Of a stretch of DNA of 64,000 nucleotides, positions 1 to 64,000 are shown one piece after another (within the stretch, counting starts at the first letter, position 1; the number at the start of each line of letters is the position of its first letter). A program made the position numbers and the translations under genes. The stretch lies in assembly GCF_014635905.1 (NCBI RefSeq), contig NZ_BMDS01000001.1, forward strand, positions 248,001-312,000. Direction: 5' to 3'. Origin of the DNA: Limosilactobacillus caviae. Lineage in GTDB: Bacteria; Bacillota; Bacilli; Lactobacillales; Lactobacillaceae. The notes beneath the pieces were generated by a model. That model saw only the letters and a list, made by a program, of their open reading frames with translations, was not told the origin of the DNA and searched no databases.

Positions 1-1
1 A

Positions 2-70
2 ATTCAACAAGCATATGAAGCGATGGACAAACGTGAAGCAATCAAGTCATTAATTATGGTCAGTGAATAA
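2..70 (+). CDS. C-terminal tail of a truncated upstream gene, probably a zinc-type alcohol dehydrogenase/quinone reductase
   Basis: The window opens inside a reading frame that runs to a TAA at 68-70 and gives 22 residues ending KREAIKSLIMVSE. A helix of the type QAYEAMDKREAIKSLI is common at the C terminus of medium-chain zinc-binding dehydrogenases, where it follows the last NAD-domain strand. The fragment is too short for certainty. It is followed by a short-chain dehydrogenase with its own ribosome binding site 20 bases further on, so the two could share a transcript. Confidence 0.45.
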   Translation: MQQAYEAMDKREAIKSLIMVSE

Positions 71-107
71 TTTAATCGTCCATCTCAAGATAAGGAGTGT
101 AGTGAAT

Positions 108-884
108 ATGAGTACAATTTTCATTGTTGGTTCGTCATCTGGAATTGGTAAAGCAACAGCAAAATTATTTGCAGAAAAAGGGTGGACGGTGATTGCTACC
201 ATGCGTTCACCTGAAAAAGAAACCGAATTAACATCCTATCAAAATGTTTTTATTTATCCACTTGATGTAACGAAGCCTGAACAAATCTCAAAGACAGTTT
301 CAACAGTTCTCGAAAAGCATGAAGTTGATGTCCTGTTCAATAATGCTGGCTATGGAATGAAGTCACGATTTGAGGATATGACCGAAGAAACCATGCAAAA
401 GTCTTTAAACACTAACCTGCTGGGAATGATCCGTGTCACCCAAAAATTTATCCCGTATTTCAAAAAGAAGAAAAGTGGGCTAATTTTGACAACCACTTCC
501 CTTGTTGGGGAAATGGGATTAGCTCTAGATGGTATTTATGCAGCAGATAAGTGGGCGGTGACTGGAGTATGTGAAATGCTCTACCATGAGTTAGCGCCTT
601 TTGGCATTCAGGTAAAAATTATCGTCCCAGGAGTTGTGAAGACCGGTTTTAAGATGGAGGCATCTGCAATGCCGGGATTTGATCAGTTACTAAAAAATCA
701 AACAGAAATGTTAATGCCAGATACAGATAATTTAGAATCGCCTGAGGAAGTAGCTCAAGATATCTATAAGGCTGTCACTGATAATGATCGTGATCGGATG
801 TGTTATGTTACTGGTAAGATTACCAAAGAATTATATGAAAAACGCCAAGAACTTGGTGATGAAGCATTTCGTAAATATATTTAG
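108..884 (+). CDS. Short-chain dehydrogenase/reductase (SDR family)
   Basis: A 258-residue classical SDR, presumably a cytosolic NAD(P)-dependent oxidoreductase; the substrate cannot be read from sequence. The cofactor loop GSSSGIG is at residues 8-14, NNAG at 78-81, and the catalytic Tyr144 and Lys148 lie in a YAADK motif (the usual motif is YxASK), with Ser131 upstream. An in-frame start at 63 exists, but the ATG at 108 is preceded by AAGGAG at 92-97 and begins exactly at the Rossmann strand, so I prefer it. A long-stem terminator follows. Confidence 0.9.
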   Translation: MSTIFIVGSSSGIGKATAKLFAEKGWTVIATMRSPEKETELTSYQNVFIYPLDVTKPEQISKTVSTVLEKHEVDVLFNNAGYGMKSRFEDMTEETMQKSLNTNLLGMIRVTQKFIPYFKKKKSGLILTTTSLVGEMGLALDGIYAADKWAVTGVCEMLYHELAPFGIQVKIIVPGVVKTGFKMEASAMPGFDQLLKNQTEMLMPDTDNLESPEEVAQDIYKAVTDNDRDRMCYVTGKITKELYEKRQELGDEAFRKYI

Positions 885-885
885 G

Positions 886-972
886 CACGACTAATGAAAA
901 ATTGCTAGTGTGTACGTTATGCGTATAACTTCATAGGCTGAATAAATAATTTATCTAGTCGTGAAGTTTTTT
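886..972 (+). terminator. Probable intrinsic terminator after the SDR gene
   Basis: CACGACTA at 886-893 pairs with TAGTCGTG at 956-963, followed by a T-rich run. The loop is long (about 60 bases), so the fold is less certain than other terminators here. Confidence 0.45.
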
Positions 973-1007
973 GTAGATCCAGTTGTTTATTTTATGAAAA
1001 GTAACTG

Positions 1008-1047
1008 AAAAATGACGATCCAGCATTAAAACTGTACCGTCATTTTT
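1008..1047 (-). terminator. Intrinsic terminator of the HxlR gene
   Basis: AAAAATGACG at 1008-1017 is the exact complement of CGTCATTTTT at 1038-1047. It overlaps the stop codon of the minus-strand HxlR gene and is flanked by A/T runs, so it may work in both directions. Confidence 0.7.
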
Positions 1048-1429
1048 AATTCTCAAATTTTGCCCGATGCACTTTCTCAAAATGTTTCCCTGTATATATT
1101 TCCGTATCACTATGCTTAATCGCCCAATTAGAAATCGTATTAAGCACCGGAATCAGGCTTTTACCTTCAGCCGTCAATGAGTATTCGACCCGAATCGGCA
1201 TCTCATTATATTGTCGACGCTCAATAATTCCTGCCTGCTGTAATTCATGGAGACTATCTGCTAAAGCAGCGTCTGAGATATTTTCCATTTGTGCTTTTAG
1301 TTCGCCGTAGCGCATTGAATTAACGTGACCAAGAATACAGAGAATCCGTGGCTTCCACTTGCCACCAAAGATATCTAATCCATAGTCAACAGTACAATAA
1401 TATTCTTTTGGTATTTTACGTTGATACAT
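1046..1429 (-). CDS. HxlR/DUF24-family transcriptional regulator
   Basis: A 127-residue winged-helix regulator of the HxlR (DUF24) family. The pattern DYGLDIFGGKWKPRILCIL near the N terminus, followed by a recognition-helix region and a beta-wing ending RVEYSLTAEGKSLIPVL, is diagnostic. Cys12 sits just before the first helix, the place of the redox-sensing cysteine in YodB-type members, so thiol/quinone sensing is possible. It is divergent from the ABM-like gene at 1546, with an inverted repeat between them, so it probably regulates that gene and itself. One of three HxlR genes in the window. Confidence 0.9.
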   Translation of the reverse strand: MYQRKIPKEYYCTVDYGLDIFGGKWKPRILCILGHVNSMRYGELKAQMENISDAALADSLHELQQAGIIERRQYNEMPIRVEYSLTAEGKSLIPVLNTISNWAIKHSDTEIYTGKHFEKVHRAKFEN

Positions 1430-1483
1430 ACCTGACCTTCCTCAAAAATTATTTAGTAGCTCAATCGTTTTTGAATTCGTATT

Positions 1484-1515
1484 AATTTTGATTGTAAACG
1501 ACTATTATCAAAATT
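1484..1515. promoter_or_regulatory. Inverted repeat, candidate HxlR operator
   Basis: AATTTTGAT at 1484-1492 and its exact complement ATCAAAATT at 1507-1515 are separated by 14 bases in the divergent promoter region between the HxlR gene and the ABM-like gene. The position suits an operator controlling both; no assignment to a known box is made. Confidence 0.5.
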
Positions 1516-1545
1516 GTAAATTAATTGATTTGAGGAGGAAATAAA

Positions 1546-1836
1546 ATGGCAGTTAAAGCATATTTACAAGTAACAATGGTAATTCCGGAGAAGAATCGGG
1601 CAGCTGCAGCAAAGGTTTATACAGACTACCGTGAACCGTTCCTCAAGACTATCCCCGGTGCAGAAACCAAGGATCTTTTAATTCGAGATGAAGATGTCCA
1701 AGTCCTTCATGGCTTTGATAGTGTTGAACAAGCCAAGGCATACCTCGACAGTGAAATGTTTACCCAACATGTTTTTCCAGGGTTAAAGCCAACATGGTCA
1801 GCAGACCCCGAAGTACGGATTTATAGTGTAAATTAA
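1546..1836 (+). CDS. Small ABM-like dimeric alpha/beta-barrel protein
   Basis: A 96-residue protein with the size and pattern of antibiotic-biosynthesis-monooxygenase-like ferredoxin folds: an initial strand (KAYLQVTMVI), a helix, a strand with LLIRDEDVQVLHGFDSVEQAKAYL, and a final strand. Members act as small monooxygenases, heme or quinone-handling enzymes, or have no known activity. No catalytic residue can be assigned. A strong TGAGGAGG ribosome binding site precedes the ATG. The divergent HxlR gene suggests induction by a reactive electrophile; this is inference. Confidence 0.65.
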   Translation: MAVKAYLQVTMVIPEKNRAAAAKVYTDYREPFLKTIPGAETKDLLIRDEDVQVLHGFDSVEQAKAYLDSEMFTQHVFPGLKPTWSADPEVRIYSVN

Positions 1837-1853
1837 ATTGAATAGCGTTTCTT

Positions 1854-1886
1854 AATGGCATCGCATAATAGTGGTGCCATTTTTTT
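1854..1886 (+). terminator. Intrinsic terminator
   Basis: AATGGCA at 1854-1860 pairs with TGCCATT at 1874-1880, followed by an uninterrupted T run. It ends the ABM-like transcript and lies just beyond the end of the convergent HAD gene. Confidence 0.8.
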
Positions 1887-1891
1887 GTAAG

Positions 1892-2683
1892 CTAATTAAG
1901 CAATCTATTTATCTCGTGTAACACCGCTTGATCATCATTAGTTCCAATTATATGAGTAGCTGCTTTCTTGACGTTTGTCGGTGCGTTTTCCATGGCGTAA
2001 CTTGTACCAGCGAGGTCAAACATCTCAAGATCATTTTCACCATCGCCAAAGACCACTAAATCGGTTGGTGAAATTTGCCAACGATTGAGTAACTTTTTTA
2101 ACCCGTATGATTTATCCATTTCTGGAATGATTAAATCAATTGCGCCATTACCACTAGCAGTTGCACGGATAATTCCCGCAAATCTAGTGTTGATGTTATG
2201 TGCGATTGTCCGCATGTTTGCTGGCGGGACGACTAGGGCAAATTTAAAGATTTTGTCATTGAGGGACGAAAAATCTTTAACGACCTTGGTACGTGTATAG
2301 AAGCGATGAAGCCCCTGTTTGAATTTTTCAGGCATAGTATCTTTAACATAGGCAAATTGGCGGCCGCAAACAACGTAGTAAGTATCGGGAATCGCATCAA
2401 TATAGGCGATAATGTCTTCAACATCATTCATCTTTAACTGACCACAGGCAATTTCTTCTCCTTGATCAACCGTTAAAACACCATTTTCAGCGACAAAGGC
2501 AATCTGATTAGCAATGTCTGGGAAAAGTGACCGAAGAAAGTAATATTGATCACCACTAGCAACAATAAACTTAACATTTCGTTGCTGCATTAGCTGAAAA
2601 GCAGTATTGAATAGCCGGTGGTCATACGTCCGGTTAGTTGTCAGAAATGTGCCGTCAATATCGGTAGCAATTGCACGAATCAT
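1892..2683 (-). CDS. Cof-type HAD-IIB family sugar-phosphate phosphatase
   Basis: A 263-residue HAD hydrolase of the Cof/YcsE type. Motif I DIDGTFL is near residue 8, motif II is around VASGDQYYFL, and motif IV FGDGENDLEMF is near the C terminus. These enzymes dephosphorylate small phosphorylated metabolites such as sugar phosphates and flavin precursors; the substrate is unknown here. The open frame extends upstream to 2827, but GGAGG at 2691-2695 and the conserved MIRAIATDIDG start mark 2683. It is divergent from the MerR gene. Confidence 0.9.
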   Translation of the reverse strand: MIRAIATDIDGTFLTTNRTYDHRLFNTAFQLMQQRNVKFIVASGDQYYFLRSLFPDIANQIAFVAENGVLTVDQGEEIACGQLKMNDVEDIIAYIDAIPDTYYVVCGRQFAYVKDTMPEKFKQGLHRFYTRTKVVKDFSSLNDKIFKFALVVPPANMRTIAHNINTRFAGIIRATASGNGAIDLIIPEMDKSYGLKKLLNRWQISPTDLVVFGDGENDLEMFDLAGTSYAMENAPTNVKKAATHIIGTNDDQAVLHEINRLLN

Positions 2684-2756
2684 AAAGCATCCTCCATATA
2701 AGCATTTTGAGTTTATTTTAAAATTAGCCCTGTAAAAAAAGCAAGGCAGTAAATGT

Positions 2757-2811
2757 TTGAAACTCAAAATTAGCGCGATATAATAATCAGAAATTAAAGC
2801 TAACTTTAAGT
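2757..2811 (+). promoter_or_regulatory. merR promoter with operator-like inverted repeat
   Basis: TTGAAA at 2757-2762, a 16-base spacer and TATAAT at 2779-2784 form a promoter for the MerR gene. Just downstream, 2793-2810 matches 14 of 18 bases of the core of the perfect palindrome upstream of the flavodoxin gene, including the whole half-site ACTTTAAG. This suggests autorepression by binding after the -10. Confidence 0.55.
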
Positions 2812-2825
2812 AGAGGAGGATTCTC

Positions 2826-3272
2826 ATGCTAACGACAGAAAAAGTGTACTCAATTGGTGAAGTTTCAAAGATAACCGGACTTCCTAGTTCGACGATTCGT
2901 TACTATGATAGTCTGGAATTTTTACCTTATTTACAAAAAAGCTCTCGCGGAATCCGCAAGTTTACTCAAAGGGATATTGATACAATCCGGGTGATCGAAT
3001 GTTTGAAAAAGACCGGTTTAACGCTTAAAGAAATTCAGGATTATACGCGACTAATTGCTCAGGGTGATGATTCAATTGTTGAACGTCAAAAATTATTTCA
3101 CGCAATTCGGCGAAGATTTCTTAATAGAATGGAAGAAATGCAAAAGAACTTACAAATTTTAGACTTTAAATGTGCATATTATGACCAAGCAGTTAAAGAT
3201 GGAACGGAAAAGAATGTTTTAGAGTCAATGCCGCTTATGGAAGTGTTTTCAAAAATCGAAAATGAAAATTAA
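2826..3272 (+). CDS. MerR-family transcriptional regulator
   Basis: A 148-residue MerR-family protein. The N-terminal helix-turn-helix reads YSIGEVSKITGLPSSTIRYYDS (positions 8-29), followed by the wing (GIRKFTQRDI) and a long dimerisation helix. The C-terminal effector region is short and lacks the cysteine set of metal sensors, so it resembles the redox/aldehyde or orphan subgroup. It starts at an ATG with GAGGAGG upstream. The downstream flavodoxin gene has an ideal MerR promoter (see 3282-3312), so this is very probably its regulator. Confidence 0.9.
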   Translation: MLTTEKVYSIGEVSKITGLPSSTIRYYDSLEFLPYLQKSSRGIRKFTQRDIDTIRVIECLKKTGLTLKEIQDYTRLIAQGDDSIVERQKLFHAIRRRFLNRMEEMQKNLQILDFKCAYYDQAVKDGTEKNVLESMPLMEVFSKIENEN

Positions 3273-3281
3273 TTTTAGTGC

Positions 3282-3312
3282 TTGACTTAAAGTATACTTT
3301 AAGTCTTATACT
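3282..3312 (+). promoter_or_regulatory. MerR-type promoter and operator of the flavodoxin gene
   Basis: TTGACT at 3282-3287 and TATACT at 3307-3312 are separated by 19 bases, the over-long spacing typical of MerR-activated promoters. A perfect 22-bp palindrome at 3284-3305 fills the spacer, centred between 3294 and 3295. The site lies right after the merR stop codon. Confidence 0.85.
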
Positions 3313-3355
3313 AACCATATTCTTAAGAGATAAAATGATTAAGGAGAGATTTTAT

Positions 3356-3841
3356 ATGGCAAAGACCCTTGTTTTATACTACTCTGCAACAAACACGACT
3401 AAGAAAATTGCAGAAAAGGTTGCTCAAAAATTAGATGCCGATATTGCGGAAATTCATGCTGCTCAGCCATATACTGCCGCAGACCTCGATTGGCATGATT
3501 CAACTAGTCGGACGTCAATCGAACAGCACGATCACAATAGTCGAGTAGCTGTTAAAGAGGATTTTCCAGATATTTCAGGATACGATAATATCGTGATTGG
3601 ACACCCGATCTGGTGGGCGATTCCACCCCGAATGATTGCTGATTTAATTGATAAGCTAGATCTCAATGGTAAGAACTTAGCACTTTTTGCCACTTCTGGC
3701 GGAACTAATTATGATCGTTCGCAAAGCTTTATTGAAAGGGCAATCAAAGAAAATAATTATGATACTAAGGTTAATCAAGGAGCCGTGTTAAATAATGCCG
3801 GTCAAATCGATTCATGGGTAGATAACCTTAGCTTGGCATAA
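3356..3841 (+). CDS. Flavodoxin-family protein
   Basis: A 161-residue flavodoxin-like protein. The FMN phosphate loop is YSATNTTKKIAEKVA near residues 9-23. Further FMN contacts are predicted around IGHPIWWAIPP and the ATSGGTNYDRS loop. It may carry electrons or act as an NAD(P)H-linked quinone/flavin reductase partner in the cytosol. The ATG at 3356 has AAGGAGAGA upstream; an earlier frame start at 3278 lies inside the promoter and is discarded. Transcription probably depends on the MerR protein encoded just upstream. Confidence 0.88.
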   Translation: MAKTLVLYYSATNTTKKIAEKVAQKLDADIAEIHAAQPYTAADLDWHDSTSRTSIEQHDHNSRVAVKEDFPDISGYDNIVIGHPIWWAIPPRMIADLIDKLDLNGKNLALFATSGGTNYDRSQSFIERAIKENNYDTKVNQGAVLNNAGQIDSWVDNLSLA

Positions 3842-3845
3842 TTTA

Positions 3846-3890
3846 ATAGCTACTGATTGGGAAGCTCTTCGGGTCAGTAGCTATATTTAT
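3846..3890 (+). terminator. Intrinsic terminator after the flavodoxin gene
   Basis: TAGCTACTGA at 3847-3856 pairs with TCAGTAGCTA at 3874-3883. The T tract is weak. Confidence 0.6.
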
Positions 3891-3910
3891 AGTCTTACCA
3901 TTCCTTTTAG

Positions 3911-3926
3911 TTATAGTTAACTATAA
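3911..3926. promoter_or_regulatory. Perfect 16-bp palindrome upstream of the acetyltransferase
   Basis: TTATAGTTAACTATAA is fully self-complementary and lies 26 bases before the putative GTG start. It may be an operator. Its half-site ATAGTTA recurs in the inverted repeat upstream of the MacB-like gene at 50572-50591. Confidence 0.45.
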
Positions 3927-3951
3927 AATATAAGTCTTTAACATTCTTACC

Positions 3952-4530
3952 GTGAGTAGTTATGATGAATATAACAAATCAATAAGGCGAGGGATGTTAA
4001 TGCAACACGCAGATCTTAAAGAGATAAAGGAGATTACTAAAACTGCTTTAAAAAACCAAGACCTTCTTCAACAATTGAATAGCAGTGCAGCTTCACAAAA
4101 AGAAATTCGGCAGGTGATTGGCAAGATTACTAGTCAGCAGATTGATGATTCGGTTGAAATAAGATTGCCAATTCGTAGTGACTACGGTGCTAATTTAAGA
4201 ATTGGGAAAGGCGTCTTTATCAATAGTGGTGTAATGTTTACTGACCTTGGCGGGATTACATTAGCTGATAAAGTTTTAGTTGGTCCGAATGCAACGATTA
4301 TTTCAGTAAATCACCCGTTAGACCCGCAGAAAAGGCACGAGGTTGAGATGAAGCCGGTGCTGATTGATGAAAATGTTTGGCTGGGTGCTAATTCAACGAT
4401 TTTACCTGGTATAACAGTTGGTAAAAATGCTGTTGTTGCGGCAGGCGCGGTTGTGACGAAAGATGTTCCGGCTAATACAGTTGTGGCCGGCGTACCAGCA
4501 AAAATAATTAAGGAAATTGGAGAGAAATAA
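3952..4530 (+). CDS. Hexapeptide-repeat acetyltransferase (maltose/galactoside O-acetyltransferase-like)
   Basis: A 192-residue left-handed beta-helix acyltransferase that would move acetyl from acetyl-CoA onto a sugar or similar hydroxyl. Hexapeptide repeats run from about residue 80; the catalytic-type His lies in ISVNHPLDP, and the C-terminal coil has ILPGITVGKNAVVAAGAVVTKDVP and VVAGVPAKIIKEI. The start is unsettled: the GTG at 3952 has no good ribosome binding site, while the ATG at 3994 has a modest AAGG. Family members carry an N-terminal segment like the one encoded from 3952. Confidence 0.85.
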   Translation: MSSYDEYNKSIRRGMLMQHADLKEIKEITKTALKNQDLLQQLNSSAASQKEIRQVIGKITSQQIDDSVEIRLPIRSDYGANLRIGKGVFINSGVMFTDLGGITLADKVLVGPNATIISVNHPLDPQKRHEVEMKPVLIDENVWLGANSTILPGITVGKNAVVAAGAVVTKDVPANTVVAGVPAKIIKEIGEK

Positions 4531-4603
4531 TTAGTGATACTAGTGTAATCAGGGCGCAATATTGAATAATTTAAGACAAATTGATTCTTGGATTCAAAGC
4601 CTA

Positions 4604-4647
4604 AAAAAGCTACCGACCTAGGAATGTATTAGCTCAGTAGCCTTTTG
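4604..4647. terminator. Hairpin between convergent genes
   Basis: AGCTAC near 4608-4613 pairs with GTAGCC near 4637-4642, with an A run on one side and a T run on the other. It can terminate both the acetyltransferase and the toxin transcript. Confidence 0.6.
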
Positions 4648-4687
4648 ATGTTAATTTGTAATACTACAATGCTTCTAATAGATCAAT

Positions 4688-5023
4688 CTATCGTTTCTTA
4701 TGATAGCGACCATAGAATAATTTTTTATGGGAATCAATATCAACAGCAACCAGCACTAAATCTTGATTGTCAATTTTGTAAATAATAACAATATCGTTTG
4801 TTTCAGTTGGTTGTTGTCCTTTAGGGGTATCGCGAAGATGAAATTCACGATAACCGGTATAATTTCCTTCAAGTTCATGATCGTGGAAATCGTTTGGAAG
4901 GGTATCACCATCTAGTAGGATAAAAATAGCTTCTTTTACTTCATCAATAATTGTTATATCGAGTTGTGCAAGATAAGTTAAGCTTCTTTCAAATGATTTT
5001 CGTGGTTTATATTGATACATCAT
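4688..5023 (-). CDS. RelE/ParE-superfamily toxin (YafQ-like)
   Basis: A 111-residue protein of the RelE/YafQ mRNA-interferase fold. The core reads LPNDFHDHELEGNYTGYREFHLRD, then IVIIYKIDNQDLVLVAVDIDSHKKLF; YafQ-type toxins have the same LPxxxxDHxLxG and YRxxH elements and cut mRNA on the ribosome. An insertion around KGQQPTETND sits before the IIYKI strand, and the C terminus GRYHKKR is basic. It overlaps the upstream antitoxin by 4 bases (ATGA), the normal translational coupling of type II modules. Confidence 0.88.
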   Translation of the reverse strand: MMYQYKPRKSFERSLTYLAQLDITIIDEVKEAIFILLDGDTLPNDFHDHELEGNYTGYREFHLRDTPKGQQPTETNDIVIIYKIDNQDLVLVAVDIDSHKKLFYGRYHKKR

Positions 5024-5322
5024 TGTTTACTACGGTTATCCTTTGGTTTAAAACTATTCCAATAGTCGTCAGTTGGTTCAACGATTGGGTCATCGGGTAA
5101 TACATGCATTTCTATTAGCTTATCTCTTGCGATTGCATAATTTAGCGAATCTTCCTTGGCATTAACTGCTTCAAGAAGAGTATTGAGTTGTTCTTGTGAG
5201 ATAACAGCTGCAGCTCGTTGATTAGAACGTGCAATTAGCACTGTTTGATTTTCGTCATTTACTTGATCTAAGTAGTCTTTAATATGGTTACGAAAATCAC
5301 TTTGAGTAGTAGCAATTGGCAT
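5020..5322 (-). CDS. Phd/YefM-family antitoxin
   Basis: A 100-residue antitoxin with an N-terminal Phd/YefM DNA-binding domain (ATTQSDFRNHIKDYLDQVNDENQTVLIAR followed by AAAVISQEQLNTLLEA) and an acidic, probably disordered C-terminal tail that would wrap the toxin. It is the first gene of a two-gene operon and has GGGAG upstream. A TGTAC inverted repeat in the promoter is the likely autoregulatory site. Pairing a Phd-type antitoxin with a YafQ-like toxin is a mixed but well-known combination. Confidence 0.87.
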   Translation of the reverse strand: MPIATTQSDFRNHIKDYLDQVNDENQTVLIARSNQRAAAVISQEQLNTLLEAVNAKEDSLNYAIARDKLIEMHVLPDDPIVEPTDDYWNSFKPKDNRSKQ

Positions 5323-5356
5323 TATAAGGACTCCCTTCGTATTCTTTACACTATAT

Positions 5357-5374
5357 TGTACTTTATTATGTACA
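5357..5374 (-). promoter_or_regulatory. Operator-like inverted repeat of the toxin-antitoxin operon
   Basis: TGTAC at 5357-5361 and GTACA at 5370-5374 form an inverted repeat about 35 bases upstream of the antitoxin start, within AT-rich promoter DNA. Phd/YefM antitoxins typically bind short palindromes of this kind. Confidence 0.5.
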
Positions 5375-5467
5375 TTATTACCATAATAGGAAATAAAATT
5401 TGCAGTGAGAATGGTTATGAGAAAAACTTGTAGTTAAGAGAATTTAAATAAAACAAAGGAGAAATAA

Positions 5468-6328
5468 ATGCAAAAAATTACTAAAAATATTTTTTTAACT
5501 TTAATAGTAGTTGCGCTTGGATTAGTAGGCTTTACTCATAGAGGAGATGCTAAAGTCAGCTATGTTCAATCATCAACCCCAACAATCTTTGTCCATGGCT
5601 GGGGTAGTAGTTCCCATGCAGAAGAAAAGATGGCGAACGCTGCTCGTGACGCAGGAGTTACTAAAACAATTGTCCGGGCAAATGTTGATAAGAAGGGGAA
5701 TGTTACTTTTAACCGCCAAATCCCAGCTAATGCAGTTAACCCGATTGTTGAAGTGAATTTAGAGGATAATAAATTGGCTGGTTACCAGGATGATTACGCT
5801 CAAGGGTATCGTCACGGTGGGACTTATGTAAAAAATGTAGTAGTTGCTTTGCAAAAACAACATCATTATAAGCAGATTAACTTAGTTGGTCATTCAATGG
5901 GAAACTTAGAGATTATTAACTACATTAATGATAATGTGAATAATAAAAAGTTGCCTAAAGTCGCCCACTTAGTCGCAATTGCCGGTCATTATAATGGGTT
6001 AGTTGGAGAGCGTGAAGCTGAGGCCAAAGTAGATGCGCAAACCGGTGAACCGGAGCAACAGGATTCTGCATATCGTGGATTATTAGGATTGCGCCAAACT
6101 TTTCCTAAGAATACCGCGGTTCTAAATATTTATGGTGATGTTGGTGATGGCAGTCATTCTGATGAAGATGTGCCAGTTAATTCTGCTAAATCATTGAAGT
6201 ACCTTGTTGCTGACCGGGCTAAGTCTTATCAGGAGATCGAAATTCATGGTAAGAATGCTCAACACAGTAAATTACATGATAATAGCCAAGTAAATAAGGC
6301 ACTAATTAAGTTCTTGTGGGAAAAATAA
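5468..6328 (+). CDS. Secreted alpha/beta hydrolase, DUF915 family
   Basis: A 286-residue protein with an N-terminal signal/anchor (positive MQKITKN, then about 15 hydrophobic residues) and an alpha/beta-hydrolase domain. The oxyanion loop HGWG is at 43-46, the nucleophile elbow GHSMG at 141-145 (Ser143), an acid is likely around GDVGDGSHSDEDVP, and the His is in AQHSKLHDN near the end. Lactobacillus DUF915 proteins are annotated as cell-surface hydrolases or esterases with unknown substrates. AAAGGAG precedes the ATG. Its last 13 bases overlap the truncated PadR gene. Confidence 0.88.
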   Translation: MQKITKNIFLTLIVVALGLVGFTHRGDAKVSYVQSSTPTIFVHGWGSSSHAEEKMANAARDAGVTKTIVRANVDKKGNVTFNRQIPANAVNPIVEVNLEDNKLAGYQDDYAQGYRHGGTYVKNVVVALQKQHHYKQINLVGHSMGNLEIINYINDNVNNKKLPKVAHLVAIAGHYNGLVGEREAEAKVDAQTGEPEQQDSAYRGLLGLRQTFPKNTAVLNIYGDVGDGSHSDEDVPVNSAKSLKYLVADRAKSYQEIEIHGKNAQHSKLHDNSQVNKALIKFLWEK

Positions 6329-6810
6329 TTGGTCGTGAAGTTACAGCGGAATTTAGTACTGAAATTGGTGATTTTTGGAAAGCATCGCACAGTCAGATTT
6401 ATCCTGAATTGAGAAGAATGGTAAATGATGGGTGGATTAAAGTTTCAACGAGTAGTGATAATGCCAAGGAAAAGTATTACGAAATAACCGCAACCGGTAA
6501 AAAGACGCTGGACGATTGGCTAAACCAATTAGTTACAGAGTTGCCGGTACATGAAGACCTTTTTTCGCTAAAATTATTTTTTATCAAAGATATGAATGAT
6601 AAGCGGATTCCTGAACTAATTTCCCAACAATTGGTACTATTAAAGAAAGAACTTAATTATTTAGGTTGCCGTCGCCAAAAACTTTTTACTAATGATACGA
6701 TGATTCAAAATAATTATGGTCACTACTTAATCTTGATGCGTGCAATATCACGTACGCAGGGTCAGATTCAGTGGTTGGAGGAAGTACAAAAACAGTTGGA
6801 GGAGAAATAA
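6316..6810 (+). CDS. PadR-family regulator, apparently missing its N-terminal helix
   Basis: A 164-residue PadR-type winged-helix protein from a GTG start without a clear ribosome binding site. FWKASHSQIYPELRRMVNDGWI is the PadR recognition-helix region and the C-terminal half (about 75-164) is the helical dimerisation domain. Intact PadR proteins begin about 20 residues earlier with a conserved helix before the GREVTAEF segment; here that part is replaced by the overlapping end of the DUF915 gene. I infer a deletion that fused the two genes. It may be a pseudogene or still be translated by coupling. A reductase gene overlaps its stop. Confidence 0.75.
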   Translation: MGKIIGREVTAEFSTEIGDFWKASHSQIYPELRRMVNDGWIKVSTSSDNAKEKYYEITATGKKTLDDWLNQLVTELPVHEDLFSLKLFFIKDMNDKRIPELISQQLVLLKKELNYLGCRRQKLFTNDTMIQNNYGHYLILMRAISRTQGQIQWLEEVQKQLEEK

Positions 6811-7412
6811 TGATGAAAAATGTCTTGATTCTCGGAGCAACTGGGACTCTTGGAAGCGCGGTTCGCCAAAAATTCTTGAAGAATACTGATTATCATTTAA
6901 CGCTATTTGCCCGTTCTGCAAATCAAATTGATCCGCACCCCCAGGAAAATATAATCGCAGGCAATGTAATGAATGCTGCTGATCTTGATAAAGCAATGAT
7001 TAATCAGGACGCAGTTTTTGTAGCTCTGCGTGGTCCTTTAGGAGTGTACGCTGAGCAAATAATTGCCGCAATGAATCGTAATCATGTTTCACGGCTAATT
7101 TTTATTACTTCAATGGGAATTTATAATGAGATTCCAAATTCAATCGGGACAGCTAACAACTTGGAGCATAAGCCAGCTTTAATTCCTTATCGTCAGGCAG
7201 CTGATGCAATTGAAGCTTCGGATCTTAATTATACGATTATTCGTCCCGGCTGGTTTATGCGCGGACCGATTAATTATGTAATAACACAGAAAGGGCAGCC
7301 ATTTGGTGGTCAATATGCAACGATAAGTTCGATTGCTGATTTAGTGCTGCGACTAGTTAAGGACGATCGACTATACTCCCGAAATAGCGTTGGAATAAAT
7401 ACGCCGAATTAA
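6810..7412 (+). CDS. NmrA-like NAD(P)-binding oxidoreductase
   Basis: A 200-residue atypical SDR with an N-terminal Rossmann motif LILGATGTLGSAV at about 5-17, and LIFITSMGIYNEIPN and YTIIRPGWFMRG further on. Such proteins bind NAD(P)H and act as sensors or quinone/azo reductases. The ATG overlaps the PadR stop (TAATG), so the two are coupled, matching the common PadR/HxlR plus NmrA-like pairing. It is a paralogue of the gene at 26198, sharing the IYNE-P motif. It is followed by a terminator. Confidence 0.85.
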   Translation: MMKNVLILGATGTLGSAVRQKFLKNTDYHLTLFARSANQIDPHPQENIIAGNVMNAADLDKAMINQDAVFVALRGPLGVYAEQIIAAMNRNHVSRLIFITSMGIYNEIPNSIGTANNLEHKPALIPYRQAADAIEASDLNYTIIRPGWFMRGPINYVITQKGQPFGGQYATISSIADLVLRLVKDDRLYSRNSVGINTPN

Positions 7413-7421
7413 TCATTAAAC

Positions 7422-7471
7422 TGTTCTAAAGATGTTAGTAAATTACTAGTATTTTTAGGACAATTTTTTTA
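7422..7471 (+). terminator. Intrinsic terminator
   Basis: TGTTCTAAA near 7422-7430 pairs (with one G-U) with TTTAGGACA ending at 7462, followed by a run of seven or more T. Confidence 0.75.
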
Positions 7472-7510
7472 TTATTAAAATAGCTTATTTCGTGAAAAAG
7501 GAGAACACAC

Positions 7511-8512
7511 ATGCACTCGAAAAAGTTAACAAAGATATTGCTTGCGTCAACGCTAGCATTTTCGCTATTAGCTGTTCCGGTTACGCAGACTAGTGTATTA
7601 GCAGCTGAAACTACAAATAGTGAAAGTTCAAGTAGTAATAGCACTCAAACGCATACGCTTAATAAGTCATATGTTGTATATGGTGCAGGAGCTGCAGATA
7701 AGAGTGAACTGGATAACGTTTTAGCAGTTGATGATAATTTTACTAACCTGACAGCAACGGCAAGCGACTATCAGAAGTACATCAATCCTAACGGGTCAAC
7801 TACTAATGCTGCAATGGTTAGTTCAGTGGCAATTGTTCCGACCGATCCAGGTTCTGGAATAAAGGTTAATGTCAAAAAATTTAATGGTGAGGATAACATC
7901 ACTAAAGTTACCGCCCAGCAATATGCAATGGTTGCCCAGATGGCTGGAGTGACCGATGTAACAATTACCGTTAGTGCTAATCGTGCTGTGTCTGGTGAAT
8001 CGGCGTTGACAGGGGTTTATAAAGCAATTGCGGCCGATGGAGTTGGTCTTAATGAGCAAAACACGCAATCAGCTAACCAAATGCTGACCGCTACAAATAG
8101 TGCGATTGAGGCAAATAAAGATGACAGCAAGTACCCTGGGAAATTAATGGCTGCGGTTGGTGATACAACAAAAGAGATTAACCAGCAAAAGAAACAGGGA
8201 AATACCCCAACGCAAAATGATATTCAGACAACATTTAATCAAAAACTAGAAGCTCGTAATATTTATAATGAAACCAAGAATTATGAGCAGCCAATTATTA
8301 ATGCCTTAGTTCAGTTTAATAATTCGCCAATCAGTTCTAGCAAAGACTATAGTTCACACGTTACTGATACTATTAATAATGTAAAGAATTCATCTGGCGA
8401 CATGATGAATAAAGCTAAGAAATTTTTGAATTCTAAAGATGGTCAGGCTATTCAACAAGAGGCCCAATCTTGGTGGACACGGTTGGTTAACTGGGTTCGT
8501 AGTTGGTTCTAG
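7511..8512 (+). CDS. Secreted DUF1002-family protein (YpuA-like)
   Basis: A 333-residue exported protein. The signal peptide (MHSKKLTKILL, hydrophobic core, then an AxA site near residue 32) is clear and is followed by a Ser-rich linker. The rest matches DUF1002/YpuA: VVYGAGAADKSELDNVL, then VSSVAIVPTDPGSGIKV and VTAQQYAMVAQMAGVTDVTITV, resembling regulators or co-chaperone-like secreted proteins of unknown role. AAAAGGAG precedes the ATG. It is followed at 21 bases by the PsiE-like gene and probably cotranscribed with it. Confidence 0.88.
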   Translation: MHSKKLTKILLASTLAFSLLAVPVTQTSVLAAETTNSESSSSNSTQTHTLNKSYVVYGAGAADKSELDNVLAVDDNFTNLTATASDYQKYINPNGSTTNAAMVSSVAIVPTDPGSGIKVNVKKFNGEDNITKVTAQQYAMVAQMAGVTDVTITVSANRAVSGESALTGVYKAIAADGVGLNEQNTQSANQMLTATNSAIEANKDDSKYPGKLMAAVGDTTKEINQQKKQGNTPTQNDIQTTFNQKLEARNIYNETKNYEQPIINALVQFNNSPISSSKDYSSHVTDTINNVKNSSGDMMNKAKKFLNSKDGQAIQQEAQSWWTRLVNWVRSWF

Positions 8513-8533
8513 CTAGGTTGATGGAGAATCAAA

Positions 8534-8935
8534 GTGGAAAAGTTTAATCAGTTTATTGTTAAATTTAGTCGTTTTTTGCAATTGCTGACAATTATTGCGA
8601 TGGCCCTGTTAGGTATATGTTTGAGCGTTGTATTATTTATTGAATTATTCAACCTCAGCACGCAGTTATTTACTTTAAACCTGGCGAATGTTTATTTTAA
8701 AATCCTCGATGATGTGATTGTTTTCTTCCTATTCTTTGAATTTATAGCAATGATTATTTCAGCGCTTAAACACAATGGTCATATTTCCGTTAACTTTTTG
8801 ATGAGTTTAGGAGTTACAGCGCTATTGCGGGGACTAATCGCAACGCATGGTGATCCGGTTGAAATTGTCTTGTATGCTTTAGCCATTCTACTGCTAATTA
8901 TTGGAATGGTTATCCTTAACCGTTTTATCAAATAA
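8534..8935 (+). CDS. psiE: PsiE-family membrane protein
   Basis: A 133-residue integral membrane protein with four predicted transmembrane helices. The central segment FKILDDVIVFFLFFEFIAMIISALKHNGHISVNFL and the following RGLIATHGDP loop match the PsiE (phosphate-starvation-inducible) family, whose function is unknown. It starts at a GTG with GGAGA nine bases upstream. Its closeness to the DUF1002 gene suggests an operon ending at the terminator at 8941. Confidence 0.82.
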   Translation: MEKFNQFIVKFSRFLQLLTIIAMALLGICLSVVLFIELFNLSTQLFTLNLANVYFKILDDVIVFFLFFEFIAMIISALKHNGHISVNFLMSLGVTALLRGLIATHGDPVEIVLYALAILLLIIGMVILNRFIK

Positions 8936-8940
8936 ATCGA

Positions 8941-8972
8941 AAACTGGGAGCAAAATTTGTTCTCAGTTTTTT
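8941..8972 (+). terminator. Intrinsic terminator
   Basis: AAACTGGGAGCA at 8941-8952 pairs with TGTTCTCAGTTT, ending in a T run. Confidence 0.85.
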
Positions 8973-9084
8973 AATTATATTGTTAAAAATTAAATATAAT
9001 GCATTATCCTTAAGTTTTGAAAACGAATTCAATATAATGAAACTGTAAGCAGTTATAAATTTATTAATTAAGGAAGGTGCAGAT

Positions 9085-9888
9085 ATGAGCGATTTAACAG
9101 GAAAAGTTGCAATTGTAACGGCATGTAGCCGCGGAATTGGTTTTGCGATTGTTAAAAAGTTTGTTGAAGATGGTGCGATTGTTTATATGGCAGTTCGTGA
9201 TAGTGATAAAGACATTAATTTGACTAATAAGCTGCATGCGGAAAACGATCACTATCGGCGGGTAGTTTACAATGCGATTGACTTTAGTTCATATAAGCCA
9301 ATGGTCGATGAAGTAGTTAAAGACGCTGGTCGAATTGATATCCTAGTTAATAATTTTGGAACAACTGATATTGCGCATGATTTAACGCTGACAACTGGCG
9401 ATCCAGAAAAATTCTTTGCCATTATTAAGGAAAATATTGGTAGTGTCTACTACGGTACACGTTACGCTGTTGAACAGATGATGAAACAAAAAACTGGCGG
9501 AAGCATTGTTAATATTTCTTCGGTTGCCGGAACAACACCGGATGTCTCGCGTCTAGCTTATACGACCTCCAAAGCAGCCATTGATTCATTAACACGGAAT
9601 ATTGCTGTTCAATATGCCCGTCAACAGATTCGTTGTAACGCGGTCTTACCAGGAATGGTTGATACTGACGCTATTAAGAATTTATCTAAGGACTTTATGG
9701 AAACGTTCTTAAATAATGTTCCGCTTGGCAAATTTGTTGAGCCTGAAGACATTGCTAATGCGGTTGCATTTCTCGCAAGTGACGAGGCACGCAATATCAC
9801 TGGCGAATTAGTCCCTGTTTGTGGCGGATTTGGATTACCAACACCAATTTATAGTGATGTTATCAGTGGTAAGATCAAGCAAAATTAA
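9085..9888 (+). CDS. Short-chain dehydrogenase, 7-alpha-hydroxysteroid dehydrogenase-like
   Basis: A 267-residue classical SDR. The cofactor loop is TACSRGIG near residues 12-19, the catalytic Ser is in NISSVAG, and Tyr/Lys lie in YTTSK. FVEPEDIANAVAFLASDEARNITGELVPVCGG is the typical C-terminal segment. The usual NNAG is NNFG here. The closest groups are the 3-oxoacyl-ACP reductase/7-alpha-HSDH-like enzymes, so a bile acid or other ketone substrate is possible in a gut organism but not proven. It is monocistronic, with GAAGG upstream and a terminator after. Confidence 0.87.
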   Translation: MSDLTGKVAIVTACSRGIGFAIVKKFVEDGAIVYMAVRDSDKDINLTNKLHAENDHYRRVVYNAIDFSSYKPMVDEVVKDAGRIDILVNNFGTTDIAHDLTLTTGDPEKFFAIIKENIGSVYYGTRYAVEQMMKQKTGGSIVNISSVAGTTPDVSRLAYTTSKAAIDSLTRNIAVQYARQQIRCNAVLPGMVDTDAIKNLSKDFMETFLNNVPLGKFVEPEDIANAVAFLASDEARNITGELVPVCGGFGLPTPIYSDVISGKIKQN

Positions 9889-9907
9889 TATAAAGTGAAA
9901 TAATAAG

Positions 9908-9952
9908 AGTCCTCTAGCAGCCATTTTTATGGGGTACTAGAGGACTTTCTTG
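9908..9952. terminator. Terminator between SDR and asparaginase
   Basis: AGTCCTCTAG at 9908-9917 pairs exactly with CTAGAGGACT at 9937-9946, followed by TTCTTG. The symmetrical stem can serve both convergent genes. Confidence 0.8.
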
Positions 9953-9973
9953 TTATGTTATTAAAATTTAAGG

Positions 9974-10963
9974 TTAGTCGAGGGTAACTTCGCCAGCGAC
10001 ATCCATATCGAAGAAGTTAGTAATGGCTTTAACGTCCATTCCCTGACCTAACCCCCACATTAATTTGGCAATTGCACTTTCAGAGGTCATATCCCGAGCA
10101 CTAATAGCTCCCTCAAGCAACGCTAACCGTCCAACTTCATACTTGGTCAGATCGCTTCGTTCGTAAAGACACTGGCTAGTCGTGATGATTGGAATTCCAT
10201 TGCGGATAAGTTCACCAACGGCAGCTACCATATTACGACGGATTGAGGTCATTCCGCCCAATCCATAGGCCTCAATAACGATACCATGACAACCGTTTTT
10301 AGCCATAGCATGGAGGAGGGCAGGATCAAAGCCGGGGAAAAGTTTTACTAGTGAAACGTGGGTGTCGATCTTTGTGTTTAACTGACATTCGCCAGATTCA
10401 GGAATGCGGTGGTCTTTTAAGGAGAAACCATCAGAGGTTACTTCGCCCACTGGTGGGACATTAACACTTTCAAAAGCATCAAATGCGGTTGTCCGGACCT
10501 TCACACTTCGGCAGCCACGCATCACTTTGCGGTTAAAGGCGATATAGACACCAGGGGCACAGTTTGCTGCCGCTGTGAAAGCTAGCCGTAAATTATCAGG
10601 CGCGTCACTAAGAATCACATTCATTGGTACTTGGCTTCCGGTTAAGACTACGGGGATATTAAGGTGTTGAAGCATAAACGTCAGCATCGATGCAGTGTAA
10701 GCCATTGTGTCTGTACCGTGCGAAACAACGATTCCATCATAATCGTTTCGATGATCATAGATCGCCTCAGCAATAATTTTCCATTCTTCCGGTTGAATAT
10801 TTGAAGAATCTAATTCTAAAATATCGCGGACAGTAATATCATATTCAAGTCGGCCGAGCATTTTGATTAATTCTTCCCCTGATTCTCCAGGAGCAAGTCC
10901 TTCATCTGACACAACTGACGCAATTGTGCCACCGGTGGAGAGAAGCAATAATTTTTTAGTCAT
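9974..10963 (-). CDS. Type I-like L-asparaginase
   Basis: A 329-residue asparaginase hydrolysing asparagine to aspartate and ammonia. Both family signatures are present: LLLSTGGTIAS near the N terminus with the nucleophile Thr, and GIVVSHGTDTMAYTASML near residue 80 with the second Thr, Asp and Lys/His set. No signal peptide is seen, so it is probably cytosolic. An ATG 12 bases upstream (10975) has no ribosome binding site; the ATG at 10963 has GGTGA. It lies near the asparagine T-box operon but in its own transcript. Confidence 0.9.
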   Translation of the reverse strand: MTKKLLLLSTGGTIASVVSDEGLAPGESGEELIKMLGRLEYDITVRDILELDSSNIQPEEWKIIAEAIYDHRNDYDGIVVSHGTDTMAYTASMLTFMLQHLNIPVVLTGSQVPMNVILSDAPDNLRLAFTAAANCAPGVYIAFNRKVMRGCRSVKVRTTAFDAFESVNVPPVGEVTSDGFSLKDHRIPESGECQLNTKIDTHVSLVKLFPGFDPALLHAMAKNGCHGIVIEAYGLGGMTSIRRNMVAAVGELIRNGIPIITTSQCLYERSDLTKYEVGRLALLEGAISARDMTSESAIAKLMWGLGQGMDVKAITNFFDMDVAGEVTLD

Positions 10964-11062
10964 TTTAGTCACCATGATTCAATTTTTGTTATTATTTTAA
11001 ATTGTAGTTTTTATAAACACAAGCAATTTAACGTGGCATTATCACGGAAAAGGGGAAAGTTA

Positions 11063-11677
11063 ATGAGAGAGCCGGATATACGGAATTGGTCATTTTCAAA
11101 ACGGGCTTTATATCATCAAGAAATAAAGCCAAAAGTGAAAAGGCGAAAAAAGCCCCACGACTCTAACCAATGGTACTATTGGGTGCAAGTACAGTTTATG
11201 GACGGCAAGATAGGAAACTATCAATTAGCCCGTGATCTTCAACAACCATTAGATCAGCATCGTCGGCATCATCCTGGGAAGTGGCGAGATATTTTACTAG
11301 GGGCATTAATAAATGTACCAGTTTCGCACTATCATGAAGGAAAAGCAAAAATAAAGCCAGCAATTGTTACTAGAATTTTAATTCTGCCGGTCCGAACCGG
11401 TAATCCACGGTGGATAACAAGGAGTCAGTTTATTAAGCCGCATTATTCACAGGTTAAGTGGTTTTTTAATAAGGTCCAACTATCACGGGAAATAAGTTTT
11501 CTTACTCATGATTTTCAACCACAGAACCAACAACGGATTAAGGCAATCCTTACACAATATCGCCAGCAAAAGGTAAAACAGGTGCGTCAACAGGTATGGC
11601 GCTACATTTTATTTATTGGGACTAGTTTAGTGTTGATAGTAGGTGCTATTATTTTGGCTGTTGAGTTAATAATTTAA
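11063..11677 (+). CDS. Uncharacterised basic protein with C-terminal membrane anchor
   Basis: A 204-residue protein I cannot assign. The N-terminal 40 residues are very basic (KPKVKRRKKPHDSN), the middle part is rich in Trp, Arg and His, and residues about 180-204 form a single hydrophobic helix (YILFIGTSLVLIVGAIILAVELII), giving a tail-anchored, mostly cytoplasmic topology. AAAAGGGG upstream fits the ATG at 11063; an in-frame GTG at 11033 would add 10 residues. It has no clear operon partner. It may be specific to this group of lactobacilli. Confidence 0.7.
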   Translation: MREPDIRNWSFSKRALYHQEIKPKVKRRKKPHDSNQWYYWVQVQFMDGKIGNYQLARDLQQPLDQHRRHHPGKWRDILLGALINVPVSHYHEGKAKIKPAIVTRILILPVRTGNPRWITRSQFIKPHYSQVKWFFNKVQLSREISFLTHDFQPQNQQRIKAILTQYRQQKVKQVRQQVWRYILFIGTSLVLIVGAIILAVELII

Positions 11678-11726
11678 TTATTGTATCTTATTATTAGTAA
11701 GTGTTCTTGAGAGGAGAGCGATTAAA

Positions 11727-12089
11727 ATGCAACTGATTATTACAGATAATGCTAGTCAGTGGTTTAAGAAGAACTTGAATCTGACAAGTGGCAGTGGGAT
11801 AAAGCTTTATGGTAAAACAGTTCAGCCGCATAATGTTAAGCATAGTCCAGAGCAGGGTTATGCTGTTGAAGATAACTTAGATAATGCGACAGTTGTAACT
11901 GAAAAGGATGGGATCAGCTACCATATTAATTTCGATGATGGGTGGTTCTTTTCAGGGATGATTGTGACGGTTGATTACACTGAAAACGATGCTCAGCCGA
12001 CCTTCAATTTTAAATGGGAACATAACGGAAATACTGACGTTGATGCTTCTACTGGTGCGTCCAGCAAATATGAGGAATACTGGGAATAA
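11727..12089 (+). CDS. HesB/YneR-like iron-sulfur biogenesis fold protein
   Basis: A 120-residue protein resembling the YneR subgroup of HesB/IscA-like proteins: it begins LIITDNASQWFKKNLNLTSGSGIKLYGK and continues with DGISYHINFDDGWFFSGMIVTVDY. The Cys residues used by real IscA proteins for Fe-S assembly are absent, as in YneR, so the role is unknown. The C terminus carries a disordered tail (DVDASTGASSKYEE). GAGAGGAGAG precedes the ATG. Confidence 0.75.
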   Translation: MQLIITDNASQWFKKNLNLTSGSGIKLYGKTVQPHNVKHSPEQGYAVEDNLDNATVVTEKDGISYHINFDDGWFFSGMIVTVDYTENDAQPTFNFKWEHNGNTDVDASTGASSKYEEYWE

Positions 12090-12189
12090 ATACATTGTTA
12101 ACCGATTGTGATAATGGTATAACAATAATATCTTAGGTACTTGCAGGCGATACCTAGCCCAACATTGCCGTCGACGGAAAGGATATTCG

Positions 12190-12864
12190 ATGAGAATCAA
12201 TGTTTTGCAACATACACCTAATGAGGGACCCGGAACAATTCAGCAATGGTCACAGGATCACGGTCATGAGATGTATATTTATCATCCATATCAGTTTGGC
12301 AATCTTCCGACAGCTACTGAGACCGATATGCTGATTATTCTTGGCGGGCCAATGAGTCCTAATGATGACTTACCATGGATTAAGCAAGAGCGCGTATTGA
12401 TTCAGCAATTGTTAGATGCCCATAAACCTATTTTTGGAGCATGTTATGGGGCACAGCAGATTGCAAAAACGTTAGGATATGCGATTAAAAAAGCACCTCA
12501 CAAGGAAGTCGGATGGGCGCCAGTATACCTAAAGAATAATATTATTCCTGGTATTCCTGAAAAGTTAACTGCTTTACATTGGCACGAAGAGATGTTTGAA
12601 GTTCCAGACCAAGCAGACCTGTTATTTAGCAGCGATTTGGTTAAGAACCAAGGATTTATTATGAATGGTAACGTAATTGGCCTCCAATTCCACTTTGAGC
12701 CAGGTCCAGACAATGTTCGTGAGATTGCAGTTAATGATGATCAATACCCATTGGACCATAATGACTTGCATCAAACGGGTGCCGAGATTATTGCGCATGA
12801 TGTTCCTACTGAAAATAAGCGAGTTATGTACCAATTGTTGGATTTTATGATGAAGAATAGTTAG
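12190..12864 (+). CDS. Class I glutamine amidotransferase (GuaA-type domain)
   Basis: A 224-residue stand-alone class I glutaminase domain. The nucleophile Cys85 lies in FGACYGAQQIAK, GGPMSPNDD is the oxyanion-side loop, and the His is in LQFHFEPGPDN with Glu two residues on. It would hydrolyse glutamine and pass ammonia to an unknown partner, or act on gamma-glutamyl compounds. GGAAAGG upstream fits the ATG. No partner gene is adjacent. A short hairpin (TTAGGT/ACCTAG) lies just upstream of the start. Confidence 0.87.
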   Translation: MRINVLQHTPNEGPGTIQQWSQDHGHEMYIYHPYQFGNLPTATETDMLIILGGPMSPNDDLPWIKQERVLIQQLLDAHKPIFGACYGAQQIAKTLGYAIKKAPHKEVGWAPVYLKNNIIPGIPEKLTALHWHEEMFEVPDQADLLFSSDLVKNQGFIMNGNVIGLQFHFEPGPDNVREIAVNDDQYPLDHNDLHQTGAEIIAHDVPTENKRVMYQLLDFMMKNS

Positions 12865-12910
12865 TAATTGAATATATTTTTTCTAAGGAAAGCGGAACAG
12901 CTTTATGTTA

Positions 12911-12970
12911 TAAAGCCCTCTGAGTATATAGATGAAATAGCAATTCATCTGATACCCAGGGGGCTTTTTA
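12911..12970 (+). terminator. Intrinsic terminator
   Basis: AAAGCCCTCTG at 12912-12922 pairs with CAGGGGGCTTT at 12957-12967, with an inner ATAGATGAA/TTCATCTGAT helix and a T run. It is unusually long. Confidence 0.85.
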
Positions 12971-12975
12971 GTAAA

Positions 12976-13008
12976 GAAAAAGAGCTGAGAAAAAATCTCA
13001 ACTCTTTA
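12976..13008 (-). terminator. Terminator of the asnA-asnS operon
   Basis: Read on the minus strand, AAAGAGTTGAGA pairs with TCTCAGCTCTTT, followed by TTCTTT. Confidence 0.75.
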
Positions 13009-13076
13009 GTCCTCTAACTAGTAAATAAAGAGGCCCGATATTCTAAAATAATATTTATCATGACAATTTTTACCTT

Positions 13077-14375
13077 TTATGGATTCAACCGGTTAAGCAT
13101 CCGTGGGAACGGAATGTTTTCCCGAATATGATCTTGAAGGGTGATCCAAGCAAGGAATCGTTCAAGACCCATTCCAAATCCAGAGTGAGGAACTGAACCG
13201 TACTTCCGTAAGTCATCATACCAGCCATAGTTTTCTTTGCTTAAACCATTTTCTTCTAGCTTGCTAGTGATGTATTCGTAGTCATATGCACGTTCGGAAC
13301 CACCGATGATTTCACCGTAGCCTTCTGGTGCTAACAAGTCGGCACAGATAACTTGACGAGCGTCATCTGGGTCTTGTGGCATGTAGAATGCTTTGATTTC
13401 TTTTGGATAATTCTTGATAAAGACTGGCTTCTTGAATTGGTCGGCAAGGTAGGTTTCTTCTGGTGAACCGAAATCAGCGCCGTATTCAACGTCAAAGCCG
13501 CCTTTCTTAAGCATTTCAATCGCTTCTTTGTAGGTGATTCGTGGGTAAGGAAGTTCAGTAAATGGCTTCAAACTTTCAACGCTTCGGCCAACCATTTCTA
13601 ATTCAGTTGCGCAGTGGTCAATTAAGTCTTGGATTAGGTAGGCGACGTATTGTTCTTGAATTTCTTCGCTTTCATCCTCATGCATCCAAGCCATTTCTGG
13701 TTCAATCATCCAGAATTCCATTAAGTGACGACGGGTCTTAGATTTTTCAGCCCGGAAAGTAGGACCCATAGTGTAGATACGGCCAAGTGCAAGCGCACCA
13801 GCTTCACCGTATAATTGACCGGATTGTGAAAGGTAGGCTGACCGGTCGAAGTAATCTGTTTCAAATAATTCAGTAGTACCTTCAGGAGCACTTCCAGTTA
13901 AGATTGGAGCATCAAATTGGGTGAAACCATGCTTGTCAAAGAATTCCATTGTTGCAAGCTTAACGCGGCTGCGAATCCGCATTAGTGCCCATGGCTTGCG
14001 TGAACGTAACCATAAGTGACGATTGTCAAGTAAGAAGTCAATACCGTGTTCCTTGTTACCAATTGGGTATTCTTCACTTTCACCCACAATCTCAAAGTCT
14101 TTGATATGGATTTCATAACCAAACTTTGAACGCTTGTCTTCAGCGATTTCACCAGTTACCCAAAAACTAGTTTCTTGGTGAAGATCATGTTTTGCAGAAT
14201 CAAATTTTTCTTCTGAAACATCATTTTTTCGGATAATTCCTTGGAAAAAGCCGGTTCCATCTCGTAATTGTAAGAATGCAATCTTACCGCTTGAACGCTT
14301 ATCAGTTAACCAAACACCAATTTTAACAGTTTCCCCAACGTGTTGAGGAGCTTGACTAATTGTAATAGTTTCCAC
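13077..14375 (-). CDS. asnS: Asparaginyl-tRNA synthetase
   Basis: A 432-residue class IIb synthetase that charges tRNA-Asn. An N-terminal OB-fold anticodon-binding domain ([29 protein letters not shown]) is followed by the class II core with motif 2 ([28 protein letters not shown]) and motif 3 ([13 protein letters not shown]). The frame is open to 14423, but GGGAGAG fits a GTG at 14375 and the protein then starts in register with the family. It follows asnA by 19 bases, so both share the Asn T-box. Confidence 0.95.
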
Positions 14376-14394
14376 TTCTATACTCTCCCTTAAA

Positions 14395-15405
14395 TTATAA
14401 AATCTGAATGTGTGCTGCTTCACACTTCTTAATCATATCTTCTGGCCAGATACTTGCTTGTACTTCTCCAACATGGGCCTTACCAAGTAGGAGCATGCAA
14501 AGGCGTGACTGACCAATTCCTCCACCAATTGTATATGGTAATTCGCCATTGAGCAACATTTTATGGAAAGGTAATTTTTCACGATCAGTTGCACCAGCCT
14601 GTTCGAGCTGATACTTCATTGACTCAGGACTAACCCGGATTCCCATACTGGAGATTTCAATCCGCCGCTGTAAAGGTTCATACCAGAAAATAATGTCACC
14701 GTTTAAACTCCAGTCATCATAATCTGGTGCCCGGCCATCGTGAGGCTTACCGCTGCGCTTTAACTTATCACCAATCTTCATTACAAAGACGGCGCCAAGT
14801 TCTTTAGCAATCTTATCTTCACGTTCCATTGGGGTTAAGTCAGGCCAGCGATCTTCAAGTTCTTGGGTAGTTACAAAGTGAATTTCATCAGGCAGGTGGT
14901 ATACGGCTTGTGGAAACTTATACCAAACCTCGTGTTCCATATGCTTAATCACCTTGAAGATCGTTCGGACAGTATCTTTTAATGTTTCTTCCGTTCGTTC
15001 TTCTTTAGCAATAACTTTTTCCCAGTCCCATTGGTCGACATAAATTGAGTGGAAGTTATCAAGGTCTTCTTCTTTACGAATGGCGTTCATGTTGGTGTAA
15101 AGACCTTCGTGCATTCCAAAACCGTACCGTTTAAGCGCAAGACGTTTCCATTTGGCTAGTGAATGAACAACTTCAACTGTTTCTCCAGGCATGTCCTTCA
15201 TTTCAAAAGACACCGGTTGTTCGACGCCGTTTAAGTTATCGTTTAGTCCAGTGCTTTTTTCAACGAACATCGGCGCTGACATCCGTTGAAGGTTTAATTC
15301 TTTACCAAATTCATCTTGGAATGTTTCACGAATATAACGAATAGCTGCTTCTGTTTCTCGAATTGAAAGTCGTGGATCGTAATCCGCTGGAATAGTTAAG
15401 TCCAT
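14395..15405 (-). CDS. asnA: Aspartate-ammonia ligase (asparagine synthetase A)
   Basis: A 336-residue AsnA making asparagine from aspartate, ammonia and ATP. The fold is class II synthetase-like: [26 protein letters not shown] is a strong N-terminal signature, and [28 protein letters not shown] is the C-terminal motif 3. AAGGAG lies 9 bases before the ATG at 15405; an upstream TTG is not needed. It is the first gene of the T-box-controlled asnA-asnS operon, so both respond to uncharged tRNA-Asn. Confidence 0.95.
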
Positions 15406-15446
15406 AATAGACAACTCCTTAAATATTAGATTTAGGAATGAATTAA

Positions 15447-15712
15447 AAAAGCCTTTCGTTCCCTAAAACTAAGGGACGAAAGGCTTTTTTCCGCGGTACC
15501 ACCCAAATTGTCTAGAAATATCTAGACCTCCTCAAGAACACGCTATAATGCTCTGCTGGTAAGGTAACGGTCCAGATCCGGCCAAGCCTACTTTAAGTAA
15601 ACTCATTTGGGTTGGCAGCACTCGCGAAAGTGTTATTCACTAGCGTAGGGTCGACCGATTTCTCACTATCATCGGTTCACTGAACGAATACAACTAGTTA
15701 CTCTTCTTTCTC
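15447..15712 (-). ncRNA. T-box riboswitch (Asn specifier) upstream of asnA
   Basis: On the minus strand the leader has the AAGAGTA base of stem I, a specifier AAC (15634-15632, asparagine) followed by the conserved purine, the T-box GGTGGTACCGCGG at about 15504-15491, and a terminator hairpin at 15485-15451 with a T run. The whole element reads from about 15712 to 15447. Confidence 0.9.
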
Positions 15713-15778
15713 ATCGCTTTTTTATTTTGTTAATTGTATTTTAACCTAATTCTTTTAAAATGCAATACTTTATTTAAA

Positions 15779-16192
15779 TTATTTTATCTTAGACCATGTC
15801 ATTTCAGCTTCAATATCGCTATGCTTGGTAATATTAAAGCCATTGTGACAGTAAAAATTAATTGCTGCCTGGTTTTTCATATACACATTTATGGTTAAAA
15901 CCTGGTGCTTTTCTTTAGCAATATTAAGTAGCGTGGTTCCGATATGCTGCGATCGATAATGCTTAGTGACAAATAGTCCCGCAATATAACTTCCTTGGAG
16001 ACCAATAAAACCATTAACTTGATCAAGATTGTCGACAAAACAATAAACTTCTGCTTGCAGAATCGCATTTCTAACAGCGGAGACATTTTGATACCAGTAT
16101 TTGGAGTCGATAAAAGGATGAGCTTCTAAATTAGCTGTTAGCCAAACAGTCATAATATTATCGATGTCAGTCGGTTTCATTTTTCTAATCAT
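15779..16192 (-). CDS. GNAT-family acetyltransferase
   Basis: A 137-residue GNAT protein. GLFVTKHYRSQHIGTTLLNIAKEK is the acetyl-CoA binding motif A (a Q/R-x-x-G-x-G/A variant), followed by VYMKNQAAINFYCHNGFNI (motif B). The substrate is unknown. Its start overlaps the end of folT by 8 bases, so it is translated from the same message. The ECF S component and this enzyme need not be functionally related. Confidence 0.85.
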   Translation of the reverse strand: MIRKMKPTDIDNIMTVWLTANLEAHPFIDSKYWYQNVSAVRNAILQAEVYCFVDNLDQVNGFIGLQGSYIAGLFVTKHYRSQHIGTTLLNIAKEKHQVLTINVYMKNQAAINFYCHNGFNITKHSDIEAEMTWSKIK

Positions 16193-16745
16193 GATTCTTT
16201 GTAATTAAATTCATTCGAGATATTTGACGTAGAATGACTAATACAATCAGTGATTCAATCGGCCAAGTAATAAGTTCTTTCGGAAGACGGATAAATAATA
16301 ACGCCATAAAAGTATGGCTGCTACTACTAGAACTCAAACTCATCAGGTAGAGCCAGAGAGTTGTTCCAATCACGTTTGTAAGCAAAATTTGAAAAAATTC
16401 ATATACTAATACTCGCTGCCAACTAATTCGTTGCTGGTATAAAAACATTCCGGCAATTATTCCAGAAATGAAGGCCGATAAAGTAAAACCAGGGAAGAAT
16501 AAACTACCTGAACTAAGAATAGTATTACTAATTATATCTGCAACGATCATTGCCCAGGCGCTGATCCATGGGCCGAGACAGTACCCGAGAAGGGCAGTTG
16601 CAACAAAGCCGAAACTAAATTTTAATACTGACGGATCACCGATTGAGAGTTTTTCCAATATAACCTGTAAAGCAATCAACATCGCTGCTAAGGTTAGGTT
16701 CTTAGTCGTAAACCGTGGTCCGGTAAAAGATAACGTAGACATCAT
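16185..16745 (-). CDS. folT: Folate ECF transporter S component (FolT)
   Basis: A roughly 186-residue membrane protein with about six predicted helices. It matches the substrate-binding S subunit of energy-coupling-factor transporters of the folate family: TKNLTLAAMLIALQVILEKLSIG at the N terminus and the FSFGFVATALLGYCLGPWISAWAMIVADIISN core. It would recruit shared EcfAA'T modules encoded elsewhere. The frame begins with TTG-ATG-ATG; AGGGAG seven bases before 16745 favours that ATG. A long structured leader precedes it, and a GNAT gene is coupled downstream. Confidence 0.87.
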   Translation of the reverse strand: MMSTLSFTGPRFTTKNLTLAAMLIALQVILEKLSIGDPSVLKFSFGFVATALLGYCLGPWISAWAMIVADIISNTILSSGSLFFPGFTLSAFISGIIAGMFLYQQRISWQRVLVYEFFQILLTNVIGTTLWLYLMSLSSSSSSHTFMALLFIRLPKELITWPIESLIVLVILRQISRMNLITKNHD

Positions 16746-16927
16746 CAATCCACTCCCTTATAAAAATTTGTCAGGGAACACATTGACGTTTCCGTTTATG
16801 GTGAATGCGGAAAACCAAAGCAGCGCGAAAGCTTCCTTCCAACGTTCACATTCCGTTCCGCTGGACAATGACTCTGGGATTCCTACCCCAACAATTGAAG
16901 TATACGATAAGTACGGATATTAAACAA
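16746..16927 (-). promoter_or_regulatory. folT promoter and structured leader, possible riboswitch
   Basis: TTGTTT at 16927-16922, a 17-base spacer and TATACT at 16904-16899 form a good promoter. The roughly 145-base leader is GC-richer than its surroundings. GCGGAA (16861-16856) pairs with TTCCGC (16812-16807), and GTGAA (16849-16845) with TTCAC (16805-16801), an ABA'B' order that implies a pseudoknot. It does not show the conserved core of the tetrahydrofolate riboswitch as I remember it. Confidence 0.6.
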
Positions 16928-16951
16928 TAAAAATGATGGCAAAAGTAAAAC

Positions 16952-16997
16952 AAAAAGGAACTATAACAAGCAATTTCAATGTCATAGTTCCTTTTTT
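16952..16997. terminator. Intrinsic terminator of pepN
   Basis: AAAAAGGAACTAT pairs with ATAGTTCCTTTTT around a loop of about 20 bases; symmetrical A and T runs allow either direction, and it directly follows pepN on the minus strand. Confidence 0.85.
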
Positions 16998-17007
16998 GAT
17001 ATATTAT

Positions 17008-19545
17008 TTAGTTTAAACTTTTGGCAATCATTTCATTTACCGCATTTTGCTCTTTTTCAACTAGTGCAACCTTACTTTCAATTACTTTGATATCCATTTT
17101 AATTTCACGGGTTAAGCCTGGGGTATTAAGTTTTGGTTCAAAGAAATCCTTGAATTCTTTTAATCGTTCAGAAGTATGGAAAATACCAGCAGTTACAGTA
17201 ATAAACGTTGCAAATTCCATATCACCGCCAACTGTATCGTTTAACCATTGCCATTCGTCGCGAAGCCAGTTCCAAGCAGCTTGTTGTCCAGCATTGTTAA
17301 CTAAGAGACTCCGATACCATGCACGGAGATCTTGTGGTTTGACAACATTAGCATCTTCAAAGTAACTAACAACCTTACTAATAAGCGCAGGGTCAGTTGT
17401 ACTTGGGATTGCCATTCGTAAGTCTTGCTTATAACTAGCATCAGCGGTTTGCTGGTAGGCAGTAACTAATTTCTTAAAGAGTGATTCACTGCCATAGTTT
17501 TGAACCTCATTCTTTAAGATAAAACCACGAATATCTGCCGAAAGACTTTCAAGCTTATCTTGATAATCAGTAAAAATCTGGTGTGCTTTGGAAACTGAAT
17601 CAGTATTGTGGGCATATAGCGAAGCACTAATTACATATGGTCGTGTTAATTGATCATCATTGCTTTCACCATCTTGTGGCATCCAACCAAGCCGCGCAAC
17701 TTGATCTTGGCTTAAGAAGTCAAAGAATTGGCGCAGTTCTTGTTCTGCAGGTGACCCCGGTGTTGCAAACATTTTTAAGTTATTTGCGATTTGATAAAGT
17801 TCTGCATTAACAATTGATGACTTGCTATCCTTAAACTTAGTCATCAATGGGATTAATGAAGCATAGGATACTTGTTGACCTTGAGCAAGCAAACGTAGAT
17901 CTTGTAAAAGCTGCCGTTGTGAAATTGGGTCTAATTCATCAGTATGGTCAAGGATATCAGCCAATAATGTGTCATCATATTTCACAATAAAGTGCGAGTT
18001 GTTGCCGACATTTAGGCGGAACGGATGACCGTTACTTTCTCGCAATGACTGATAATTACCAAGATTAATAGAGTTATCAGCCATAATTTGTGGTGCAGCA
18101 TCATAGTTACTATTAAGTGGAATCTGCCATTGACGGTCAACATCTTTACCGTCACCAATAAAGAATTGTTTCTGTGATAGTACTAAGTCACCGTTTTGAT
18201 CGATTTGTGCGGTTACCACGGGATAGCCTGGTTGCTCAAGCCACGAATTCATAATCTTACCAATGTTGAGTTTTGATGCATCACCGAGAGCCTTCCATAA
18301 GTCAGCACCGGTTGCGTTGTTGTACTTATGAGCGGCAAAGTAATTCTTAAGACCTTCACGCAACGCCTTGTCGCCTAGGAGGGCGCGGACCATTACCAAC
18401 ATCCGTGAGCCCTTTGCGTAAACAATAGCACCATCGAACAAGGCATCAATTTCAGCTGGGTTATTAACGTTGACGTGAACTGATTGAACGCCATCAGTAG
18501 CATCCCGCTGTAATGCCATTGGGGCTTCTGAAGTTTGGAAAAGTTCCCAAATGTGCCAGTCGGGTTGGAGGGCATCGACAGCAACGTACTCCATCATGTT
18601 GGCAAAACTTTCATTAAGCCATAAGTCGTCCCACCACTTCATTGTGACGAGATCACCAAACCATTGATGGGCTAATTCGTGTGTGATGACCGTTGCGACT
18701 AATTGTTTCATTTCAAGAGAAGTGTTATCTGGATCGAGCAGCAAATAAGCTTCACGGTATGTTACCAATCCCCAGTTTTCCATTGCCCCAGCAGAAAAGT
18801 CTGGTAAGGCTAACTGCCATGAATGAGGAAGAGGGTACGGTGTTTGGTAAAAGTCTTCATAGAAATCAATTGCCCGTTTAGCAATATCCAACGCAAAGTC
18901 AAGTTCCTTTGGCTGGTGAGCCTTAGTGGCAAAGACACCGACCTTAACACCGCTTTTAGTTGTAGTCATTTTACTTTGAAGTTCACCGAAAGCAAACGCA
19001 ACGAGGTAGGTTGACATTCGGACAGTTGGTTCAAAGTAGTGGACACCATCTTCAACGTGATCTTCTGGCATGTTAGCAATGATGGTTTCGCCAGGATGTT
19101 CATCAAATTTAATTGCTAAACTAAAAGTGGCCTTTGCTTCTGGTTCATCAACACAAGGAAATGCCTGTCGTGCAAAAGTTGTTTCAAACTGTGTCCCAAT
19201 GATCTGCTTTTTCTCGCCGTTAACTTCGTAATATGATGGATAGATTCCCATCATTGAATCAGTCAGCTTGGTATTATAAGTAACCGTAAAAGTTACCTTG
19301 CCAGTTTGAGGAAGGGTAATCCAAACCGCTTCAGCATCATTATCAACACTAAAGTTTAATTCTTGACCATTAGATTGAATACTGGTAACCTGCAAATTCT
19401 TTTGGTTAATTGCAATCTTAGGAGTACTTGCATTACCAGTGATTGTCGTCTTACCATTAATTGTTTTTTCTGCACGATTAACATCAATAAAGACATCATA
19501 ATGATCTGGTTGAAAAGTATTATAAAAACGATCGAGTTCTGCCAT
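17008..19545 (-). CDS. pepN: Aminopeptidase N (M1 metallopeptidase)
   Basis: An 845-residue cytosolic zinc aminopeptidase that removes N-terminal residues from peptides. The M1 exopeptidase signature GAMENWG is at 253-259 and the zinc site HELAH at 289-293 with the distal Glu312 in NESFA. The beta-sandwich N-terminal domain and the helical C-terminal domain are complete, and the length equals the lactobacillus norm of about 844. AAGGGGAC precedes the ATG. It is monocistronic, with terminators on both sides, and serves nitrogen nutrition together with the PepC gene nearby. Confidence 0.95.
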   Translation of the reverse strand: MAELDRFYNTFQPDHYDVFIDVNRAEKTINGKTTITGNASTPKIAINQKNLQVTSIQSNGQELNFSVDNDAEAVWITLPQTGKVTFTVTYNTKLTDSMMGIYPSYYEVNGEKKQIIGTQFETTFARQAFPCVDEPEAKATFSLAIKFDEHPGETIIANMPEDHVEDGVHYFEPTVRMSTYLVAFAFGELQSKMTTTKSGVKVGVFATKAHQPKELDFALDIAKRAIDFYEDFYQTPYPLPHSWQLALPDFSAGAMENWGLVTYREAYLLLDPDNTSLEMKQLVATVITHELAHQWFGDLVTMKWWDDLWLNESFANMMEYVAVDALQPDWHIWELFQTSEAPMALQRDATDGVQSVHVNVNNPAEIDALFDGAIVYAKGSRMLVMVRALLGDKALREGLKNYFAAHKYNNATGADLWKALGDASKLNIGKIMNSWLEQPGYPVVTAQIDQNGDLVLSQKQFFIGDGKDVDRQWQIPLNSNYDAAPQIMADNSINLGNYQSLRESNGHPFRLNVGNNSHFIVKYDDTLLADILDHTDELDPISQRQLLQDLRLLAQGQQVSYASLIPLMTKFKDSKSSIVNAELYQIANNLKMFATPGSPAEQELRQFFDFLSQDQVARLGWMPQDGESNDDQLTRPYVISASLYAHNTDSVSKAHQIFTDYQDKLESLSADIRGFILKNEVQNYGSESLFKKLVTAYQQTADASYKQDLRMAIPSTTDPALISKVVSYFEDANVVKPQDLRAWYRSLLVNNAGQQAAWNWLRDEWQWLNDTVGGDMEFATFITVTAGIFHTSERLKEFKDFFEPKLNTPGLTREIKMDIKVIESKVALVEKEQNAVNEMIAKSLN

Positions 19546-19633
19546 ACGTAAGGTCCCCTTCTTAATATGTTTTTAATGTTTATTATACGGCTGATTAGAA
19601 AAATTAGCTAAACTATTACCTGACTTTAAGATA

Positions 19634-19683
19634 GAAAAAAGTTGTAGACCAATCTTACGCCATTCCAGACTGGCCGACAACCT
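19634..19683 (-). terminator. Intrinsic terminator of the reductase at 19695
   Basis: On the minus strand GTTGT near 19681-19677 pairs with ACAAC at 19645-19641, enclosing a second GC-rich arm and followed by TTTTTTC. Confidence 0.65.
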
Positions 19684-19694
19684 GTAAAATGAAT

Positions 19695-20336
19695 TTAAAT
19701 TTTAGCTAATGCTTCTTCAATAGGGGTATTACCGCTCCGCATCATGATTACATGACCAATTGTGTTGTCATGTTGTAAAATATCTGCTAAAGTTTGTGCA
19801 ACATCTGGAATCGGGTTAGTGGTAGCAGATCCTTCACCAATTTGAATTTTACCTGTACCAGGTTCTTCAACTAGACTTGCTGGTTGAAGGATGGTGTAAT
19901 CTAAGTTGGTATTGGAGACAAGGTAATTATCAGCGAAGAACTTCGCCACATTGTAGTCCATAATGCCTGCTAATGATGGAATCTTGGACCACATTTCAGG
20001 TTGTAGAGCATAGAGGGAACTTAGCATAATATAACGCTTAATACCATTTTTTTCGGCGGCTTGCATTGTTTTAACCGCACCCATGGCATCTGTTTGGAGC
20101 AGATCTTTGCCACGTGAACCAGCAACAAAGTAAACTGCATCTGCGTCCTTCATTAATTCAGCAATTTTTTCAACGCTGTCATGCAAGTTTAATTCGATAG
20201 CTGTAACATGATTTAGTTTAATCACTTTTTCTGGGTGACGAGCACCGGCAGTAACCTCATTGCCAGTAGCAACCAAATCTTTGATTAAATCAGTAGCAAC
20301 ACGACCTGAACCGCCGACAACAAATACTTTTTTCAT
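19695..20336 (-). CDS. NAD(P)-binding atypical SDR (YwnB/NmrA-like)
   Basis: A 213-residue Rossmann protein: VFVVGGSGRVATDLIKDL at the N terminus binds the dinucleotide and MLSSLYALQPEMW, then YTILQPASLVEEPGTGKI follow. Such proteins include flavin or biliverdin reductase-like and NAD(P)H-sensing members; the substrate is unknown. TAGGAGGTCG precedes the ATG. It is a distant relative of the reductases at 6810 and 26198 but belongs to a different subgroup and has no adjacent regulator. Confidence 0.87.
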   Translation of the reverse strand: MKKVFVVGGSGRVATDLIKDLVATGNEVTAGARHPEKVIKLNHVTAIELNLHDSVEKIAELMKDADAVYFVAGSRGKDLLQTDAMGAVKTMQAAEKNGIKRYIMLSSLYALQPEMWSKIPSLAGIMDYNVAKFFADNYLVSNTNLDYTILQPASLVEEPGTGKIQIGEGSATTNPIPDVAQTLADILQHDNTIGHVIMMRSGNTPIEEALAKI

Positions 20337-20554
20337 AAAATCGACCTCCTAAATAAAATTTTAACGCAATTGATACAATTTATAAGTAAAGATGACTTAC
20401 TAACATAATTATAGCTTACTTTTTATAAGCCTAAAAGAAATAGCAATTATAAAAAGCAAGGAAGAGGCCGTTAGTTCAATAATTTTATATAAAGTGCGGT
20501 ATCATTAATAGTGTATGAGTCATTTGAAAATTTTATACAAAGAAGGGATTTATT

Positions 20555-21877
20555 GTGACTGAAGAACATGATTTAACTTCAAAAATGGTTGAAAAATTAA
20601 AGAAAGAATTTCATTCGCGTAAGGATGCAGAAATTATTGCCCGGGCAATACAAAAGAATGGAATTAAGGCGTCAAGTGAAGATCCGGCATCAAGTGAACG
20701 CCTTCATCGGGCATTTTCTTATGAAATTAAGACTGGTAAGCCAACAAATCAACGGCATAGTGGACGTTGCTGGTCATTTGCGGCCTTAAATACACTTCGT
20801 CATAAATTTGCAACAAAATATAAGTTTAAGGACTTTGAATTATCACAAAATTACTTGTTTTTCTGGGACCGAATTGAACGGGCAAATATGTTCTTCCAAA
20901 AGATTATTGCAACAGCAGACAAGCCCTTGCATGATCGCACCGTTGATTTCTACTTTAGTTTTGCATTAAATGATGGCGGACAATGGGCTAATGCGGCTTC
21001 TATTATTGAAAAATATGGCGTTGTTCCTGAATATGTAATGCCAGATACCCATAATACCAAGGATACCTCAGATGTTGCAGAAGTGTTTGACAGTTTGATG
21101 CGTAAAGATGCGCTTGAATTGCGGACAATGGTTCAGACAAATGCAAGTGAAAAGGAACTACAAGAAGCACAAGAGCGAATGATGGGTGACGTTTATAAGA
21201 TTGCAGCGTACTCATTTGGTGAACCGCCTGCAAAGTTTGATCTTGAATACCGTGATGATGATAAAAAGTTTCATCAGGTCCTTGGTTTGACACCATTGAA
21301 GTTCTATCATGAATATTTTGACACAAACTTAAATGATTATATTGTAGTTACTAATGCTCCTGATCATGAAATGGATCGTAGTTACTTAATGCCTGCCCAA
21401 GATAGTGTTGTTGACGGATTACCAATTAAATTTGTCAATGTTCCTTTTGAAGAATTACAAGAAGGGGCTATTAAGCAATTAAAGGCTGGCGAAACTGTTT
21501 GGGTTGGTAATGATGTTCTCCAACAAATGGATCGTAAGCGAGGTTTAATGGATGCCAAGCTATATCATCGTGAAGAACTGCTTGATGTTGATTTTGTAAT
21601 GGATAAAAAGCATCGTTTAGAAACTAAACAGGGTGTTGTTTCACATGCGATGACATTGACTGGCTTTGATATGGTGAATGACCAACCAACACGGTGGAAG
21701 ATTGAAAATAGTTGGGGCAAAGATAACGGTGATAATGGTTACTTTGTTATGACGCAAGATTGGTTTGAAGAATATACTTATGAGGCAGTTATTAATAAAA
21801 AGTACCTTAGTGATCGGGTAAAGAAAGTAGCTGCAAGCGAGCCAGCAATTTTACCAGCGTGGGATTCATTACAGTAA
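20555..21877 (+). CDS. pepC: Aminopeptidase C (C1B cysteine peptidase, bleomycin hydrolase family)
   Basis: A 440-residue cytosolic cysteine aminopeptidase. The catalytic Cys72 is in RHSGRCWSFAALN, the His in QGVVSHAMTLTGFD and the Asn in KIENSWGKDN. Length is normal for PepC/bleomycin hydrolase. PepC is usually hexameric, with the C terminus lying in the active site and setting exopeptidase action. The GTG start has GAAGGG upstream. The final residues PAILPAWDSLQ are compatible with the family. A genome may carry several paralogues, so the exact one is not decided. Confidence 0.92.
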   Translation: MTEEHDLTSKMVEKLKKEFHSRKDAEIIARAIQKNGIKASSEDPASSERLHRAFSYEIKTGKPTNQRHSGRCWSFAALNTLRHKFATKYKFKDFELSQNYLFFWDRIERANMFFQKIIATADKPLHDRTVDFYFSFALNDGGQWANAASIIEKYGVVPEYVMPDTHNTKDTSDVAEVFDSLMRKDALELRTMVQTNASEKELQEAQERMMGDVYKIAAYSFGEPPAKFDLEYRDDDKKFHQVLGLTPLKFYHEYFDTNLNDYIVVTNAPDHEMDRSYLMPAQDSVVDGLPIKFVNVPFEELQEGAIKQLKAGETVWVGNDVLQQMDRKRGLMDAKLYHREELLDVDFVMDKKHRLETKQGVVSHAMTLTGFDMVNDQPTRWKIENSWGKDNGDNGYFVMTQDWFEEYTYEAVINKKYLSDRVKKVAASEPAILPAWDSLQ

Positions 21878-21905
21878 TGAAATAGAATATTATGAGGATA
21901 TTGAG

Positions 21906-21938
21906 GAACAGGAAATAAAAACCTGTTTCTTTTTTTGT
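21906..21938 (+). terminator. Intrinsic terminator of pepC
   Basis: AACAGG at 21907-21912 pairs with CCTGTT at 21922-21927, then TTCTTTTTTT. Confidence 0.8.
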
Positions 21939-22032
21939 TAATTTCCCGGGAAATTATGGATATACTGAAAATGGTTGTATGATAGAAAGTAGAAGTTAAA
22001 CAGTAATAATTGCAGAGAAAGCTGGAGAATTG

Positions 22033-23214
22033 ATGGCAAAAAAAGAGAGAATTTTTTCAAAAGATGTTCGGCTAGTAATGGCGGCTTCATTCTTTTTTAT
22101 GTTTAGTAATATGTATTGCAACCCGTTAATTAATGGGTATGCTCAAGATTTAGGAGCATCTAGCGCTTTTGCAGGGATCATTGTCGGCATGATGAGTATT
22201 GTGGCGATGTTCTTGCGGCCGATCGCTGGTAACTTAACTGATCACTTTTCAAAATACCGTTTATCTTTTATTGGGGGTACGTTATGTTTTCTAGGCGTAT
22301 TAGGCTATGTAATAACTCCTAATAGTGGCCTTTTATTACTGTTTCGGCTAGTTAATGGGATGGGATATGTGCTATGTACCGTTTGTATGACAACGTGGTT
22401 AGCCTACTTGGTTCCAATTAAGCATGTAGGTGAAGCGATGAGCTTTTATGGCTTGATGAACGCCTTAGCGATGGCATGTGCGCCGGCTGTTTCAATTAAT
22501 TTATATAAGGTAGTTGGCTATCGGACAGCAATTATTGTTTCTGCCATTTCAGCACTAATGGTGGTAATAACGGTTCAATTTGTTGGCAATCGTGCGAACC
22601 CAGTTATTAAACAGCCAGTAGATAAAAATAAAAAATTGCATATTAAAATTATCCAGCGTGATGCGGTTCCTGTAGCGTTGATCGTGGCATTATTTGCTAT
22701 TCCTTATTTTGCAACGCAAGCAGATATTGTTGAATATGCCGAGCAGCGACATTTATCAATTGCTGTTGGTGCCTACTTCTTAATTTATGCAGTAGTTCTT
22801 TTACTAAGTCGGTTGTTTTTACGGAATCAGTTTGACACGGTCCGTTTTCAGCCTTGGCTAATTTTAAGTACGGTTGCAACCATCTTTTACTTAATTATGC
22901 TAACTGTCATGAAGACTAATATTGAAATGGGATTAGCAGCTGCGGGGATGGCATTTGGCTATGGGATTATTTACTCTGTTTGTCAATCTACAGCAATGAT
23001 GTTAGCGCCAGATACTGAGCGTGGATTAGCAAGTTCGACGTTTTTCCTTGGACTCGATATTGGAATGACATTAGGTCCGGTTATCGGTGGAATTATTGAT
23101 AGCACTTTGCCGGTTAAATACTTCTATCCGGTAATGTTATTCATCATTCCGCTAATTGTTATTATATTCTTAGCAAATCGGAAGAAATTAAATGACGCAA
23201 TTGATCATCATTAG
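22033..23214 (+). CDS. Major facilitator superfamily transporter
   Basis: A 393-residue MFS protein with about 12 predicted helices. The loop 2-3 motif RPIAGNLTDHFSKYR and the central cytosolic loop with NKKLHIKIIQRD are typical, and a second related motif occurs before helix 9. It most resembles the drug/solute efflux (YfcJ/YhhS) type. TTG-ATG: the ATG at 22033 has CTGGAG upstream. The next gene follows at 11 bases and encodes another membrane protein, so they are likely one operon. The substrate is unknown. Confidence 0.85.
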   Translation: MAKKERIFSKDVRLVMAASFFFMFSNMYCNPLINGYAQDLGASSAFAGIIVGMMSIVAMFLRPIAGNLTDHFSKYRLSFIGGTLCFLGVLGYVITPNSGLLLLFRLVNGMGYVLCTVCMTTWLAYLVPIKHVGEAMSFYGLMNALAMACAPAVSINLYKVVGYRTAIIVSAISALMVVITVQFVGNRANPVIKQPVDKNKKLHIKIIQRDAVPVALIVALFAIPYFATQADIVEYAEQRHLSIAVGAYFLIYAVVLLLSRLFLRNQFDTVRFQPWLILSTVATIFYLIMLTVMKTNIEMGLAAAGMAFGYGIIYSVCQSTAMMLAPDTERGLASSTFFLGLDIGMTLGPVIGGIIDSTLPVKYFYPVMLFIIPLIVIIFLANRKKLNDAIDHH

Positions 23215-23225
23215 GAGTAGTAAAA

Positions 23226-24539
23226 ATGAAAAGATTAGAAAAATTCACGGGTGTTTGTAGCTTATTATTAAATTTAATGCCCTTTATAGTGTACATTTCG
23301 CTTACTAAAGGACAATCTGATATTTTTGTAGGTGCGTTACCGTTCGCTATTTTTTATGCTTTTCGCCATACAATTTTATTGTTTTGTCGTGACCTAGAAT
23401 ATGATTATCAGCGTCTAGCTTGGATTGGTCTTTATAGTGGAGTTATTGGCTACTTATTAGGACTGTTTGGTGGATTTCAGCCTGTTTTTTGGGATTTATC
23501 TGGAGTTGGAGCTGGAATTGCTTCTCGATTATTTCCAACTGCAATTAATCAGCGGGGACGCTTAAGGAAACAAGGACTGCTTCCTCAAAAGAAGCGGCTT
23601 AAACCAATATTTCAGCTGGTGATCGTTTTAGTTGCTGTGGGAATAGTAGTTGAAATAAAGACTCCTGCAATTAGTTTTGCTTTAATGCTCGTTGTTACTC
23701 TCTGTGCGATGGCATCTATTTGGGACACCCCACGCGCAGTCCACCCATGGCCCGTTCATTTACGCTGGGCTAATTACTTACTTGCATTAGTGTTACTTGG
23801 GGCAATGCTACTGTTGCGCTTAGGAAGAAGCTTAGGAATTGGCCAGCCTCTTGAATGGGGAAGCGCGCTTTTGTTAATTTTCCTTATTACAATGATTCTT
23901 GTGTTGATCTTAAACCATCGTCAATTGCTTCAGTATCCGAATCATTTACGGCAGCGAATAATGTTATATGGTGTCTGTGGTCAATATTGGACCTTATATA
24001 GCACCATTTTTATTGGCGCTTTGTATGGAACAAAAATGTATTCATGGACGATCATAGCTTATTTATTCGCATTTGTATTTGGCGGCATACTCGTGAAGCA
24101 AACTCACCGCTTGTTTCATTTTGAAAATTATCAAATTAATTTAGTAATGATAATAATCGGTATTCTTTTAACGTTCTGGTTGCCAACATATTTTATTGGT
24201 ATATTTATTATTCGTAGCTTCGCGGGTGCAGAACGTAAAATAGTGATTAATGATTACGAAAAGGCAACTCATAATTATAATATTTCATTAATTGTCAATT
24301 ATTACTATGCATCAATTGCAGGGATAGTTTCACAGTTAGTAATGTGGGGAAGCTTGTTTATCTTCGCCGGCACAGCAGGAATGAACAAGATTTTTGGTGC
24401 CCTTTCACTAGGTAAAACCAGTATTCAGAGTTTCCCAATCGTCATGAATACCCATATTATTCTGGCCGGATATATGATTTTGTTCGTTATGTGGTTAGCA
24501 TTTAAACTAAATAATTCAAAAAAGCAAGAACTCAGATAG
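23226..24539 (+). CDS. Uncharacterised polytopic membrane protein
   Basis: A 437-residue protein with about 12 hydrophobic segments; I do not recognise a domain. It has the size and helix number of an MFS carrier but no clear motif A. The central loop contains INQRGRLRKQGLLPQKKRL, a basic cytosolic stretch. GGAG lies upstream of the ATG, 11 bases after the MFS gene. The neighbouring transporter suggests a joint role or a half of a paired system; this is inference. Its end forms part of a shared terminator. Confidence 0.7.
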   Translation: MKRLEKFTGVCSLLLNLMPFIVYISLTKGQSDIFVGALPFAIFYAFRHTILLFCRDLEYDYQRLAWIGLYSGVIGYLLGLFGGFQPVFWDLSGVGAGIASRLFPTAINQRGRLRKQGLLPQKKRLKPIFQLVIVLVAVGIVVEIKTPAISFALMLVVTLCAMASIWDTPRAVHPWPVHLRWANYLLALVLLGAMLLLRLGRSLGIGQPLEWGSALLLIFLITMILVLILNHRQLLQYPNHLRQRIMLYGVCGQYWTLYSTIFIGALYGTKMYSWTIIAYLFAFVFGGILVKQTHRLFHFENYQINLVMIIIGILLTFWLPTYFIGIFIIRSFAGAERKIVINDYEKATHNYNISLIVNYYYASIAGIVSQLVMWGSLFIFAGTAGMNKIFGALSLGKTSIQSFPIVMNTHIILAGYMILFVMWLAFKLNNSKKQELR

Positions 24540-24565
24540 AAGTATCTCTCAGTCCTTGCTTTTTA
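24519..24565. terminator. Bidirectional terminator overlapping gene ends
   Basis: AAAAAGCAAGAACTCAGATA pairs with TATCTCTCAGTCCTTGCTTTTT around a short loop; it lies between the convergent membrane-protein and HxlR genes and overlaps both coding ends. Confidence 0.8.
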
Positions 24566-24986
24566 CAATTTCTTGTTTCCAATGATTAAGGTGCTTTTTA
24601 GTGATAACGCACAAACCATCATCACCGCTTTGTTTCATTTCGTCGGTACACATAATTTTAGCATCACCGGTTATTCTTGCCCGATTTTCACCCCAGTAGT
24701 TAAGGTAGCGGAGGGCGGCATAAAGATTTTCACCCTCAGCAGTTAGGCGATATTCGACATGGGGAGGAATAGTATTAAAACTTTTGCGGACAACGAGACC
24801 AGCATCCGTCATTTCCCGAAGTTGGTCACTTAATACCTTATACGAGGTACCTAATTGCTTAACAAGCTCACTAGTTCGGCGGGGGTGACCAGCTAAAAGG
24901 TAGAGAATGACTGATTTCCATTTGCCGCCAATAATTGATAGAGCATAATCGGCGCCTGTATTATACATTTTCGGGTGTTGTTCCAT
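24549..24986 (-). CDS. HxlR-family transcriptional regulator
   Basis: A 145-residue HxlR regulator: DYALSIIGGKWKSVILYLLAG at residues 13-33, LSDQLREMTDAGLVVRKSFN as recognition region, and VEYRLTAEGENLYAALRYL. Unlike the other two HxlR proteins in the window, it has no N-terminal cysteine; two Cys lie near the C terminus. AAAGGAGG precedes the ATG, and a 10-bp palindrome ATAACGTTAT at 25021-25030 lies in its promoter. It could regulate the nitroreductase just upstream, encoded on the same strand. Confidence 0.88.
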   Translation of the reverse strand: MEQHPKMYNTGADYALSIIGGKWKSVILYLLAGHPRRTSELVKQLGTSYKVLSDQLREMTDAGLVVRKSFNTIPPHVEYRLTAEGENLYAALRYLNYWGENRARITGDAKIMCTDEMKQSGDDGLCVITKKHLNHWKQEIVKSKD

Positions 24987-25051
24987 CGAAATACCTCCTT
25001 TAGCGTCTCTACTTAATTATATAACGTTATTGGAGGTAAAGAAAAACAGGA

Positions 25052-25654
25052 TCACTTAATTAATTTAAACATTTCTTCGTCATTAAGATGTGTCTTTTCT
25101 CCAGCTGCAGCTTCAATCGACCCAAATGGCATTTCAGCACGTAATTGCCAATTAGCGGGGATATTAAATGTTTGATGGATAGCATCATCGATTAATGGGT
25201 TATAATGTTGAAGACTAGCACCAATCCCATTTTCAGCGAGAGCGGTCCAGACAGCTTGTTGTGCTCCCCCGAGGCCTTGTTCAGCCCAGTTAGCAAAATT
25301 ATCAGCATATGATGGGTAATCATTTTCTAATTGGTGCACAATTGCAGTATCTGTAAAATAGAGGATGGTTCCGTAACCAGCCCTAAAAGCAGCAATTTTT
25401 TCCTTGGTTTTTGCAAAAGCATTAGGATCCTTCACAATCTTATGCAGGGTATCTTCAACGATGTCCCATACTTTGTCAGATGATTGACCAAATAAAATGA
25501 CTGCGCGGACTGTTTGACTGTTGAATGCGGTTGGTGAATTTTTAATTGTTTCTTTTACTAAATCAAAAATCTCTTCTGGCGTTTGTGAAAGGTTATTGCC
25601 AAGAGCATAGATTGAACGTCGCTTTGCCGCAAAAGTGTTAAATTGTGAATTCAT
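25052..25654 (-). CDS. Nitroreductase-family protein (YodC-like)
   Basis: A 200-residue flavoprotein of the nitroreductase superfamily that would reduce quinones or nitro compounds with NAD(P)H and FMN. FAAKRRSIYALG carries the FMN-binding Arg/Ser segment, then WAEQGLGGAQQAVWTALAENGIGASLQHY near residues 125-155, and EMPFGSIEAAAGEKTH near the end. GGGAGTG fits the ATG at 25654; an in-frame ATG five codons upstream is less well placed. It is divergent from a YodB-like HxlR gene, the same partnership as yodC-yodB in Bacillus subtilis. Confidence 0.9.
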   Translation of the reverse strand: MNSQFNTFAAKRRSIYALGNNLSQTPEEIFDLVKETIKNSPTAFNSQTVRAVILFGQSSDKVWDIVEDTLHKIVKDPNAFAKTKEKIAAFRAGYGTILYFTDTAIVHQLENDYPSYADNFANWAEQGLGGAQQAVWTALAENGIGASLQHYNPLIDDAIHQTFNIPANWQLRAEMPFGSIEAAAGEKTHLNDEEMFKLIK

Positions 25655-25687
25655 AAAAATCACTCCCATATATTCGCTTTTGTTTAC

Positions 25688-25700
25688 TTACTAATAGTAA
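25688..25700. promoter_or_regulatory. Candidate YodB-like operator
   Basis: TTACTAATAGTAA is symmetric around its central base and lies between the divergent nitroreductase and HxlR genes, where a YodB-like repressor would be expected to bind. The similarity to TACT/AGTA-type HxlR boxes is qualitative. Confidence 0.5.
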
Positions 25701-25757
25701 CCTAAAATTAAAAAGATACAAGAAGTGAATTTTATTTCACCAGTGAAAGGGGTAAAA

Positions 25758-26069
25758 ATGGTAAGAAAAGATTGTCCCATCGAAAATACGCTTAAGTTAA
25801 TAAATGGAAAGTGGAAAAGCGTAATCATATATCAAATTAGTACGCATGGACCATGTCATTTTTCAGAATTACAGAAATTGATTCCCGATTGTTCAAAACG
25901 ACTGCTGGCGCTTCAATTAAAAGACCTAGAAAAGGCGGGAATTATTCAGAAACAAGTATATTCAGAAGTTCCTCTTAAGACTGAATATACTTTAACAGAG
26001 GTAGGAGAAAGTTTAATTCCGATAATTAAGTCAATTAATCAGTGGGGCGAAAAATACACAAAAAATTAA
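25758..26069 (+). CDS. HxlR-family regulator with N-terminal sensing cysteine (YodB-like)
   Basis: A 103-residue HxlR protein starting MVRKDCPIENTLKLINGKWK: Cys6 is at the same place as the redox cysteine of B. subtilis YodB, which is released from DNA by quinones and diamide. The rest is the winged helix, ending TEYTLTEVGESLIPIIKSINQWGEKY. AAAGGGG fits the ATG at 25758; an earlier GTG-type start is less likely. It is divergent from the nitroreductase and precedes an NmrA-like reductase on the same strand, so it likely controls both. Confidence 0.9.
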   Translation: MVRKDCPIENTLKLINGKWKSVIIYQISTHGPCHFSELQKLIPDCSKRLLALQLKDLEKAGIIQKQVYSEVPLKTEYTLTEVGESLIPIIKSINQWGEKYTKN

Positions 26070-26124
26070 AAACAGCCAATCGCCTGGCTATCAATAATAT
26101 CTTACTCGGATGTAACTACCTTAC

Positions 26125-26144
26125 TTAAAAGTGCTTACTTTTAA
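26125..26144 (+). promoter_or_regulatory. Inverted repeat upstream of the NmrA-like reductase
   Basis: TTAAAAG (26125-26131) and CTTTTAA (26138-26144) are exact complements six bases apart, placed just upstream of a TATACT -10 element near 26162. It is a candidate operator for the adjacent HxlR protein. Confidence 0.4.
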
Positions 26145-26197
26145 TCAATAAAGAAGACGGTATACTAAAAGTAGAATTTATGAGGAGGTTAGAAGTT

Positions 26198-26854
26198 ATG
26201 GCAAAAGAAGTTTTAATTCTTGGCGCAACTGGAAAAATTGCTGGATATGCGATTGATGCATTATTAGCTAATGGTGATGATAAGTTACTACTATTTACTC
26301 GTCACCCACAAAATATAGATGTTGTCGATAAGAGGCGTGAAACAATTATTAAGGGGGATGTTTTAAACATCGGTGACCTTGAACCGGCAATTGAACGTGC
26401 AGATATTGTTTACGCTAATTTACGTAATCCTGAAATTACACAGCAAGCGAAAAATATTGTCAGTTTGATGGAAAAATACGCTGTTAAACCGTTAATCTGG
26501 ATTTCATCAATCGGTATTTACAATGAAGTACCCGGTAAATTTGGTGAATGGAATAATGAAATGCTGGGTGGCGGTCAAAAAGATAGCTACTTGGGAACCT
26601 ACCGAAGTGCAGCCGATGTCATTGAAAATTCAGCCCTTGATTACACGATTATCCGACCAGCTTGGTTAACAGATAAAGATGAAGTTGATTATGAAACGAC
26701 TGAAAAGGGAGAATCATTCAAAGGAACCGAGGTCTCACGCAAATCTATTGGTAATTTTGTGGCGAAAATTATTGATAACCCCGCGCCGTATGCCCGTAAA
26801 AACTTTGGGGTAAATAAACCTGGTACTGATGGTGATAAACCAGCTTGGTACTAG
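26198..26854 (+). CDS. NmrA-like NAD(P)-binding oxidoreductase
   Basis: A 218-residue Rossmann protein: VLILGATGKIAGYAIDAL at the N terminus, LIWISSIGIYNEVPGKF near residues 105-121 and YTIIRPAWLTDKDEVDYE further on. It is a paralogue of the gene at 6810. Such proteins accompany HxlR/PadR regulators in lactobacilli and are presumed quinone or electrophile reductases, although activity is unproven. GAGGAGG precedes the ATG at 26198; six codons of open frame upstream are not used. Confidence 0.87.
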   Translation: MAKEVLILGATGKIAGYAIDALLANGDDKLLLFTRHPQNIDVVDKRRETIIKGDVLNIGDLEPAIERADIVYANLRNPEITQQAKNIVSLMEKYAVKPLIWISSIGIYNEVPGKFGEWNNEMLGGGQKDSYLGTYRSAADVIENSALDYTIIRPAWLTDKDEVDYETTEKGESFKGTEVSRKSIGNFVAKIIDNPAPYARKNFGVNKPGTDGDKPAWY

Positions 26855-26862
26855 TTGGCTAT

Positions 26863-27015
26863 TTGTGAGGTTTTTACATCAGTGGTATACTAAACTCGAA
26901 TATTTATAAGAACTCGCCTTTAGTCCCCGGATTATAGGCAATAAGAGTACTGACCATCTTCTACTAGGGCCTGTCACAATGACATGAAGAAGTTGGCTAG
27001 TGCTCTTTTATTTTT
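26863..27015 (+). promoter_or_regulatory. Promoter and attenuator-like leader of the ElaA-like gene
   Basis: TTGTGA (26863-26868), 17 bases, TATACT (26886-26891) drive a leader with two strong hairpins: 26916-26939 (10 of 11 pairs) and 26945-27005 (16 of 18 pairs including wobble), the second ending in a run of T just before the ribosome binding site, so it should terminate transcription. An inner hairpin TGTCA-CAA-TGACA lies at 26972-26984. ACTAG at 26963-26967 could instead pair with CTAGT at 26997-27001. No known riboswitch class was recognised. Confidence 0.65.
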
Positions 27016-27028
27016 AGGAGGATTTGGT

Positions 27029-27466
27029 ATGAATGTAGAAATAAAAAAATTAAGTGAAATGTCAGCTATAGAATGGTGCAAATTAGCAGAAGAACGGGTA
27101 AAAGTATTCGTGGTTGAACAAGAATGTCCTTATCAAGAAATTGATGAGTTAGATTACTCGGCATATCATTTGATGTTGAAGAATGACCAGGGTGCATTAG
27201 TGGGCTATACACGAATTATGGATAAAGATGAACGCCATGCGACATTTGGCCGGGTGTTAGTACTAAAACAATTTCGCGGACACAATTATGGGCGGCAGCT
27301 AGTTCAAGCAACAATTGACGAAGCAAAACAACTTTTTCCGGATAAAATGATTCAGATTCAAGCACAAGCATACCTTAAAGATTTCTATGCTTCGTTCGGC
27401 TTTAAGCCAATTTCTGCTATATATCTTGAGGACAATATTCCGCATTTGGACATGGTATTAAATTAG
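27029..27466 (+). CDS. ElaA-like GNAT acetyltransferase
   Basis: A 145-residue GNAT protein of the ElaA type. LAEERVKVFVVEQECPYQEIDELDYSAYHLML is the ElaA hallmark, GRVLVLKQFRGHNYGRQLV carries the acetyl-CoA loop, and QAQAYLKDFYASFGFKPISAIYLEDNIPHLDMVL closes the fold. TTAGGAGG fits the ATG at 27029; a longer open frame from 26984 overlaps the leader hairpin. The substrate is unknown. Expression appears to be attenuated by the leader structure. Confidence 0.87.
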   Translation: MNVEIKKLSEMSAIEWCKLAEERVKVFVVEQECPYQEIDELDYSAYHLMLKNDQGALVGYTRIMDKDERHATFGRVLVLKQFRGHNYGRQLVQATIDEAKQLFPDKMIQIQAQAYLKDFYASFGFKPISAIYLEDNIPHLDMVLN

Positions 27467-27603
27467 CTGTCTTATTCTAGATTTAACTATAATTTAATCG
27501 ATATTTTGATGCTTATTATTTAACTATTTGAGTGCTTTTAGGTTTATTTATTAAATAGTAGTGTTATATTTAAATTGGTAATAATCTTTAGGAGGAACTA
27601 TTG

Positions 27604-27822
27604 ATGGCTGCAAAAGAATTTTCGCGTGTGGAATTGGCAAAATATAATGGTGATAACGGTAAGCCTCATTATATGGCAATTGATGGAATTGTATATGATA
27701 TTACTGATGCACCGAAAAAAGGGATTAGTACCAAGAAATTAATGGAACTGGTTTTTGATCGTTCAGCTGACAAAGAAAAATTGCTAGCTGAATTGCCAGT
27801 AGTTGGGAAGTTGGCGGATTAG
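27604..27822 (+). CDS. Cytochrome b5-like domain protein lacking heme ligands
   Basis: A 72-residue small protein related to the cytochrome b5/steroid-binding fold: EFSRVELAKYNGDNGKPHYMAIDGIVYDITDAP, then a C-terminal ELPVVGKLAD. The expected HPGG/HHGH heme-ligand loop is absent: the middle reads KKGISTKKLMELVFDRSADKEKLL and has no His. It may have lost heme binding and bind another ligand, or partner with the heme-type paralogue that follows at 18 bases. GGAGGA precedes TTG-ATG; the ATG at 27604 is chosen. Confidence 0.75.
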   Translation: MAAKEFSRVELAKYNGDNGKPHYMAIDGIVYDITDAPKKGISTKKLMELVFDRSADKEKLLAELPVVGKLAD

Positions 27823-27840
27823 GTAAAGGAGTGTTTTACA

Positions 27841-28086
27841 ATGACGCAAAAGACATTTACTTTAGACGAACTACACAAGTTTAATGGCAAAGATGGTAAT
27901 CCGGCATATGTAGCTGTCAATGGGACAGTATATGATGTGACTAATGTTGCTGCATGGAAAGGTGGAGAACACCACGGACACCAAGCGGGGAACGATTTGA
28001 CTGATGCTTTATATAAGGATTCACCGCATAAGGATCGTGTTCTTGCCAACTTGCCTAAAGTCGGCGTTTTAGCAGGTGAAAATTAA
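27841..28086 (+). CDS. Small cytochrome b5-like heme/steroid-binding domain protein
   Basis: An 81-residue protein with a complete b5-like core: [52 protein letters not shown], and [15 protein letters not shown]. The His residues of [10 protein letters not shown] and the one in SPHKD are candidate axial heme ligands. Small Firmicute proteins of this type bind heme in reported cases; lactobacilli normally scavenge heme, so function is open. AAAGGAG precedes the ATG, 18 bases after the ligand-less paralogue; both probably share a transcript. Confidence 0.82.
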
Positions 28087-28111
28087 GGCGAGAGAATACA
28101 AAGTTAACAAT

Positions 28112-28153
28112 AAGGGGACTAAGAGAAAATGATAATTCTCTTAATCCCCTTTG
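28112..28153. terminator. Bidirectional terminator
   Basis: AAGGGGACTAAGAGAA pairs with TTCTCTTAATCCCCTT (one mismatch) around an 8-base loop, between the b5-like genes and the convergent MetE-like gene. Confidence 0.85.
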
Positions 28154-28182
28154 ATTATTTAAAAGCTTATAAGTCTTAAGGG

Positions 28183-29319
28183 TTAGCCCCAGACTTCTTT
28201 AGCAATATCTTGAACTAATGCAATCTTTTTCCATTGCTGTTCTTCAGTTAGAATATTTCCTTCTTCTGTTGACGCAAAACCACATTGCGGACTGAGACAA
28301 AGATGGTCTAATGGGTGGAATTGGGCGGCTTCATGAATTCGGTTGATAATTTCCTTTTTATCTTCAAGCTCTCCTGATTTTGAAGTAACTAAGCCCAGGA
28401 CAACATACTTATCATCAGGCACCTTGCTAAGCGGTTCAAAGCTCCCAGCTCGTTCGCTGTCATATTCGAGGTAGAATGCTGTGACATTTTCTTTAGCGAA
28501 AAGATTGTCGGCAACAGGACCGTATCCTCCAGCAGCAGCCCATGTTGAATGATAATTTCCACGGCAAACATGGGTATTAACGGTCAGGTCAGCTGGTAAA
28601 TCAGCAATCGCAGCATTGTTTACTTTTAAGAACCGCTCTTGTAGTGCTTCCAGCTGAGAAACGTCAGCGTTTGGATCCTTCTTCTTTAGGTTGGCAAAAG
28701 CATTAACAGAAATTCCCCAGGTACAGTCATCAAGTTGGAGAGTTCGACACCCGGCAGCATAAAGGTCTTCAATAACTTGATGATAGGCAGCCGCTATGTC
28801 ATGATCCAAGTCGTCTTGGTTTGGATAAAATTCTTTTGCATTTGCTTGATTTTCTGGTCGAAGAAATTCTTCTAGGAATTGGGCCGGTGCGGGGATGGTT
28901 TGCTTAACTTGGACATTAGCGGAAGCATGTGCCCGTGTAAATTTAAAGTGCTCAACAAAGGGATGGTTTTCACCGGAAATTTTACCAGTGATTTGGGCCG
29001 AGTCATTTCGTGTCTCTTCGTCATGGAAAAAGTAGCCATGTTTTAAATTAACGTGCTTAACACCGTGAAGTCCCCAGAAAAAGTCTAGATGCCAGTAACT
29101 ACGGCGGAACTCACCGTCAGTAACTGCTTTAAGGCCAGCTGCTTCTTCTTGCTTAATTAACTCAATAATTGTTTTATCTTCAACGGCAGTTAAGTCAGCT
29201 TGAGAAATTTCACCTTTTGCAAATTTAGCACGAGCCTCTTTTAGTTCTTGCGGACGAAGAAAACTTCCAACAATATCGTAGCGAAATGGTGAAGTAGTGC
29301 GTGTAGTAAATTCAGTCAT
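28183..29319 (-). CDS. MetE-like methyltransferase (YxjG/YxjH type)
   Basis: A 378-residue protein of the cobalamin-independent methionine synthase C-terminal family, without the N-terminal half of full MetE. DIVGSFLRPQELKEAR starts it; YAAGCRTLQLDDCTW, NTHVCRGNYHSTWAAAGGYG and LCLSPQCGFAST hold the His and Cys residues of the zinc/homocysteine site. Such enzymes use an unidentified methyl donor to make methionine. GAAAGGATCG precedes the ATG. A Met T-box controls it, which supports a methionine-supply role. Confidence 0.9.
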   Translation of the reverse strand: MTEFTTRTTSPFRYDIVGSFLRPQELKEARAKFAKGEISQADLTAVEDKTIIELIKQEEAAGLKAVTDGEFRRSYWHLDFFWGLHGVKHVNLKHGYFFHDEETRNDSAQITGKISGENHPFVEHFKFTRAHASANVQVKQTIPAPAQFLEEFLRPENQANAKEFYPNQDDLDHDIAAAYHQVIEDLYAAGCRTLQLDDCTWGISVNAFANLKKKDPNADVSQLEALQERFLKVNNAAIADLPADLTVNTHVCRGNYHSTWAAAGGYGPVADNLFAKENVTAFYLEYDSERAGSFEPLSKVPDDKYVVLGLVTSKSGELEDKKEIINRIHEAAQFHPLDHLCLSPQCGFASTEEGNILTEEQQWKKIALVQDIAKEVWG

Positions 29320-29373
29320 AGTAAATCGATCCTTTCTATTTGTGGTGAGTTCAGGTATTGAAGTAATAAAAAA

Positions 29374-29665
29374 AGTCCCTAGGAAAAATATTTCTACTTT
29401 TCCTAGGGACGTTGATTAATCATTATTAATTAACGTGTTACCACCCTAATTTGATAGTATTTCGCAATACCATCCTCAATAGGTACACTAATGGAAGCTA
29501 TACCCAGACGTTTTATCGGTCGTCAATCGTGAATCGCTTATACAAGGTACTCGCGGTTCGTTAAGCTCCAAGACCATCTTCATCTTAATCTCTTATATCA
29601 CATCTCATCAACTGTGACTCTCTGTAATAAGATTTTAAGATTACTCATCTTTTTTAAGCTGTTTC
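29374..29665 (-). ncRNA. T-box riboswitch (Met specifier)
   Basis: On the minus strand: the GATGAGTAA base of stem I near 29650, a specifier AUG (29577-29575) followed by G and UCUUGGAG, the T-box AGGGTGGTAACAC at about 29448-29435, and a strong terminator around 29410-29374 with CCTAGGGAC/GTCCCTAGG and a T run. Specifier placement follows the usual pattern. Confidence 0.85.
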
Positions 29666-29794
29666 TCATTTATTTGTCATTATAATACGCGGACAAAAGG
29701 TGTATGTCAAGCCAATTTTATAAAAAATTATCCTTGACATTTTATATCTAAGAGATTATATTAAATAAAAATTAAAAAATAATTATAAAACACG

Positions 29795-30050
29795 TTGAAA
29801 AGAAGAGTAATTATAAGCGGATTGGCAGAGAGTCCTTGGCTGATGAAAAAGGATAATCTGCTTATAACGAAAATCACTTTGAGTGCCATGATGAAACTAG
29901 TAATTAATGGTGGGATCAGCCCATTACAGCTGACGTGTTTAATGGCAACATTGAACATATGAGGCTAGTAACGTGAGTTATTGGCAAATAAAGGTGGTAC
30001 CGCGCAAAAAGCGTCCTTAGATGTATTTGATCTAGGGACGCTTTTTTTAT
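29795..30050 (+). ncRNA. T-box riboswitch (Ile specifier)
   Basis: Plus-strand leader with AAGAGTAA at 29803-29810, a near-perfect 13-bp stem (about 29811 onward) around the AGAGAG/GNUG region, a probable specifier AUC at 29873-29875 followed by ACUUUGAG, the T-box AAGGTGGTACCGCGC at 29991-30005 and a terminator at 30009-30047. A reading as Ile is best; it rests on alignment to the common T-box pattern by eye. Confidence 0.85.
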
Positions 30051-30074
30051 AGTCATAAAAAGGAGTAGATGATC

Positions 30075-31031
30075 ATGAAATTTACAGTAGTTGGTGCCGG
30101 TGCAATGGGATTACGGTTTGGCGTTTTATTGCAAGAAGCAGGGAATGATGTTGATTTCGTTGAGGGCTGGTTGCCTCATTACAACAAGATGAAAGAACAA
30201 GGCGGAGTTTATGTAACGCGTGAACATAAAAATAGGCACCTTGTTCCGGTTAACGTTTATACGCCAGAAGAATACACTGCTACAGATGCAGATTTTGTTT
30301 TCTTTGAATTAAAGCAAATGCAGTTAGATGATATGTTAGAACGGTGCAAGCATTTCTTTAAAGATCAATATGTGATGACAGCAATGAATGGGATGGGGCA
30401 TGTTGAAAAACTATTGAAATATTTCCCCAAAGAAAAGGTTGTTGCAGGAACAGCATTAGTTGCCACTATCCTTACGAAACCAGGAGAAGTTGAATTTGTT
30501 GGTGAACGTGGAATGGGAACAACTAATTGGGCTAATTATACAGAAAAGCCTGATGAAAAGACCCAGGAGTTAATGGCAGAACTAAAAAAGGCAAACTTTA
30601 ATCCGTCACTTAAAGATGACTTTATGGGAACATTAATGGCAAAAGTGGTCTTTAATTCGGTTGTCAATACCCTTTGTACAATGTTTGAAATCACAATGGG
30701 TGAATATGCGGCATTTGAAAAAGCAGATGAATTATCCCGCCAATTAATCGATGAAGCCTATGACGTCTGTGAACGGGCAGGAGTTCAGTTAGTTAACACC
30801 CGTGCGGAAGAATTAGAGAGTGTTAACTATGTTTCTAAAGTTGGTTGTCCGCATCATTACCCATCGATGTATCAAGACATGAGTCACAATCGTCCTGTGG
30901 AAGTTGACTATATCAATGGTTACTTTGTTAAGCTTGGTCGTAAATATCATTATGAAGCTAAAACACATAATTTTGTGACGAATCTTGTCCACCTTGCAGA
31001 AACAACTCGGCAGAACCGAAGCGCAGAATAA
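30075..31031 (+). CDS. Ketopantoate reductase-family oxidoreductase (PanE/2-hydroxyacid dehydrogenase-like)
   Basis: A 318-residue NAD(P)-dependent dehydrogenase of the ApbA/PanE family. KFTVVGAGAMGLRFGVLLQEAG is the Rossmann motif; the PanE-type C-terminal helical domain includes MAKVVFNSVVNTLCTMFEITMGEY and PSMYQDMSHNRPVEVDYINGY, where Lys, Asn, Ser and Glu residues bind substrate. In lactic acid bacteria some members reduce branched-chain 2-oxoacids (for example 2-oxoisocaproate) rather than ketopantoate. The upstream Ile T-box fits that branched-chain role. AAAAGGAG is 9 bases before the ATG at 30075. Confidence 0.87.
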   Translation: MKFTVVGAGAMGLRFGVLLQEAGNDVDFVEGWLPHYNKMKEQGGVYVTREHKNRHLVPVNVYTPEEYTATDADFVFFELKQMQLDDMLERCKHFFKDQYVMTAMNGMGHVEKLLKYFPKEKVVAGTALVATILTKPGEVEFVGERGMGTTNWANYTEKPDEKTQELMAELKKANFNPSLKDDFMGTLMAKVVFNSVVNTLCTMFEITMGEYAAFEKADELSRQLIDEAYDVCERAGVQLVNTRAEELESVNYVSKVGCPHHYPSMYQDMSHNRPVEVDYINGYFVKLGRKYHYEAKTHNFVTNLVHLAETTRQNRSAE

Positions 31032-31042
31032 TATGTAAAATA

Positions 31043-31087
31043 AAAGGCTCCAGTATTCGGCAATCCCGAACTCTGGAACCTTGTTTT
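31043..31087. terminator. Bidirectional terminator
   Basis: AAGGCTCCAG near 31044 pairs with CTCTGGAACCTT near 31071-31082, with TTCGG/CCGAA inside. It separates the convergent PanE-like gene and permease. Confidence 0.75.
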
Positions 31088-32462
31088 AATTACCAGGAAT
31101 ATCACTTTCGTCTTTGAAATTAAATTCATTAGCATGACGAAGCGAGTAACAGAAATAAACGATTAATCCTACTACCAACCATAGTAAGTATGTTAGCCAA
31201 GCATTAAGTGAAATACTTACTAATAAGACAATACAGATTAATACTGACAAAACTGGAATAACATTGCCAAATGGTACCTTAAATGGGCGTTTTAACTCTG
31301 GGTACCGATAACGTAAGATAATGACAATAAGAGAAATTAAGGCAAAGACAACTAGTGATCCAATATTAGCAATTAATGCAAGATAATGCAGGTCAAATTC
31401 ACCAGCTAATATGGCAGAAAGCAGTCCGACTAACCAAATAGCACGGTTAGGACTTTGCGTTTTGTCGTTAACCTTAGCTAATCCTTGAGGTAAAAAGGCG
31501 CTCCGGCTCATTGACTTCATAATATTTGAACCAGCGTAAATAAAGGCAAAGACAACAGCCATGATCCCGAGGACAGCACCTATTGAAACAATTTCGGCAA
31601 CATACTTATGGCCCTTTGATAGGAGGACATACGACATGGCTTCAGAAACGTTTAAATCTTTATAACTAATAACACCCGTCATAACAAGACTAACGAGGAT
31701 ATAAAGGGCGGTAGAAATAACCAAGCATAAGATTATTGCCCGGGGAATATTTTTATCAACGTCCTTAGCATCTTCAGCAGATGTAGCTAATGCATCAAAG
31801 CCTAGGAAGGAGAAGAAAACTGCAGATGCGCCAGTGAAAATTCCCTTGTATCCGTAAGGCAAAAATGGATGCCAATTAGCGGGATTAATATGTTGGGCAC
31901 TGACAGCGATAAATAGAATAATAATAAAAATCTTAACACCAACTAAAAAGTTATTAACGAATTTACTTTCGCTAGTACCGCGCGTCAAAATAATTGTCAT
32001 AAAAAGAATCATTAGGACGGCAGGGAGATTTACATAGCCACCTGCTGCCGGATTAACTAACAATTTATGCGGTAAGTTGATTCCAAGAACTTCTAAGAAT
32101 GATTGTACGTATCCAGTCCACCCATTGGCAACTGTAGCGGTTGTAGTGACATAAACCCCAATAAGTGTCCATCCAGCAAGGAATGCCATGAACTTACCAA
32201 TTGAAACCCATGCATAATAAAAGGCACTCCCTGAATTAGGCAAGCTAGTCGTTAATTCAGAATAACAAAGACCGATTAACCCACTGGCGAGCGCAGCAAT
32301 CAGAAATGAAAAAACAATGGCGGGACCCGAATCTTCCGCGGCGACAATTCCAGTTAAAACTAAAATTCCGGTTCCGATAATTGCGCCAATGCCTAGAATA
32401 GAAAGGTCAAAAAGGCCGAGAGTCTTCTCGTGTTCTTTTCCCTTTGGTAACTGATTTTGCAT
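31086..32462 (-). CDS. Amino-acid permease (APC superfamily)
   Basis: A 458-residue secondary transporter with about 12 predicted helices. The APC core signature GIGAIIGTGILVLTGIVA lies in helix 1 (near 20-37), followed by a conserved GLCYSELTTSLPNSGSAFYYAWVSIGKF region and FFSFLGFDALATSAEDAKDVDKNIPRAI. This matches the YfnA-like cationic/branched amino-acid permease group; the substrate is not certain. GAAAGGAATC precedes the ATG. It is monocistronic and convergent with the PanE-like gene. Confidence 0.9.
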   Translation of the reverse strand: MQNQLPKGKEHEKTLGLFDLSILGIGAIIGTGILVLTGIVAAEDSGPAIVFSFLIAALASGLIGLCYSELTTSLPNSGSAFYYAWVSIGKFMAFLAGWTLIGVYVTTTATVANGWTGYVQSFLEVLGINLPHKLLVNPAAGGYVNLPAVLMILFMTIILTRGTSESKFVNNFLVGVKIFIIILFIAVSAQHINPANWHPFLPYGYKGIFTGASAVFFSFLGFDALATSAEDAKDVDKNIPRAIILCLVISTALYILVSLVMTGVISYKDLNVSEAMSYVLLSKGHKYVAEIVSIGAVLGIMAVVFAFIYAGSNIMKSMSRSAFLPQGLAKVNDKTQSPNRAIWLVGLLSAILAGEFDLHYLALIANIGSLVVFALISLIVIILRYRYPELKRPFKVPFGNVIPVLSVLICIVLLVSISLNAWLTYLLWLVVGLIVYFCYSLRHANEFNFKDESDIPGN

Positions 32463-32688
32463 GATTATGATTCCTTTCGATAAAATACAGAAAACTGAAA
32501 CTTAATTTTACATTAAAAATTACTGTGAATCAAATTCTCCGCGCTGACTTAGTAAGATCTGGCTGCCTTTATAACGAGAATTGTAATACTTATAAAAATG
32601 TTTTTCCGATTTCTCTTGTAAAGTTGTTTATTAGTCACGATTTTATTTTAAAATAGATGGTGACTTTGAAAAGAAAGCAGATGAACTA

Positions 32689-33981
32689 ATGAAGCAGCAT
32701 AAGTTAATCGTTATTTCGCTAGATTCACTAGGTTTTCGCGACCTTAATGAATTACGCCAATTAACGCCAACATTAGCAAAGTTAATTAAACAAGGAACCT
32801 GGGTGAAAAAGGTTACGGGAATCTTTCCAACATTGACTTACCCGTCACATACTTCAATCATTACAGGACACTATCCTGCTGTTCACGGAATTATTAATAA
32901 CACAAAACTACAACCGCGTCGCCAATCACCTGACTGGTTCTGGTATCGAAAAGACATCAAAGCAATGCCACTATATGATATTGCTCGTGAAAAAGGGTTA
33001 ACGACTGCTGCGTTTTTGTGGCCTGTAACTGCTGGTAGTAAGATTAATTATAATCTTGCAGAAATTTTTCCTAATCGTATTTGGACTAATCAGGTATTGG
33101 TTTCGTTGAAAGCAAGTAGTCCGTTATTTCTTTATGAAATGAATAAGAAATATGGCAAGTTGCGGCATGGGATTAAGCAGCCATGGCTTGATGATTTCGT
33201 AACGGCATGTGCGGTTGATACAATTAAAAATAAACAGCCTGATTTAACATTGATTCATTTAGTTGATATGGATAGTATGCGTCATCGTTATGGGGTTCGG
33301 TCGATCCAAGCTAGGGAAGCCTTACAACGATTGGATAAGCGAGTGGCTAAGGTAATTCAGGCGACAAAAGATGCAAGTACATATGATCAAACAGATTTTG
33401 TTGTTCTCGGTGATCACTATCAGATTAATGTTGATACAATGATTCACTTAAACATGTTATTTGCTGACCACGGCCTGCTTCACCCCCTTGGCCACAAGAG
33501 TACCTATCGGGATAACTGGCAAGTTACTACTAAAACGTGTGATGGTGAAACCTACATCTATACGCGAGGTGCGGTTGATCGGGGTAAACTTAAGCAAATG
33601 ATTGCCGGTGTTGAAGGAGTAGAGAAAATTTACGATAATGCAACGGCGATTAAACGTGGCGCAGATCCCCAATGTACATTTTTAGTTGAAGCTAAACCTG
33701 GATATTATTTTACTGATGAAGTAAACCGCCCCGCTATTGTTGAGCAGGTTAATCCTAAATCAATTGGAACCCCTGACCGTTATCGTGGTGTCCATGGTTA
33801 TGGCCCTACACAAGCAGATTATTATACGACGGCGGTTTTTGCCGGTCCGCAAATTAAATGTGGCGCAACGGTTGAAAGTGCACAGTTAGTAGACGAAGGG
33901 CCAACGTTTGCCAAAATCTTGGGGTTACATTATCCAGCCCCGACTGCTGGACAGGTAATTAGCGCAGTCTTCAAGGAGTGA
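32689..33981 (+). CDS. Alkaline phosphatase-superfamily enzyme (nucleotide pyrophosphatase/phosphodiesterase-like)
   Basis: A 430-residue protein of the alkaline-phosphatase superfamily, NPP/ENPP type. The metal and nucleophile region is VISLDSLGFRDL with THR in IFPTLTYPSHTSIITGHYPAVHGIINN. LIHLVDMDSMRHRYG and VLGDHYQIN supply the later Asp/His metal ligands. It probably hydrolyses a phosphodiester or phosphonate. It ends with an 8-base gap to the UMF1-type transporter, so the two likely form an operon. GAAAG precedes the ATG. Confidence 0.88.
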   Translation: MKQHKLIVISLDSLGFRDLNELRQLTPTLAKLIKQGTWVKKVTGIFPTLTYPSHTSIITGHYPAVHGIINNTKLQPRRQSPDWFWYRKDIKAMPLYDIAREKGLTTAAFLWPVTAGSKINYNLAEIFPNRIWTNQVLVSLKASSPLFLYEMNKKYGKLRHGIKQPWLDDFVTACAVDTIKNKQPDLTLIHLVDMDSMRHRYGVRSIQAREALQRLDKRVAKVIQATKDASTYDQTDFVVLGDHYQINVDTMIHLNMLFADHGLLHPLGHKSTYRDNWQVTTKTCDGETYIYTRGAVDRGKLKQMIAGVEGVEKIYDNATAIKRGADPQCTFLVEAKPGYYFTDEVNRPAIVEQVNPKSIGTPDRYRGVHGYGPTQADYYTTAVFAGPQIKCGATVESAQLVDEGPTFAKILGLHYPAPTAGQVISAVFKE

Positions 33982-33990
33982 GGTGAGGTT

Positions 33991-35238
33991 GTGAAGTTTA
34001 CAAAACAACAGTGGCAATGGATTCTTTATGATTGGGCAAATTCTGGTTATGGAATTTTAGTTGTGACAGCTGTCTTACCAGTTTATTTTAAAGCGGTAGC
34101 AGGCCAAGCTGGTGTTAAAGCAGCTGATTCGACTGCCTTATGGGGGTATGCAAATAGTTTTGGAACGCTTGTTATTTCGTTATTAGCACCATTATTAGGG
34201 GCATTGGCTGATTATCCTCATGCTAAGAAGCGCTGGCTTAATTTTTTTACATGGCTTGGTATTACCCTAACAATCGGGCTTACTCTTGTTCCGATTAAGC
34301 ATTGGCAGTTACTTTTAGTTGTTTATATTGGTTCAATTATTGGTTATTCGGGTGGAAATTTATTTTATGATAGCTTTTTAACGGATGTTGCTAACAATGA
34401 TCAGATGGACCGTGTTTCATCAACTGGCTATAGTATGGGTTACCTTGGCGGTGTCGTTGTTTTTATCATTTTCCTAGCTGCAGAATTAACGAATGGCTTT
34501 AATGGACTATTAACCAGCTATGGGGTAGCGCGATTTAGTTTTATTCTTGCCGCAATCTGGTGGATTATTTTTGGGTGGCCGTTGTTAAAAGATGGGTGCC
34601 AGCATTATAGTGTTGAAAATGCGCCTAATCCATTTATTGACAGTTTGCGACGCTTGCGGAAGACACTATATCACATTAATCAATATAAGCAGCTGACTTG
34701 GTTTTTGGTTGCATATTTCTTCTATATTGATGGGGTCGATACAATTTTTACAATGGCAACGGTGATTGGAAAAGATTTAGGTATTAAGACCGCGATGCTG
34801 ATGGTAGTTTTGCTTGTAGTTCAATTAATTGCCGTACCATTTTCAATCTTATATGGGTGGCTTGCTGATAAATTTTCTACGCGGCAAATTATTATTTTAG
34901 GGATTGTAATCTATTTCTTTATCTGCATCTATGCCTTAAGACTACAAACTTTAACCGATTTTTGGATTTTAGCAATTTTGGTTGGAACTAGCCAAGGGGG
35001 ATTGCAAGCATTAAGTCGTTCCTATTTTGGCCGTCTTGTTCCTAAAAATGATAGTAGCGAGTTCTTCGGCTTTTATAATATTCTTGGTAAATTTTCTGCC
35101 ATTCTCGGACCGTTTATCGTGGGAATTGTCACTCAATGGACGGGAAAATCAACAGTTGGCGCGGCTTCACTAAGTATCTTATTTGCAATTGGATTTGTTA
35201 TTTTTACGATCACATCATCAAAAGCAGCGAATGACTAA
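33991..35238 (+). CDS. UMF1/Atg22-like MFS transporter
   Basis: A 415-residue membrane carrier with about 12 helices. The opening QQWQWILYDWANSGYGILVVTAVLPVYF is the signature of the UMF1 family (related to yeast vacuole effluxer Atg22), and it continues with WGYANSFGTLVISLLAPLLGALAD. Its position directly after an NPP-like hydrolase suggests uptake or export of the product; this is inference. GTG start with AGGTGAGG upstream. Confidence 0.9.
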   Translation: MKFTKQQWQWILYDWANSGYGILVVTAVLPVYFKAVAGQAGVKAADSTALWGYANSFGTLVISLLAPLLGALADYPHAKKRWLNFFTWLGITLTIGLTLVPIKHWQLLLVVYIGSIIGYSGGNLFYDSFLTDVANNDQMDRVSSTGYSMGYLGGVVVFIIFLAAELTNGFNGLLTSYGVARFSFILAAIWWIIFGWPLLKDGCQHYSVENAPNPFIDSLRRLRKTLYHINQYKQLTWFLVAYFFYIDGVDTIFTMATVIGKDLGIKTAMLMVVLLVVQLIAVPFSILYGWLADKFSTRQIIILGIVIYFFICIYALRLQTLTDFWILAILVGTSQGGLQALSRSYFGRLVPKNDSSEFFGFYNILGKFSAILGPFIVGIVTQWTGKSTVGAASLSILFAIGFVIFTITSSKAAND

Positions 35239-35258
35239 GTTGGTAAATACCATATTAT

Positions 35259-35298
35259 AAAAAGGATCCCAGTATGAGAATACTGAGGTCCTTTTTAT
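35259..35298. terminator. Bidirectional terminator
   Basis: AAAAAGGATCCCAGTAT pairs with ATACTGAGGTCCTTTTT around a 4-base loop, between the convergent UMF1 and lacS genes. Confidence 0.85.
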
Positions 35299-35316
35299 AG
35301 AATAAATAATACCGAT

Positions 35317-37290
35317 TTAAGCCGGATCACCTACAGGAGTATTTGTTATTTCATCAGCAGACGAGTCTTCGTTGAGTTCAATTTGTAAACTCAAGACATC
35401 CTCACCAGCCTTAACTTTACGCCCGGCTTGACTAGTCAAAGTAATATTGTCGAATTTATCAGAATTGGTAATAGTTACGATGACAGTATCATCAAGACCT
35501 GCCTTTTTGATGGTTGGGTCCCAAAATTCAATTAATTCTTGACCCTTCTTAACTTGCTGACCTTCCTCAACATAGGATACAAAACCGGTACCTTTTAGCT
35601 TAACGGTACCAAGGCCAATGTGAATTAGCATTGCAACACCATTGTCACTAACTAAGCCAACTGCATGTCGTGTTGTAAAGACCTGCCGCACAGTAGCGTC
35701 AAATGGTGCGAGAACTCGACCGTCACTTGGTTTAATTGCAAAACCTTGACCAACAGCACCAGATGAGAATGTTTGATCATTGACATCACTAAGCTTAATT
35801 AATTCCCCGGAGATTGGTGTAGGGATGTTAACGGTCTTAGTTGGTGTATTTAAATCACCACTATTGAGTTTTTTGCCCCATGTTTTTTCAAGCTCAGCCA
35901 CGATTTCCGCATGTTTTTCTTCACTTAAAATAACTTTTTTAGCAAACACGGTAATAGCAATTACAAGCAAAACTGCTGGCACCGCAAACATTAGAAGTTT
36001 AAAATTCATTCGTCCAGTTGCAGTAATCGTTGAAGCGGTGGCACCAGTAGTCATACCAGCGATAATGGCTACTTGACCGACTACACCATTAGCAACAGCG
36101 CCACCAAATTTGTCAATCAATGGACGAACAGAGAGAGCCAGTGACTCATCACGGTGCCCAAGTTTTAACTGTCCATATTCAACCGAATCAGTAATAATCA
36201 TAAGAACAATTAAGAATACCATTGGTTGAGGAAAACCGAACATCGAAGCAGCAATTAAAACGAGTGCTAAGTTATCGCCAGCCACGGAGAAGAGGGCGAT
36301 TCCGCAAAGCATAAAGACTACTAAACTAGTGAAAAAGGCTTTACGGCTGAGGTGCTTAGAGAATAGCGGGAAGAGTGAAGTGCCGATGATTCCCAGAAAA
36401 ACGTTGATAGTAGAGAAAATTGAAAATGCCTTTGGTGCTCCCATAATGTAGGTGAAGTAGTAGACTTCGAGGGAGTTAATAATGTTAATTCCCACACAGT
36501 AAAAGAGGTAGGCGCAAGCAACCCACATCAGCTGATCATTACCGGAAAGAGCCTTAAAAATTCCAACAACACCAACTGTATCCTTCTTATTTTTCCGAAT
36601 ATCACTGTTAACTTCGCGTGTGAAAATTCCAACGCCCCAAGCTGAAAGCATTGCAAGTGAACAGATAATTAAGGCAAACATAAACCATCCGCGGTTGTCA
36701 CCGGTACTAGTGTTAGTGGCAGAGAAGTAGATAACTGCTGGCATAACAATAATTCCGACCATTCCACCACCGATAGTCGAACCAACCCGGGCGAAAGTAG
36801 CTGTTTTTTCACGTTCTCGAGAATCAGTTGTTAAGGATGGCAGCATTGACCAGAAACCAACGTCCTTAAATGAATAGAAGATGTCCATAGTGATGTATAG
36901 GATTCCGAAAACAACGAGGTATGCAATGGCGTTCTTCTTATAAAGGCCGCCTAAATTGGTGAAAAGCAAGAGAAGAATAATAGCAGAAACCGTCCCGCCA
37001 ATAACAACCCATGGACGGAAGTGACCCCACCGTGTCTTAGTACGGTCAATTGCATTTCCAATAAAGGGATCGATAAATAATTCAACAAACCGCAAAAGCA
37101 TAATGATTAAGGTAACGATACTAATCATCTTATTATCTAAAGCTTTGTTACCGGTATCGAATAAGTGCGATGTGATAAACATAATTAGGTATCCGCATAG
37201 CAGACCGTAAAAAGAGTCATTCCCAAAAGCTCCAAAGCTGTAAGCAAGGCGCTCACGCATGGTCATTTTAGTTTTTCCCTCAGTACCCAT
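35317..37290 (-). CDS. LacS-type sugar permease with PTS IIA domain
   Basis: A 657-residue galactoside transporter of the GPH family with an attached IIA domain. The first about 465 residues have about 12 helices (YSFGAFGNDSFYGLLCGYLIMFITSHL at the start), and the C-terminal 170 residues form the glucose-type IIA domain: FAIKPSDGRVLAPFDATVRQVFTTRHAVGLVS and GVAMLIHIGLGTVKL, with the phosphorylated His in LIHIGLG. Phosphorylation by HPr tunes transport in LacS. AAGAAGG precedes the ATG. It is divergent from an AraC regulator, with a cre site in its leader. Confidence 0.92.
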   Translation of the reverse strand: MGTEGKTKMTMRERLAYSFGAFGNDSFYGLLCGYLIMFITSHLFDTGNKALDNKMISIVTLIIMLLRFVELFIDPFIGNAIDRTKTRWGHFRPWVVIGGTVSAIILLLLFTNLGGLYKKNAIAYLVVFGILYITMDIFYSFKDVGFWSMLPSLTTDSREREKTATFARVGSTIGGGMVGIIVMPAVIYFSATNTSTGDNRGWFMFALIICSLAMLSAWGVGIFTREVNSDIRKNKKDTVGVVGIFKALSGNDQLMWVACAYLFYCVGINIINSLEVYYFTYIMGAPKAFSIFSTINVFLGIIGTSLFPLFSKHLSRKAFFTSLVVFMLCGIALFSVAGDNLALVLIAASMFGFPQPMVFLIVLMIITDSVEYGQLKLGHRDESLALSVRPLIDKFGGAVANGVVGQVAIIAGMTTGATASTITATGRMNFKLLMFAVPAVLLVIAITVFAKKVILSEEKHAEIVAELEKTWGKKLNSGDLNTPTKTVNIPTPISGELIKLSDVNDQTFSSGAVGQGFAIKPSDGRVLAPFDATVRQVFTTRHAVGLVSDNGVAMLIHIGLGTVKLKGTGFVSYVEEGQQVKKGQELIEFWDPTIKKAGLDDTVIVTITNSDKFDNITLTSQAGRKVKAGEDVLSLQIELNEDSSADEITNTPVGDPA

Positions 37291-37328
37291 AATTTTTCCT
37301 TCTTTCTCTGAATAGCAATAAAAGTTTA

Positions 37329-37342
37329 TGTATTCGCTTTCA
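37329..37342. promoter_or_regulatory. Catabolite-responsive element
   Basis: TGTATTCGCTTTCA matches 13 of 14 positions of the cre consensus TGWAANCGNTNWCA, in the divergent lacS/araC promoter region. CcpA control of the transporter is implied. Confidence 0.65.
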
Positions 37343-37524
37343 TTAACTGCTATTATATTTGCTAAGCGTTTGTCAAACCATGGACTTCTTTACCTAGTTT
37401 TTGTTATTATCGTTATAAAACATATTGACATCTTATGGTTTCAGAATGCTTGAAATTAATGATTTTTATTTTGTAAGTAAAAACAAATATCCATCTGAAA
37501 TGTCATAAAGTATTGGAGAAGAAA

Positions 37525-38361
37525 ATGGATAGTGAATATAAAAGTATTTCGTGGAAAAGTTTAGAAAGTAATATTCTATTTATTGGTCAGGATGATTGTC
37601 CACCAAATTATTTTTATCGTGGTAACAATGTTCGGCAAAATTACGTTATTCATTACATTCAAGAAGGTAAGGGAAGCTTTTCTTCAGCCAACCACAATAC
37701 GGTTAGCTTACAGGCAGGAGATGTATTTATTTTACCCAAAGGAGTTCCGTGTTTTTATCAGGCTGATGGTGAAGACCCATGGAAATATTTTTGGATTGGT
37801 TTCTCGGGTACAAAAATAAACACGATGTTAAAGGGATCAACATTGGCAAAGAAACGCTACCTACGACAGGTTCAGCAGAGTAGTTTTTACGCCAGTTTAC
37901 GAAAACTCTATGATGCGTTACGTGCTCCGAGTTCATTGCCCAATGATATTCTTGTCGAATCATTGACTTACCAAATGTTTTATAATTTGGTGACAGAATA
38001 TCCAAATAAGCGGGAAAAGGATAGCAGTGAGGCTAATAAACAAATGCAGCTTGCCATTTATTATCTCCAGGAAAACTATCGGAATAGTGACTGTACGATT
38101 ACCAGCTTATGCCATCATATTAATATTTCACGTAGCTACCTTTATACGATATTTAAACGGGAAATGAACCTGTCCCCGCAGAAATATCTATCGCAATTGC
38201 GGATGGAGGATGCTAAACAATTACTGTTGAATTCAAATAACCCGATCCAGGATATTGCTCACCGGGTCGGGTATAAGGACGAATTTACGTTTTCAAAAGC
38301 ATTTAAGCGTTACGATGGGTTTAGTCCGCAAATGTTTCGTAACAATATTAGAAAAAATTAA
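37525..38361 (+). CDS. AraC-family transcriptional regulator (MsmR/RafR-like)
   Basis: A 278-residue AraC/XylS regulator. An N-terminal cupin-type sugar-binding domain (VIHYIQEGKGSFSSANH, LQAGDVFILPKGVPCFYQAD) is followed by two C-terminal helix-turn-helix units, including LCHHINISRSYLYTIFKREMNLSPQKYLSQLRMEDAK and IAHRVGYKDEFTFSKAFKRYDGFSPQMF. GGAGA precedes the ATG at 37525; a TTG four codons upstream is an alternative. Its position divergent from lacS suggests it activates the sugar-uptake gene in response to an alpha- or beta-galactoside. Confidence 0.9.
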   Translation: MDSEYKSISWKSLESNILFIGQDDCPPNYFYRGNNVRQNYVIHYIQEGKGSFSSANHNTVSLQAGDVFILPKGVPCFYQADGEDPWKYFWIGFSGTKINTMLKGSTLAKKRYLRQVQQSSFYASLRKLYDALRAPSSLPNDILVESLTYQMFYNLVTEYPNKREKDSSEANKQMQLAIYYLQENYRNSDCTITSLCHHINISRSYLYTIFKREMNLSPQKYLSQLRMEDAKQLLLNSNNPIQDIAHRVGYKDEFTFSKAFKRYDGFSPQMFRNNIRKN

Positions 38362-38414
38362 AGGAAGGATACCGGTGATCAAGGATGATTACCACGTTAC
38401 CCTTCCTTATTTTA
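38361..38414. terminator. Bidirectional terminator
   Basis: AAGGAAGG at 38361-38368 pairs with CCTTCCTT near 38401-38408, with an inner GGTA/TACC-like arm, between AraC and the convergent small gene. Confidence 0.8.
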
Positions 38415-38417
38415 TAA

Positions 38418-38552
38418 TTACTTGCGAACGTTAAGAATTCCCTGGCCGATACCAGCAGGTGTATCATTCTTAGTTTCAAATGAAAGACCGCTAGTGTGAC
38501 GGCTTTCTGTAGCTTTGTTCATTGCCTTAAATAAATCGTTCATAGTTGACAT
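38418..38552 (-). CDS. Unrecognised 44-residue protein with a consensus promoter
   Basis: A short frame too small for usual gene finding. GGAGG at 38565-38561 lies 8 bases from ATG 38552, and the product has 44 residues: N-terminal amphipathic MNDLFKAMNKATES, then a polar middle, and a C terminus NDTPAGIGQGILNVRK. It has no Cys and no signal peptide. A perfect TTGACA, 17 bases, TATAGT promoter lies 80 bases upstream. It could be a small regulatory, binding or ribosome-associated protein, but I do not recognise a family. An ORF of this kind with promoter, ribosome site and terminator is unlikely to be chance. Confidence 0.7.
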   Translation of the reverse strand: MSTMNDLFKAMNKATESRHTSGLSFETKNDTPAGIGQGILNVRK

Positions 38553-38632
38553 TATCCATACCTCCAAAATAAGTGATTTTGTTTTTAGAATAATTAGTTG
38601 TTAATTTAGTAGCTCAAAAGCGAGCATTTATT

Positions 38633-38661
38633 ACTATAAAGCCTTTAGGGAACAGTGTCAA
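38633..38661 (-). promoter_or_regulatory. Near-consensus promoter of the 44-residue gene
   Basis: On the minus strand TTGACA (38661-38656) and TATAGT (38638-38633) are exactly 17 bases apart, one of the best promoters in the window. Confidence 0.75.
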
Positions 38662-38763
38662 TCACTAATTTTAGGCTGTCCAAAAATTCACGAATAGGTA
38701 GAAAACGGTTTATTAGTGGTGGTTGAGGCAATGATAATTTTTTCACGTTTAAAAAATTTAAAA

Positions 38764-38804
38764 CAAAAAAATGGCTTTCACAAAGTGATTTAAGCCATTT
38801 TTTG
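38764..38804 (-). terminator. Terminator of the thrS-like gene
   Basis: Read on the minus strand, AAAAATGGCTTAAATCAC pairs with the complementary GTGAAAGCCAT segment and ends in a T run, directly after the ThrRS stop. Confidence 0.8.
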
Positions 38805-38808
38805 TTAA

Positions 38809-40614
38809 TTAGTTTTCGCGGGAGTAGGATGCAATATCACCAAGAATTTCGTTCATAAATGCATCTTGGCTCATTTCGTTTTGATCCTTTTCACCATACT
38901 TACGTACAGAAACACCGTTATTATTCTTTTCATCATCACCAACAACAAGAGTGTATGGAACCTTTTGTGTTTGAGCTTCACGAATCTTGTAACCCATCTT
39001 TTCATTACGGTGATCAACAACAGCACGAATATTAGCGGCCTTCATCTTCTTAGCGAGGTTATCAGCATATTCGCCATGAGCATCTTCGTTAACTGGAATG
39101 ATGTGAACCTGTTCTGGAGATAGCCAAGTAGGGAAAGCACCCTTGTAAATTTCAGTTAGGTAGGCAATGAATCGTTCCATAGTACCAACAACACCACGGT
39201 GAATCATAACAGGCTGGTGTTCTTTACCATCTTGACCTACATAAGTAAGGCCAAAACGTTCTGGAAGCATGAAGTCCAATTGAATAGTGGACATTGTTTC
39301 ATCATTACCGAGGGCAGTCTTAGTTTGAATATCAAGCTTTGGACCATAGAATGCAGCTTCACCTTCTGCTTCGTAGTAATCAAGGTTAAGGTCGTCCATG
39401 GCTGACTTCAACATGGATTGAGACTTCTCCCACATTTCGTCATTAGCGTAGTACTTCTTAACGTTCTTAGGGTCACGGAGAGAAAGACGGAAACTGTAAT
39501 CAGTAATATCGAAATCTTCGTAAACACTCATGATTAACTTCAAAATCTTAGCGAATTCAGAACGAATTTGATCAAGGGTAACAAAAGTATGACCATCGTT
39601 TAAAGTCATTTCACGAACCCGTTGAAGACCAGAAAGGGCACCAGATTTTTCATAACGGTGCATCATTCCAAGTTCGGCAATCCGCAATGGTAGGTCACGG
39701 TAAGAACGGATATGGTGCTTGTAAATTTGAATATGGCTTGGGCAGTTCATTGGCCGTAATTCAAGCATTTCACCGTCACCCATGTCCATAGGTGGGAACA
39801 TGTCGTCGCGATAGTGTTCCCAGTGACCAGAAGTCTTGTAGGCATCAAGGTTCATCAATACTGGAGTGTAAACGTGTTTGTAACCATCGGCAACTTCTCG
39901 GTCAATGATGTAACGTTCAATTGTCCGCCGAATAGTAGAACCCTTCGGCATCCAGTATGGTAATCCGGCACCAACCTTTGGATCAACGAAAAAGAGGTCT
40001 AATTGATTACCGATAACCCGGTGATCACGTTCCTTAGCTTCTTGGCGCTTCTTTAAATCTTCTTCTAATGCATCCTTCTTGTAGAAGACAGTTCCGTAAA
40101 TCCGTTGGAGCATTGGATTTGAGGACATTCCTTTCCAGTACGCACCGGCAACGGAAAGAAGGCGGAAGTTTTTAACAACGTTACCATATAAAAGAATATC
40201 ATCATCGGCAACGGCTTTGACATCACCGAGTTGATACATTGCAACTTTGCCGTCTTTAGCGTTTTCTTTGATTAATTCAGTAGAAAAACGATCATCTTTA
40301 ACCTCGGCAAGGGCGTCGTCAACGGGAACTTCAACAAATTCAACCTTAACGTCATCCTTAGCCATACCCTTAATAACATCTTCAAGAGCAGTTAATTCAT
40401 CAGCGGAAACTTGTTGGTCATCCTTGTCAGAATCAACATGGAAACCATCTTCATCAGCAACAGCTTCTCCAAGGCGAATACCCTTAAATTCTTGCTTTAA
40501 TGCAGCCTTTAGCATTAATGCTGAAAGCTTACGTAATGCTTCTAAACCTTCTTGAGAATCCCGATCAATCTTTTTAACTGATCCATCTGGGGACATAACA
40601 GCAACTTGAGCCAT
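38809..40614 (-). CDS. thrS: Threonyl-tRNA synthetase lacking TGS and editing-site residues
   Basis: A 601-residue ThrRS (usual length about 645) with an intact class II core: [13 protein letters not shown] (zinc Cys), motif 2 [23 protein letters not shown] (zinc His), motif 3 [13 protein letters not shown] (zinc His), then a C-terminal anticodon domain. The N-terminal 240 residues are degenerate: the TGS domain is cut to about 15 residues, the HxxxH of the editing site reads K29 and L33, and the CxxxH loop before LLSVAGAYW is shortened and lost. Charging should work, editing of seryl-tRNA should not. GGAGAG precedes the ATG. A Thr T-box controls it. Confidence 0.92.
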
Positions 40615-40642
40615 ATCAATCTCTCCTTTAATATAAATAAAA

Positions 40643-40895
40643 ACGTCCCTGATGCCTTATCTAAAAAGCATCAGGGACGTTAATTAACAATAATTAGCGT
40701 GGTTCCACCCATCTTTAGGACACACTAGTAATGTCCTCTCTAAGGTGCGGTAACGGACACGATCCGACTAGCCTTATGTCGGCTAATAATAAGGGAAGGT
40801 GGTACAACAGTCATTATCACTCACAAGTGCTTCCACTCTAGGCACTCGCTCTCTGTAGAGGATGTTGAAAGTGCATATCCTTCAATCAATTGTCT
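40643..40895 (-). ncRNA. T-box riboswitch (Thr specifier) upstream of the ThrRS gene
   Basis: On the minus strand: stem I base near 40890, specifier ACC (40803-40801) followed by A and CCUUCC, the T-box GGTGGAACCACGC at about 40709-40697, and a terminator with ACGTCCCTGATGC and its complement at 40680-40643 followed by T run. Confidence 0.85.
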
Positions 40896-40939
40896 TGATT
40901 ATAGCACGCCCACTTCAATTGGCAACCCCTTATATTAAA

Positions 40940-41644
40940 TTAATGGTTATTATTTTGTGGTGTAACAGGAGTTGCCTGCGAACTATTTTGGCTTGGGCTG
41001 GATTGTGAACCAGAGTTAGAGGATGGTTGCTGATTGCTTGAATGTGATGGTGAAGGAGAACTATAAGTATCCTGGTCATGATGACTTTCAGATGCTGGTT
41101 GGCTTGGTTGAGGAGCCGATGATGATCCAGCAGTAGGTTGTTGACTAGTTGAATGGTTATTTTGTGAATTGTTGTTATTATTTGAATGTGATGGTGATGG
41201 AGAACTATAAGAATCCTGAATATCATCGCTATCGTTAGTGTTATTAGAACTAGAACGGTGTTTATGACTGCTGCTCTTTTTATGCTTCTTCTTATGAGAG
41301 GATGTACTGGTTGAAACAGTAGTGTCATTAGAATCAACATTAACGGGGTCCTGTTGTTTAACAAGGAAAATAACAATTGTAGCAATTAGAACTACTAGTA
41401 GGCAGCCGAGAATGACTTTAAACATCCGTCGGGAAATGCCGTATCGATTCTTTTTCTTTGTGCCTGTTTTTTGCGGGGACGTAGATGTGTGCTTAGAACT
41501 TGGCATAGGTTGCTTTGACTTGCGGCTGAAGAAAGACCGCTTTTTCTTTTCTTCTCCTGGCTTAGGAGTATCATAAAGCTCAACCCGCGTTGGTCGACGT
41601 TTATTATCATTTTGATTATTATCTTTATTATTCAATGATTTCAC
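40940..41644 (-). CDS. Ser/Asn/Gln-rich single-pass membrane protein
   Basis: A 234-residue protein I do not recognise. A basic cytoplasmic N-terminal part (about 1-75) contains FFSRKSKQPMPSS, then one transmembrane helix (VILGCLLVVLIATIVIFLV) near 77-95 and a long extracellular low-complexity tail of Ser, Asn, Gln, His and Pro. The tail has a duplicated unit: DSYSSPSPSHSNN and DTYSSPSPSHSSN. The topology resembles a cell-division or wall-associated anchor; no function is claimed. The start ATG has no strong ribosome site (GAGGTGAA). Confidence 0.7.
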   Translation of the reverse strand: MKSLNNKDNNQNDNKRRPTRVELYDTPKPGEEKKKRSFFSRKSKQPMPSSKHTSTSPQKTGTKKKNRYGISRRMFKVILGCLLVVLIATIVIFLVKQQDPVNVDSNDTTVSTSTSSHKKKHKKSSSHKHRSSSNNTNDSDDIQDSYSSPSPSHSNNNNNSQNNHSTSQQPTAGSSSAPQPSQPASESHHDQDTYSSPSPSHSSNQQPSSNSGSQSSPSQNSSQATPVTPQNNNH

Positions 41645-41866
41645 CTCATACTTAATGAGTAATATATCTAATTTCTTATTATACCATGGAGATCCTCGAA
41701 GAATTAAAAAATGGTCGACTCATTACGGGCCGACCACTTTTCGTATTTCTTCATAGCTATTTTGAGGGGGATAGTATAGAAGAAAAATAGGGGTTTATTT
41801 ATATTAGGGATTGTCTATACTATACCGTTCAAGTATGAACATTTTGTGAAAGAACCGTTACAAAAA

Positions 41867-41899
41867 TAAAAAAACTGGAAATAAATTCCAGCTTTTATT
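41867..41899 (-). terminator. Terminator of mntH
   Basis: CTGGAA at 41875-41880 pairs with TTCCAG at 41886-41891, flanked by A and T runs. A second hairpin (TGGTCG/CGACCA, about 41706-41732) lies between this and the Ser/Asn-rich gene. Confidence 0.75.
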
Positions 41900-43492
41900 T
41901 TAATCTTCAGTTGCTGAGTCTTTCATTTGGGCCTCGCGTTGACCAAATCCTTTGCCTTCAGCAGCAAAGCGTTTGTCACCCTTATAAAGTTCAACACATG
42001 TCCAGATTAAGAGGGCAAGGATGATAATGATAGTAGTGTAAGCAAGGATGTCAGAGGTTCCCTTTGACCAAATATCAAAACCTTCGTAAGTTGCAGGAAG
42101 GTTATAAAGGTTTAGGAAAGTAAGAGCAATTACTGAAATCCAACCACAGAACTTAACCCAGCCACGGTTCTTGAATTCACTCATTTCAACCTCACTGTTT
42201 GTCATCATCAGTAATGGCAACATTGAGAATGGAAGGGCAAAGGCTAAGAAGACCTGTGAGTTTTCCATCAAAAGGTTTAATGCAGTGTGTTGTTGAATCG
42301 TATTTTCACCACTAGTCATGGCAACACATGCAATAACCGGGATAACAGAAATAATCCGAGTAACTAACCGTCGAGCCCATAGTGGCATCCGCATATGGAT
42401 GAACCCTTCCATGATAACCTGACCAGTTAATGTCCCGGTAATAGTTGAGTTTTGACCGGAAGCAAGTAAGGCAACAGCGAATAAGGTTGATAGGACACCA
42501 GACTTAGCAACGGCAATCAAAACCGGGTTACTAAGCATCGACGTATTATTCAAAGCATCATACAGACCGAAGAAAGAACTATCTTGAACAGCACCAGTCT
42601 TGAATACCGCAACCCCCATGATTAAAAGAAGGGAATTAACGATGAAGGCAAGGGATAACTGAATGTTTGAATCCCAAGTGGTAAAACGAACTGTTTGACG
42701 GATACTATCAAGATCGTTATGGTCAATTTTACGAGTCTGAGAAATTGCTGAGTGAAGGTATAAGTTGTGGGGCATAACAGTAGCACCAATAATACCTAAT
42801 GTCCCAGTCAATGGAGTAATTCCACCAATTTCTGGATGTTGAGCGATTGCTTTTGCAGATGGGAGAAGACCCATAAATACTCCGCCCCAGTTAGGGTTGG
42901 ATAATGCTACTTGGTAAGCGAAAACGAATAAGATTACCAGAATTAAACAAGCAACAATTGCTTCGATTTTCCGGAACCCAATCTTTGTCAATAATAGCAA
43001 TACTAAAACGTCAAGGACAGTAATAAATACAGATGGGATCAACGGAATATGGAAAAGCAAGTTTAACGCGATGGCCGCACCAATAACTTCCGCAATATCA
43101 GTAGCCATAATTGCTAACTCAGTCATAATCCATAAAATAATACCTAATGCTTTACCGGTACGTGCCCGTGTTGCCTGAGCAAGGTCCATTTGGCTCACGA
43201 TTCCGAGTTTAGCCGCCATGTATTGAAGTAACATCGCAATCAAACTTGAAATCAAGATAGTAGTCATTAAGGTATATTGGAAACTTTGTCCACCAGTAAT
43301 TGAAGTTGACCAGTTACCTGGATCCATGTAACCCACGGCAACCAGTGCACCCGGACCGGAGTAAGCGAATAATGTTCGCCAGAAACCTTTTCCACGAGGA
43401 ACTTCAACTGTTCCGTTAATTTCCTCTAGTGATTTACCGTTTGCATATTCAATCAGTTTATGCTTACGGTGTTGATTTTTTGTGTCGTCCAC
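41900..43492 (-). CDS. mntH: NRAMP-family divalent metal transporter (MntH-like)
   Basis: A 530-residue proton-coupled Mn2+/Fe2+ importer with about 11 helices. GPGALVAVGYMDPGNWSTSI carries the DPGN metal-binding motif of helix 1, and MPHNLYLHSA is the helix-6 MPH motif; a further signature is the TGQVIMEGF helix. The frame is open to 43540, but AAAGGTGG fits a GTG at 43492. Lactobacilli rely on Mn2+ for antioxidant defence, which fits the family role. It is monocistronic. Confidence 0.9.
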   Translation of the reverse strand: MDDTKNQHRKHKLIEYANGKSLEEINGTVEVPRGKGFWRTLFAYSGPGALVAVGYMDPGNWSTSITGGQSFQYTLMTTILISSLIAMLLQYMAAKLGIVSQMDLAQATRARTGKALGIILWIMTELAIMATDIAEVIGAAIALNLLFHIPLIPSVFITVLDVLVLLLLTKIGFRKIEAIVACLILVILFVFAYQVALSNPNWGGVFMGLLPSAKAIAQHPEIGGITPLTGTLGIIGATVMPHNLYLHSAISQTRKIDHNDLDSIRQTVRFTTWDSNIQLSLAFIVNSLLLIMGVAVFKTGAVQDSSFFGLYDALNNTSMLSNPVLIAVAKSGVLSTLFAVALLASGQNSTITGTLTGQVIMEGFIHMRMPLWARRLVTRIISVIPVIACVAMTSGENTIQQHTALNLLMENSQVFLAFALPFSMLPLLMMTNSEVEMSEFKNRGWVKFCGWISVIALTFLNLYNLPATYEGFDIWSKGTSDILAYTTIIIILALLIWTCVELYKGDKRFAAEGKGFGQREAQMKDSATED

Positions 43493-44063
43493 GCCAAATC
43501 CACCTTTCGTTTGATTTTTGTTAATTAGACTGGAAATCATAATTAACTTAGTTAGAATACTTTGTTAGGGTAACATAAAAAAATATATCCCGCAATGGAA
43601 AATCGCCGTTATATCAGCTTCCTGGAGTAGATTGAGGAACGGTTGGGGATAAACTTTGGCGTGCCTAATAGGAGTTAACCGCTTACAAGGAAAATTGATA
43701 AAAATTTAAAAATATTAGTGATGTTCTTTATACATTTATAGTAGGAATTTTTCTTTGAGGATAAGGAAACAAAAACCGGGCAAATTGATGATAGCTTTGT
43801 GAAATTAAATTGAGTATAAAAAGAAAAGGTAAAACCATTTATGATTAGGTGAAAAAGTTAGTGAAGAAAAAAATCTTAAAAATTTTACATTTTTATTTAA
43901 ATGCTTTTATACCAATGTTTATAGCCTTTTTAGTTTGTGAAGTTTAACGTTTTAGTATGATTAAAAGAATGTGAGCTAATTGCTGGACGTTTGACAATTA
44001 AGGCGTTTTCACACTATACTAGCACTTGACAAATGATTGAATTCACAAGAGAGGTATTTTAAT
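43493..44063. other. Gene-poor AT-rich intergenic region between mntH and the alcohol dehydrogenase
   Basis: About 570 bases holding no supported gene. It contains the minus-strand mntH promoter region, a GC-richer patch near 43600-43690 with a cre-like GTTAACCGCTTACA at 43674-43687 on the plus strand, and the strong alcohol dehydrogenase promoter at 43991-44020. The rest is A/T-rich without a reading frame, known riboswitch or repeat I can identify. Confidence 0.5.
43991..44020 (+). promoter_or_regulatory. Alcohol dehydrogenase promoter with embedded cre-like site
   Basis: TTGACA (43991-43996), 18 bases, TATACT (44015-44020). TTAAGGCGTTTTCA at 43998-44011 matches 12 of 14 positions of the cre consensus inside the spacer, where CcpA would block RNA polymerase. 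Confidence 0.6.
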
Positions 44064-45074
44064 ATGAAGGCACTTGTTTTAACAGGCAAAAAGCAACTTG
44101 AAATTGAAGATATTAAAGAACCTGAAATTAAGCCTGATGAAGTCTTAATTCATACTGCCTACGCTGGTATTTGTGGTACCGATAAGGCGCTCTATGCTGG
44201 TCTTCCAGGATCCGCATCTGCTGTTCCTCCTATTGTTTTAGGTCACGAAAACTCAGGTGTAGTTACAAAGGTTGGTTCAGAAGTTACTAACGTTAAGCCA
44301 GGTGATCGAGTAACTGTTGACCCTAACATCTACTGTGGTCAATGTAAGTATTGCCGGACTCAACGCCCAGAATTATGTGAACATCTTGATGCTGTTGGTG
44401 TTACCCGTAACGGTGGTTTTGAAGAATACTTCACTGCCCCTGCAAAGGTTGTTTACCCAATTCCTGATGATGTTTCATTAAAGGCAGCAGCAGTTGTTGA
44501 ACCAATTTCATGTGCAATGCACGGTGTTGACTTGCTTGAAACTCACCCATACCAAAAGGCTTTAGTATTAGGTGATGGTTTTGAAGGTCAATTATTCGCT
44601 CAAATTTTAAAGGCTCGTGGTATTCACGAAGTTACTTTAGCTGGTCGTTCAGACGAAAAGTTGGAAAATAACCGTAAGCACTTTGGCGTTAAAACTATTA
44701 ACACTACAAAAGAAGAAATCCCTGCTGACGCATATGACATCGTTGTTGAAGCTGTTGGTTTACCAGCTACTCAAGAACAAGCACTTGCAGCTGCGGCTCG
44801 TGGTGCTCAAGTATTAATGTTTGGTGTTGGTAACCCTGATGACAAGTTCTCAGTAAACACTTACGATGTATTCCAAAAGCAACTTACGATCCAAGGGGCT
44901 TTCATTAACCCTTACACCTTTGAAGATTCAATTGCACTTCTTTCTTCTGGTGTTGTTGATCCATTACCACTCTTCTCCCATGAATTAGATCTTGATGGTG
45001 TTGAAGACTTTGTTAGCGGTAAGTTAGGTAAGGTTTCAAAAGCTGTTGTTAAGGTTGGCGGCGAAGAAGCTTAA
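44064..45074 (+). CDS. Zinc-dependent alcohol/polyol dehydrogenase (medium-chain)
   Basis: A 336-residue zinc dehydrogenase. The catalytic Cys is in YAGICGTDKAL and His in LGHENSG; the structural zinc lobe is CGQCKYCRTQRPELCEH; the Rossmann part includes ALVLGDGFEGQLFAQIL. It resembles sorbitol, galactitol-phosphate or threonine-type dehydrogenases; the exact substrate is open. The Rossmann Gly motif GDGFEG is unusual (GxGxxG expected). Codon use is strongly biased to the most frequent synonyms, so the gene is highly expressed. AGAGAGG precedes the ATG at 44064; a TTG nine codons before is not used. A terminator follows. Confidence 0.88.
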   Translation: MKALVLTGKKQLEIEDIKEPEIKPDEVLIHTAYAGICGTDKALYAGLPGSASAVPPIVLGHENSGVVTKVGSEVTNVKPGDRVTVDPNIYCGQCKYCRTQRPELCEHLDAVGVTRNGGFEEYFTAPAKVVYPIPDDVSLKAAAVVEPISCAMHGVDLLETHPYQKALVLGDGFEGQLFAQILKARGIHEVTLAGRSDEKLENNRKHFGVKTINTTKEEIPADAYDIVVEAVGLPATQEQALAAAARGAQVLMFGVGNPDDKFSVNTYDVFQKQLTIQGAFINPYTFEDSIALLSSGVVDPLPLFSHELDLDGVEDFVSGKLGKVSKAVVKVGGEEA

Positions 45075-45107
45075 TTTAACTAAAATTGACACAACATAAT
45101 AGCTGTA

Positions 45108-45153
45108 AAAAAATCCAAGAATTGACTGTTTAGCCGATTCTTGGATTTTTCTT
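45108..45153. terminator. Bidirectional terminator
   Basis: AAAAATCCAAGAAT pairs with ATTCTTGGATTTTT around a loop of about 14 bases. It serves the dehydrogenase and the convergent sulfatase-like gene. Confidence 0.85.
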
Positions 45154-45154
45154 T

Positions 45155-45415
45155 TTAACGCATCATTTTATATTTAAGTAAGTATTGATGACCAGCTGTT
45201 AAATCGTATTGAACAAGTTGGTAGTCATGCCAAAGTTGCTTTTGCTTAGCGTCAAAACTGGCATAATCTGCTTTTTCTCCATGTTGATTAATGAATTCCG
45301 GCGCGGAGTTATAAGAATTAGTTCCATTAGTTTGGGTATTGACAGTATATGCTGGTAATTGCTGATAAAGCTGGGTAAGAAGTGCTTGGTAAGGGGTAAC
45401 CTTTGAGTTGGTTTG
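45155..45415 (-). pseudogene. Detached C-terminal end of the LTA-synthase-like protein
   Basis: After the TAA at 45418-45416 the same frame continues for 86 residues without a stop to 45155 and reads as protein (TPYQALLTQLYQQLPAYTVNTQTN, later LWHDYQLVQYDLTAGHQYLLKYKMM). The start and final codons are in register with the 890-residue frame, so a single substitution to TAA (from CAA, GAA or AAA) explains the break. It has no own start or ribosome site and is not translated unless the stop is suppressed. Confidence 0.75.
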
Positions 45416-48088
45416 TTAGGCTGTCATGGCGATAAAATCATTGGGCCCGACGTAATGGTTATGTTTTGTGAGATTCTTTGCCCCCAGCCTTTGTGCCGCT
45501 GGATTGGAGTAAATAAAATAGTCCGTTTCATGAAGCTTGAGGCCATCCTTTTTCATGCTATTACGGTAGATGCCCGGAAGGTGGTCGCCATAAAAGACAA
45601 GAGTAATAGGACGGTCAATATTATCAATTTCCTTAATAAACTTTGCTACCGCTTGATCAGTATAATGAATCCCCATTGCATAATTTTCAACTTGAGCTGC
45701 AATCGTACCATTTGCCGGCACTGTGGCTTTATAGTGACTGATGTGATGATAAAGGTGATTGTAAGGCAAGTGGTTTTGCATAGTAATCAAGTTAATGAAT
45801 TGTCCCTGAGGATGGCGGGATAACTGATTTAAGGTATTATCATAGGCGGTTTCATCAGATAAATATGAATTGGCACCGATTTTCTTTTGATGAATAATTG
45901 GTGCTTTTTTGTTACCGAGATAAAAGAACTTATTAAAACCAAACTTAGGATAGTCAATTCCACGATCGTAAAACTTACTTGAGTAGGGATGAATAGCAAT
46001 GGCGTAGTTAAAACTTTGAATGATTGACGGATTATGACGTAAATATGGAACGAGTTGTGTATATGGGGTAGAGAGGGTTTGGGCAAAATTACACATTGCA
46101 AATCCGGTTAAAGCCATGTATTCTATGTTAGCCGTACCCCCGCCATAGCCTGAACTGAGCATAATTCCTGATGTTGTGCGCTTTTTTATTTTTTCTATAT
46201 TTGGAATGGGATTGTTTTTTAGCTTAACGCCAGGAACACGGTTGGGATTAGCAAAACTCTCACTAAGATTAAAAATGATTGTTTGGTTTTTAAGCTCATT
46301 AGTACGATGGCGATTAATTTGATTAGCGACCGTAGTATATCGCTTGCTGATTTGCTTCATTTCACTGGCCGAATAATCAGCTGGCTTGTTCATAATCGTA
46401 ATATCAATATTATTTAAAAATTGAACAAGCGGCCCGTTTCGCAACGTACCGGCTGATTGGTGAATAAAGTGAGGAATATCTCCCCATCCGCGCACGAAGG
46501 TATTAATTCGGGAGTGAGGCTGATTCCAGAAGAAAGAACTCCCAAAGATACAAAGCGGAATGATAAGCCATGTTAACCGTTGCCGAAGTGTTAAATGCGG
46601 GCCCTTAATCTTGCGTTCTAGGATAATCATTAAAATAACTAGGCTAATGATTATTAGCAGACTAACAATAATTAACTGGGAGCTGACCATCTTCAAGAGG
46701 GCGGGAATATTGCTAATCATTGTAGTTTCAGAAGGAAGAATTGATTCATTTCTGAATGCCATTTTCTGCATGTTGGCAATAATCCAAATAAAGTTAAGAA
46801 TAACAGTTAAGAAAAGCGAAGCCCAGTAACGATTACAGATGCCTTGGATAAATTTGAAAATGCAAAAAATCAAAAAGGTATTAACCCATAGCATTGACTG
46901 TTTAACGAAAACAGAAGGGCGTCCCATTAAATAAATTGAACAAAGCGCAAGCCCATATGAACAGCCAAAAGCTAGAATATTTGCCCACCTAGACCAGAGC
47001 CAATTTTCAACTCGTTGAGCAAGGATTACAGTTTGCTGGTCAAGGGGCATAGCAGGGTCGGTCGTCCAAAATTGAGCGAGTCGTTTATTTAGGGCGTAAC
47101 GATATTGCAGGTGATTAAAAATTGGCGGCAGAATAAATGCAAAAAGAAGGATCCAAATAAACCATCCGGTAATGAATAACAACTGTTTCCATAAAAGCGA
47201 TGAGCGATTTGCATAGCGTACTGCAATATTAAGACTAACTGGATTTTGGATAAGCAATGCGATCGTTAGTAAAAAGTAAATGCGATAATGCAGGTTATTG
47301 AAAAATACTTGCCAGTTATGATGAAGAAGCAGATAAAAGCCTAGTGCAGTTGCAACCATTGTGAATGAAGCCGGAGTAGTAAAACGATTAGCAGTTTCTA
47401 GAGTTCCTCTTGTAAAGAAGGAAGCATCCGGCATAATGCTAACCAAATAACTATTAACGATTAAGAAGCTCAACGTCCATTTCAAAACGATGGCTTTCTT
47501 TAATTTAAGTTCAGTTGCGGCGATCCCTAAACTCATAATAAGAAGATAGTAGGTTACCGACTCACCTTTTAAGAGACCAAATGAATCATGGTTAAAGAAG
47601 GTAACAATTGCCAAGATAGTAAAAACTGCTGTACTCCAGCTAAGAGGAGCACGCAAAATAACAGGTTTGATCAGCGGGAGAACAAGAGAACCGATGATAA
47701 TTGCACCGGCAAGTGGGACGGTATTACCTGCTAGCGGAAGAATTGCATGATAGAAGTCATGGTAAATAAAGCGATTAAAACGCAGCCATACAACGCCGAG
47801 GGTCAGTAACAAGATGCCGACCGTGTATAGCCAATACTTAATTGTGGTAGGCAATAACGGCTTTGTATTTCGACCAAGCTGGTTACCGATTATCAGTACC
47901 GCTACTATATTCCCGAAAATAGTAAGACTATGGCTTAATTGAATAAGCATCATTTGCGAATTGAGATGGTTAAAGTTAAGGTATGGCAGTTCTGGTGACC
48001 ATATGACCATGTTAACTGCCCATAGCCAACTAACCCCTAACAGTGACCATGAGAGATAATGGATATTTCTTTTTATCAATAAAAGCAC
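45416..48088 (-). CDS. Prematurely ended LTA-synthase/MdoB-like membrane sulfatase
   Basis: An 890-residue protein (full length would be 976-977) with an N-terminal half of about 12 or more helices and an extracellular alkaline-phosphatase-type domain of the LTA synthase family that polymerises or transfers glycerolphosphate. IIFNLSESFANPNRVPG, SSGYGGGTANIEYMALTGF (catalytic Thr), MQNHLPYNH and YGDHLPGIY (metal Asp/His) are present, so the active site is complete before the stop at 45418. Loss of the C-terminal 86 residues may still impair folding. GTG at 48088 or TTG at 48079 may start it; AGGGGTG suits the latter. Confidence 0.85.
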   Translation of the reverse strand: MLLLIKRNIHYLSWSLLGVSWLWAVNMVIWSPELPYLNFNHLNSQMMLIQLSHSLTIFGNIVAVLIIGNQLGRNTKPLLPTTIKYWLYTVGILLLTLGVVWLRFNRFIYHDFYHAILPLAGNTVPLAGAIIIGSLVLPLIKPVILRAPLSWSTAVFTILAIVTFFNHDSFGLLKGESVTYYLLIMSLGIAATELKLKKAIVLKWTLSFLIVNSYLVSIMPDASFFTRGTLETANRFTTPASFTMVATALGFYLLLHHNWQVFFNNLHYRIYFLLTIALLIQNPVSLNIAVRYANRSSLLWKQLLFITGWFIWILLFAFILPPIFNHLQYRYALNKRLAQFWTTDPAMPLDQQTVILAQRVENWLWSRWANILAFGCSYGLALCSIYLMGRPSVFVKQSMLWVNTFLIFCIFKFIQGICNRYWASLFLTVILNFIWIIANMQKMAFRNESILPSETTMISNIPALLKMVSSQLIIVSLLIIISLVILMIILERKIKGPHLTLRQRLTWLIIPLCIFGSSFFWNQPHSRINTFVRGWGDIPHFIHQSAGTLRNGPLVQFLNNIDITIMNKPADYSASEMKQISKRYTTVANQINRHRTNELKNQTIIFNLSESFANPNRVPGVKLKNNPIPNIEKIKKRTTSGIMLSSGYGGGTANIEYMALTGFAMCNFAQTLSTPYTQLVPYLRHNPSIIQSFNYAIAIHPYSSKFYDRGIDYPKFGFNKFFYLGNKKAPIIHQKKIGANSYLSDETAYDNTLNQLSRHPQGQFINLITMQNHLPYNHLYHHISHYKATVPANGTIAAQVENYAMGIHYTDQAVAKFIKEIDNIDRPITLVFYGDHLPGIYRNSMKKDGLKLHETDYFIYSNPAAQRLGAKNLTKHNHYVGPNDFIAMTA

Positions 48089-48148
48089 CCCTAAATGTAA
48101 TTAAGCTAATTAAAGTATAACGCTAAATATAATTTAATGATTTCTTTG

Positions 48149-48208
48149 TTGACACGGTGTCACTTTGATGATAGTGTTTAAACTACAATTAATAGTGACA
48201 CGGTGTCA
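48149..48208 (+). promoter_or_regulatory. TetR-regulated promoter with two identical palindromes
   Basis: TGACACGGTGTCA occurs twice, at 48150-48162 and 48196-48208, 46 bases apart centre to centre. The first copy overlaps the -35 TTGACA (48149-48154) and the second lies just before the TetR start. Two operators spaced by about four helical turns suggest cooperative repression. Confidence 0.8.
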
Positions 48209-48229
48209 TTGAGAATTGGAGGAATAAAA

Positions 48230-48742
48230 GTGCCAAGTGTAACGTTTGAAAATTTGAATTTACAGAAAAAAGAAGTTATTACGGCTGCCTTATTAGCAGA
48301 ATTTAGTCACCATAGCCTTGCAAGTGCGCAGGTTGCACGAATTGTAAAACAAGCGGGGATTGCGCGCGGAGCATTTTATAAGTACTTTACGGACTTAACC
48401 GAAGCGTACACGTACCTTTATCAAGTTGCAATCCAAGAGATTCATACACCAATTACCCGTTCGAACCACATGTTAGCAGCTAGTGAGTATATTAATCAGA
48501 TTAAGTCTTTTGTAGATGAGATTAATGGAAGTAAGTATCGTGATTTTATGCGATTACACTTTCAAACAAATGAAGGACTGCTAAGGGATGATACAAATCC
48601 GCAAATTAAAACACATAATGCCCGTGAATGGAGTGTAATGGTTTTGAGCCATGAGACAATTAAGGATTGTCTTCTTCAGCCCGATAAGCAAGCTGAGGCG
48701 ATTGAAAGGCTATCTAAAGTACTGACTGCTTTATTGCAGTAG
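48230..48742 (+). CDS. TetR-family transcriptional regulator
   Basis: A 170-residue TetR protein. The N-terminal helix-turn-helix reads VITAALLAEFSHHSLASAQVARIVKQAGIARGAFYKYF near residues 14-51, followed by the helical ligand domain. GGAGGA fits the GTG at 48230; an upstream in-frame ATG at 48203 lies within the operator. It is followed at 10 bases by an ABC transporter permease, so it is probably an autoregulator that represses the exporter operon until an inducer (an antimicrobial peptide or drug) binds. Confidence 0.9.
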   Translation: MPSVTFENLNLQKKEVITAALLAEFSHHSLASAQVARIVKQAGIARGAFYKYFTDLTEAYTYLYQVAIQEIHTPITRSNHMLAASEYINQIKSFVDEINGSKYRDFMRLHFQTNEGLLRDDTNPQIKTHNAREWSVMVLSHETIKDCLLQPDKQAEAIERLSKVLTALLQ

Positions 48743-48752
48743 GAGGCAAAAT

Positions 48753-49811
48753 ATGTTTTTAGCATTAAAAGAAATGAAACATGAGAAACTACACTATGGA
48801 TTAATTATTGCAATGATTGTTCTGATAAGTTATCTAATGTTTTTCTTGATGGGAATGATGTTAGGACTGCAAAACGAAAACGATGCAGCGATTAAAGAAT
48901 GGGGAACGGAGACTGTTTTCTTAAATAAAAATAGTAATGATAATCTTAGTCAATCGTTGATTACCCGTGACCAGCTTCCAACTAAAGAACAGGGAAATAC
49001 TGCTCTTGTTGGACAGGCACCGGTTGTCGTAAAGACAAAGGGCGCCAGTAAAGAAAGCACGCAGTTTATTGGCTTAGATTCATCACAATTTATTTCCCGG
49101 GAAAAGATTAAGGTTACAAGTGGTCATAAAGTAAATAAAAGCAATGAGATCGTTGTTGATGAGAGCTTGAAAAAAGATGGCTATCATTTAGGGGATAAAG
49201 TAACGATTAATTCCCAAAATGAAAAATATAAAATTGTTGGATTTGTGAATGATGCAAAGCTGAGTGTTGCGCCGGTTGTGTACGGTGACATATCTGTTTG
49301 GCGGGCATTACGTGGATTAAACAGCGAGGCGGTTGCCAGCGGGATATTCTCGGACCACAATCTTAGCAAGGGTGTTTATCCGAAATTGCAGCATTATACT
49401 GCTAAAGAATACATTAACAAGCTGCCAGGATATTCAGCTCAAAATAATACTTTTACCTTTATGATTGGCTTCCTAATGGTAATTTCGTTAATTGTTATTG
49501 CAGTCTTCTTGTATATCTTAACAATGCAAAAAATCAGTCATTATGCTGTAATGCGTGCTCAAGGGATACCAGCTCGCCACCTAGTTTTAGCAACGATTAC
49601 CCAATCGATAATTCTGATGATTAGTGGAGTTCTTGGTGGAATCTTGTTAACGTTTGTTACTAAACTAGTTGTTCCGATGAGCGTTCCGGTTATTATGAAT
49701 TGGCCGATAATTGCTTTAATGGCGGTCGGGTTGATTGTACTAGGAATGTTAGGATCACTTTTACCGGTCCGAATGATTGTTAAGATCGATCCAGCCCGAG
49801 CATTGAATTAA
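48753..49811 (+). CDS. ABC transporter permease (FtsX/DevC-like)
   Basis: A 352-residue permease with four predicted helices: one near the N terminus (LIIAMIVLISYLMFFLMGMML) and three in the C-terminal third, plus a large extracytoplasmic MacB-PCD-like domain of about 180 residues between. The C-terminal region ending GSLLPVRMIVKIDPARALN is typical of FtsX-domain permeases of the LolCDE/MacB/DevC class. AGGAGG precedes the ATG. The gene ends 13 bases before its ATPase. Confidence 0.88.
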   Translation: MFLALKEMKHEKLHYGLIIAMIVLISYLMFFLMGMMLGLQNENDAAIKEWGTETVFLNKNSNDNLSQSLITRDQLPTKEQGNTALVGQAPVVVKTKGASKESTQFIGLDSSQFISREKIKVTSGHKVNKSNEIVVDESLKKDGYHLGDKVTINSQNEKYKIVGFVNDAKLSVAPVVYGDISVWRALRGLNSEAVASGIFSDHNLSKGVYPKLQHYTAKEYINKLPGYSAQNNTFTFMIGFLMVISLIVIAVFLYILTMQKISHYAVMRAQGIPARHLVLATITQSIILMISGVLGGILLTFVTKLVVPMSVPVIMNWPIIALMAVGLIVLGMLGSLLPVRMIVKIDPARALN

Positions 49812-49824
49812 GGAGGTAATAGTT

Positions 49825-50520
49825 ATGGCAATGATGGAATTACAAAATGTTAATAAATATTACGGTCAAGGGATTGGTCGTGTTCATGTCCTTAAAGATG
49901 TTAATTTTAAAGCAAATGCTGGCGAGATGAATCTTATTCTTGGCCCGTCCGGATCAGGGAAAAGTACGTTTTTAACGATTGCAGGTGGCTTACAAACACC
50001 GACAACTGGGAAGGTTCTAATTGACGGCTTGGATCTTCTGCACCTATCTCCTAAGCAGCGGGACGAGTTAAGACTTAAAAAAATCGGTTTTATTCTCCAA
50101 TCCTATAATCTGTTACCATATTTAAACATTGCAGACCAATTTAAGTTGGTGGATCGAATTAAGAAGGAAGGGAATATTTCGCAAAAAGCATTTGAAAACT
50201 TATTACTGAAACTTGATATAAAAAACCTACTAAAGCAGTATCCGGCTGAACTTTCGGGTGGTCAGAATCAGCGGGTTGCCATTGCCCGAGCATTATATAC
50301 TGATCCGCAAATAATTCTGGCTGATGAGCCTACTGCGGCACTTGATAGTAACTTAGTAAAAACAGTTGGTCAATTATTTCAAGATATGGCAAAGAATGAA
50401 GGAAAGGCCGTAATTGTTGTTACTCATGATTTGCGATTAAGAAAGTATGCAGATCATATATATGAATTAGCAGATGGTCAGCTTACAGAACGCGGGAAAG
50501 TATCCCCGGCAATAGTCTAA
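49825..50520 (+). CDS. ABC transporter ATP-binding protein (LolD/DevA-like)
   Basis: A 231-residue ATPase. Walker A GPSGSGKST is near residues 37-45, the Q-loop at ILQSYNLLPYL, signature [15 protein letters not shown] and Walker B IILADEPTAALDSN, then the switch His in VVTHDLRL. It would drive the adjacent FtsX-type permease as an exporter. AAGGAGG precedes the ATG. Together with TetR it forms the operon regulator-permease-ATPase. Confidence 0.93.
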   Translation: MAMMELQNVNKYYGQGIGRVHVLKDVNFKANAGEMNLILGPSGSGKSTFLTIAGGLQTPTTGKVLIDGLDLLHLSPKQRDELRLKKIGFILQSYNLLPYLNIADQFKLVDRIKKEGNISQKAFENLLLKLDIKNLLKQYPAELSGGQNQRVAIARALYTDPQIILADEPTAALDSNLVKTVGQLFQDMAKNEGKAVIVVTHDLRLRKYADHIYELADGQLTERGKVSPAIV

Positions 50521-50547
50521 ATAATAGTAAAGGATTAATAAAGCTTC

Positions 50548-50591
50548 TTGTTACTTGGCACTATTCCTGTTATAGTTAGATAACTAACTAT
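50548..50591 (+). promoter_or_regulatory. macB promoter with 8-bp inverted repeat
   Basis: TTGTTA (50548-50553), 17 bases, TATAGT (50571-50576). ATAGTTAG at 50572-50579 and CTAACTAT at 50584-50591 are exact complements four bases apart and overlap the -10, a classical repressor site. The half-site resembles the palindrome at 3911-3926. Confidence 0.6.
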
Positions 50592-50616
50592 TTACGAATG
50601 ATAAAAGGAGGACAAG

Positions 50617-52599
50617 ATGGCTTTTTTAGAACTGAAAAATATTCATAAATCATATTATTTAGATAAAGAAGAATTCCCAGTACTTAAGGGAATAAACCTT
50701 CAATTTAACCGGGGAGAATTTGTGTCAATTCTCGGTGAATCCGGTGGCGGTAAGTCGACATTAATGAATATTATTGGTGGACTTGACCGTAATTTTGAAG
50801 GTGAAGTTTTAGTAAATGGCAAGCTGCTTGATCATAAGAAAGAGAAGCAGCTTGATAGTTATCGACGAGCAACGGTTGGTTATATCTATCAGTCTTATAA
50901 CTTGATTTCGCATTTGACAGTTCTTGATAACGTTTTAGTAGCCCTTGATATGACTACTTTAACGAAAGAAGAGCGAAAAAAGCGGGCATTGACGCTTCTC
51001 GATAAGGTTGGGTTAAGCGAGCAAGTAAAAAAGCATCCTAATCACTTATCAGGGGGGCAAAAGCAACGGGTTGCAATTGCGCGGGCTTTAGCTAGTGATC
51101 CGCAAATCATTATCGCCGATGAACCGACCGGAGCTCTTGACTCTCAAAATACAAAAGAAGTTTTAGCATTATTAGATGAGATTGCCCGTGATGGTAAATT
51201 AGTAATTGCAGTTACTCATTCGCAAGAAGTAGCCGATAACGGGACGCGAATTGTTCATTTGGTGGACGGAAAGATTGATGGTGATACTCGATTGCATCCC
51301 GCCTATCCAATTCCTGATGACCCTACTAAGATAACGCCGCGTGTTCTACCGGCAATGGCAAGCTACCGGACCGCATTTAAACATTTTATATATAATTTTT
51401 GGCGGAACTCATTAATTATGTTAGGGACCGCAATCGGTATTTTTGCTGTGCTGCTATTTAGCGGGTTAGGAAACGGAATAAATGGGTATATCCAAAATCA
51501 AATAAACTCATTAGCAAATCCGCAAGCCGTCACGGTATTTAAAAATCCTACCGGTAAAAAAATGACACAAGAGCAGATTCAATCGTCACTAGGACGAACG
51601 ATGGTAACAGATCCGCAGTCGATGACGTTGAGTGATCATAATTTGAAGCGGCTTAGTAAAATTAAAAATGTTTCGTCAGTTGAACCGGGAATAACAGTAA
51701 GCGCCTATCAGGCAACGTATAACGGAAATAAGCAAAGCGGGACATCGCTACAAACGTGGAGCAAATCTGTAACTAGCAGTTCGATAAAACAGGGACATAA
51801 ACCGAAAAATGGAGAAATTGTCCTCGCCAAACAGCAGGCTATCCAACTCTCCAGTGCGAAGAATTATAAGAAAATGATCGGTAAAACTATCGATGTTTCG
51901 TTTAATTGGGTTGATAAGAATAATAACCCGGTTCCTGTTCAAGGCAGGTTTAAGGTTTCAGGAATTTCAGAGGGTGCAAGCAGTGTGACTGCTATTACCT
52001 ATGCAACAATGGTGGAACATCTAACTAAAGCCAATGCGTCAACGGCAGCGAACTTTGCAACTGTTAATGTAAATAATTTAGATAACGTGCAAGATGTAGC
52101 TGCTAAGATTGATAATCTTCGTGACACTAACAATAAACGTGTGATGGGGGCAATTACTGTTGGGTCAATTTTGAAGACAGTTAATACTTATGTCAGCCTT
52201 GCTTCAACTGTCCTCGCTGCAATAGCTGGTATTTCATTACTTGTTTCCGCGTTAATGATTATCGTGACAATGTATATGTCAGTGTCAGAGCGAACAAAGG
52301 AAATTGGAATATTGCGAGCACTTGGTGAACGGAAAAAAGATATTCGCCGCTTATTTACGTCTGAGTCGGTCTTTATCGGATTCTTTTCCGCGATATTGGC
52401 ATTGGTAATTGTCGCAATTGTGGCATTGCTTCTCAACCATGCTTTATATGGTTTAATCAAATATAATATTGTTCAGATTACGGTTGGTAATGTTATTTTC
52501 GCGATTGTGATTGCAATTGTGATTTCGTTTGTTGCTGCATTACTACCGGCACGACGAGCTGCCAACTTAAATCCAATTGATGCCCTAGCAGCAGACTAA
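50617..52599 (+). CDS. MacB-like ABC transporter (fused ATPase and permease)
   Basis: A 660-residue fusion: ATPase domain (about 1-225) with Walker [10 protein letters not shown], signature [15 protein letters not shown], Walker [15 protein letters not shown] and switch His in VTHSQE; then a permease with one helix near 275-293, a large extracytoplasmic domain and three C-terminal helices ([25 protein letters not shown] and others) ending [16 protein letters not shown]. MacB-type pumps expel antimicrobial peptides and macrolides or relay signals. AAAGGAGG precedes the ATG. It has its own promoter and terminator, so it is separate from the previous exporter operon. Confidence 0.93.
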
Positions 52600-52600
52600 T

Positions 52601-52648
52601 AAAAAGTATCAGTTTTCAATTCTTTTGAAAATTGATACTTTTTATTTT
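52601..52648 (+). terminator. Intrinsic terminator of the macB-like gene
   Basis: AAAAAGTATCAGTTTTCAA pairs with TTGAAAATTGATACTTTTT (one wobble), a very long stem with T run. Confidence 0.9.
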
Positions 52649-52706
52649 AAAAAATATTTTAGGTATGCCAAAAGATAGTGTATAATTATCATTGGAGGTG
52701 TTAAAA

Positions 52707-52943
52707 GTGACAACAGTTTATGTTCACAATAATAATCAATCACAAACAGTTGCTTGTTCTGATGGTTCGCAAGGAGTAATGCGAATCAGTAATGTTGATG
52801 TTGCACCGCGGTATAATTTTAAGTTTTATAGTCATGCTCATCTAGGCTTTTGGCTGGATAAAGAGCAATTTCATAATGGCAAGTCGCTTATTGTAAAAGG
52901 CGTTTTAGAAAATGAGCGATTTAAGATTCAATTTATAGATTAA
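52707..52943 (+). CDS. Small uncharacterised protein
   Basis: A 78-residue acidic/polar soluble protein starting at a GTG with GGAGGTG six bases upstream: VYVHNNNQSQTVACSDGSQGVMRIS, then YNFKFYSHAHLGFWLDKEQFHNGKSLIV. I do not recognise a domain; a small beta-rich fold is likely. It has its own terminator at 52944-53009. Confidence 0.65.
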   Translation: MTTVYVHNNNQSQTVACSDGSQGVMRISNVDVAPRYNFKFYSHAHLGFWLDKEQFHNGKSLIVKGVLENERFKIQFID

Positions 52944-53009
52944 CGAAAAAGACGTTTAGAAGTCATTACTAAGTTTGCCTTAGCATGAGTTCTAAACGCC
53001 TTTCTTTTA
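52944..53009. terminator. Long terminator hairpin
   Basis: GACGTTTAGAA near 52951-52961 pairs with TTCTAAACGCC near 52990-53000, with an inner CTAAGTTTGCCTTAG hairpin and flanking A and T runs. Confidence 0.7.
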
Positions 53010-53044
53010 TAGCAATTGGGGGATCCCAATTAATATTCACTAAA

Positions 53045-53362
53045 TTAGATAATTTTTTCAGCATGACTTAAAACATCAGCGATTAGGGTCATTACCTGTG
53101 GATCTTCCAGATGATAGATGACGGTCTTTCCTTCTCGCCGTTGTTGAACTAAATTATATTTTCGCAATAGTTGCAGTTGGTGGGAAACCCCCGATTGTTC
53201 CCAGTTCAACTTCATACTAATTTCAGAAACGCTCATTGAATGTTGAATAAGCAAATATAATAGTTGTAATCTTTTGGGATTACCCAATAGCTTAAATAGT
53301 TGGCTGATCTTATTAACGTTTGGAATATCAGTCGTTCGACGGTTTACCACAATAAATACCAC
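53045..53362 (-). CDS. ArsR-family transcriptional regulator
   Basis: A 105-residue winged-helix regulator: ISQLFKLLGNPKRLQLLYLLIQH, then SVSEISMKLNWEQSGVSHQLQLLRKYNLVQQRREGKTVIYHLEDPQV, the ArsR/SmtB core. The last helix LIADVLSHAEKII has an Asp-His pair like the alpha-5 metal site of CzrA-type zinc sensors (DxH), but the partner His set is incomplete in what I can see. The start is uncertain (GTG at 53362 or 53350, neither with a strong ribosome site). No partner transporter is adjacent. Confidence 0.83.
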   Translation of the reverse strand: MVFIVVNRRTTDIPNVNKISQLFKLLGNPKRLQLLYLLIQHSMSVSEISMKLNWEQSGVSHQLQLLRKYNLVQQRREGKTVIYHLEDPQVMTLIADVLSHAEKII

Positions 53363-53454
53363 TTACTTTCTATAAACTCCCTAAATATTAGTTCGTGAAT
53401 ATTAACAATAAACTGCTTACTCTTATTCTAAAACATAAAATATTTTTTTTAAAA

Positions 53455-53500
53455 CAAAAAAGCAAAAAGCATAGATTTTCTTATACCTTTTGCTTTATAT
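53455..53500. terminator. Bidirectional terminator
   Basis: AAAGCAAAAAG at 53459-53469 pairs with CTTTTGCTTT at 53487-53496. It follows the minus-strand hydrolase gene. Confidence 0.7.
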
Positions 53501-53524
53501 AATATAAATGGATTATCGGTAGTT

Positions 53525-55246
53525 TTATAGTGCTAAGTGTTGTCCTACAAAAATAGTATATGGACTTTGTAAGTTATTCTTAGCAGCAATTGCCCGCCAA
53601 TTTAAGCCATGGTAAGCAGCAATCTTAGATAATGAATCGCCGCTTTGCACAACGTAGCTTCCATGGTTAGCCGTTGAATAATTATTATTTGAACGAACGC
53701 GAACCGTTGAGTTTGTTGTACCGTTAACTTGTAATTGTTGACCAACGCGAATCAAGTTTGGATTTTCGATATGGTTGGCTGAAGCTAAAGCAGCTGTTGT
53801 AGTGTTGAACCGTACAGCAATATCAGAAAGGGTATCGCCACGTTGAATGGTGTAAGTACCGTGATTAGTCGTGGTGTTACTGCTTGTTTGATGTGCGGTT
53901 GAAGCAACGTTACTGCTTTGGCTTGAAGCTGATTGATGAATAGTTAATACTTGACCAACCCGGATCAAATTAGGATTGCTAATGTGATTAACTTGTGCTA
54001 GGTGAGTGTAGGTAGTATTAAACTTATTTGCAATACCAGAAAGAGTATCCCCGTTTTGAACAGTGTATGTATTGGTATTGCTGTTAGTATTTGTAGATTC
54101 GGCTTGCTTAGCAGGTGCAGTTGTTGAAGTCTGTTGGGTTGCAGCAGGCTGACGAACTAAGAGCCGTTGACCAACATAAATTCGGTTTACATTATGGATA
54201 TCATTTAATGAAGCTAACTTATTAACCGTTGTGCTAAATTCACCAGCAATGCGTGATAAAGTATCACCGCTCTTAACAGTATAATAACCTGTATTTGAGG
54301 AAACATTCACATTCGTTTCTGGATTTTGAGCACTGTTTGTTTGCTTGTTTGTAACAACCTTACCAGAAAGAGCAACTGCGTCTAATTGGTTTAAATTGTA
54401 AGTTTGAACAAAGCGAATTAAGGTACTAGCGTAACTTGGGTCAGTAGCATAACCATCTTGGCGTAATTTTCTGGCAACAGAAGCATAATCTGTATCACCG
54501 AGTAAGTTACTGTAACGCCGGTTTACATTAAGAAATCGACCGTGGTCTGCAACTGATTCGGAGTTATTAGCATATGCACGGAAATTAGCGTTAACATAAA
54601 CACTTCGACCACCGTAAACTTCACGCGTTCTCATAGTAACAGAATTACCATTGTATGAACCCTTGATACCAAAGAGGTTATGTGCCTGCGTAGATAAAGC
54701 AGAGCGTCCCCAGCCACTTTCAACAATGGCCTGTGCAACAGTTACAGAAGGAAGAACCTTGTATTCATTCCATCCTTGAATTGCACCGGGAGCCACACTT
54801 TGAATGAATGCTTGTTGAGAAGCATTGTTGCTGAAGTGAAGGCTGCTAAGGTCGGTAGTTGCATTTTCTTGAGCAGCACTAGTTGCTTGTGGGGCAGCAG
54901 GGGCAACTTGTTTTTGTACGCTTACTGCAGATGAGGCAGGAGCAGTGCTGGCAACGGCGCTGGAAGCTTGGGCAGCGCTAGCAGCAGAACTCGTTGCAGA
55001 TGATGCACTGACAGCGTTAGCACTACTTTGAACAGCGCTTGAAGCACTTGTGCTATCAGCGCTGCTTTGTTGCGTAGTAGCAGCAACCGGCTGGTTATTT
55101 GAAACCGGAGCATTGTCAGCGGCATGAGCAACAGCACCGGTAGTGGTTATTAAAGTAACAGCAGTTAAACCAGCAAACATCCATTTTTTTCCACTCTTGT
55201 ACATTTTAAAATGTGTTGCTGGATCTGTATTTGATTGATGATTCAT
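53525..55246 (-). CDS. Secreted GH73 peptidoglycan hydrolase with four LysM domains
   Basis: A 573-residue exported cell-wall hydrolase. The N terminus has a KxYKxGKxW-type signal segment (FKMYKSGKKWMFAG) and a Ser/Ala-rich linker (about 50-125). A glucosaminidase (GH73/FlgJ-like) domain follows at about 135-300: VTVAQAIVESGWGRSAL carries the catalytic Glu. Four LysM repeats then follow (YTVKSGDTLS, YTVQNGDTLS, YTIQRGDTLS, YVVQSGDSLS) that bind peptidoglycan. It cleaves glucosaminidic bonds during cell separation. GGCAGAGACTC-type spacing upstream is weak. AT-rich DNA precedes it. Confidence 0.93.
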   Translation of the reverse strand: MNHQSNTDPATHFKMYKSGKKWMFAGLTAVTLITTTGAVAHAADNAPVSNNQPVAATTQQSSADSTSASSAVQSSANAVSASSATSSAASAAQASSAVASTAPASSAVSVQKQVAPAAPQATSAAQENATTDLSSLHFSNNASQQAFIQSVAPGAIQGWNEYKVLPSVTVAQAIVESGWGRSALSTQAHNLFGIKGSYNGNSVTMRTREVYGGRSVYVNANFRAYANNSESVADHGRFLNVNRRYSNLLGDTDYASVARKLRQDGYATDPSYASTLIRFVQTYNLNQLDAVALSGKVVTNKQTNSAQNPETNVNVSSNTGYYTVKSGDTLSRIAGEFSTTVNKLASLNDIHNVNRIYVGQRLLVRQPAATQQTSTTAPAKQAESTNTNSNTNTYTVQNGDTLSGIANKFNTTYTHLAQVNHISNPNLIRVGQVLTIHQSASSQSSNVASTAHQTSSNTTTNHGTYTIQRGDTLSDIAVRFNTTTAALASANHIENPNLIRVGQQLQVNGTTNSTVRVRSNNNYSTANHGSYVVQSGDSLSKIAAYHGLNWRAIAAKNNLQSPYTIFVGQHLAL

Positions 55247-55659
55247 TGGCAGAGACTCCTTATGTTATATATTAAAGATCTTAAACATAATATTTAAAAG
55301 TGGCTTATTAATCATTTCATAAATTAAAATGATAGCAAAAAGTAAAAAAGTTTAAGAAGTTCTAAAGATTTCAACTACTAATAACCTAGCATTAATTTTT
55401 CCAAGCGTCAATCAAATTTGGGTGAGAGAAAAGCGGTATATCCTTTAAAACCGCTATTTAAATCGTATAAAATCAATAATTACCATCTTCACAAGAACTA
55501 CTTTATCGATTGAAAAACATTTTAAAACAAATGATAGAATAAACATATGTAATTATAGTATTACTGGCAGAATGTATAGTATAAGTTTAGAAATAATCAT
55601 CGATTGTTCAAATTTAGTAAGCTATAATAAAGTAACTTAAATTAATGAGGAGTTTTAAA
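55247..55659. other. AT-rich intergenic region
   Basis: About 410 bases between the divergent GH73 and LacI genes with promoter DNA for both. A hairpin AGCGGT/ACCGCT lies near 55434-55458, with no T run in a useful place. I see no supported gene or RNA. Confidence 0.5.
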
Positions 55660-56601
55660 ATGGTTGCTAAGTTAAAAGATGTCGCCCAACTAGCCGGGGT
55701 TTCAGTGACTACTGTTTCCCGTGTAATAAATAATTACGGTTCATTAAGTCAAAAGACAATTGATAAGGTTCATGCGGCAATGCGGGAGTTAAACTATCAA
55801 CCAAATGCACTAGCACGGGCAATGCAAGGTAAGCCGTCTAAGTTTGTAGGCTTGATTTTTCCTAACCTAACTAATCCCTTCTTTGCTGAATTAGCAAATG
55901 AATTAGAGCATGAATTGTTTAAGAAAAGTTACAAAACAATTATTGCATCATCTGCACAAAATCCAGAAATCGAACATGAGTATTTAAATATGTTAATGGC
56001 TAACCAGGTTGATGGAATTATATCAAGCTCGCACAATCTTGATATTAAAGAGTATCACCAGTTAACAGCCCCAATCGTTTCATTCGATCGTTATTTAGCT
56101 GATAACATTCCAATCGTTGCGGCAGATAGTTATCACGGTGGCGAATTAGCAGCTAAATATTTAGTGGATCATGATGTTAAGCATTTAGCAGTGATTGTTG
56201 ATGAAGATACATCTGTCTCGCCAACGATTAACCGGATTCAGGGAGCACTTGATTTTCTAAATAAGCAAAACCGTGACTTTGAGCCGTTAGCAATTCAGAA
56301 TTTAGACTTAGAAGCAACATTTCCTGGGAACTATGATGGTGTTTTAGCTTCTAATGATGTTCAAGCGCTAACGATTTATAACCTGTATCGTAGTGCGGGA
56401 AAGCAAATAAACAAAGACTTTTTCATTACAGGGTATGATGGCTCGCAGTTAATCCGAAAATTGGCACCATATTTGCCAACTGTTATTCAACCAATCCCGT
56501 TACTTGCACAAGAATTAATTCGCACGTTGATGAAAAGAATTGAGACACCAAATGAAACCATAAAAACAACCCTTGTACCCGTTGAATTTTATCAGCCATA
56601 A
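55660..56601 (+). CDS. LacI-family transcriptional regulator
   Basis: A 313-residue LacI repressor. The helix-turn-helix LKDVAQLAGVSVTTVSRVINNYGSLSQKT is at residues 5-33, followed by the periplasmic-binding-like core (VGLIFPNLTNPFFAELANELEHEL, DGIISS, DGVLASNDVQALTIYN). It belongs to the group containing RbsR-like and related sugar repressors; the ligand is unknown and no transport gene is adjacent. TGAGGAG precedes the ATG at 55660. A perfect terminator follows at 56599. Confidence 0.9.
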   Translation: MVAKLKDVAQLAGVSVTTVSRVINNYGSLSQKTIDKVHAAMRELNYQPNALARAMQGKPSKFVGLIFPNLTNPFFAELANELEHELFKKSYKTIIASSAQNPEIEHEYLNMLMANQVDGIISSSHNLDIKEYHQLTAPIVSFDRYLADNIPIVAADSYHGGELAAKYLVDHDVKHLAVIVDEDTSVSPTINRIQGALDFLNKQNRDFEPLAIQNLDLEATFPGNYDGVLASNDVQALTIYNLYRSAGKQINKDFFITGYDGSQLIRKLAPYLPTVIQPIPLLAQELIRTLMKRIETPNETIKTTLVPVEFYQP

Positions 56602-56646
56602 AAAATGGAGACCGGAAAACTTTGCCTTTTCCGGTCTCCATTTTTA
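56599..56646. terminator. Intrinsic terminator
   Basis: AAAAATGGAGACCGGAAAA pairs with TTTTCCGGTCTCCATTTTT around a short loop, a 19-bp stem flanked by A and T runs. Confidence 0.9.
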
Positions 56647-56723
56647 CAGAACAAAAATCAAGTTATAATTTTGTTCCATAATATTTACTTTAAGTTTTTG
56701 CCACGACGGCATGAATCATAATG

Positions 56724-56909
56724 TTACTTACTTTGCATGAACCGTTGAAGTAATTCGACTTCTTCTGAAGTTACAGGGGTGTTAGATGATTTAATCTCAT
56801 GAATTCGTTCGACAGAAAGATGACTGCCAAAAGCAACTTCATTATCATTTAAGTCATTTTCACGCTCAAAGTTAATCAATTCTTGAGCAAGCTCACTCAA
56901 ATTGTCCAT
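56724..56909 (-). CDS. Small lactobacillus-type protein (LBP_cg2779-like)
   Basis: A 61-residue acidic helical protein: MDNLSELAQELINFERENDLNDNEVAFGSHLSVERIHEIKSS. The pattern resembles the small LBP_cg2779-type family known only from lactobacilli, with helix-turn-helix-like character (VAFGSHLSVERIHEIK). The recognition is from memory of the pattern. GGAGG lies upstream of the ATG. Confidence 0.6.
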   Translation of the reverse strand: MDNLSELAQELINFERENDLNDNEVAFGSHLSVERIHEIKSSNTPVTSEEVELLQRFMQSK

Positions 56910-57132
56910 GAAAAAACTCCTCCTTAATGGAATTATTAAATAATTTTACTCTTATGTCCTATTCTAAATCAAGACACGGCTTGTTACCAAAAAATAGTTT
57001 AGCACAGTTTGAATAGATCCAAGTAGTTATTTTATTAAATTTATCTGTTTGTGGCTAAGATTTAACGACAAGTGAATGATTTTGTGTGATAATCAAGGTA
57101 AATCTTTTTAGAGAATGGAGTATTTATAAGTT

Positions 57133-57753
57133 ATGAGTTGGAATTGGTTAGGATGGATATCTTGGATATGTTCAATTCTGTTTTTTTGTTATGTTATCCA
57201 TTATATCCGCGTTCATCAGTTAATGCTGATTGCCAAGACAAAAAAAGTAGTTGAGACTAGCTTGATGATTCGTTATATAATTCTGTTAATTGTGTCATTA
57301 TGCTGGTTAGGAGGGATGCTGTACCTAACATTCTTCCGGCCGGTTGATATCAATAACCACCAGGAAACACGGACATCAATTACTTGCAAACCATTACAAA
57401 TGGAAAATAAGTCAGATGATTTTTATTATGTTTTAGCTACTCGCAGCAAGAGTGGCAAACATCCAATTGTATCTTACACATATTGGACTGGTAATGATAA
57501 ATACACGACAAATTCTCGCTTCGGGTCTGTGTCTGACGGCTCACGAATCATTAACTTAAGTGCTAGTGCCTTGCCATGGGATAAGAAACAGCTAGAAAAA
57601 GAAGATGCAAAGACAGGTCATGCATTTGCTGCCGTAATGGATGTTAAGTATAAAAATACGGTTGTTAATGGACTAGGATTAAAAGCAAATCGTAATGCTG
57701 CTACCTATACGCTTTTACGGGTTCCTTCTCCTGAAATGGTATCTGAACGTTAA
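57133..57753 (+). CDS. LVIS_2131-like membrane protein
   Basis: A 206-residue protein with two N-terminal helices (WLGWISWICSILFFCYVIHYI and IRYIILLIVSLCWLGGMLYLTFF) and an extracytoplasmic domain of about 110 residues with one Cys. It looks like the LVIS_2131 family of lactobacilli; function is unknown. Its stop is directly followed by the ATG of the MFS transporter, so they form an operon. GAATGGAG precedes the ATG loosely. Confidence 0.65.
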   Translation: MSWNWLGWISWICSILFFCYVIHYIRVHQLMLIAKTKKVVETSLMIRYIILLIVSLCWLGGMLYLTFFRPVDINNHQETRTSITCKPLQMENKSDDFYYVLATRSKSGKHPIVSYTYWTGNDKYTTNSRFGSVSDGSRIINLSASALPWDKKQLEKEDAKTGHAFAAVMDVKYKNTVVNGLGLKANRNAATYTLLRVPSPEMVSER

Positions 57754-58953
57754 ATGATGAAACAACAAACAGTAAAATTAAAATGGGTTGCCTTTGCTAG
57801 TTTATTAAATAACACTGGGGCAGCTTTTTTATGGCCGCTTACAACCATGTACTTGCATAACTATCTGGGGCAAAGTCTGACAACTGCTGGTTTTGTCATG
57901 CTGGTGATGTCCATTGCAATGATGAGCGGTAACTATTTAGGCGGTTGGCTATTTGATCACTGGCGACAGTATCAGACAGCTTTAATTGGCGTTAGCTTAT
58001 CCACGCTGGCAATTTTCCTGCTAATCTTTATTCACGGTTGGCCGTGGTACGCTGTCTTAATTACCATTAATAGTTTTGGCGATGGGATTAATGCGACAAT
58101 AGTTAATTCCTATGGGGCGATGGTAAGTGATCATCCGGCTCGCTATGTTTTTAACTATATTTACATGGCATTCAATATTGGGGTGGTCATTGGAACACTA
58201 TTAGTTGGTGTCTTATTGTCAATCAGTGTTGTGGTTGTTTTCATCGCTGCAACAGTTTTTTATGCGTTCTTAACAATCTTGGTAATATTAACCTTTAATG
58301 TTGAAGTGGGGAAAGCTAAGAAGGCGCAGGGCAGTAAGGAGCGTCATAAGGTTTCCCGCCAGCTGCATCAGCGGTGGATTATTCTTGTTTGGTTCATTCT
58401 AATAAATTACATTACGGTCCACCTTAGTTATTCGCTGTGGGAAAGTGTAATGGCTGTCCACATGACTAATATGGGAATTCCATTTTATGCATATAGCATG
58501 TTGTGGACACTAAACGGAGTATTGATTATTGTCGGTCAGCCGTTGGTAAATAAGCTAAGCCCGTACATGAGGTTGTCAACACAGATTATAATCGGTCTCT
58601 TTGTTTTTGCGGTCTCGTTTTTCTTGCTGATTTTTGCCCGAACATTATTTGCCTTTGTCCTTGATTTTGTAATATTAACAATTGGGGAAATGACGAGTTT
58701 TGCAGGTCTCCCAGCATGGATCACACAATTAACTAATGTGAATGAAGCAGGACATTATCAAGGTTTGCTTAACATTATGATGTCAATCGGCCGCGCACTC
58801 GGTCCCTTATATGGGGGATACGTTATTGAAAAGGGAAACTATCAGACCTTATTCCTGTCAGTTTTTGGGATGATGATTATAACGCTTGGAATCATTTGCA
58901 TTTATTTATATTATTTGCATCGAATCCAGCACCGGCTTAATTTAGAGAAATGA
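57754..58953 (+). CDS. Major facilitator superfamily transporter
   Basis: A 399-residue 12-helix MFS carrier. Motif A is degenerate (GGWLFDHWRQYQ), and helix 4-5 has the NSFGDGINATIVNSYGAM segment; the second half has LSYSLWESVMAVHM and GHYQGLLNIMMSIGRALGPLYGGY. It resembles the MdtH/YttB-like drug efflux group. ATG-ATG starts right at the stop of the LVIS_2131-like gene. Confidence 0.85.
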   Translation: MMKQQTVKLKWVAFASLLNNTGAAFLWPLTTMYLHNYLGQSLTTAGFVMLVMSIAMMSGNYLGGWLFDHWRQYQTALIGVSLSTLAIFLLIFIHGWPWYAVLITINSFGDGINATIVNSYGAMVSDHPARYVFNYIYMAFNIGVVIGTLLVGVLLSISVVVVFIAATVFYAFLTILVILTFNVEVGKAKKAQGSKERHKVSRQLHQRWIILVWFILINYITVHLSYSLWESVMAVHMTNMGIPFYAYSMLWTLNGVLIIVGQPLVNKLSPYMRLSTQIIIGLFVFAVSFFLLIFARTLFAFVLDFVILTIGEMTSFAGLPAWITQLTNVNEAGHYQGLLNIMMSIGRALGPLYGGYVIEKGNYQTLFLSVFGMMIITLGIICIYLYYLHRIQHRLNLEK

Positions 58954-58984
58954 TACCCAAATTGATTAAGCTATGGTAAAATCA

Positions 58985-59247
58985 CTATTGTATTGTAAAA
59001 GCATTGACGTAGAAACAAAGTACCTGTGTAATAAACAGAGATCCGGTAGTGTTGAGAGCTGGAGACAGGTATGATCCACCTCTACTAGCTGAATAGGTGA
59101 ACTTGATTAGTAGTCTATTCCGGTTGATCCGTTATCGTCAGAAGTTAATAACTTCATGAGGCAGTAACTGTGAGGTTGCTGTAAATAGAGGTGGAACAGT
59201 GATTAATATCGCCCTCTAAGGCTATGTAGTCTTAGAGGGCTTTTTGT
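58985..59247 (+). ncRNA. T-box riboswitch (His specifier) upstream of hisS
   Basis: The leader contains a stem I region with the CAC specifier at 59077-59079 (following GAUC), a variant T-box AGAGGTGGAACAGTG at about 59187-59201, and a terminator GCCCTCTAAG/CTTAGAGGGC at 59211-59241 with T run. The T-box is degenerate compared with the asnA one but placed correctly. Confidence 0.85.
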
Positions 59248-59278
59248 TTTATACGTAACGAAAGGGGAAAAGTAAATA

Positions 59279-60556
59279 ATGGATTATCAAAAGCCAAAGG
59301 GAACAGCTGATATCTTGCCAGGTACTACAGGTATTTGGGAAAAAGTAGAACAAAATGCCCGCGAAGTCTTTAACCAATTTGGATATCGAGGAATTCGAAC
59401 GCCGATGTTTGAAGATTATAATGTTTTCTCACGGAATGTAGGAGACACTTCTGACATCGTTGAAAAGGAAATGTATGACTTTCACGATAAAGGAGACCGT
59501 CATATCGCACTTCGCCCTGAAGGTACTGCTGGTGTGGTCCGGGCTTATGTTGAAAACAAACTTTACGGTCCGGAATATCCTAAGCCATATAAAGTTTACT
59601 ACATGGGACCAATGTTTAGATATGAACGGCCACAGTCAGGACGTCAACGGGAATTTCATCAAATTGGGGTTGAGGCGCTAAATAATGAATCACCGCAAAT
59701 TGATGTTGAAGTTATTTCAATGGCGATGGCACTCTTTAAGAAATTCGGAATTCCAAACGTTAAATTAGTAATTAACACGCTTGGTGATAAGAAGGTTCGT
59801 GAAGATTATCGTGAAGCTTTAATTAACTATTTAAAACCACACTATGATGAATTGAGTAAAGATTCACAAGAACGTCTATACAAGAACCCATTACGAGTAT
59901 TAGATAGTAAAGATGCCGGTGATAAAAAGATTGTCGCTGAGGCACCTTCAATTCTTGATTATCTTGATGATGAATCGCAAGCCTACTTTGATGAAGTTCA
60001 ATCATTATTGAAAAAATTAGGCATTGACTTTGAAATTGATACTAATATGGTTCGAGGGCTTGATTACTATAACCATACGATTTTTGAGATTATGTCCGAT
60101 TCGCCAGCATTTGGTGGTGGTTTTACAACTGTTTGTGCTGGTGGACGTTATAATGGCTTAATTAGTCAGCTTGGCGGTCCAGAAGAAGGCGGAATTGGTT
60201 TTGGAATGGGTGTTGAACGGTTAATGCTCCTTTTACAAGAGGAGAATCCGGAGTTTGCTCCTAAAGATCAGCTGGATATTTTCTTTGCTAGTGCTGATGA
60301 TCAAGGGGATGAAATGGCATTTGAAGTCCTTAGTAAAATTCGGCAAAACGGGATCATCGCCGATAAGGATTATAGTGGTGTAAAAGTCGGTAAACAGATT
60401 AAGGAAGCCTTCCGCCGTAATGCAAAATACTTTGCTGTGTTTGGAACTCGTGAAGTTGAAGAAGGACAGTTCCAATTAAAGAATGCAGCAACGAAAGACA
60501 CAGTTGATGTAAAGATCGCGGATTTCATTGCAGAACCTGCAAAATATTTAAAATAA
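59279..60556 (+). CDS. hisS: Histidyl-tRNA synthetase
   Basis: A 425-residue class IIa synthetase. Motif 1 region and motif 2 (YYMGPMFRYERPQSGRQREFHQIGVEAL), the His-A loop MVRGLDYYNHTIFEI and motif 3 GFGMGVERLMLLL are complete, and the C-terminal anticodon domain is intact. AAGGGG lies before the ATG. In many Firmicutes hisS is followed by aspS, but here a terminator ends it alone at 60571. Confidence 0.95.
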   Translation: MDYQKPKGTADILPGTTGIWEKVEQNAREVFNQFGYRGIRTPMFEDYNVFSRNVGDTSDIVEKEMYDFHDKGDRHIALRPEGTAGVVRAYVENKLYGPEYPKPYKVYYMGPMFRYERPQSGRQREFHQIGVEALNNESPQIDVEVISMAMALFKKFGIPNVKLVINTLGDKKVREDYREALINYLKPHYDELSKDSQERLYKNPLRVLDSKDAGDKKIVAEAPSILDYLDDESQAYFDEVQSLLKKLGIDFEIDTNMVRGLDYYNHTIFEIMSDSPAFGGGFTTVCAGGRYNGLISQLGGPEEGGIGFGMGVERLMLLLQEENPEFAPKDQLDIFFASADDQGDEMAFEVLSKIRQNGIIADKDYSGVKVGKQIKEAFRRNAKYFAVFGTREVEEGQFQLKNAATKDTVDVKIADFIAEPAKYLK

Positions 60557-60570
60557 AACTGGTAATAAAT

Positions 60571-60614
60571 AGAGACTGAGAAAATTAACTGTTTTCTCGG
60601 TCTCATTTGTTTTC
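60571..60614. terminator. Terminator of hisS
   Basis: AGAGACTGAGAAAA pairs with TTTTCTCGGTCTC (one G-U), followed by TTTGTTTT. It sits before the convergent MarR-like gene. Confidence 0.8.
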
Positions 60615-60622
60615 TCAAGGAC

Positions 60623-61117
60623 TTAATTGCAAATATTTTCAAGTGCTGTGTAGTTAACATTGCGATTCTTATAATCTTCTAGCAACTTCTTAATAAGATT
60701 ATCAAGTTCACGTTGTTCATCATTGCTTAAGGTGTGGTAAGCTGCTTCCGCGATTTTATCACGTCTAGATAATAGTTTGTCAGCTGCCTCTATTCCTTCA
60801 TCGGTAAGACGAATTTTGTATTCTTCATCACTGATAATACTGGTTGTTGCTAGGTTATTTGCTACTAACGCTTTAGTAGCATCACTAAGTTCACTGGGGC
60901 GGTAGTCAAAATTATAAATTAATTGGTGACTTAATAGACCATCATTATGTCCTCGTAAAATACGGAGGAGACGATGGTAATTATGACGGTCAGGATAGCC
61001 GGACAAGCAATATTCGCCACGACGTTCTTCTTCAATATGAACGTGACATTTTAGCATTGCCTGATATTTCTCGAAATCTTTAATATCTAAAAATAACTTG
61101 GTTGTTAATTCTGACAT
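60623..61117 (-). CDS. MarR-family-like winged-helix regulator
   Basis: A 164-residue protein with the MarR architecture: helices, then LLRILRGHNDGLLSHQLIYNFDYRPSELSDATKALVANNLA (recognition helix) and a wing with TTSIISDEEYKIRLTDEGIEAA, then the C-terminal helix. It resembles lactobacillus MarR-like regulators but lacks a clear ligand clue. GGAGGT fits the ATG at 61117. A regulated target is not obvious; nnrE is next on the same strand. Confidence 0.8.
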   Translation of the reverse strand: MSELTTKLFLDIKDFEKYQAMLKCHVHIEEERRGEYCLSGYPDRHNYHRLLRILRGHNDGLLSHQLIYNFDYRPSELSDATKALVANNLATTSIISDEEYKIRLTDEGIEAADKLLSRRDKIAEAAYHTLSNDEQRELDNLIKKLLEDYKNRNVNYTALENICN

Positions 61118-61218
61118 ATTATTTACCTCCAAATCAATTCATCAAAACTCCTACCAGTTATTATAATAATATTAATAATTAGATATTAATAGTGAAATGA
61201 CTTGAGGATAAAAACGGC

Positions 61219-61860
61219 TTACTCGTCAATAGCATAGGTTCCCATATCATTAGCAATCACAATACGACCAGCATAACTGGCACCATCGTTTTTTACTAGA
61301 CCAACCTTGTTATATGCGAATGTAACAGTAGCGGTAGCTTTAACAGCAATTCCCATTACTTCTCCGGTGTCAGTGTTAATTCCAGAAGGCATGTCGACAG
61401 CAACCACAATGGCATCAGTATTATTAATTGCCTTAATAGCCTCAGCGTAATTACCCGTTATTGGACGATCAATCCCGATTCCAAACATTGCGTCAACTAT
61501 TAAAGTTGCATTGTTAAGAACGGCAAAATCAGTTGTTTCAGGAATCTGATAATATTTCACAATGTTATCTTGGGTTTGGTGTTCATCTGAAGCATGGTCA
61601 GGATTACCAACATTAAGTATCGAAACATGAACGCCAGCAATATGAAATAGCCGGGCGACTGCTAATCCGTCGCCGCCATTATTTCCGCTCCCAGCAACGA
61701 CAACAACATTTTTAAGGTTTAGTGGGAAAGCATGTAGAATTTCATCCCGAACGGCCAGGGCAGCTCGTTCCATTAATACAAGAGAAGGAATACCAATAGT
61801 ATTGATTGTATAAGAATCATAATGACGCATTTCTTCTGCAGTAACAATTTTATCTGTCAT
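61219..61860 (-). CDS. nnrE: NAD(P)H-hydrate epimerase
   Basis: A 213-residue YjeF N-terminal-domain protein that repairs the R epimer of hydrated NAD(P)H. The nucleotide loop GSGNNGGDGL is at 57-66, DAMFGIGIDRP and DMPSGINTDTGEV hold the conserved Asp residues. Usually paired with or fused to the ADP-dependent dehydratase (NnrD), which is not adjacent here. An AGGAGG precedes the ATG. Confidence 0.93.
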   Translation of the reverse strand: MTDKIVTAEEMRHYDSYTINTIGIPSLVLMERAALAVRDEILHAFPLNLKNVVVVAGSGNNGGDGLAVARLFHIAGVHVSILNVGNPDHASDEHQTQDNIVKYYQIPETTDFAVLNNATLIVDAMFGIGIDRPITGNYAEAIKAINNTDAIVVAVDMPSGINTDTGEVMGIAVKATATVTFAYNKVGLVKNDGASYAGRIVIANDMGTYAIDE

Positions 61861-61983
61861 AATGTAAGCCTCCTAAATATACATCTTAAATGTAACACGA
61901 TTTAGGGTAAGAAGGTTTACAGATATGGTTTAAATTTATATTTAAAAAATCAGATCCTTATCCGTATATAAAGATAGGGAGAT

Positions 61984-62016
61984 AAAAAAGCCCTCAGCAA
62001 ATTGCTAAGAGCTTTC
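61984..62016 (-). terminator. Terminator of the L,D-transpeptidase gene
   Basis: On the minus strand AAAGCTCTTAGCAA pairs with TTGCTGAGGGCTTT (one wobble), then T run. Confidence 0.8.
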
Positions 62017-62022
62017 AGTAAT

Positions 62023-63408
62023 TTAGTAGACAATAACTGGTTCATCTTTTTCTAAGTCATGGTAGGCTTGACCAGCAATGCTTGGCTGCATGTTAATACA
62101 ACCATGCGAACCATCACTTAAGTAGGCGGTCTTTGACCAATTATGGCGCCAACTTGCATCGTGGAAGCCGCATCCAGTTTCTGTAAATGGTGACCAGTAA
62201 TTAACTTTGCTTGCATAACTAGATCCGTCATCATTTTGTCCGCGGAGAACCGATGGACTTTGCTGGTACATAATATACCAAACTCCCTTTGGCGTTTTAT
62301 TGCCTTCGTTGTTAGTTCCGCTTACGATATCTGATTCAAGCACGCATTTTCCATCTTTGTAGAAGTAGGCACGTTGGTCAGCTAACGAAACTTCGGCATA
62401 AGTGTTACCAATTCCGTGATTAGTGGTAATGTTGTAGCCAAGGCCGGTAGTATTATAGCCGGTACCTTCTATGTCGTTTTTACCGTTAACTTCTTGTTGT
62501 CCGTTAATAATTGCCTTTGTTAGTGAGTCCCCGGCTTTTTTCTCACTAATTTTCCAACCATAGGAACCGTTAGCAGTAGTTGTAATTTCAGCACCGGAAT
62601 GGGTCCTAAATTTAAACGGCTTGCCAAGAGTAGCCTGCTCGTTATTAATCTTTTTAATTTGCTTATTTAATGCAGCGGTATTAAAGTTATATTTTCCGTT
62701 GCGGTACGTAGCTTCGGTAATAATCTGGCTGCTTGCAAAATTATACTTTTTATCTTGAACGAGGTAGGTTACCTTTTTACCCTTTAGTTTTTCTAGTTGT
62801 TGTTGCTCATTCTTAACAGTCTTACTATTGGCAGGAAGCGGCTTTTCATTATGCAACGCGATGTTGATTTTAGTACTTCCCGCTTGGTTATTTAACTGAT
62901 TAATGGCGTTTTGAAGGTTGTATTTAGTTCCGTTTACAGCTGGAACGATTGAAACTTTATCATTACGATAAATGGCGTACGCATCAACGGGGGCCTTACG
63001 CTTAGCATTGAGTTGTTGAACCTGTTCAGTCACCTTAGATTTAGCGGCGTTTAGTGACGCTTCATCAAAGTTGTCCGGCTTAACTGCCAACTCTATTGCT
63101 TTATGCGATGGAAAGAGCGAGAATTGCTTCTTTAAGGCTTGATTAAATTTTTGCTCATCATCATTTGTGAACTTGGCTTTCATTGGTTTAGATTGGTAAA
63201 CTAATTTATTGTCGACGTATACTTTTGTAGCTCCTGAGGTTCCTTTTACCTTTTCAAAAGCTTGCTTTGCGGTAAGTCCACCAACAGCAATATTATTAAT
63301 TGTCACATTTTTATTAAAATGATTTGCTTGGTGGATATACATACCGGCAATTAGAATGACTAGTAGTGCGACTAATCCAGTTAACCAGTATTTAATATTT
63401 GAACGCAT
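62023..63408 (-). CDS. L,D-transpeptidase (YkuD domain) with peptidoglycan-binding repeats
   Basis: A 461-residue membrane-anchored enzyme: an N-terminal helix (YWLTGLVALLVILIAGMYIHQA), a long region resembling PG-binding domain 4 (VTINNIAVGGLTAKQAFEKVKGTSG), then a C-terminal YkuD domain. Its catalytic SHGCINM places Cys437 and the preceding His. It forms 3-3 crosslinks or attaches proteins to peptidoglycan outside the membrane. GAGGAAGG precedes the ATG. It is monocistronic. Confidence 0.92.
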   Translation of the reverse strand: MRSNIKYWLTGLVALLVILIAGMYIHQANHFNKNVTINNIAVGGLTAKQAFEKVKGTSGATKVYVDNKLVYQSKPMKAKFTNDDEQKFNQALKKQFSLFPSHKAIELAVKPDNFDEASLNAAKSKVTEQVQQLNAKRKAPVDAYAIYRNDKVSIVPAVNGTKYNLQNAINQLNNQAGSTKINIALHNEKPLPANSKTVKNEQQQLEKLKGKKVTYLVQDKKYNFASSQIITEATYRNGKYNFNTAALNKQIKKINNEQATLGKPFKFRTHSGAEITTTANGSYGWKISEKKAGDSLTKAIINGQQEVNGKNDIEGTGYNTTGLGYNITTNHGIGNTYAEVSLADQRAYFYKDGKCVLESDIVSGTNNEGNKTPKGVWYIMYQQSPSVLRGQNDDGSSYASKVNYWSPFTETGCGFHDASWRHNWSKTAYLSDGSHGCINMQPSIAGQAYHDLEKDEPVIVY

Positions 63409-63487
63409 TATACCTTCCTCAAATTAAAAATAGTCACGTTTTTATCTTAGCACGTCTACCTAAATACTCAATAAAAAGATCATAAAA

Positions 63488-63730
63488 TTAACGGGCTTTT
63501 AAATAACGGTCAATTCCATCAAGAAAGAACTTAAAGAATAGACAAATGTTTAGTAGGAGAAATACTTTAAAGAATATTCGCCAACCAATTGCTTTTAAGG
63601 AAAGATGAAAAAGGTCATAGGCAATCACGAGAAAAATAAAAAGCAAATTAGCTCGTAAAATGTCTTTTGACCATTTATGATTGATAATATAGAACCAGAT
63701 AGTCGATAATTTTGAAAGAAATGATGTCAT
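63488..63730 (-). CDS. Small membrane protein of unknown function
   Basis: An 80-residue protein with about two hydrophobic segments (ANLLFIFLVIAYDLFHLSLKAIGWRIFFKVFLLLNICLFFKF). I do not recognise a family. It starts at ATG 63730; the next small frame upstream (63751-63831) is on the same strand, so they may be cotranscribed. Confidence 0.6.
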   Translation of the reverse strand: MTSFLSKLSTIWFYIINHKWSKDILRANLLFIFLVIAYDLFHLSLKAIGWRIFFKVFLLLNICLFFKFFLDGIDRYLKAR

Positions 63731-63750
63731 ATTGAAATCCCCGTCAGAAC

Positions 63751-63831
63751 TTATGAAAAGTTTGCGTAAATTATAGCAACAATAAAGAAAAAGATAGCAG
63801 TTAGATATGAAACCTTAAGATTATCCCGCAT
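63751..63831 (-). CDS. Putative 26-residue membrane peptide
   Basis: A short frame with GAAAGGTG seven bases before ATG 63831 and 26 residues, of which the last 18 are hydrophobic (LTAIFFFIVAIIYANFS). Size, ribosome site and position upstream of the 80-residue membrane gene support translation. The function is unknown; it could be a small membrane regulator. Confidence 0.5.
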   Translation of the reverse strand: MRDNLKVSYLTAIFFFIVAIIYANFS

Positions 63832-63921
63832 TTTAAACACCTTTCTAAAATGAAGATTGAATAAAAAATTCCCTATAATATAATAGTGATGTTTTGAATT
63901 ATCTGTAAAGGAGAAATTAAC

Positions 63922-64000
63922 TTGAACTTACGAGTAAAGCATTGGATTTATGGAATATTTTGCTTGTTAGTAGCAATAATTGCAATTGGTCCAGAATTAC
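63922..64000 (+). CDS. Start of a membrane or secreted protein, cut by the window end
   Basis: A TTG start with AAAGGAG upstream opens a frame of at least 26 residues: basic residues, then a hydrophobic helix (IYGIFCLLVAIIAIG), typical of a signal or anchor. The rest lies outside the window, so no identification is possible. Confidence 0.5.
   Translation, partial: MNLRVKHWIYGIFCLLVAIIAIGPEL

Follow-up and report, generated by a model that had tools for sequence, protein, structure and literature searches.

A threonyl-tRNA synthetase without editing-site residues and with most of its TGS domain missing in Limosilactobacillus caviae, and its counterparts among the Lactobacillaceae

The window, the 64,000-nucleotide stretch of Limosilactobacillus caviae DNA analysed here, contains a threonyl-tRNA synthetase (ThrRS) gene that had been predicted from the sequence to encode an enzyme short at its N-terminus and devoid of the residues that hydrolyse Ser-tRNA-Thr. 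Such an enzyme raises the question of what the cell uses it for. It could be a second copy, called upon under stress, or it could be the enzyme that supplies the whole cell with Thr-tRNA, with serine mischarging either left uncorrected or dealt with by other means.

The gene, its product and its leader

The features of the gene and its product are as follows.

38809..40614, (-) strand: thrS, threonyl-tRNA synthetase, 601 aa; an ORF scoring 645 bits with NCBIfam thrS, the sole genomic copy found
40623..40629, (-) strand: Shine-Dalgarno-like AAAGGAG, read from the sequence, preceding the ATG at 40614
40564..40614, (-) strand: residues 1-17, a hairpin aligning with the final part of the TGS domain, 44 residues of the usual N-terminus being missing (alignments; modelled strands at residues 3-7 and 13-17)
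40084..40563, (-) strand: N2 editing domain in degenerate form, residues ~18-177 (AlphaFold2 fold confident over most of its length; Pfam tRNA_SAD 13 bits)
40516..40530, (-) strand: former HxxxH motif, now K29-L-S-A-L33 (alignment to E. coli K-12 ThrRS)
40195..40209, (-) strand: former CxxxH motif, now A136-D-D-D-I140 (alignment to E. coli K-12 ThrRS)
38845..40029, (-) strand: catalytic core, its Zn ligands being C291, H342 and H472, together with the anticodon-binding domain, which runs to residue 590 (Pfam PF00587 and PF03129; pocket columns)

The product is a member of the thrS family (cut-off for TIGR00418, 384 bits), and its top phmmer and Foldseek matches are ThrRSs. Pfam finds the class II core (PF00587) and the anticodon domain (PF03129), and the E. 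coli zinc ligands C334/H385/H511 are all kept, as C291/H342/H472, which bears out the predicted intact core. The ligands Cys334/His385/His511 are likewise present in 42/42 enzymes with an intact editing site and in 25/25 and 161/161 of the D-x-x-x-L and erased classes described below, the window enzyme included (L174, L175 and E. coli stand outside these groups).

When the protein is aligned to E. coli K-12 ThrRS, all four editing residues are substituted: H73xxxH77 reads K29LSAL33, as had been predicted, and C182/H186 are A136/I140. The motifs might have reappeared once properly aligned, but neither HxxxH nor CxxxH does so. Of the editing-domain family tRNA_SAD, a sub-threshold remnant is left (13 bits, cut-off 24). 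The original prediction described the CxxxH loop as shortened and lacking its Cys and His; the two residues are indeed absent, but the loop is not shorter, since 24 steps separate the C182 column from the Trp of the AGAYW segment in both proteins and the alignment is ungapped there, so that the residues have been substituted rather than deleted. The N-terminus had been put at 45-50 residues short, with no TGS domain. There are 44 fewer residues ahead of the HxxxH site, most of the TGS domain is missing and no TGS match is listed by Pfam at E up to 10; however, a hairpin of ~17 residues, which phmmer and MAFFT place against the final part of the TGS domain, is retained. Compared with canonical bacterial ThrRSs (E. 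coli 1QF6, S. aureus 1NYQ), the window enzyme is alike in its core, zinc ligands, anticodon domain and N2 fold, and differs in the replacement of the four editing residues and the absence of most of the TGS domain. The proposal that it charges tRNA-Thr and should not correct serine mischarging is supported at the level of sequence, the editing residues being gone.

Control by a threonine T-box was also proposed, and a leader for it was found.

40670..40894, (-) strand: threonine T-box leader with specifier ACC and antiterminator bulge UGGA (Rfam RF00230, 58.4 bits, E 2.6e-11; sequence)

The RF00230 model aligns in full, yet the score lies under the Rfam gathering score of 93, and the leader is therefore not listed in a default scan. 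By eye, the specifier and bulge fit tRNA-Thr(GGU) with discriminator U73. The genome has a tRNA-Thr(GGT) gene (in L276) with discriminator U, and the three other tRNA-Thr genes found (UGU, CGU and AGU) end in A73. A Thr specifier, ACC or ACU, was read by eye in 20 of the 22 leaders that show the core motif, out of 24 sought; as exceptions, one leader (L022) reads GCC and another (L142) has no clear T-box.

Two tRNA genes of this genome, tRNA-Thr(AGT) at L265:151-225 and tRNA-Leu(AAG) at L273:105-191, have A34 anticodons, which are unusual in bacteria. The window carries further T-boxes at 15469-15723 (-), before asnA and a class II D/K/N synthetase gene, at 29402-29665 (-), before a metE-like methionine synthase gene, and at 29786-30021 (+), before a PanE/ApbA-like reductase gene, the last two being divergent. 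A THF riboswitch at 16797-16892 (-) precedes an ECF transporter substrate-binding gene.

Editing-site classes and their history

The Lactobacillaceae include food, plant and gut bacteria, and the genomes sampled are ~1.2-3.6 Mb. The family is represented by 110 ThrRS sequences from 109 of 301 drawn genomes; these cover all 40 drawn genera through hand-picked representatives, with a single sequence for each of 19 genera. The editing site is erased in 32 of the 40 genera, reads D-R/K-G-G-L in seven and is intact in one. The erased class (160 sequences), to which the window enzyme belongs, nowhere keeps H77, C182 or H186, and keeps H73 in seven sequences. In the D-x-x-x-L class, both HxxxH histidines are found together with D182 and L186 (DRGGL or DKGGL) in 25/25 sequences from seven genera. 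Genus g19 is the sole sampled genus of the family with an intact site, in five of five sequences (L130, L211, L212, L214 and L216). The D-x-x-x-L genera are g2, g6, g7, g16, g18, g29 and g39, with L133, L136, L138, L140-L143 and others as examples.

Beyond the family the site is nearly always intact. For other families of the Lactobacillales, 103 genomes were drawn, 38 fetched and 37 classified, and 37 of their 39 sequences have the intact site; the two exceptions, L174 and L175, are extra divergent copies in one genome (G378) that also holds an intact copy. For other orders of the class, 56 of 103 drawn genomes were examined, and 61 of 62 sequences are intact, the lone exception (L351) being a second copy beside an intact one in G453. 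These three copies have altered editing motifs and are ~37-38% identical to the window ThrRS; possibly they are resistance or specialised copies. The class sample includes no named Mycoplasma and so holds no positive control for natural loss. Four of 111 class genomes gave no ThrRS hit at threshold, and G064 (65% complete) and G165 (87% complete) gave weak hits only. In the full set of 231 sequences, some species appear both under a named locus and under a G locus. L201 (433 aa, a ThrRS cut in two by the end of a contig) and L236 (a repeat) were left out before alignment, L309 (the same split gene) out of the other-order tally, and L174, L175, L204 and L001 out of the class identity counts.

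Trees were built after merging identical cores, which kept 204 of the 231 sequences. With N2 and core together, the Lactobacillaceae are monophyletic (support 1.0), as are the erased class (0.986) and the D-x-x-x-L class (0.913), and the latter groups with the intact g19 enzymes (0.979). The TGS-less group is monophyletic in the trees that include N2 (0.995 to 1.0). The core-only tree does not recover the D-x-x-x-L class as monophyletic, six sequences joining intact g19 with support 0.63, and it keeps the Limosilactobacillus and Paucilactobacillus enzymes apart; in N2-only trees the erased class also takes in the divergent copies L174 and L175. The single origins of the TGS-less group and of the D-x-x-x-L class thus rest on N2, because the core-only trees agree less well. 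Given the groupings of the N2 and core tree, the intact site of g19 looks inherited, and the pattern suggests that the editing site was lost or altered at least twice within the Lactobacillaceae and that a single TGS truncation followed.

The truncation is found in 62 of the 231 sequences (48 by rule and 14 by eye) and, among those examined, in Limosilactobacillus, Paucilactobacillus and Ligilactobacillus saerimneri only. The TGS-less ThrRS of Lig. saerimneri (L054), as well as L097, is nested within Limosilactobacillus; this nesting suggests horizontal transfer to Lig. saerimneri, where the enzyme is an apparent horizontal replacement. One genome of genus g3 (G042) has two TGS-less, editing-erased ThrRS genes, L104 and L161. 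Neither the family-wide loss nor the separate step of TGS truncation is visible from the window alone.

The spread of the erased type bears directly on whether the window gene is an oddity of one genome. A frameshift, a wrong start or an assembly error has a negligible probability: the ribosome-binding site and the leader fit the start, the same start region is seen again, at 71-97% identity, in named genomes of independent origin, and nothing was found in favour of such an artefact. The nearest named enzymes, of L. rudii and L. reuteri, are 97% identical, and among the best 80 of 579 confirmed named matches all 80 are of the erased class and none has an intact site, which disposes of an assembly error. 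The original prediction had offered a threonine-starvation or stress isoform, or an inhibitor-resistant second copy, and a second such enzyme beside a normal one would be in keeping with the T-box and with the extra ThrRSs of altered editing motifs found elsewhere (L174 and L175 in G378; L351 in G453). However, the L. caviae genome (99.99% complete, 24 contigs) gave one full-length ThrRS match when a second, canonical thrS was sought genome-wide; the other hits are weak and partial, and the two strongest of them sit in a frame that also carries a ProRS INS domain. With one ThrRS found in the genome and the erased type in 32 of 40 sampled family genera, both versions fail for the present assembly, and their probability is minute. 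The window ThrRS is the housekeeping enzyme, not a second, stress-related isoform.

The fate of the N2 domain and of fidelity

At core identities of 75 and 80%, the N2 domains of intact enzymes are 69 and 74% identical, those of D-x-x-x-L enzymes 73 and 73%, and those of the erased class 43 and 48%, in a comparison that is descriptive because the pairs are not independent. The TGS-less group, which is the window's own, shows milder drift, with N2 identities of 61 and 62% at the same core identities and of 67 and 68%, against 80 and 86% for intact enzymes, at core identities of 85 and 90%. Judged by these identities, drift is faster in the erased N2 domain than in functional N2 domains, as would be expected under relaxed constraint. 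A fold is nevertheless still predicted for it. In the AlphaFold2 model of the window ThrRS, 10-residue confidence means are mostly 85-95 over residues 1-160, with N2 dipping to 60-74 at residues 61-70 and 151-170. For the whole model the mean pLDDT is 70.7, and residues 194-227 and 246-339 fall below 50; S. aureus ThrRS is the top match in the PDB, with a whole-chain TM to 1NYQ of 0.46, a poor superposition that is due to the badly modelled core, so that the N-terminal part alone was used. Since the fold is predicted with high confidence, the erased N2 domain should retain a function of some kind, perhaps tRNA binding.

Could a remodelled N2 domain still edit by means of different residues? 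The idea is easier to entertain for the D-x-x-x-L class, whose N2 is about as conserved as that of intact enzymes (73% at core identities of 75% and 80%) and whose four residues, the HxxxH histidines with D182 and L186, are common to all its sequences across seven genera. Because there is little sign of relaxed constraint there, D-x-x-x-L enzymes may still use N2, with the site rewired rather than dead. In the window's class, however, N2 is drifting and all four residues are gone, and C182A/S costs the E. coli enzyme >500-fold by the figures in PMC4041444; on balance, continued editing by N2 is quite improbable. Fidelity might instead be kept elsewhere, with no mistranslation, if a ProXp-ala-like, YbaK or AlaX protein clears Ser-tRNA-Thr or if the synthetic site rejects serine better. 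Candidates for trans-editing are present in the L. caviae genome besides the INS domain of ProRS, as judged from their sequences.

L237:1429-1923, L238:1363-1920 and L240:1462-1968: two ProXp-ala-like proteins and one YbaK, three free-standing INS-family proteins of the L. caviae genome

ProXp-ST1 and ProXp-ST2 are described as acting on Ser-tRNAs (PMC11295145). However, the L. caviae genome has four PF04073 hits, whereas just two were counted in 61 of the 81 family genomes and between three and five in the remaining 20 (hits counted by eye, with ProRS and free-standing proteins told apart by frame length only), and across 118 order genomes, 15 of them Lactobacillaceae, there are one to five per genome. 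As to AlaX, the tRNA_SAD search of the L. caviae genome picks up AlaRS, the remnant in ThrRS and nothing else, and no more than three of the 81 family genomes have a shorter, separate tRNA_SAD frame (G077, 163 aa; G040, 181 aa; G035, 372 aa). By these counts, no conserved trans-editing substitute was seen among the AlaX and INS proteins of the 81 family genomes.

As for the synthetic site, some synthetases with degenerated editing domains are said in PMC4787780 to discriminate better at the active site. At column 488, close to the conserved Q484, 96% of the erased class has Met, where intact g19, the D-x-x-x-L class and the other Lactobacillales examined have Leu; since Met488 marks the erased class in this way, altered Ser/Thr discrimination through this change is possible. 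Changes confined to the erased class also occur at columns 246 and 259, as with the Leu-to-Met change at 488. Column 311, too, differs from class to class, and columns 480, 515 and 516 do so in part. Column 336 differs between the Lactobacillaceae and other Lactobacillales, and V328E, H336S and M338I predate the loss, being shared with intact g19. However, most of the 29 hand-chosen pocket columns are alike in erased and intact enzymes, which weakens the case for compensation at the synthetic site. Taken together, the two forms of compensation appear rather unlikely. An explanation of the loss by redox chemistry, C182 being peroxide-sensitive, loses force, given that the Cys is still there in the other Lactobacillales examined. 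Proofreading has not been lost in general, since both HTATH and CGGDH are still present in the AlaRS of the L. caviae genome (read by eye).

The reading that we regard as highly probable from these sequences is that the window ThrRS is the sole, housekeeping enzyme, with charging intact and N2 a relic without proofreading, that the loss was stepwise in the family, and that low-level serine for threonine is most likely tolerated. The enzyme should charge tRNA-Thr through its intact zinc active site, and N2 would lack the residues that hydrolyse Ser-tRNA-Thr. The catalytic editing residues would have been lost in the ancestor of most Lactobacillaceae genera, drift of the N2 domain would have followed, and most of the TGS domain would have gone later, in the ancestor shared by the Limosilactobacillus and Paucilactobacillus enzymes; in a separate lineage of seven genera, C182/H186 would have become D/L with both HxxxH histidines kept. 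In E. coli ThrRS, the editing kcat is given as 7000-fold lower for H73A, 70-fold lower for H186A and >500-fold lower for C182A/S (PMC4041444). Since E. coli mutants of the editing residues lose editing, the lactobacillus ThrRS should mischarge some tRNA-Thr with serine. The E. coli C182A strain is reported to have ~3% Ser at Thr codons, with lower yield and density (PMC7326783); its growth defect is called little in a review (PMC10057733), and another paper counts ThrRS among the editing defects that cause growth defects. The L. caviae cell most likely tolerates low-level serine at threonine codons.

Known systems and the meaning of the loss

Degenerate ThrRS editing has been reported in Mycoplasma (Li et al. 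2011, as cited in PMC9976931 and PMC7373986), and the lactobacillus enzymes resemble this case in that a bacterial ThrRS has naturally lost its editing site. The setting differs, Mycoplasma being reduced, host-restricted parasites, whereas the lactobacilli have genomes of ~1.2-3.6 Mb and the window genome keeps the editing motifs of its AlaRS. An insertion beside CxxxH characterizes the T2 ThrRS of Anabaena and is predicted for high-G+C Gram-positives (PMC4787780), so that here too editing is impaired, or predicted to be so, by a change next to CxxxH outside reduced parasites. However, Anabaena T2 is described as keeping both motifs, residual activity and an editing partner, T1, whereas the window ThrRS has neither motif left and no partner for it was found. 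MST1 of yeast mitochondria is likewise a ThrRS without a working editing domain (PMC4267643), but according to that source MST1 is without the whole domain, whereas the window enzyme keeps the fold.

Loss of synthetase editing has been tied to small, host-restricted genomes (PMC10057733, PMC7373986). A misacylating ThrRS was inferred to be selected against as a housekeeping enzyme, and impaired ThrRS editing was predicted in Mycoplasma and high-G+C Gram-positives (both PMC4787780). No literature on the loss of ThrRS editing in lactobacilli was found by title or abstract, and an earlier mention is possible. The alignments and the genus counts support a natural loss of ThrRS proofreading residues across a family of bacteria that are not reduced parasites. 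A bolder view, to which we give slightly less than even weight, is that most Lactobacillaceae are permanently without ThrRS proofreading and would carry a lasting ‘statistical proteome’, with serine in place of threonine to an extent governed by the intracellular Ser:Thr ratio, with at least two losses, one of which was perhaps a conversion to an Asp-based D-x-x-x-L editing site.

If the loss is as proposed, a family with larger genomes that sheds ThrRS proofreading would fit badly with the views that link editing loss to host restriction and that expect selection against a misacylating housekeeping enzyme. The enzymes would offer a natural series, from intact through D-x-x-x-L and erased to erased and TGS-less, in which the cost of serine-for-threonine errors could be measured. 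Probiotic and food species would then be among the Lactobacillaceae that live without ThrRS proofreading.
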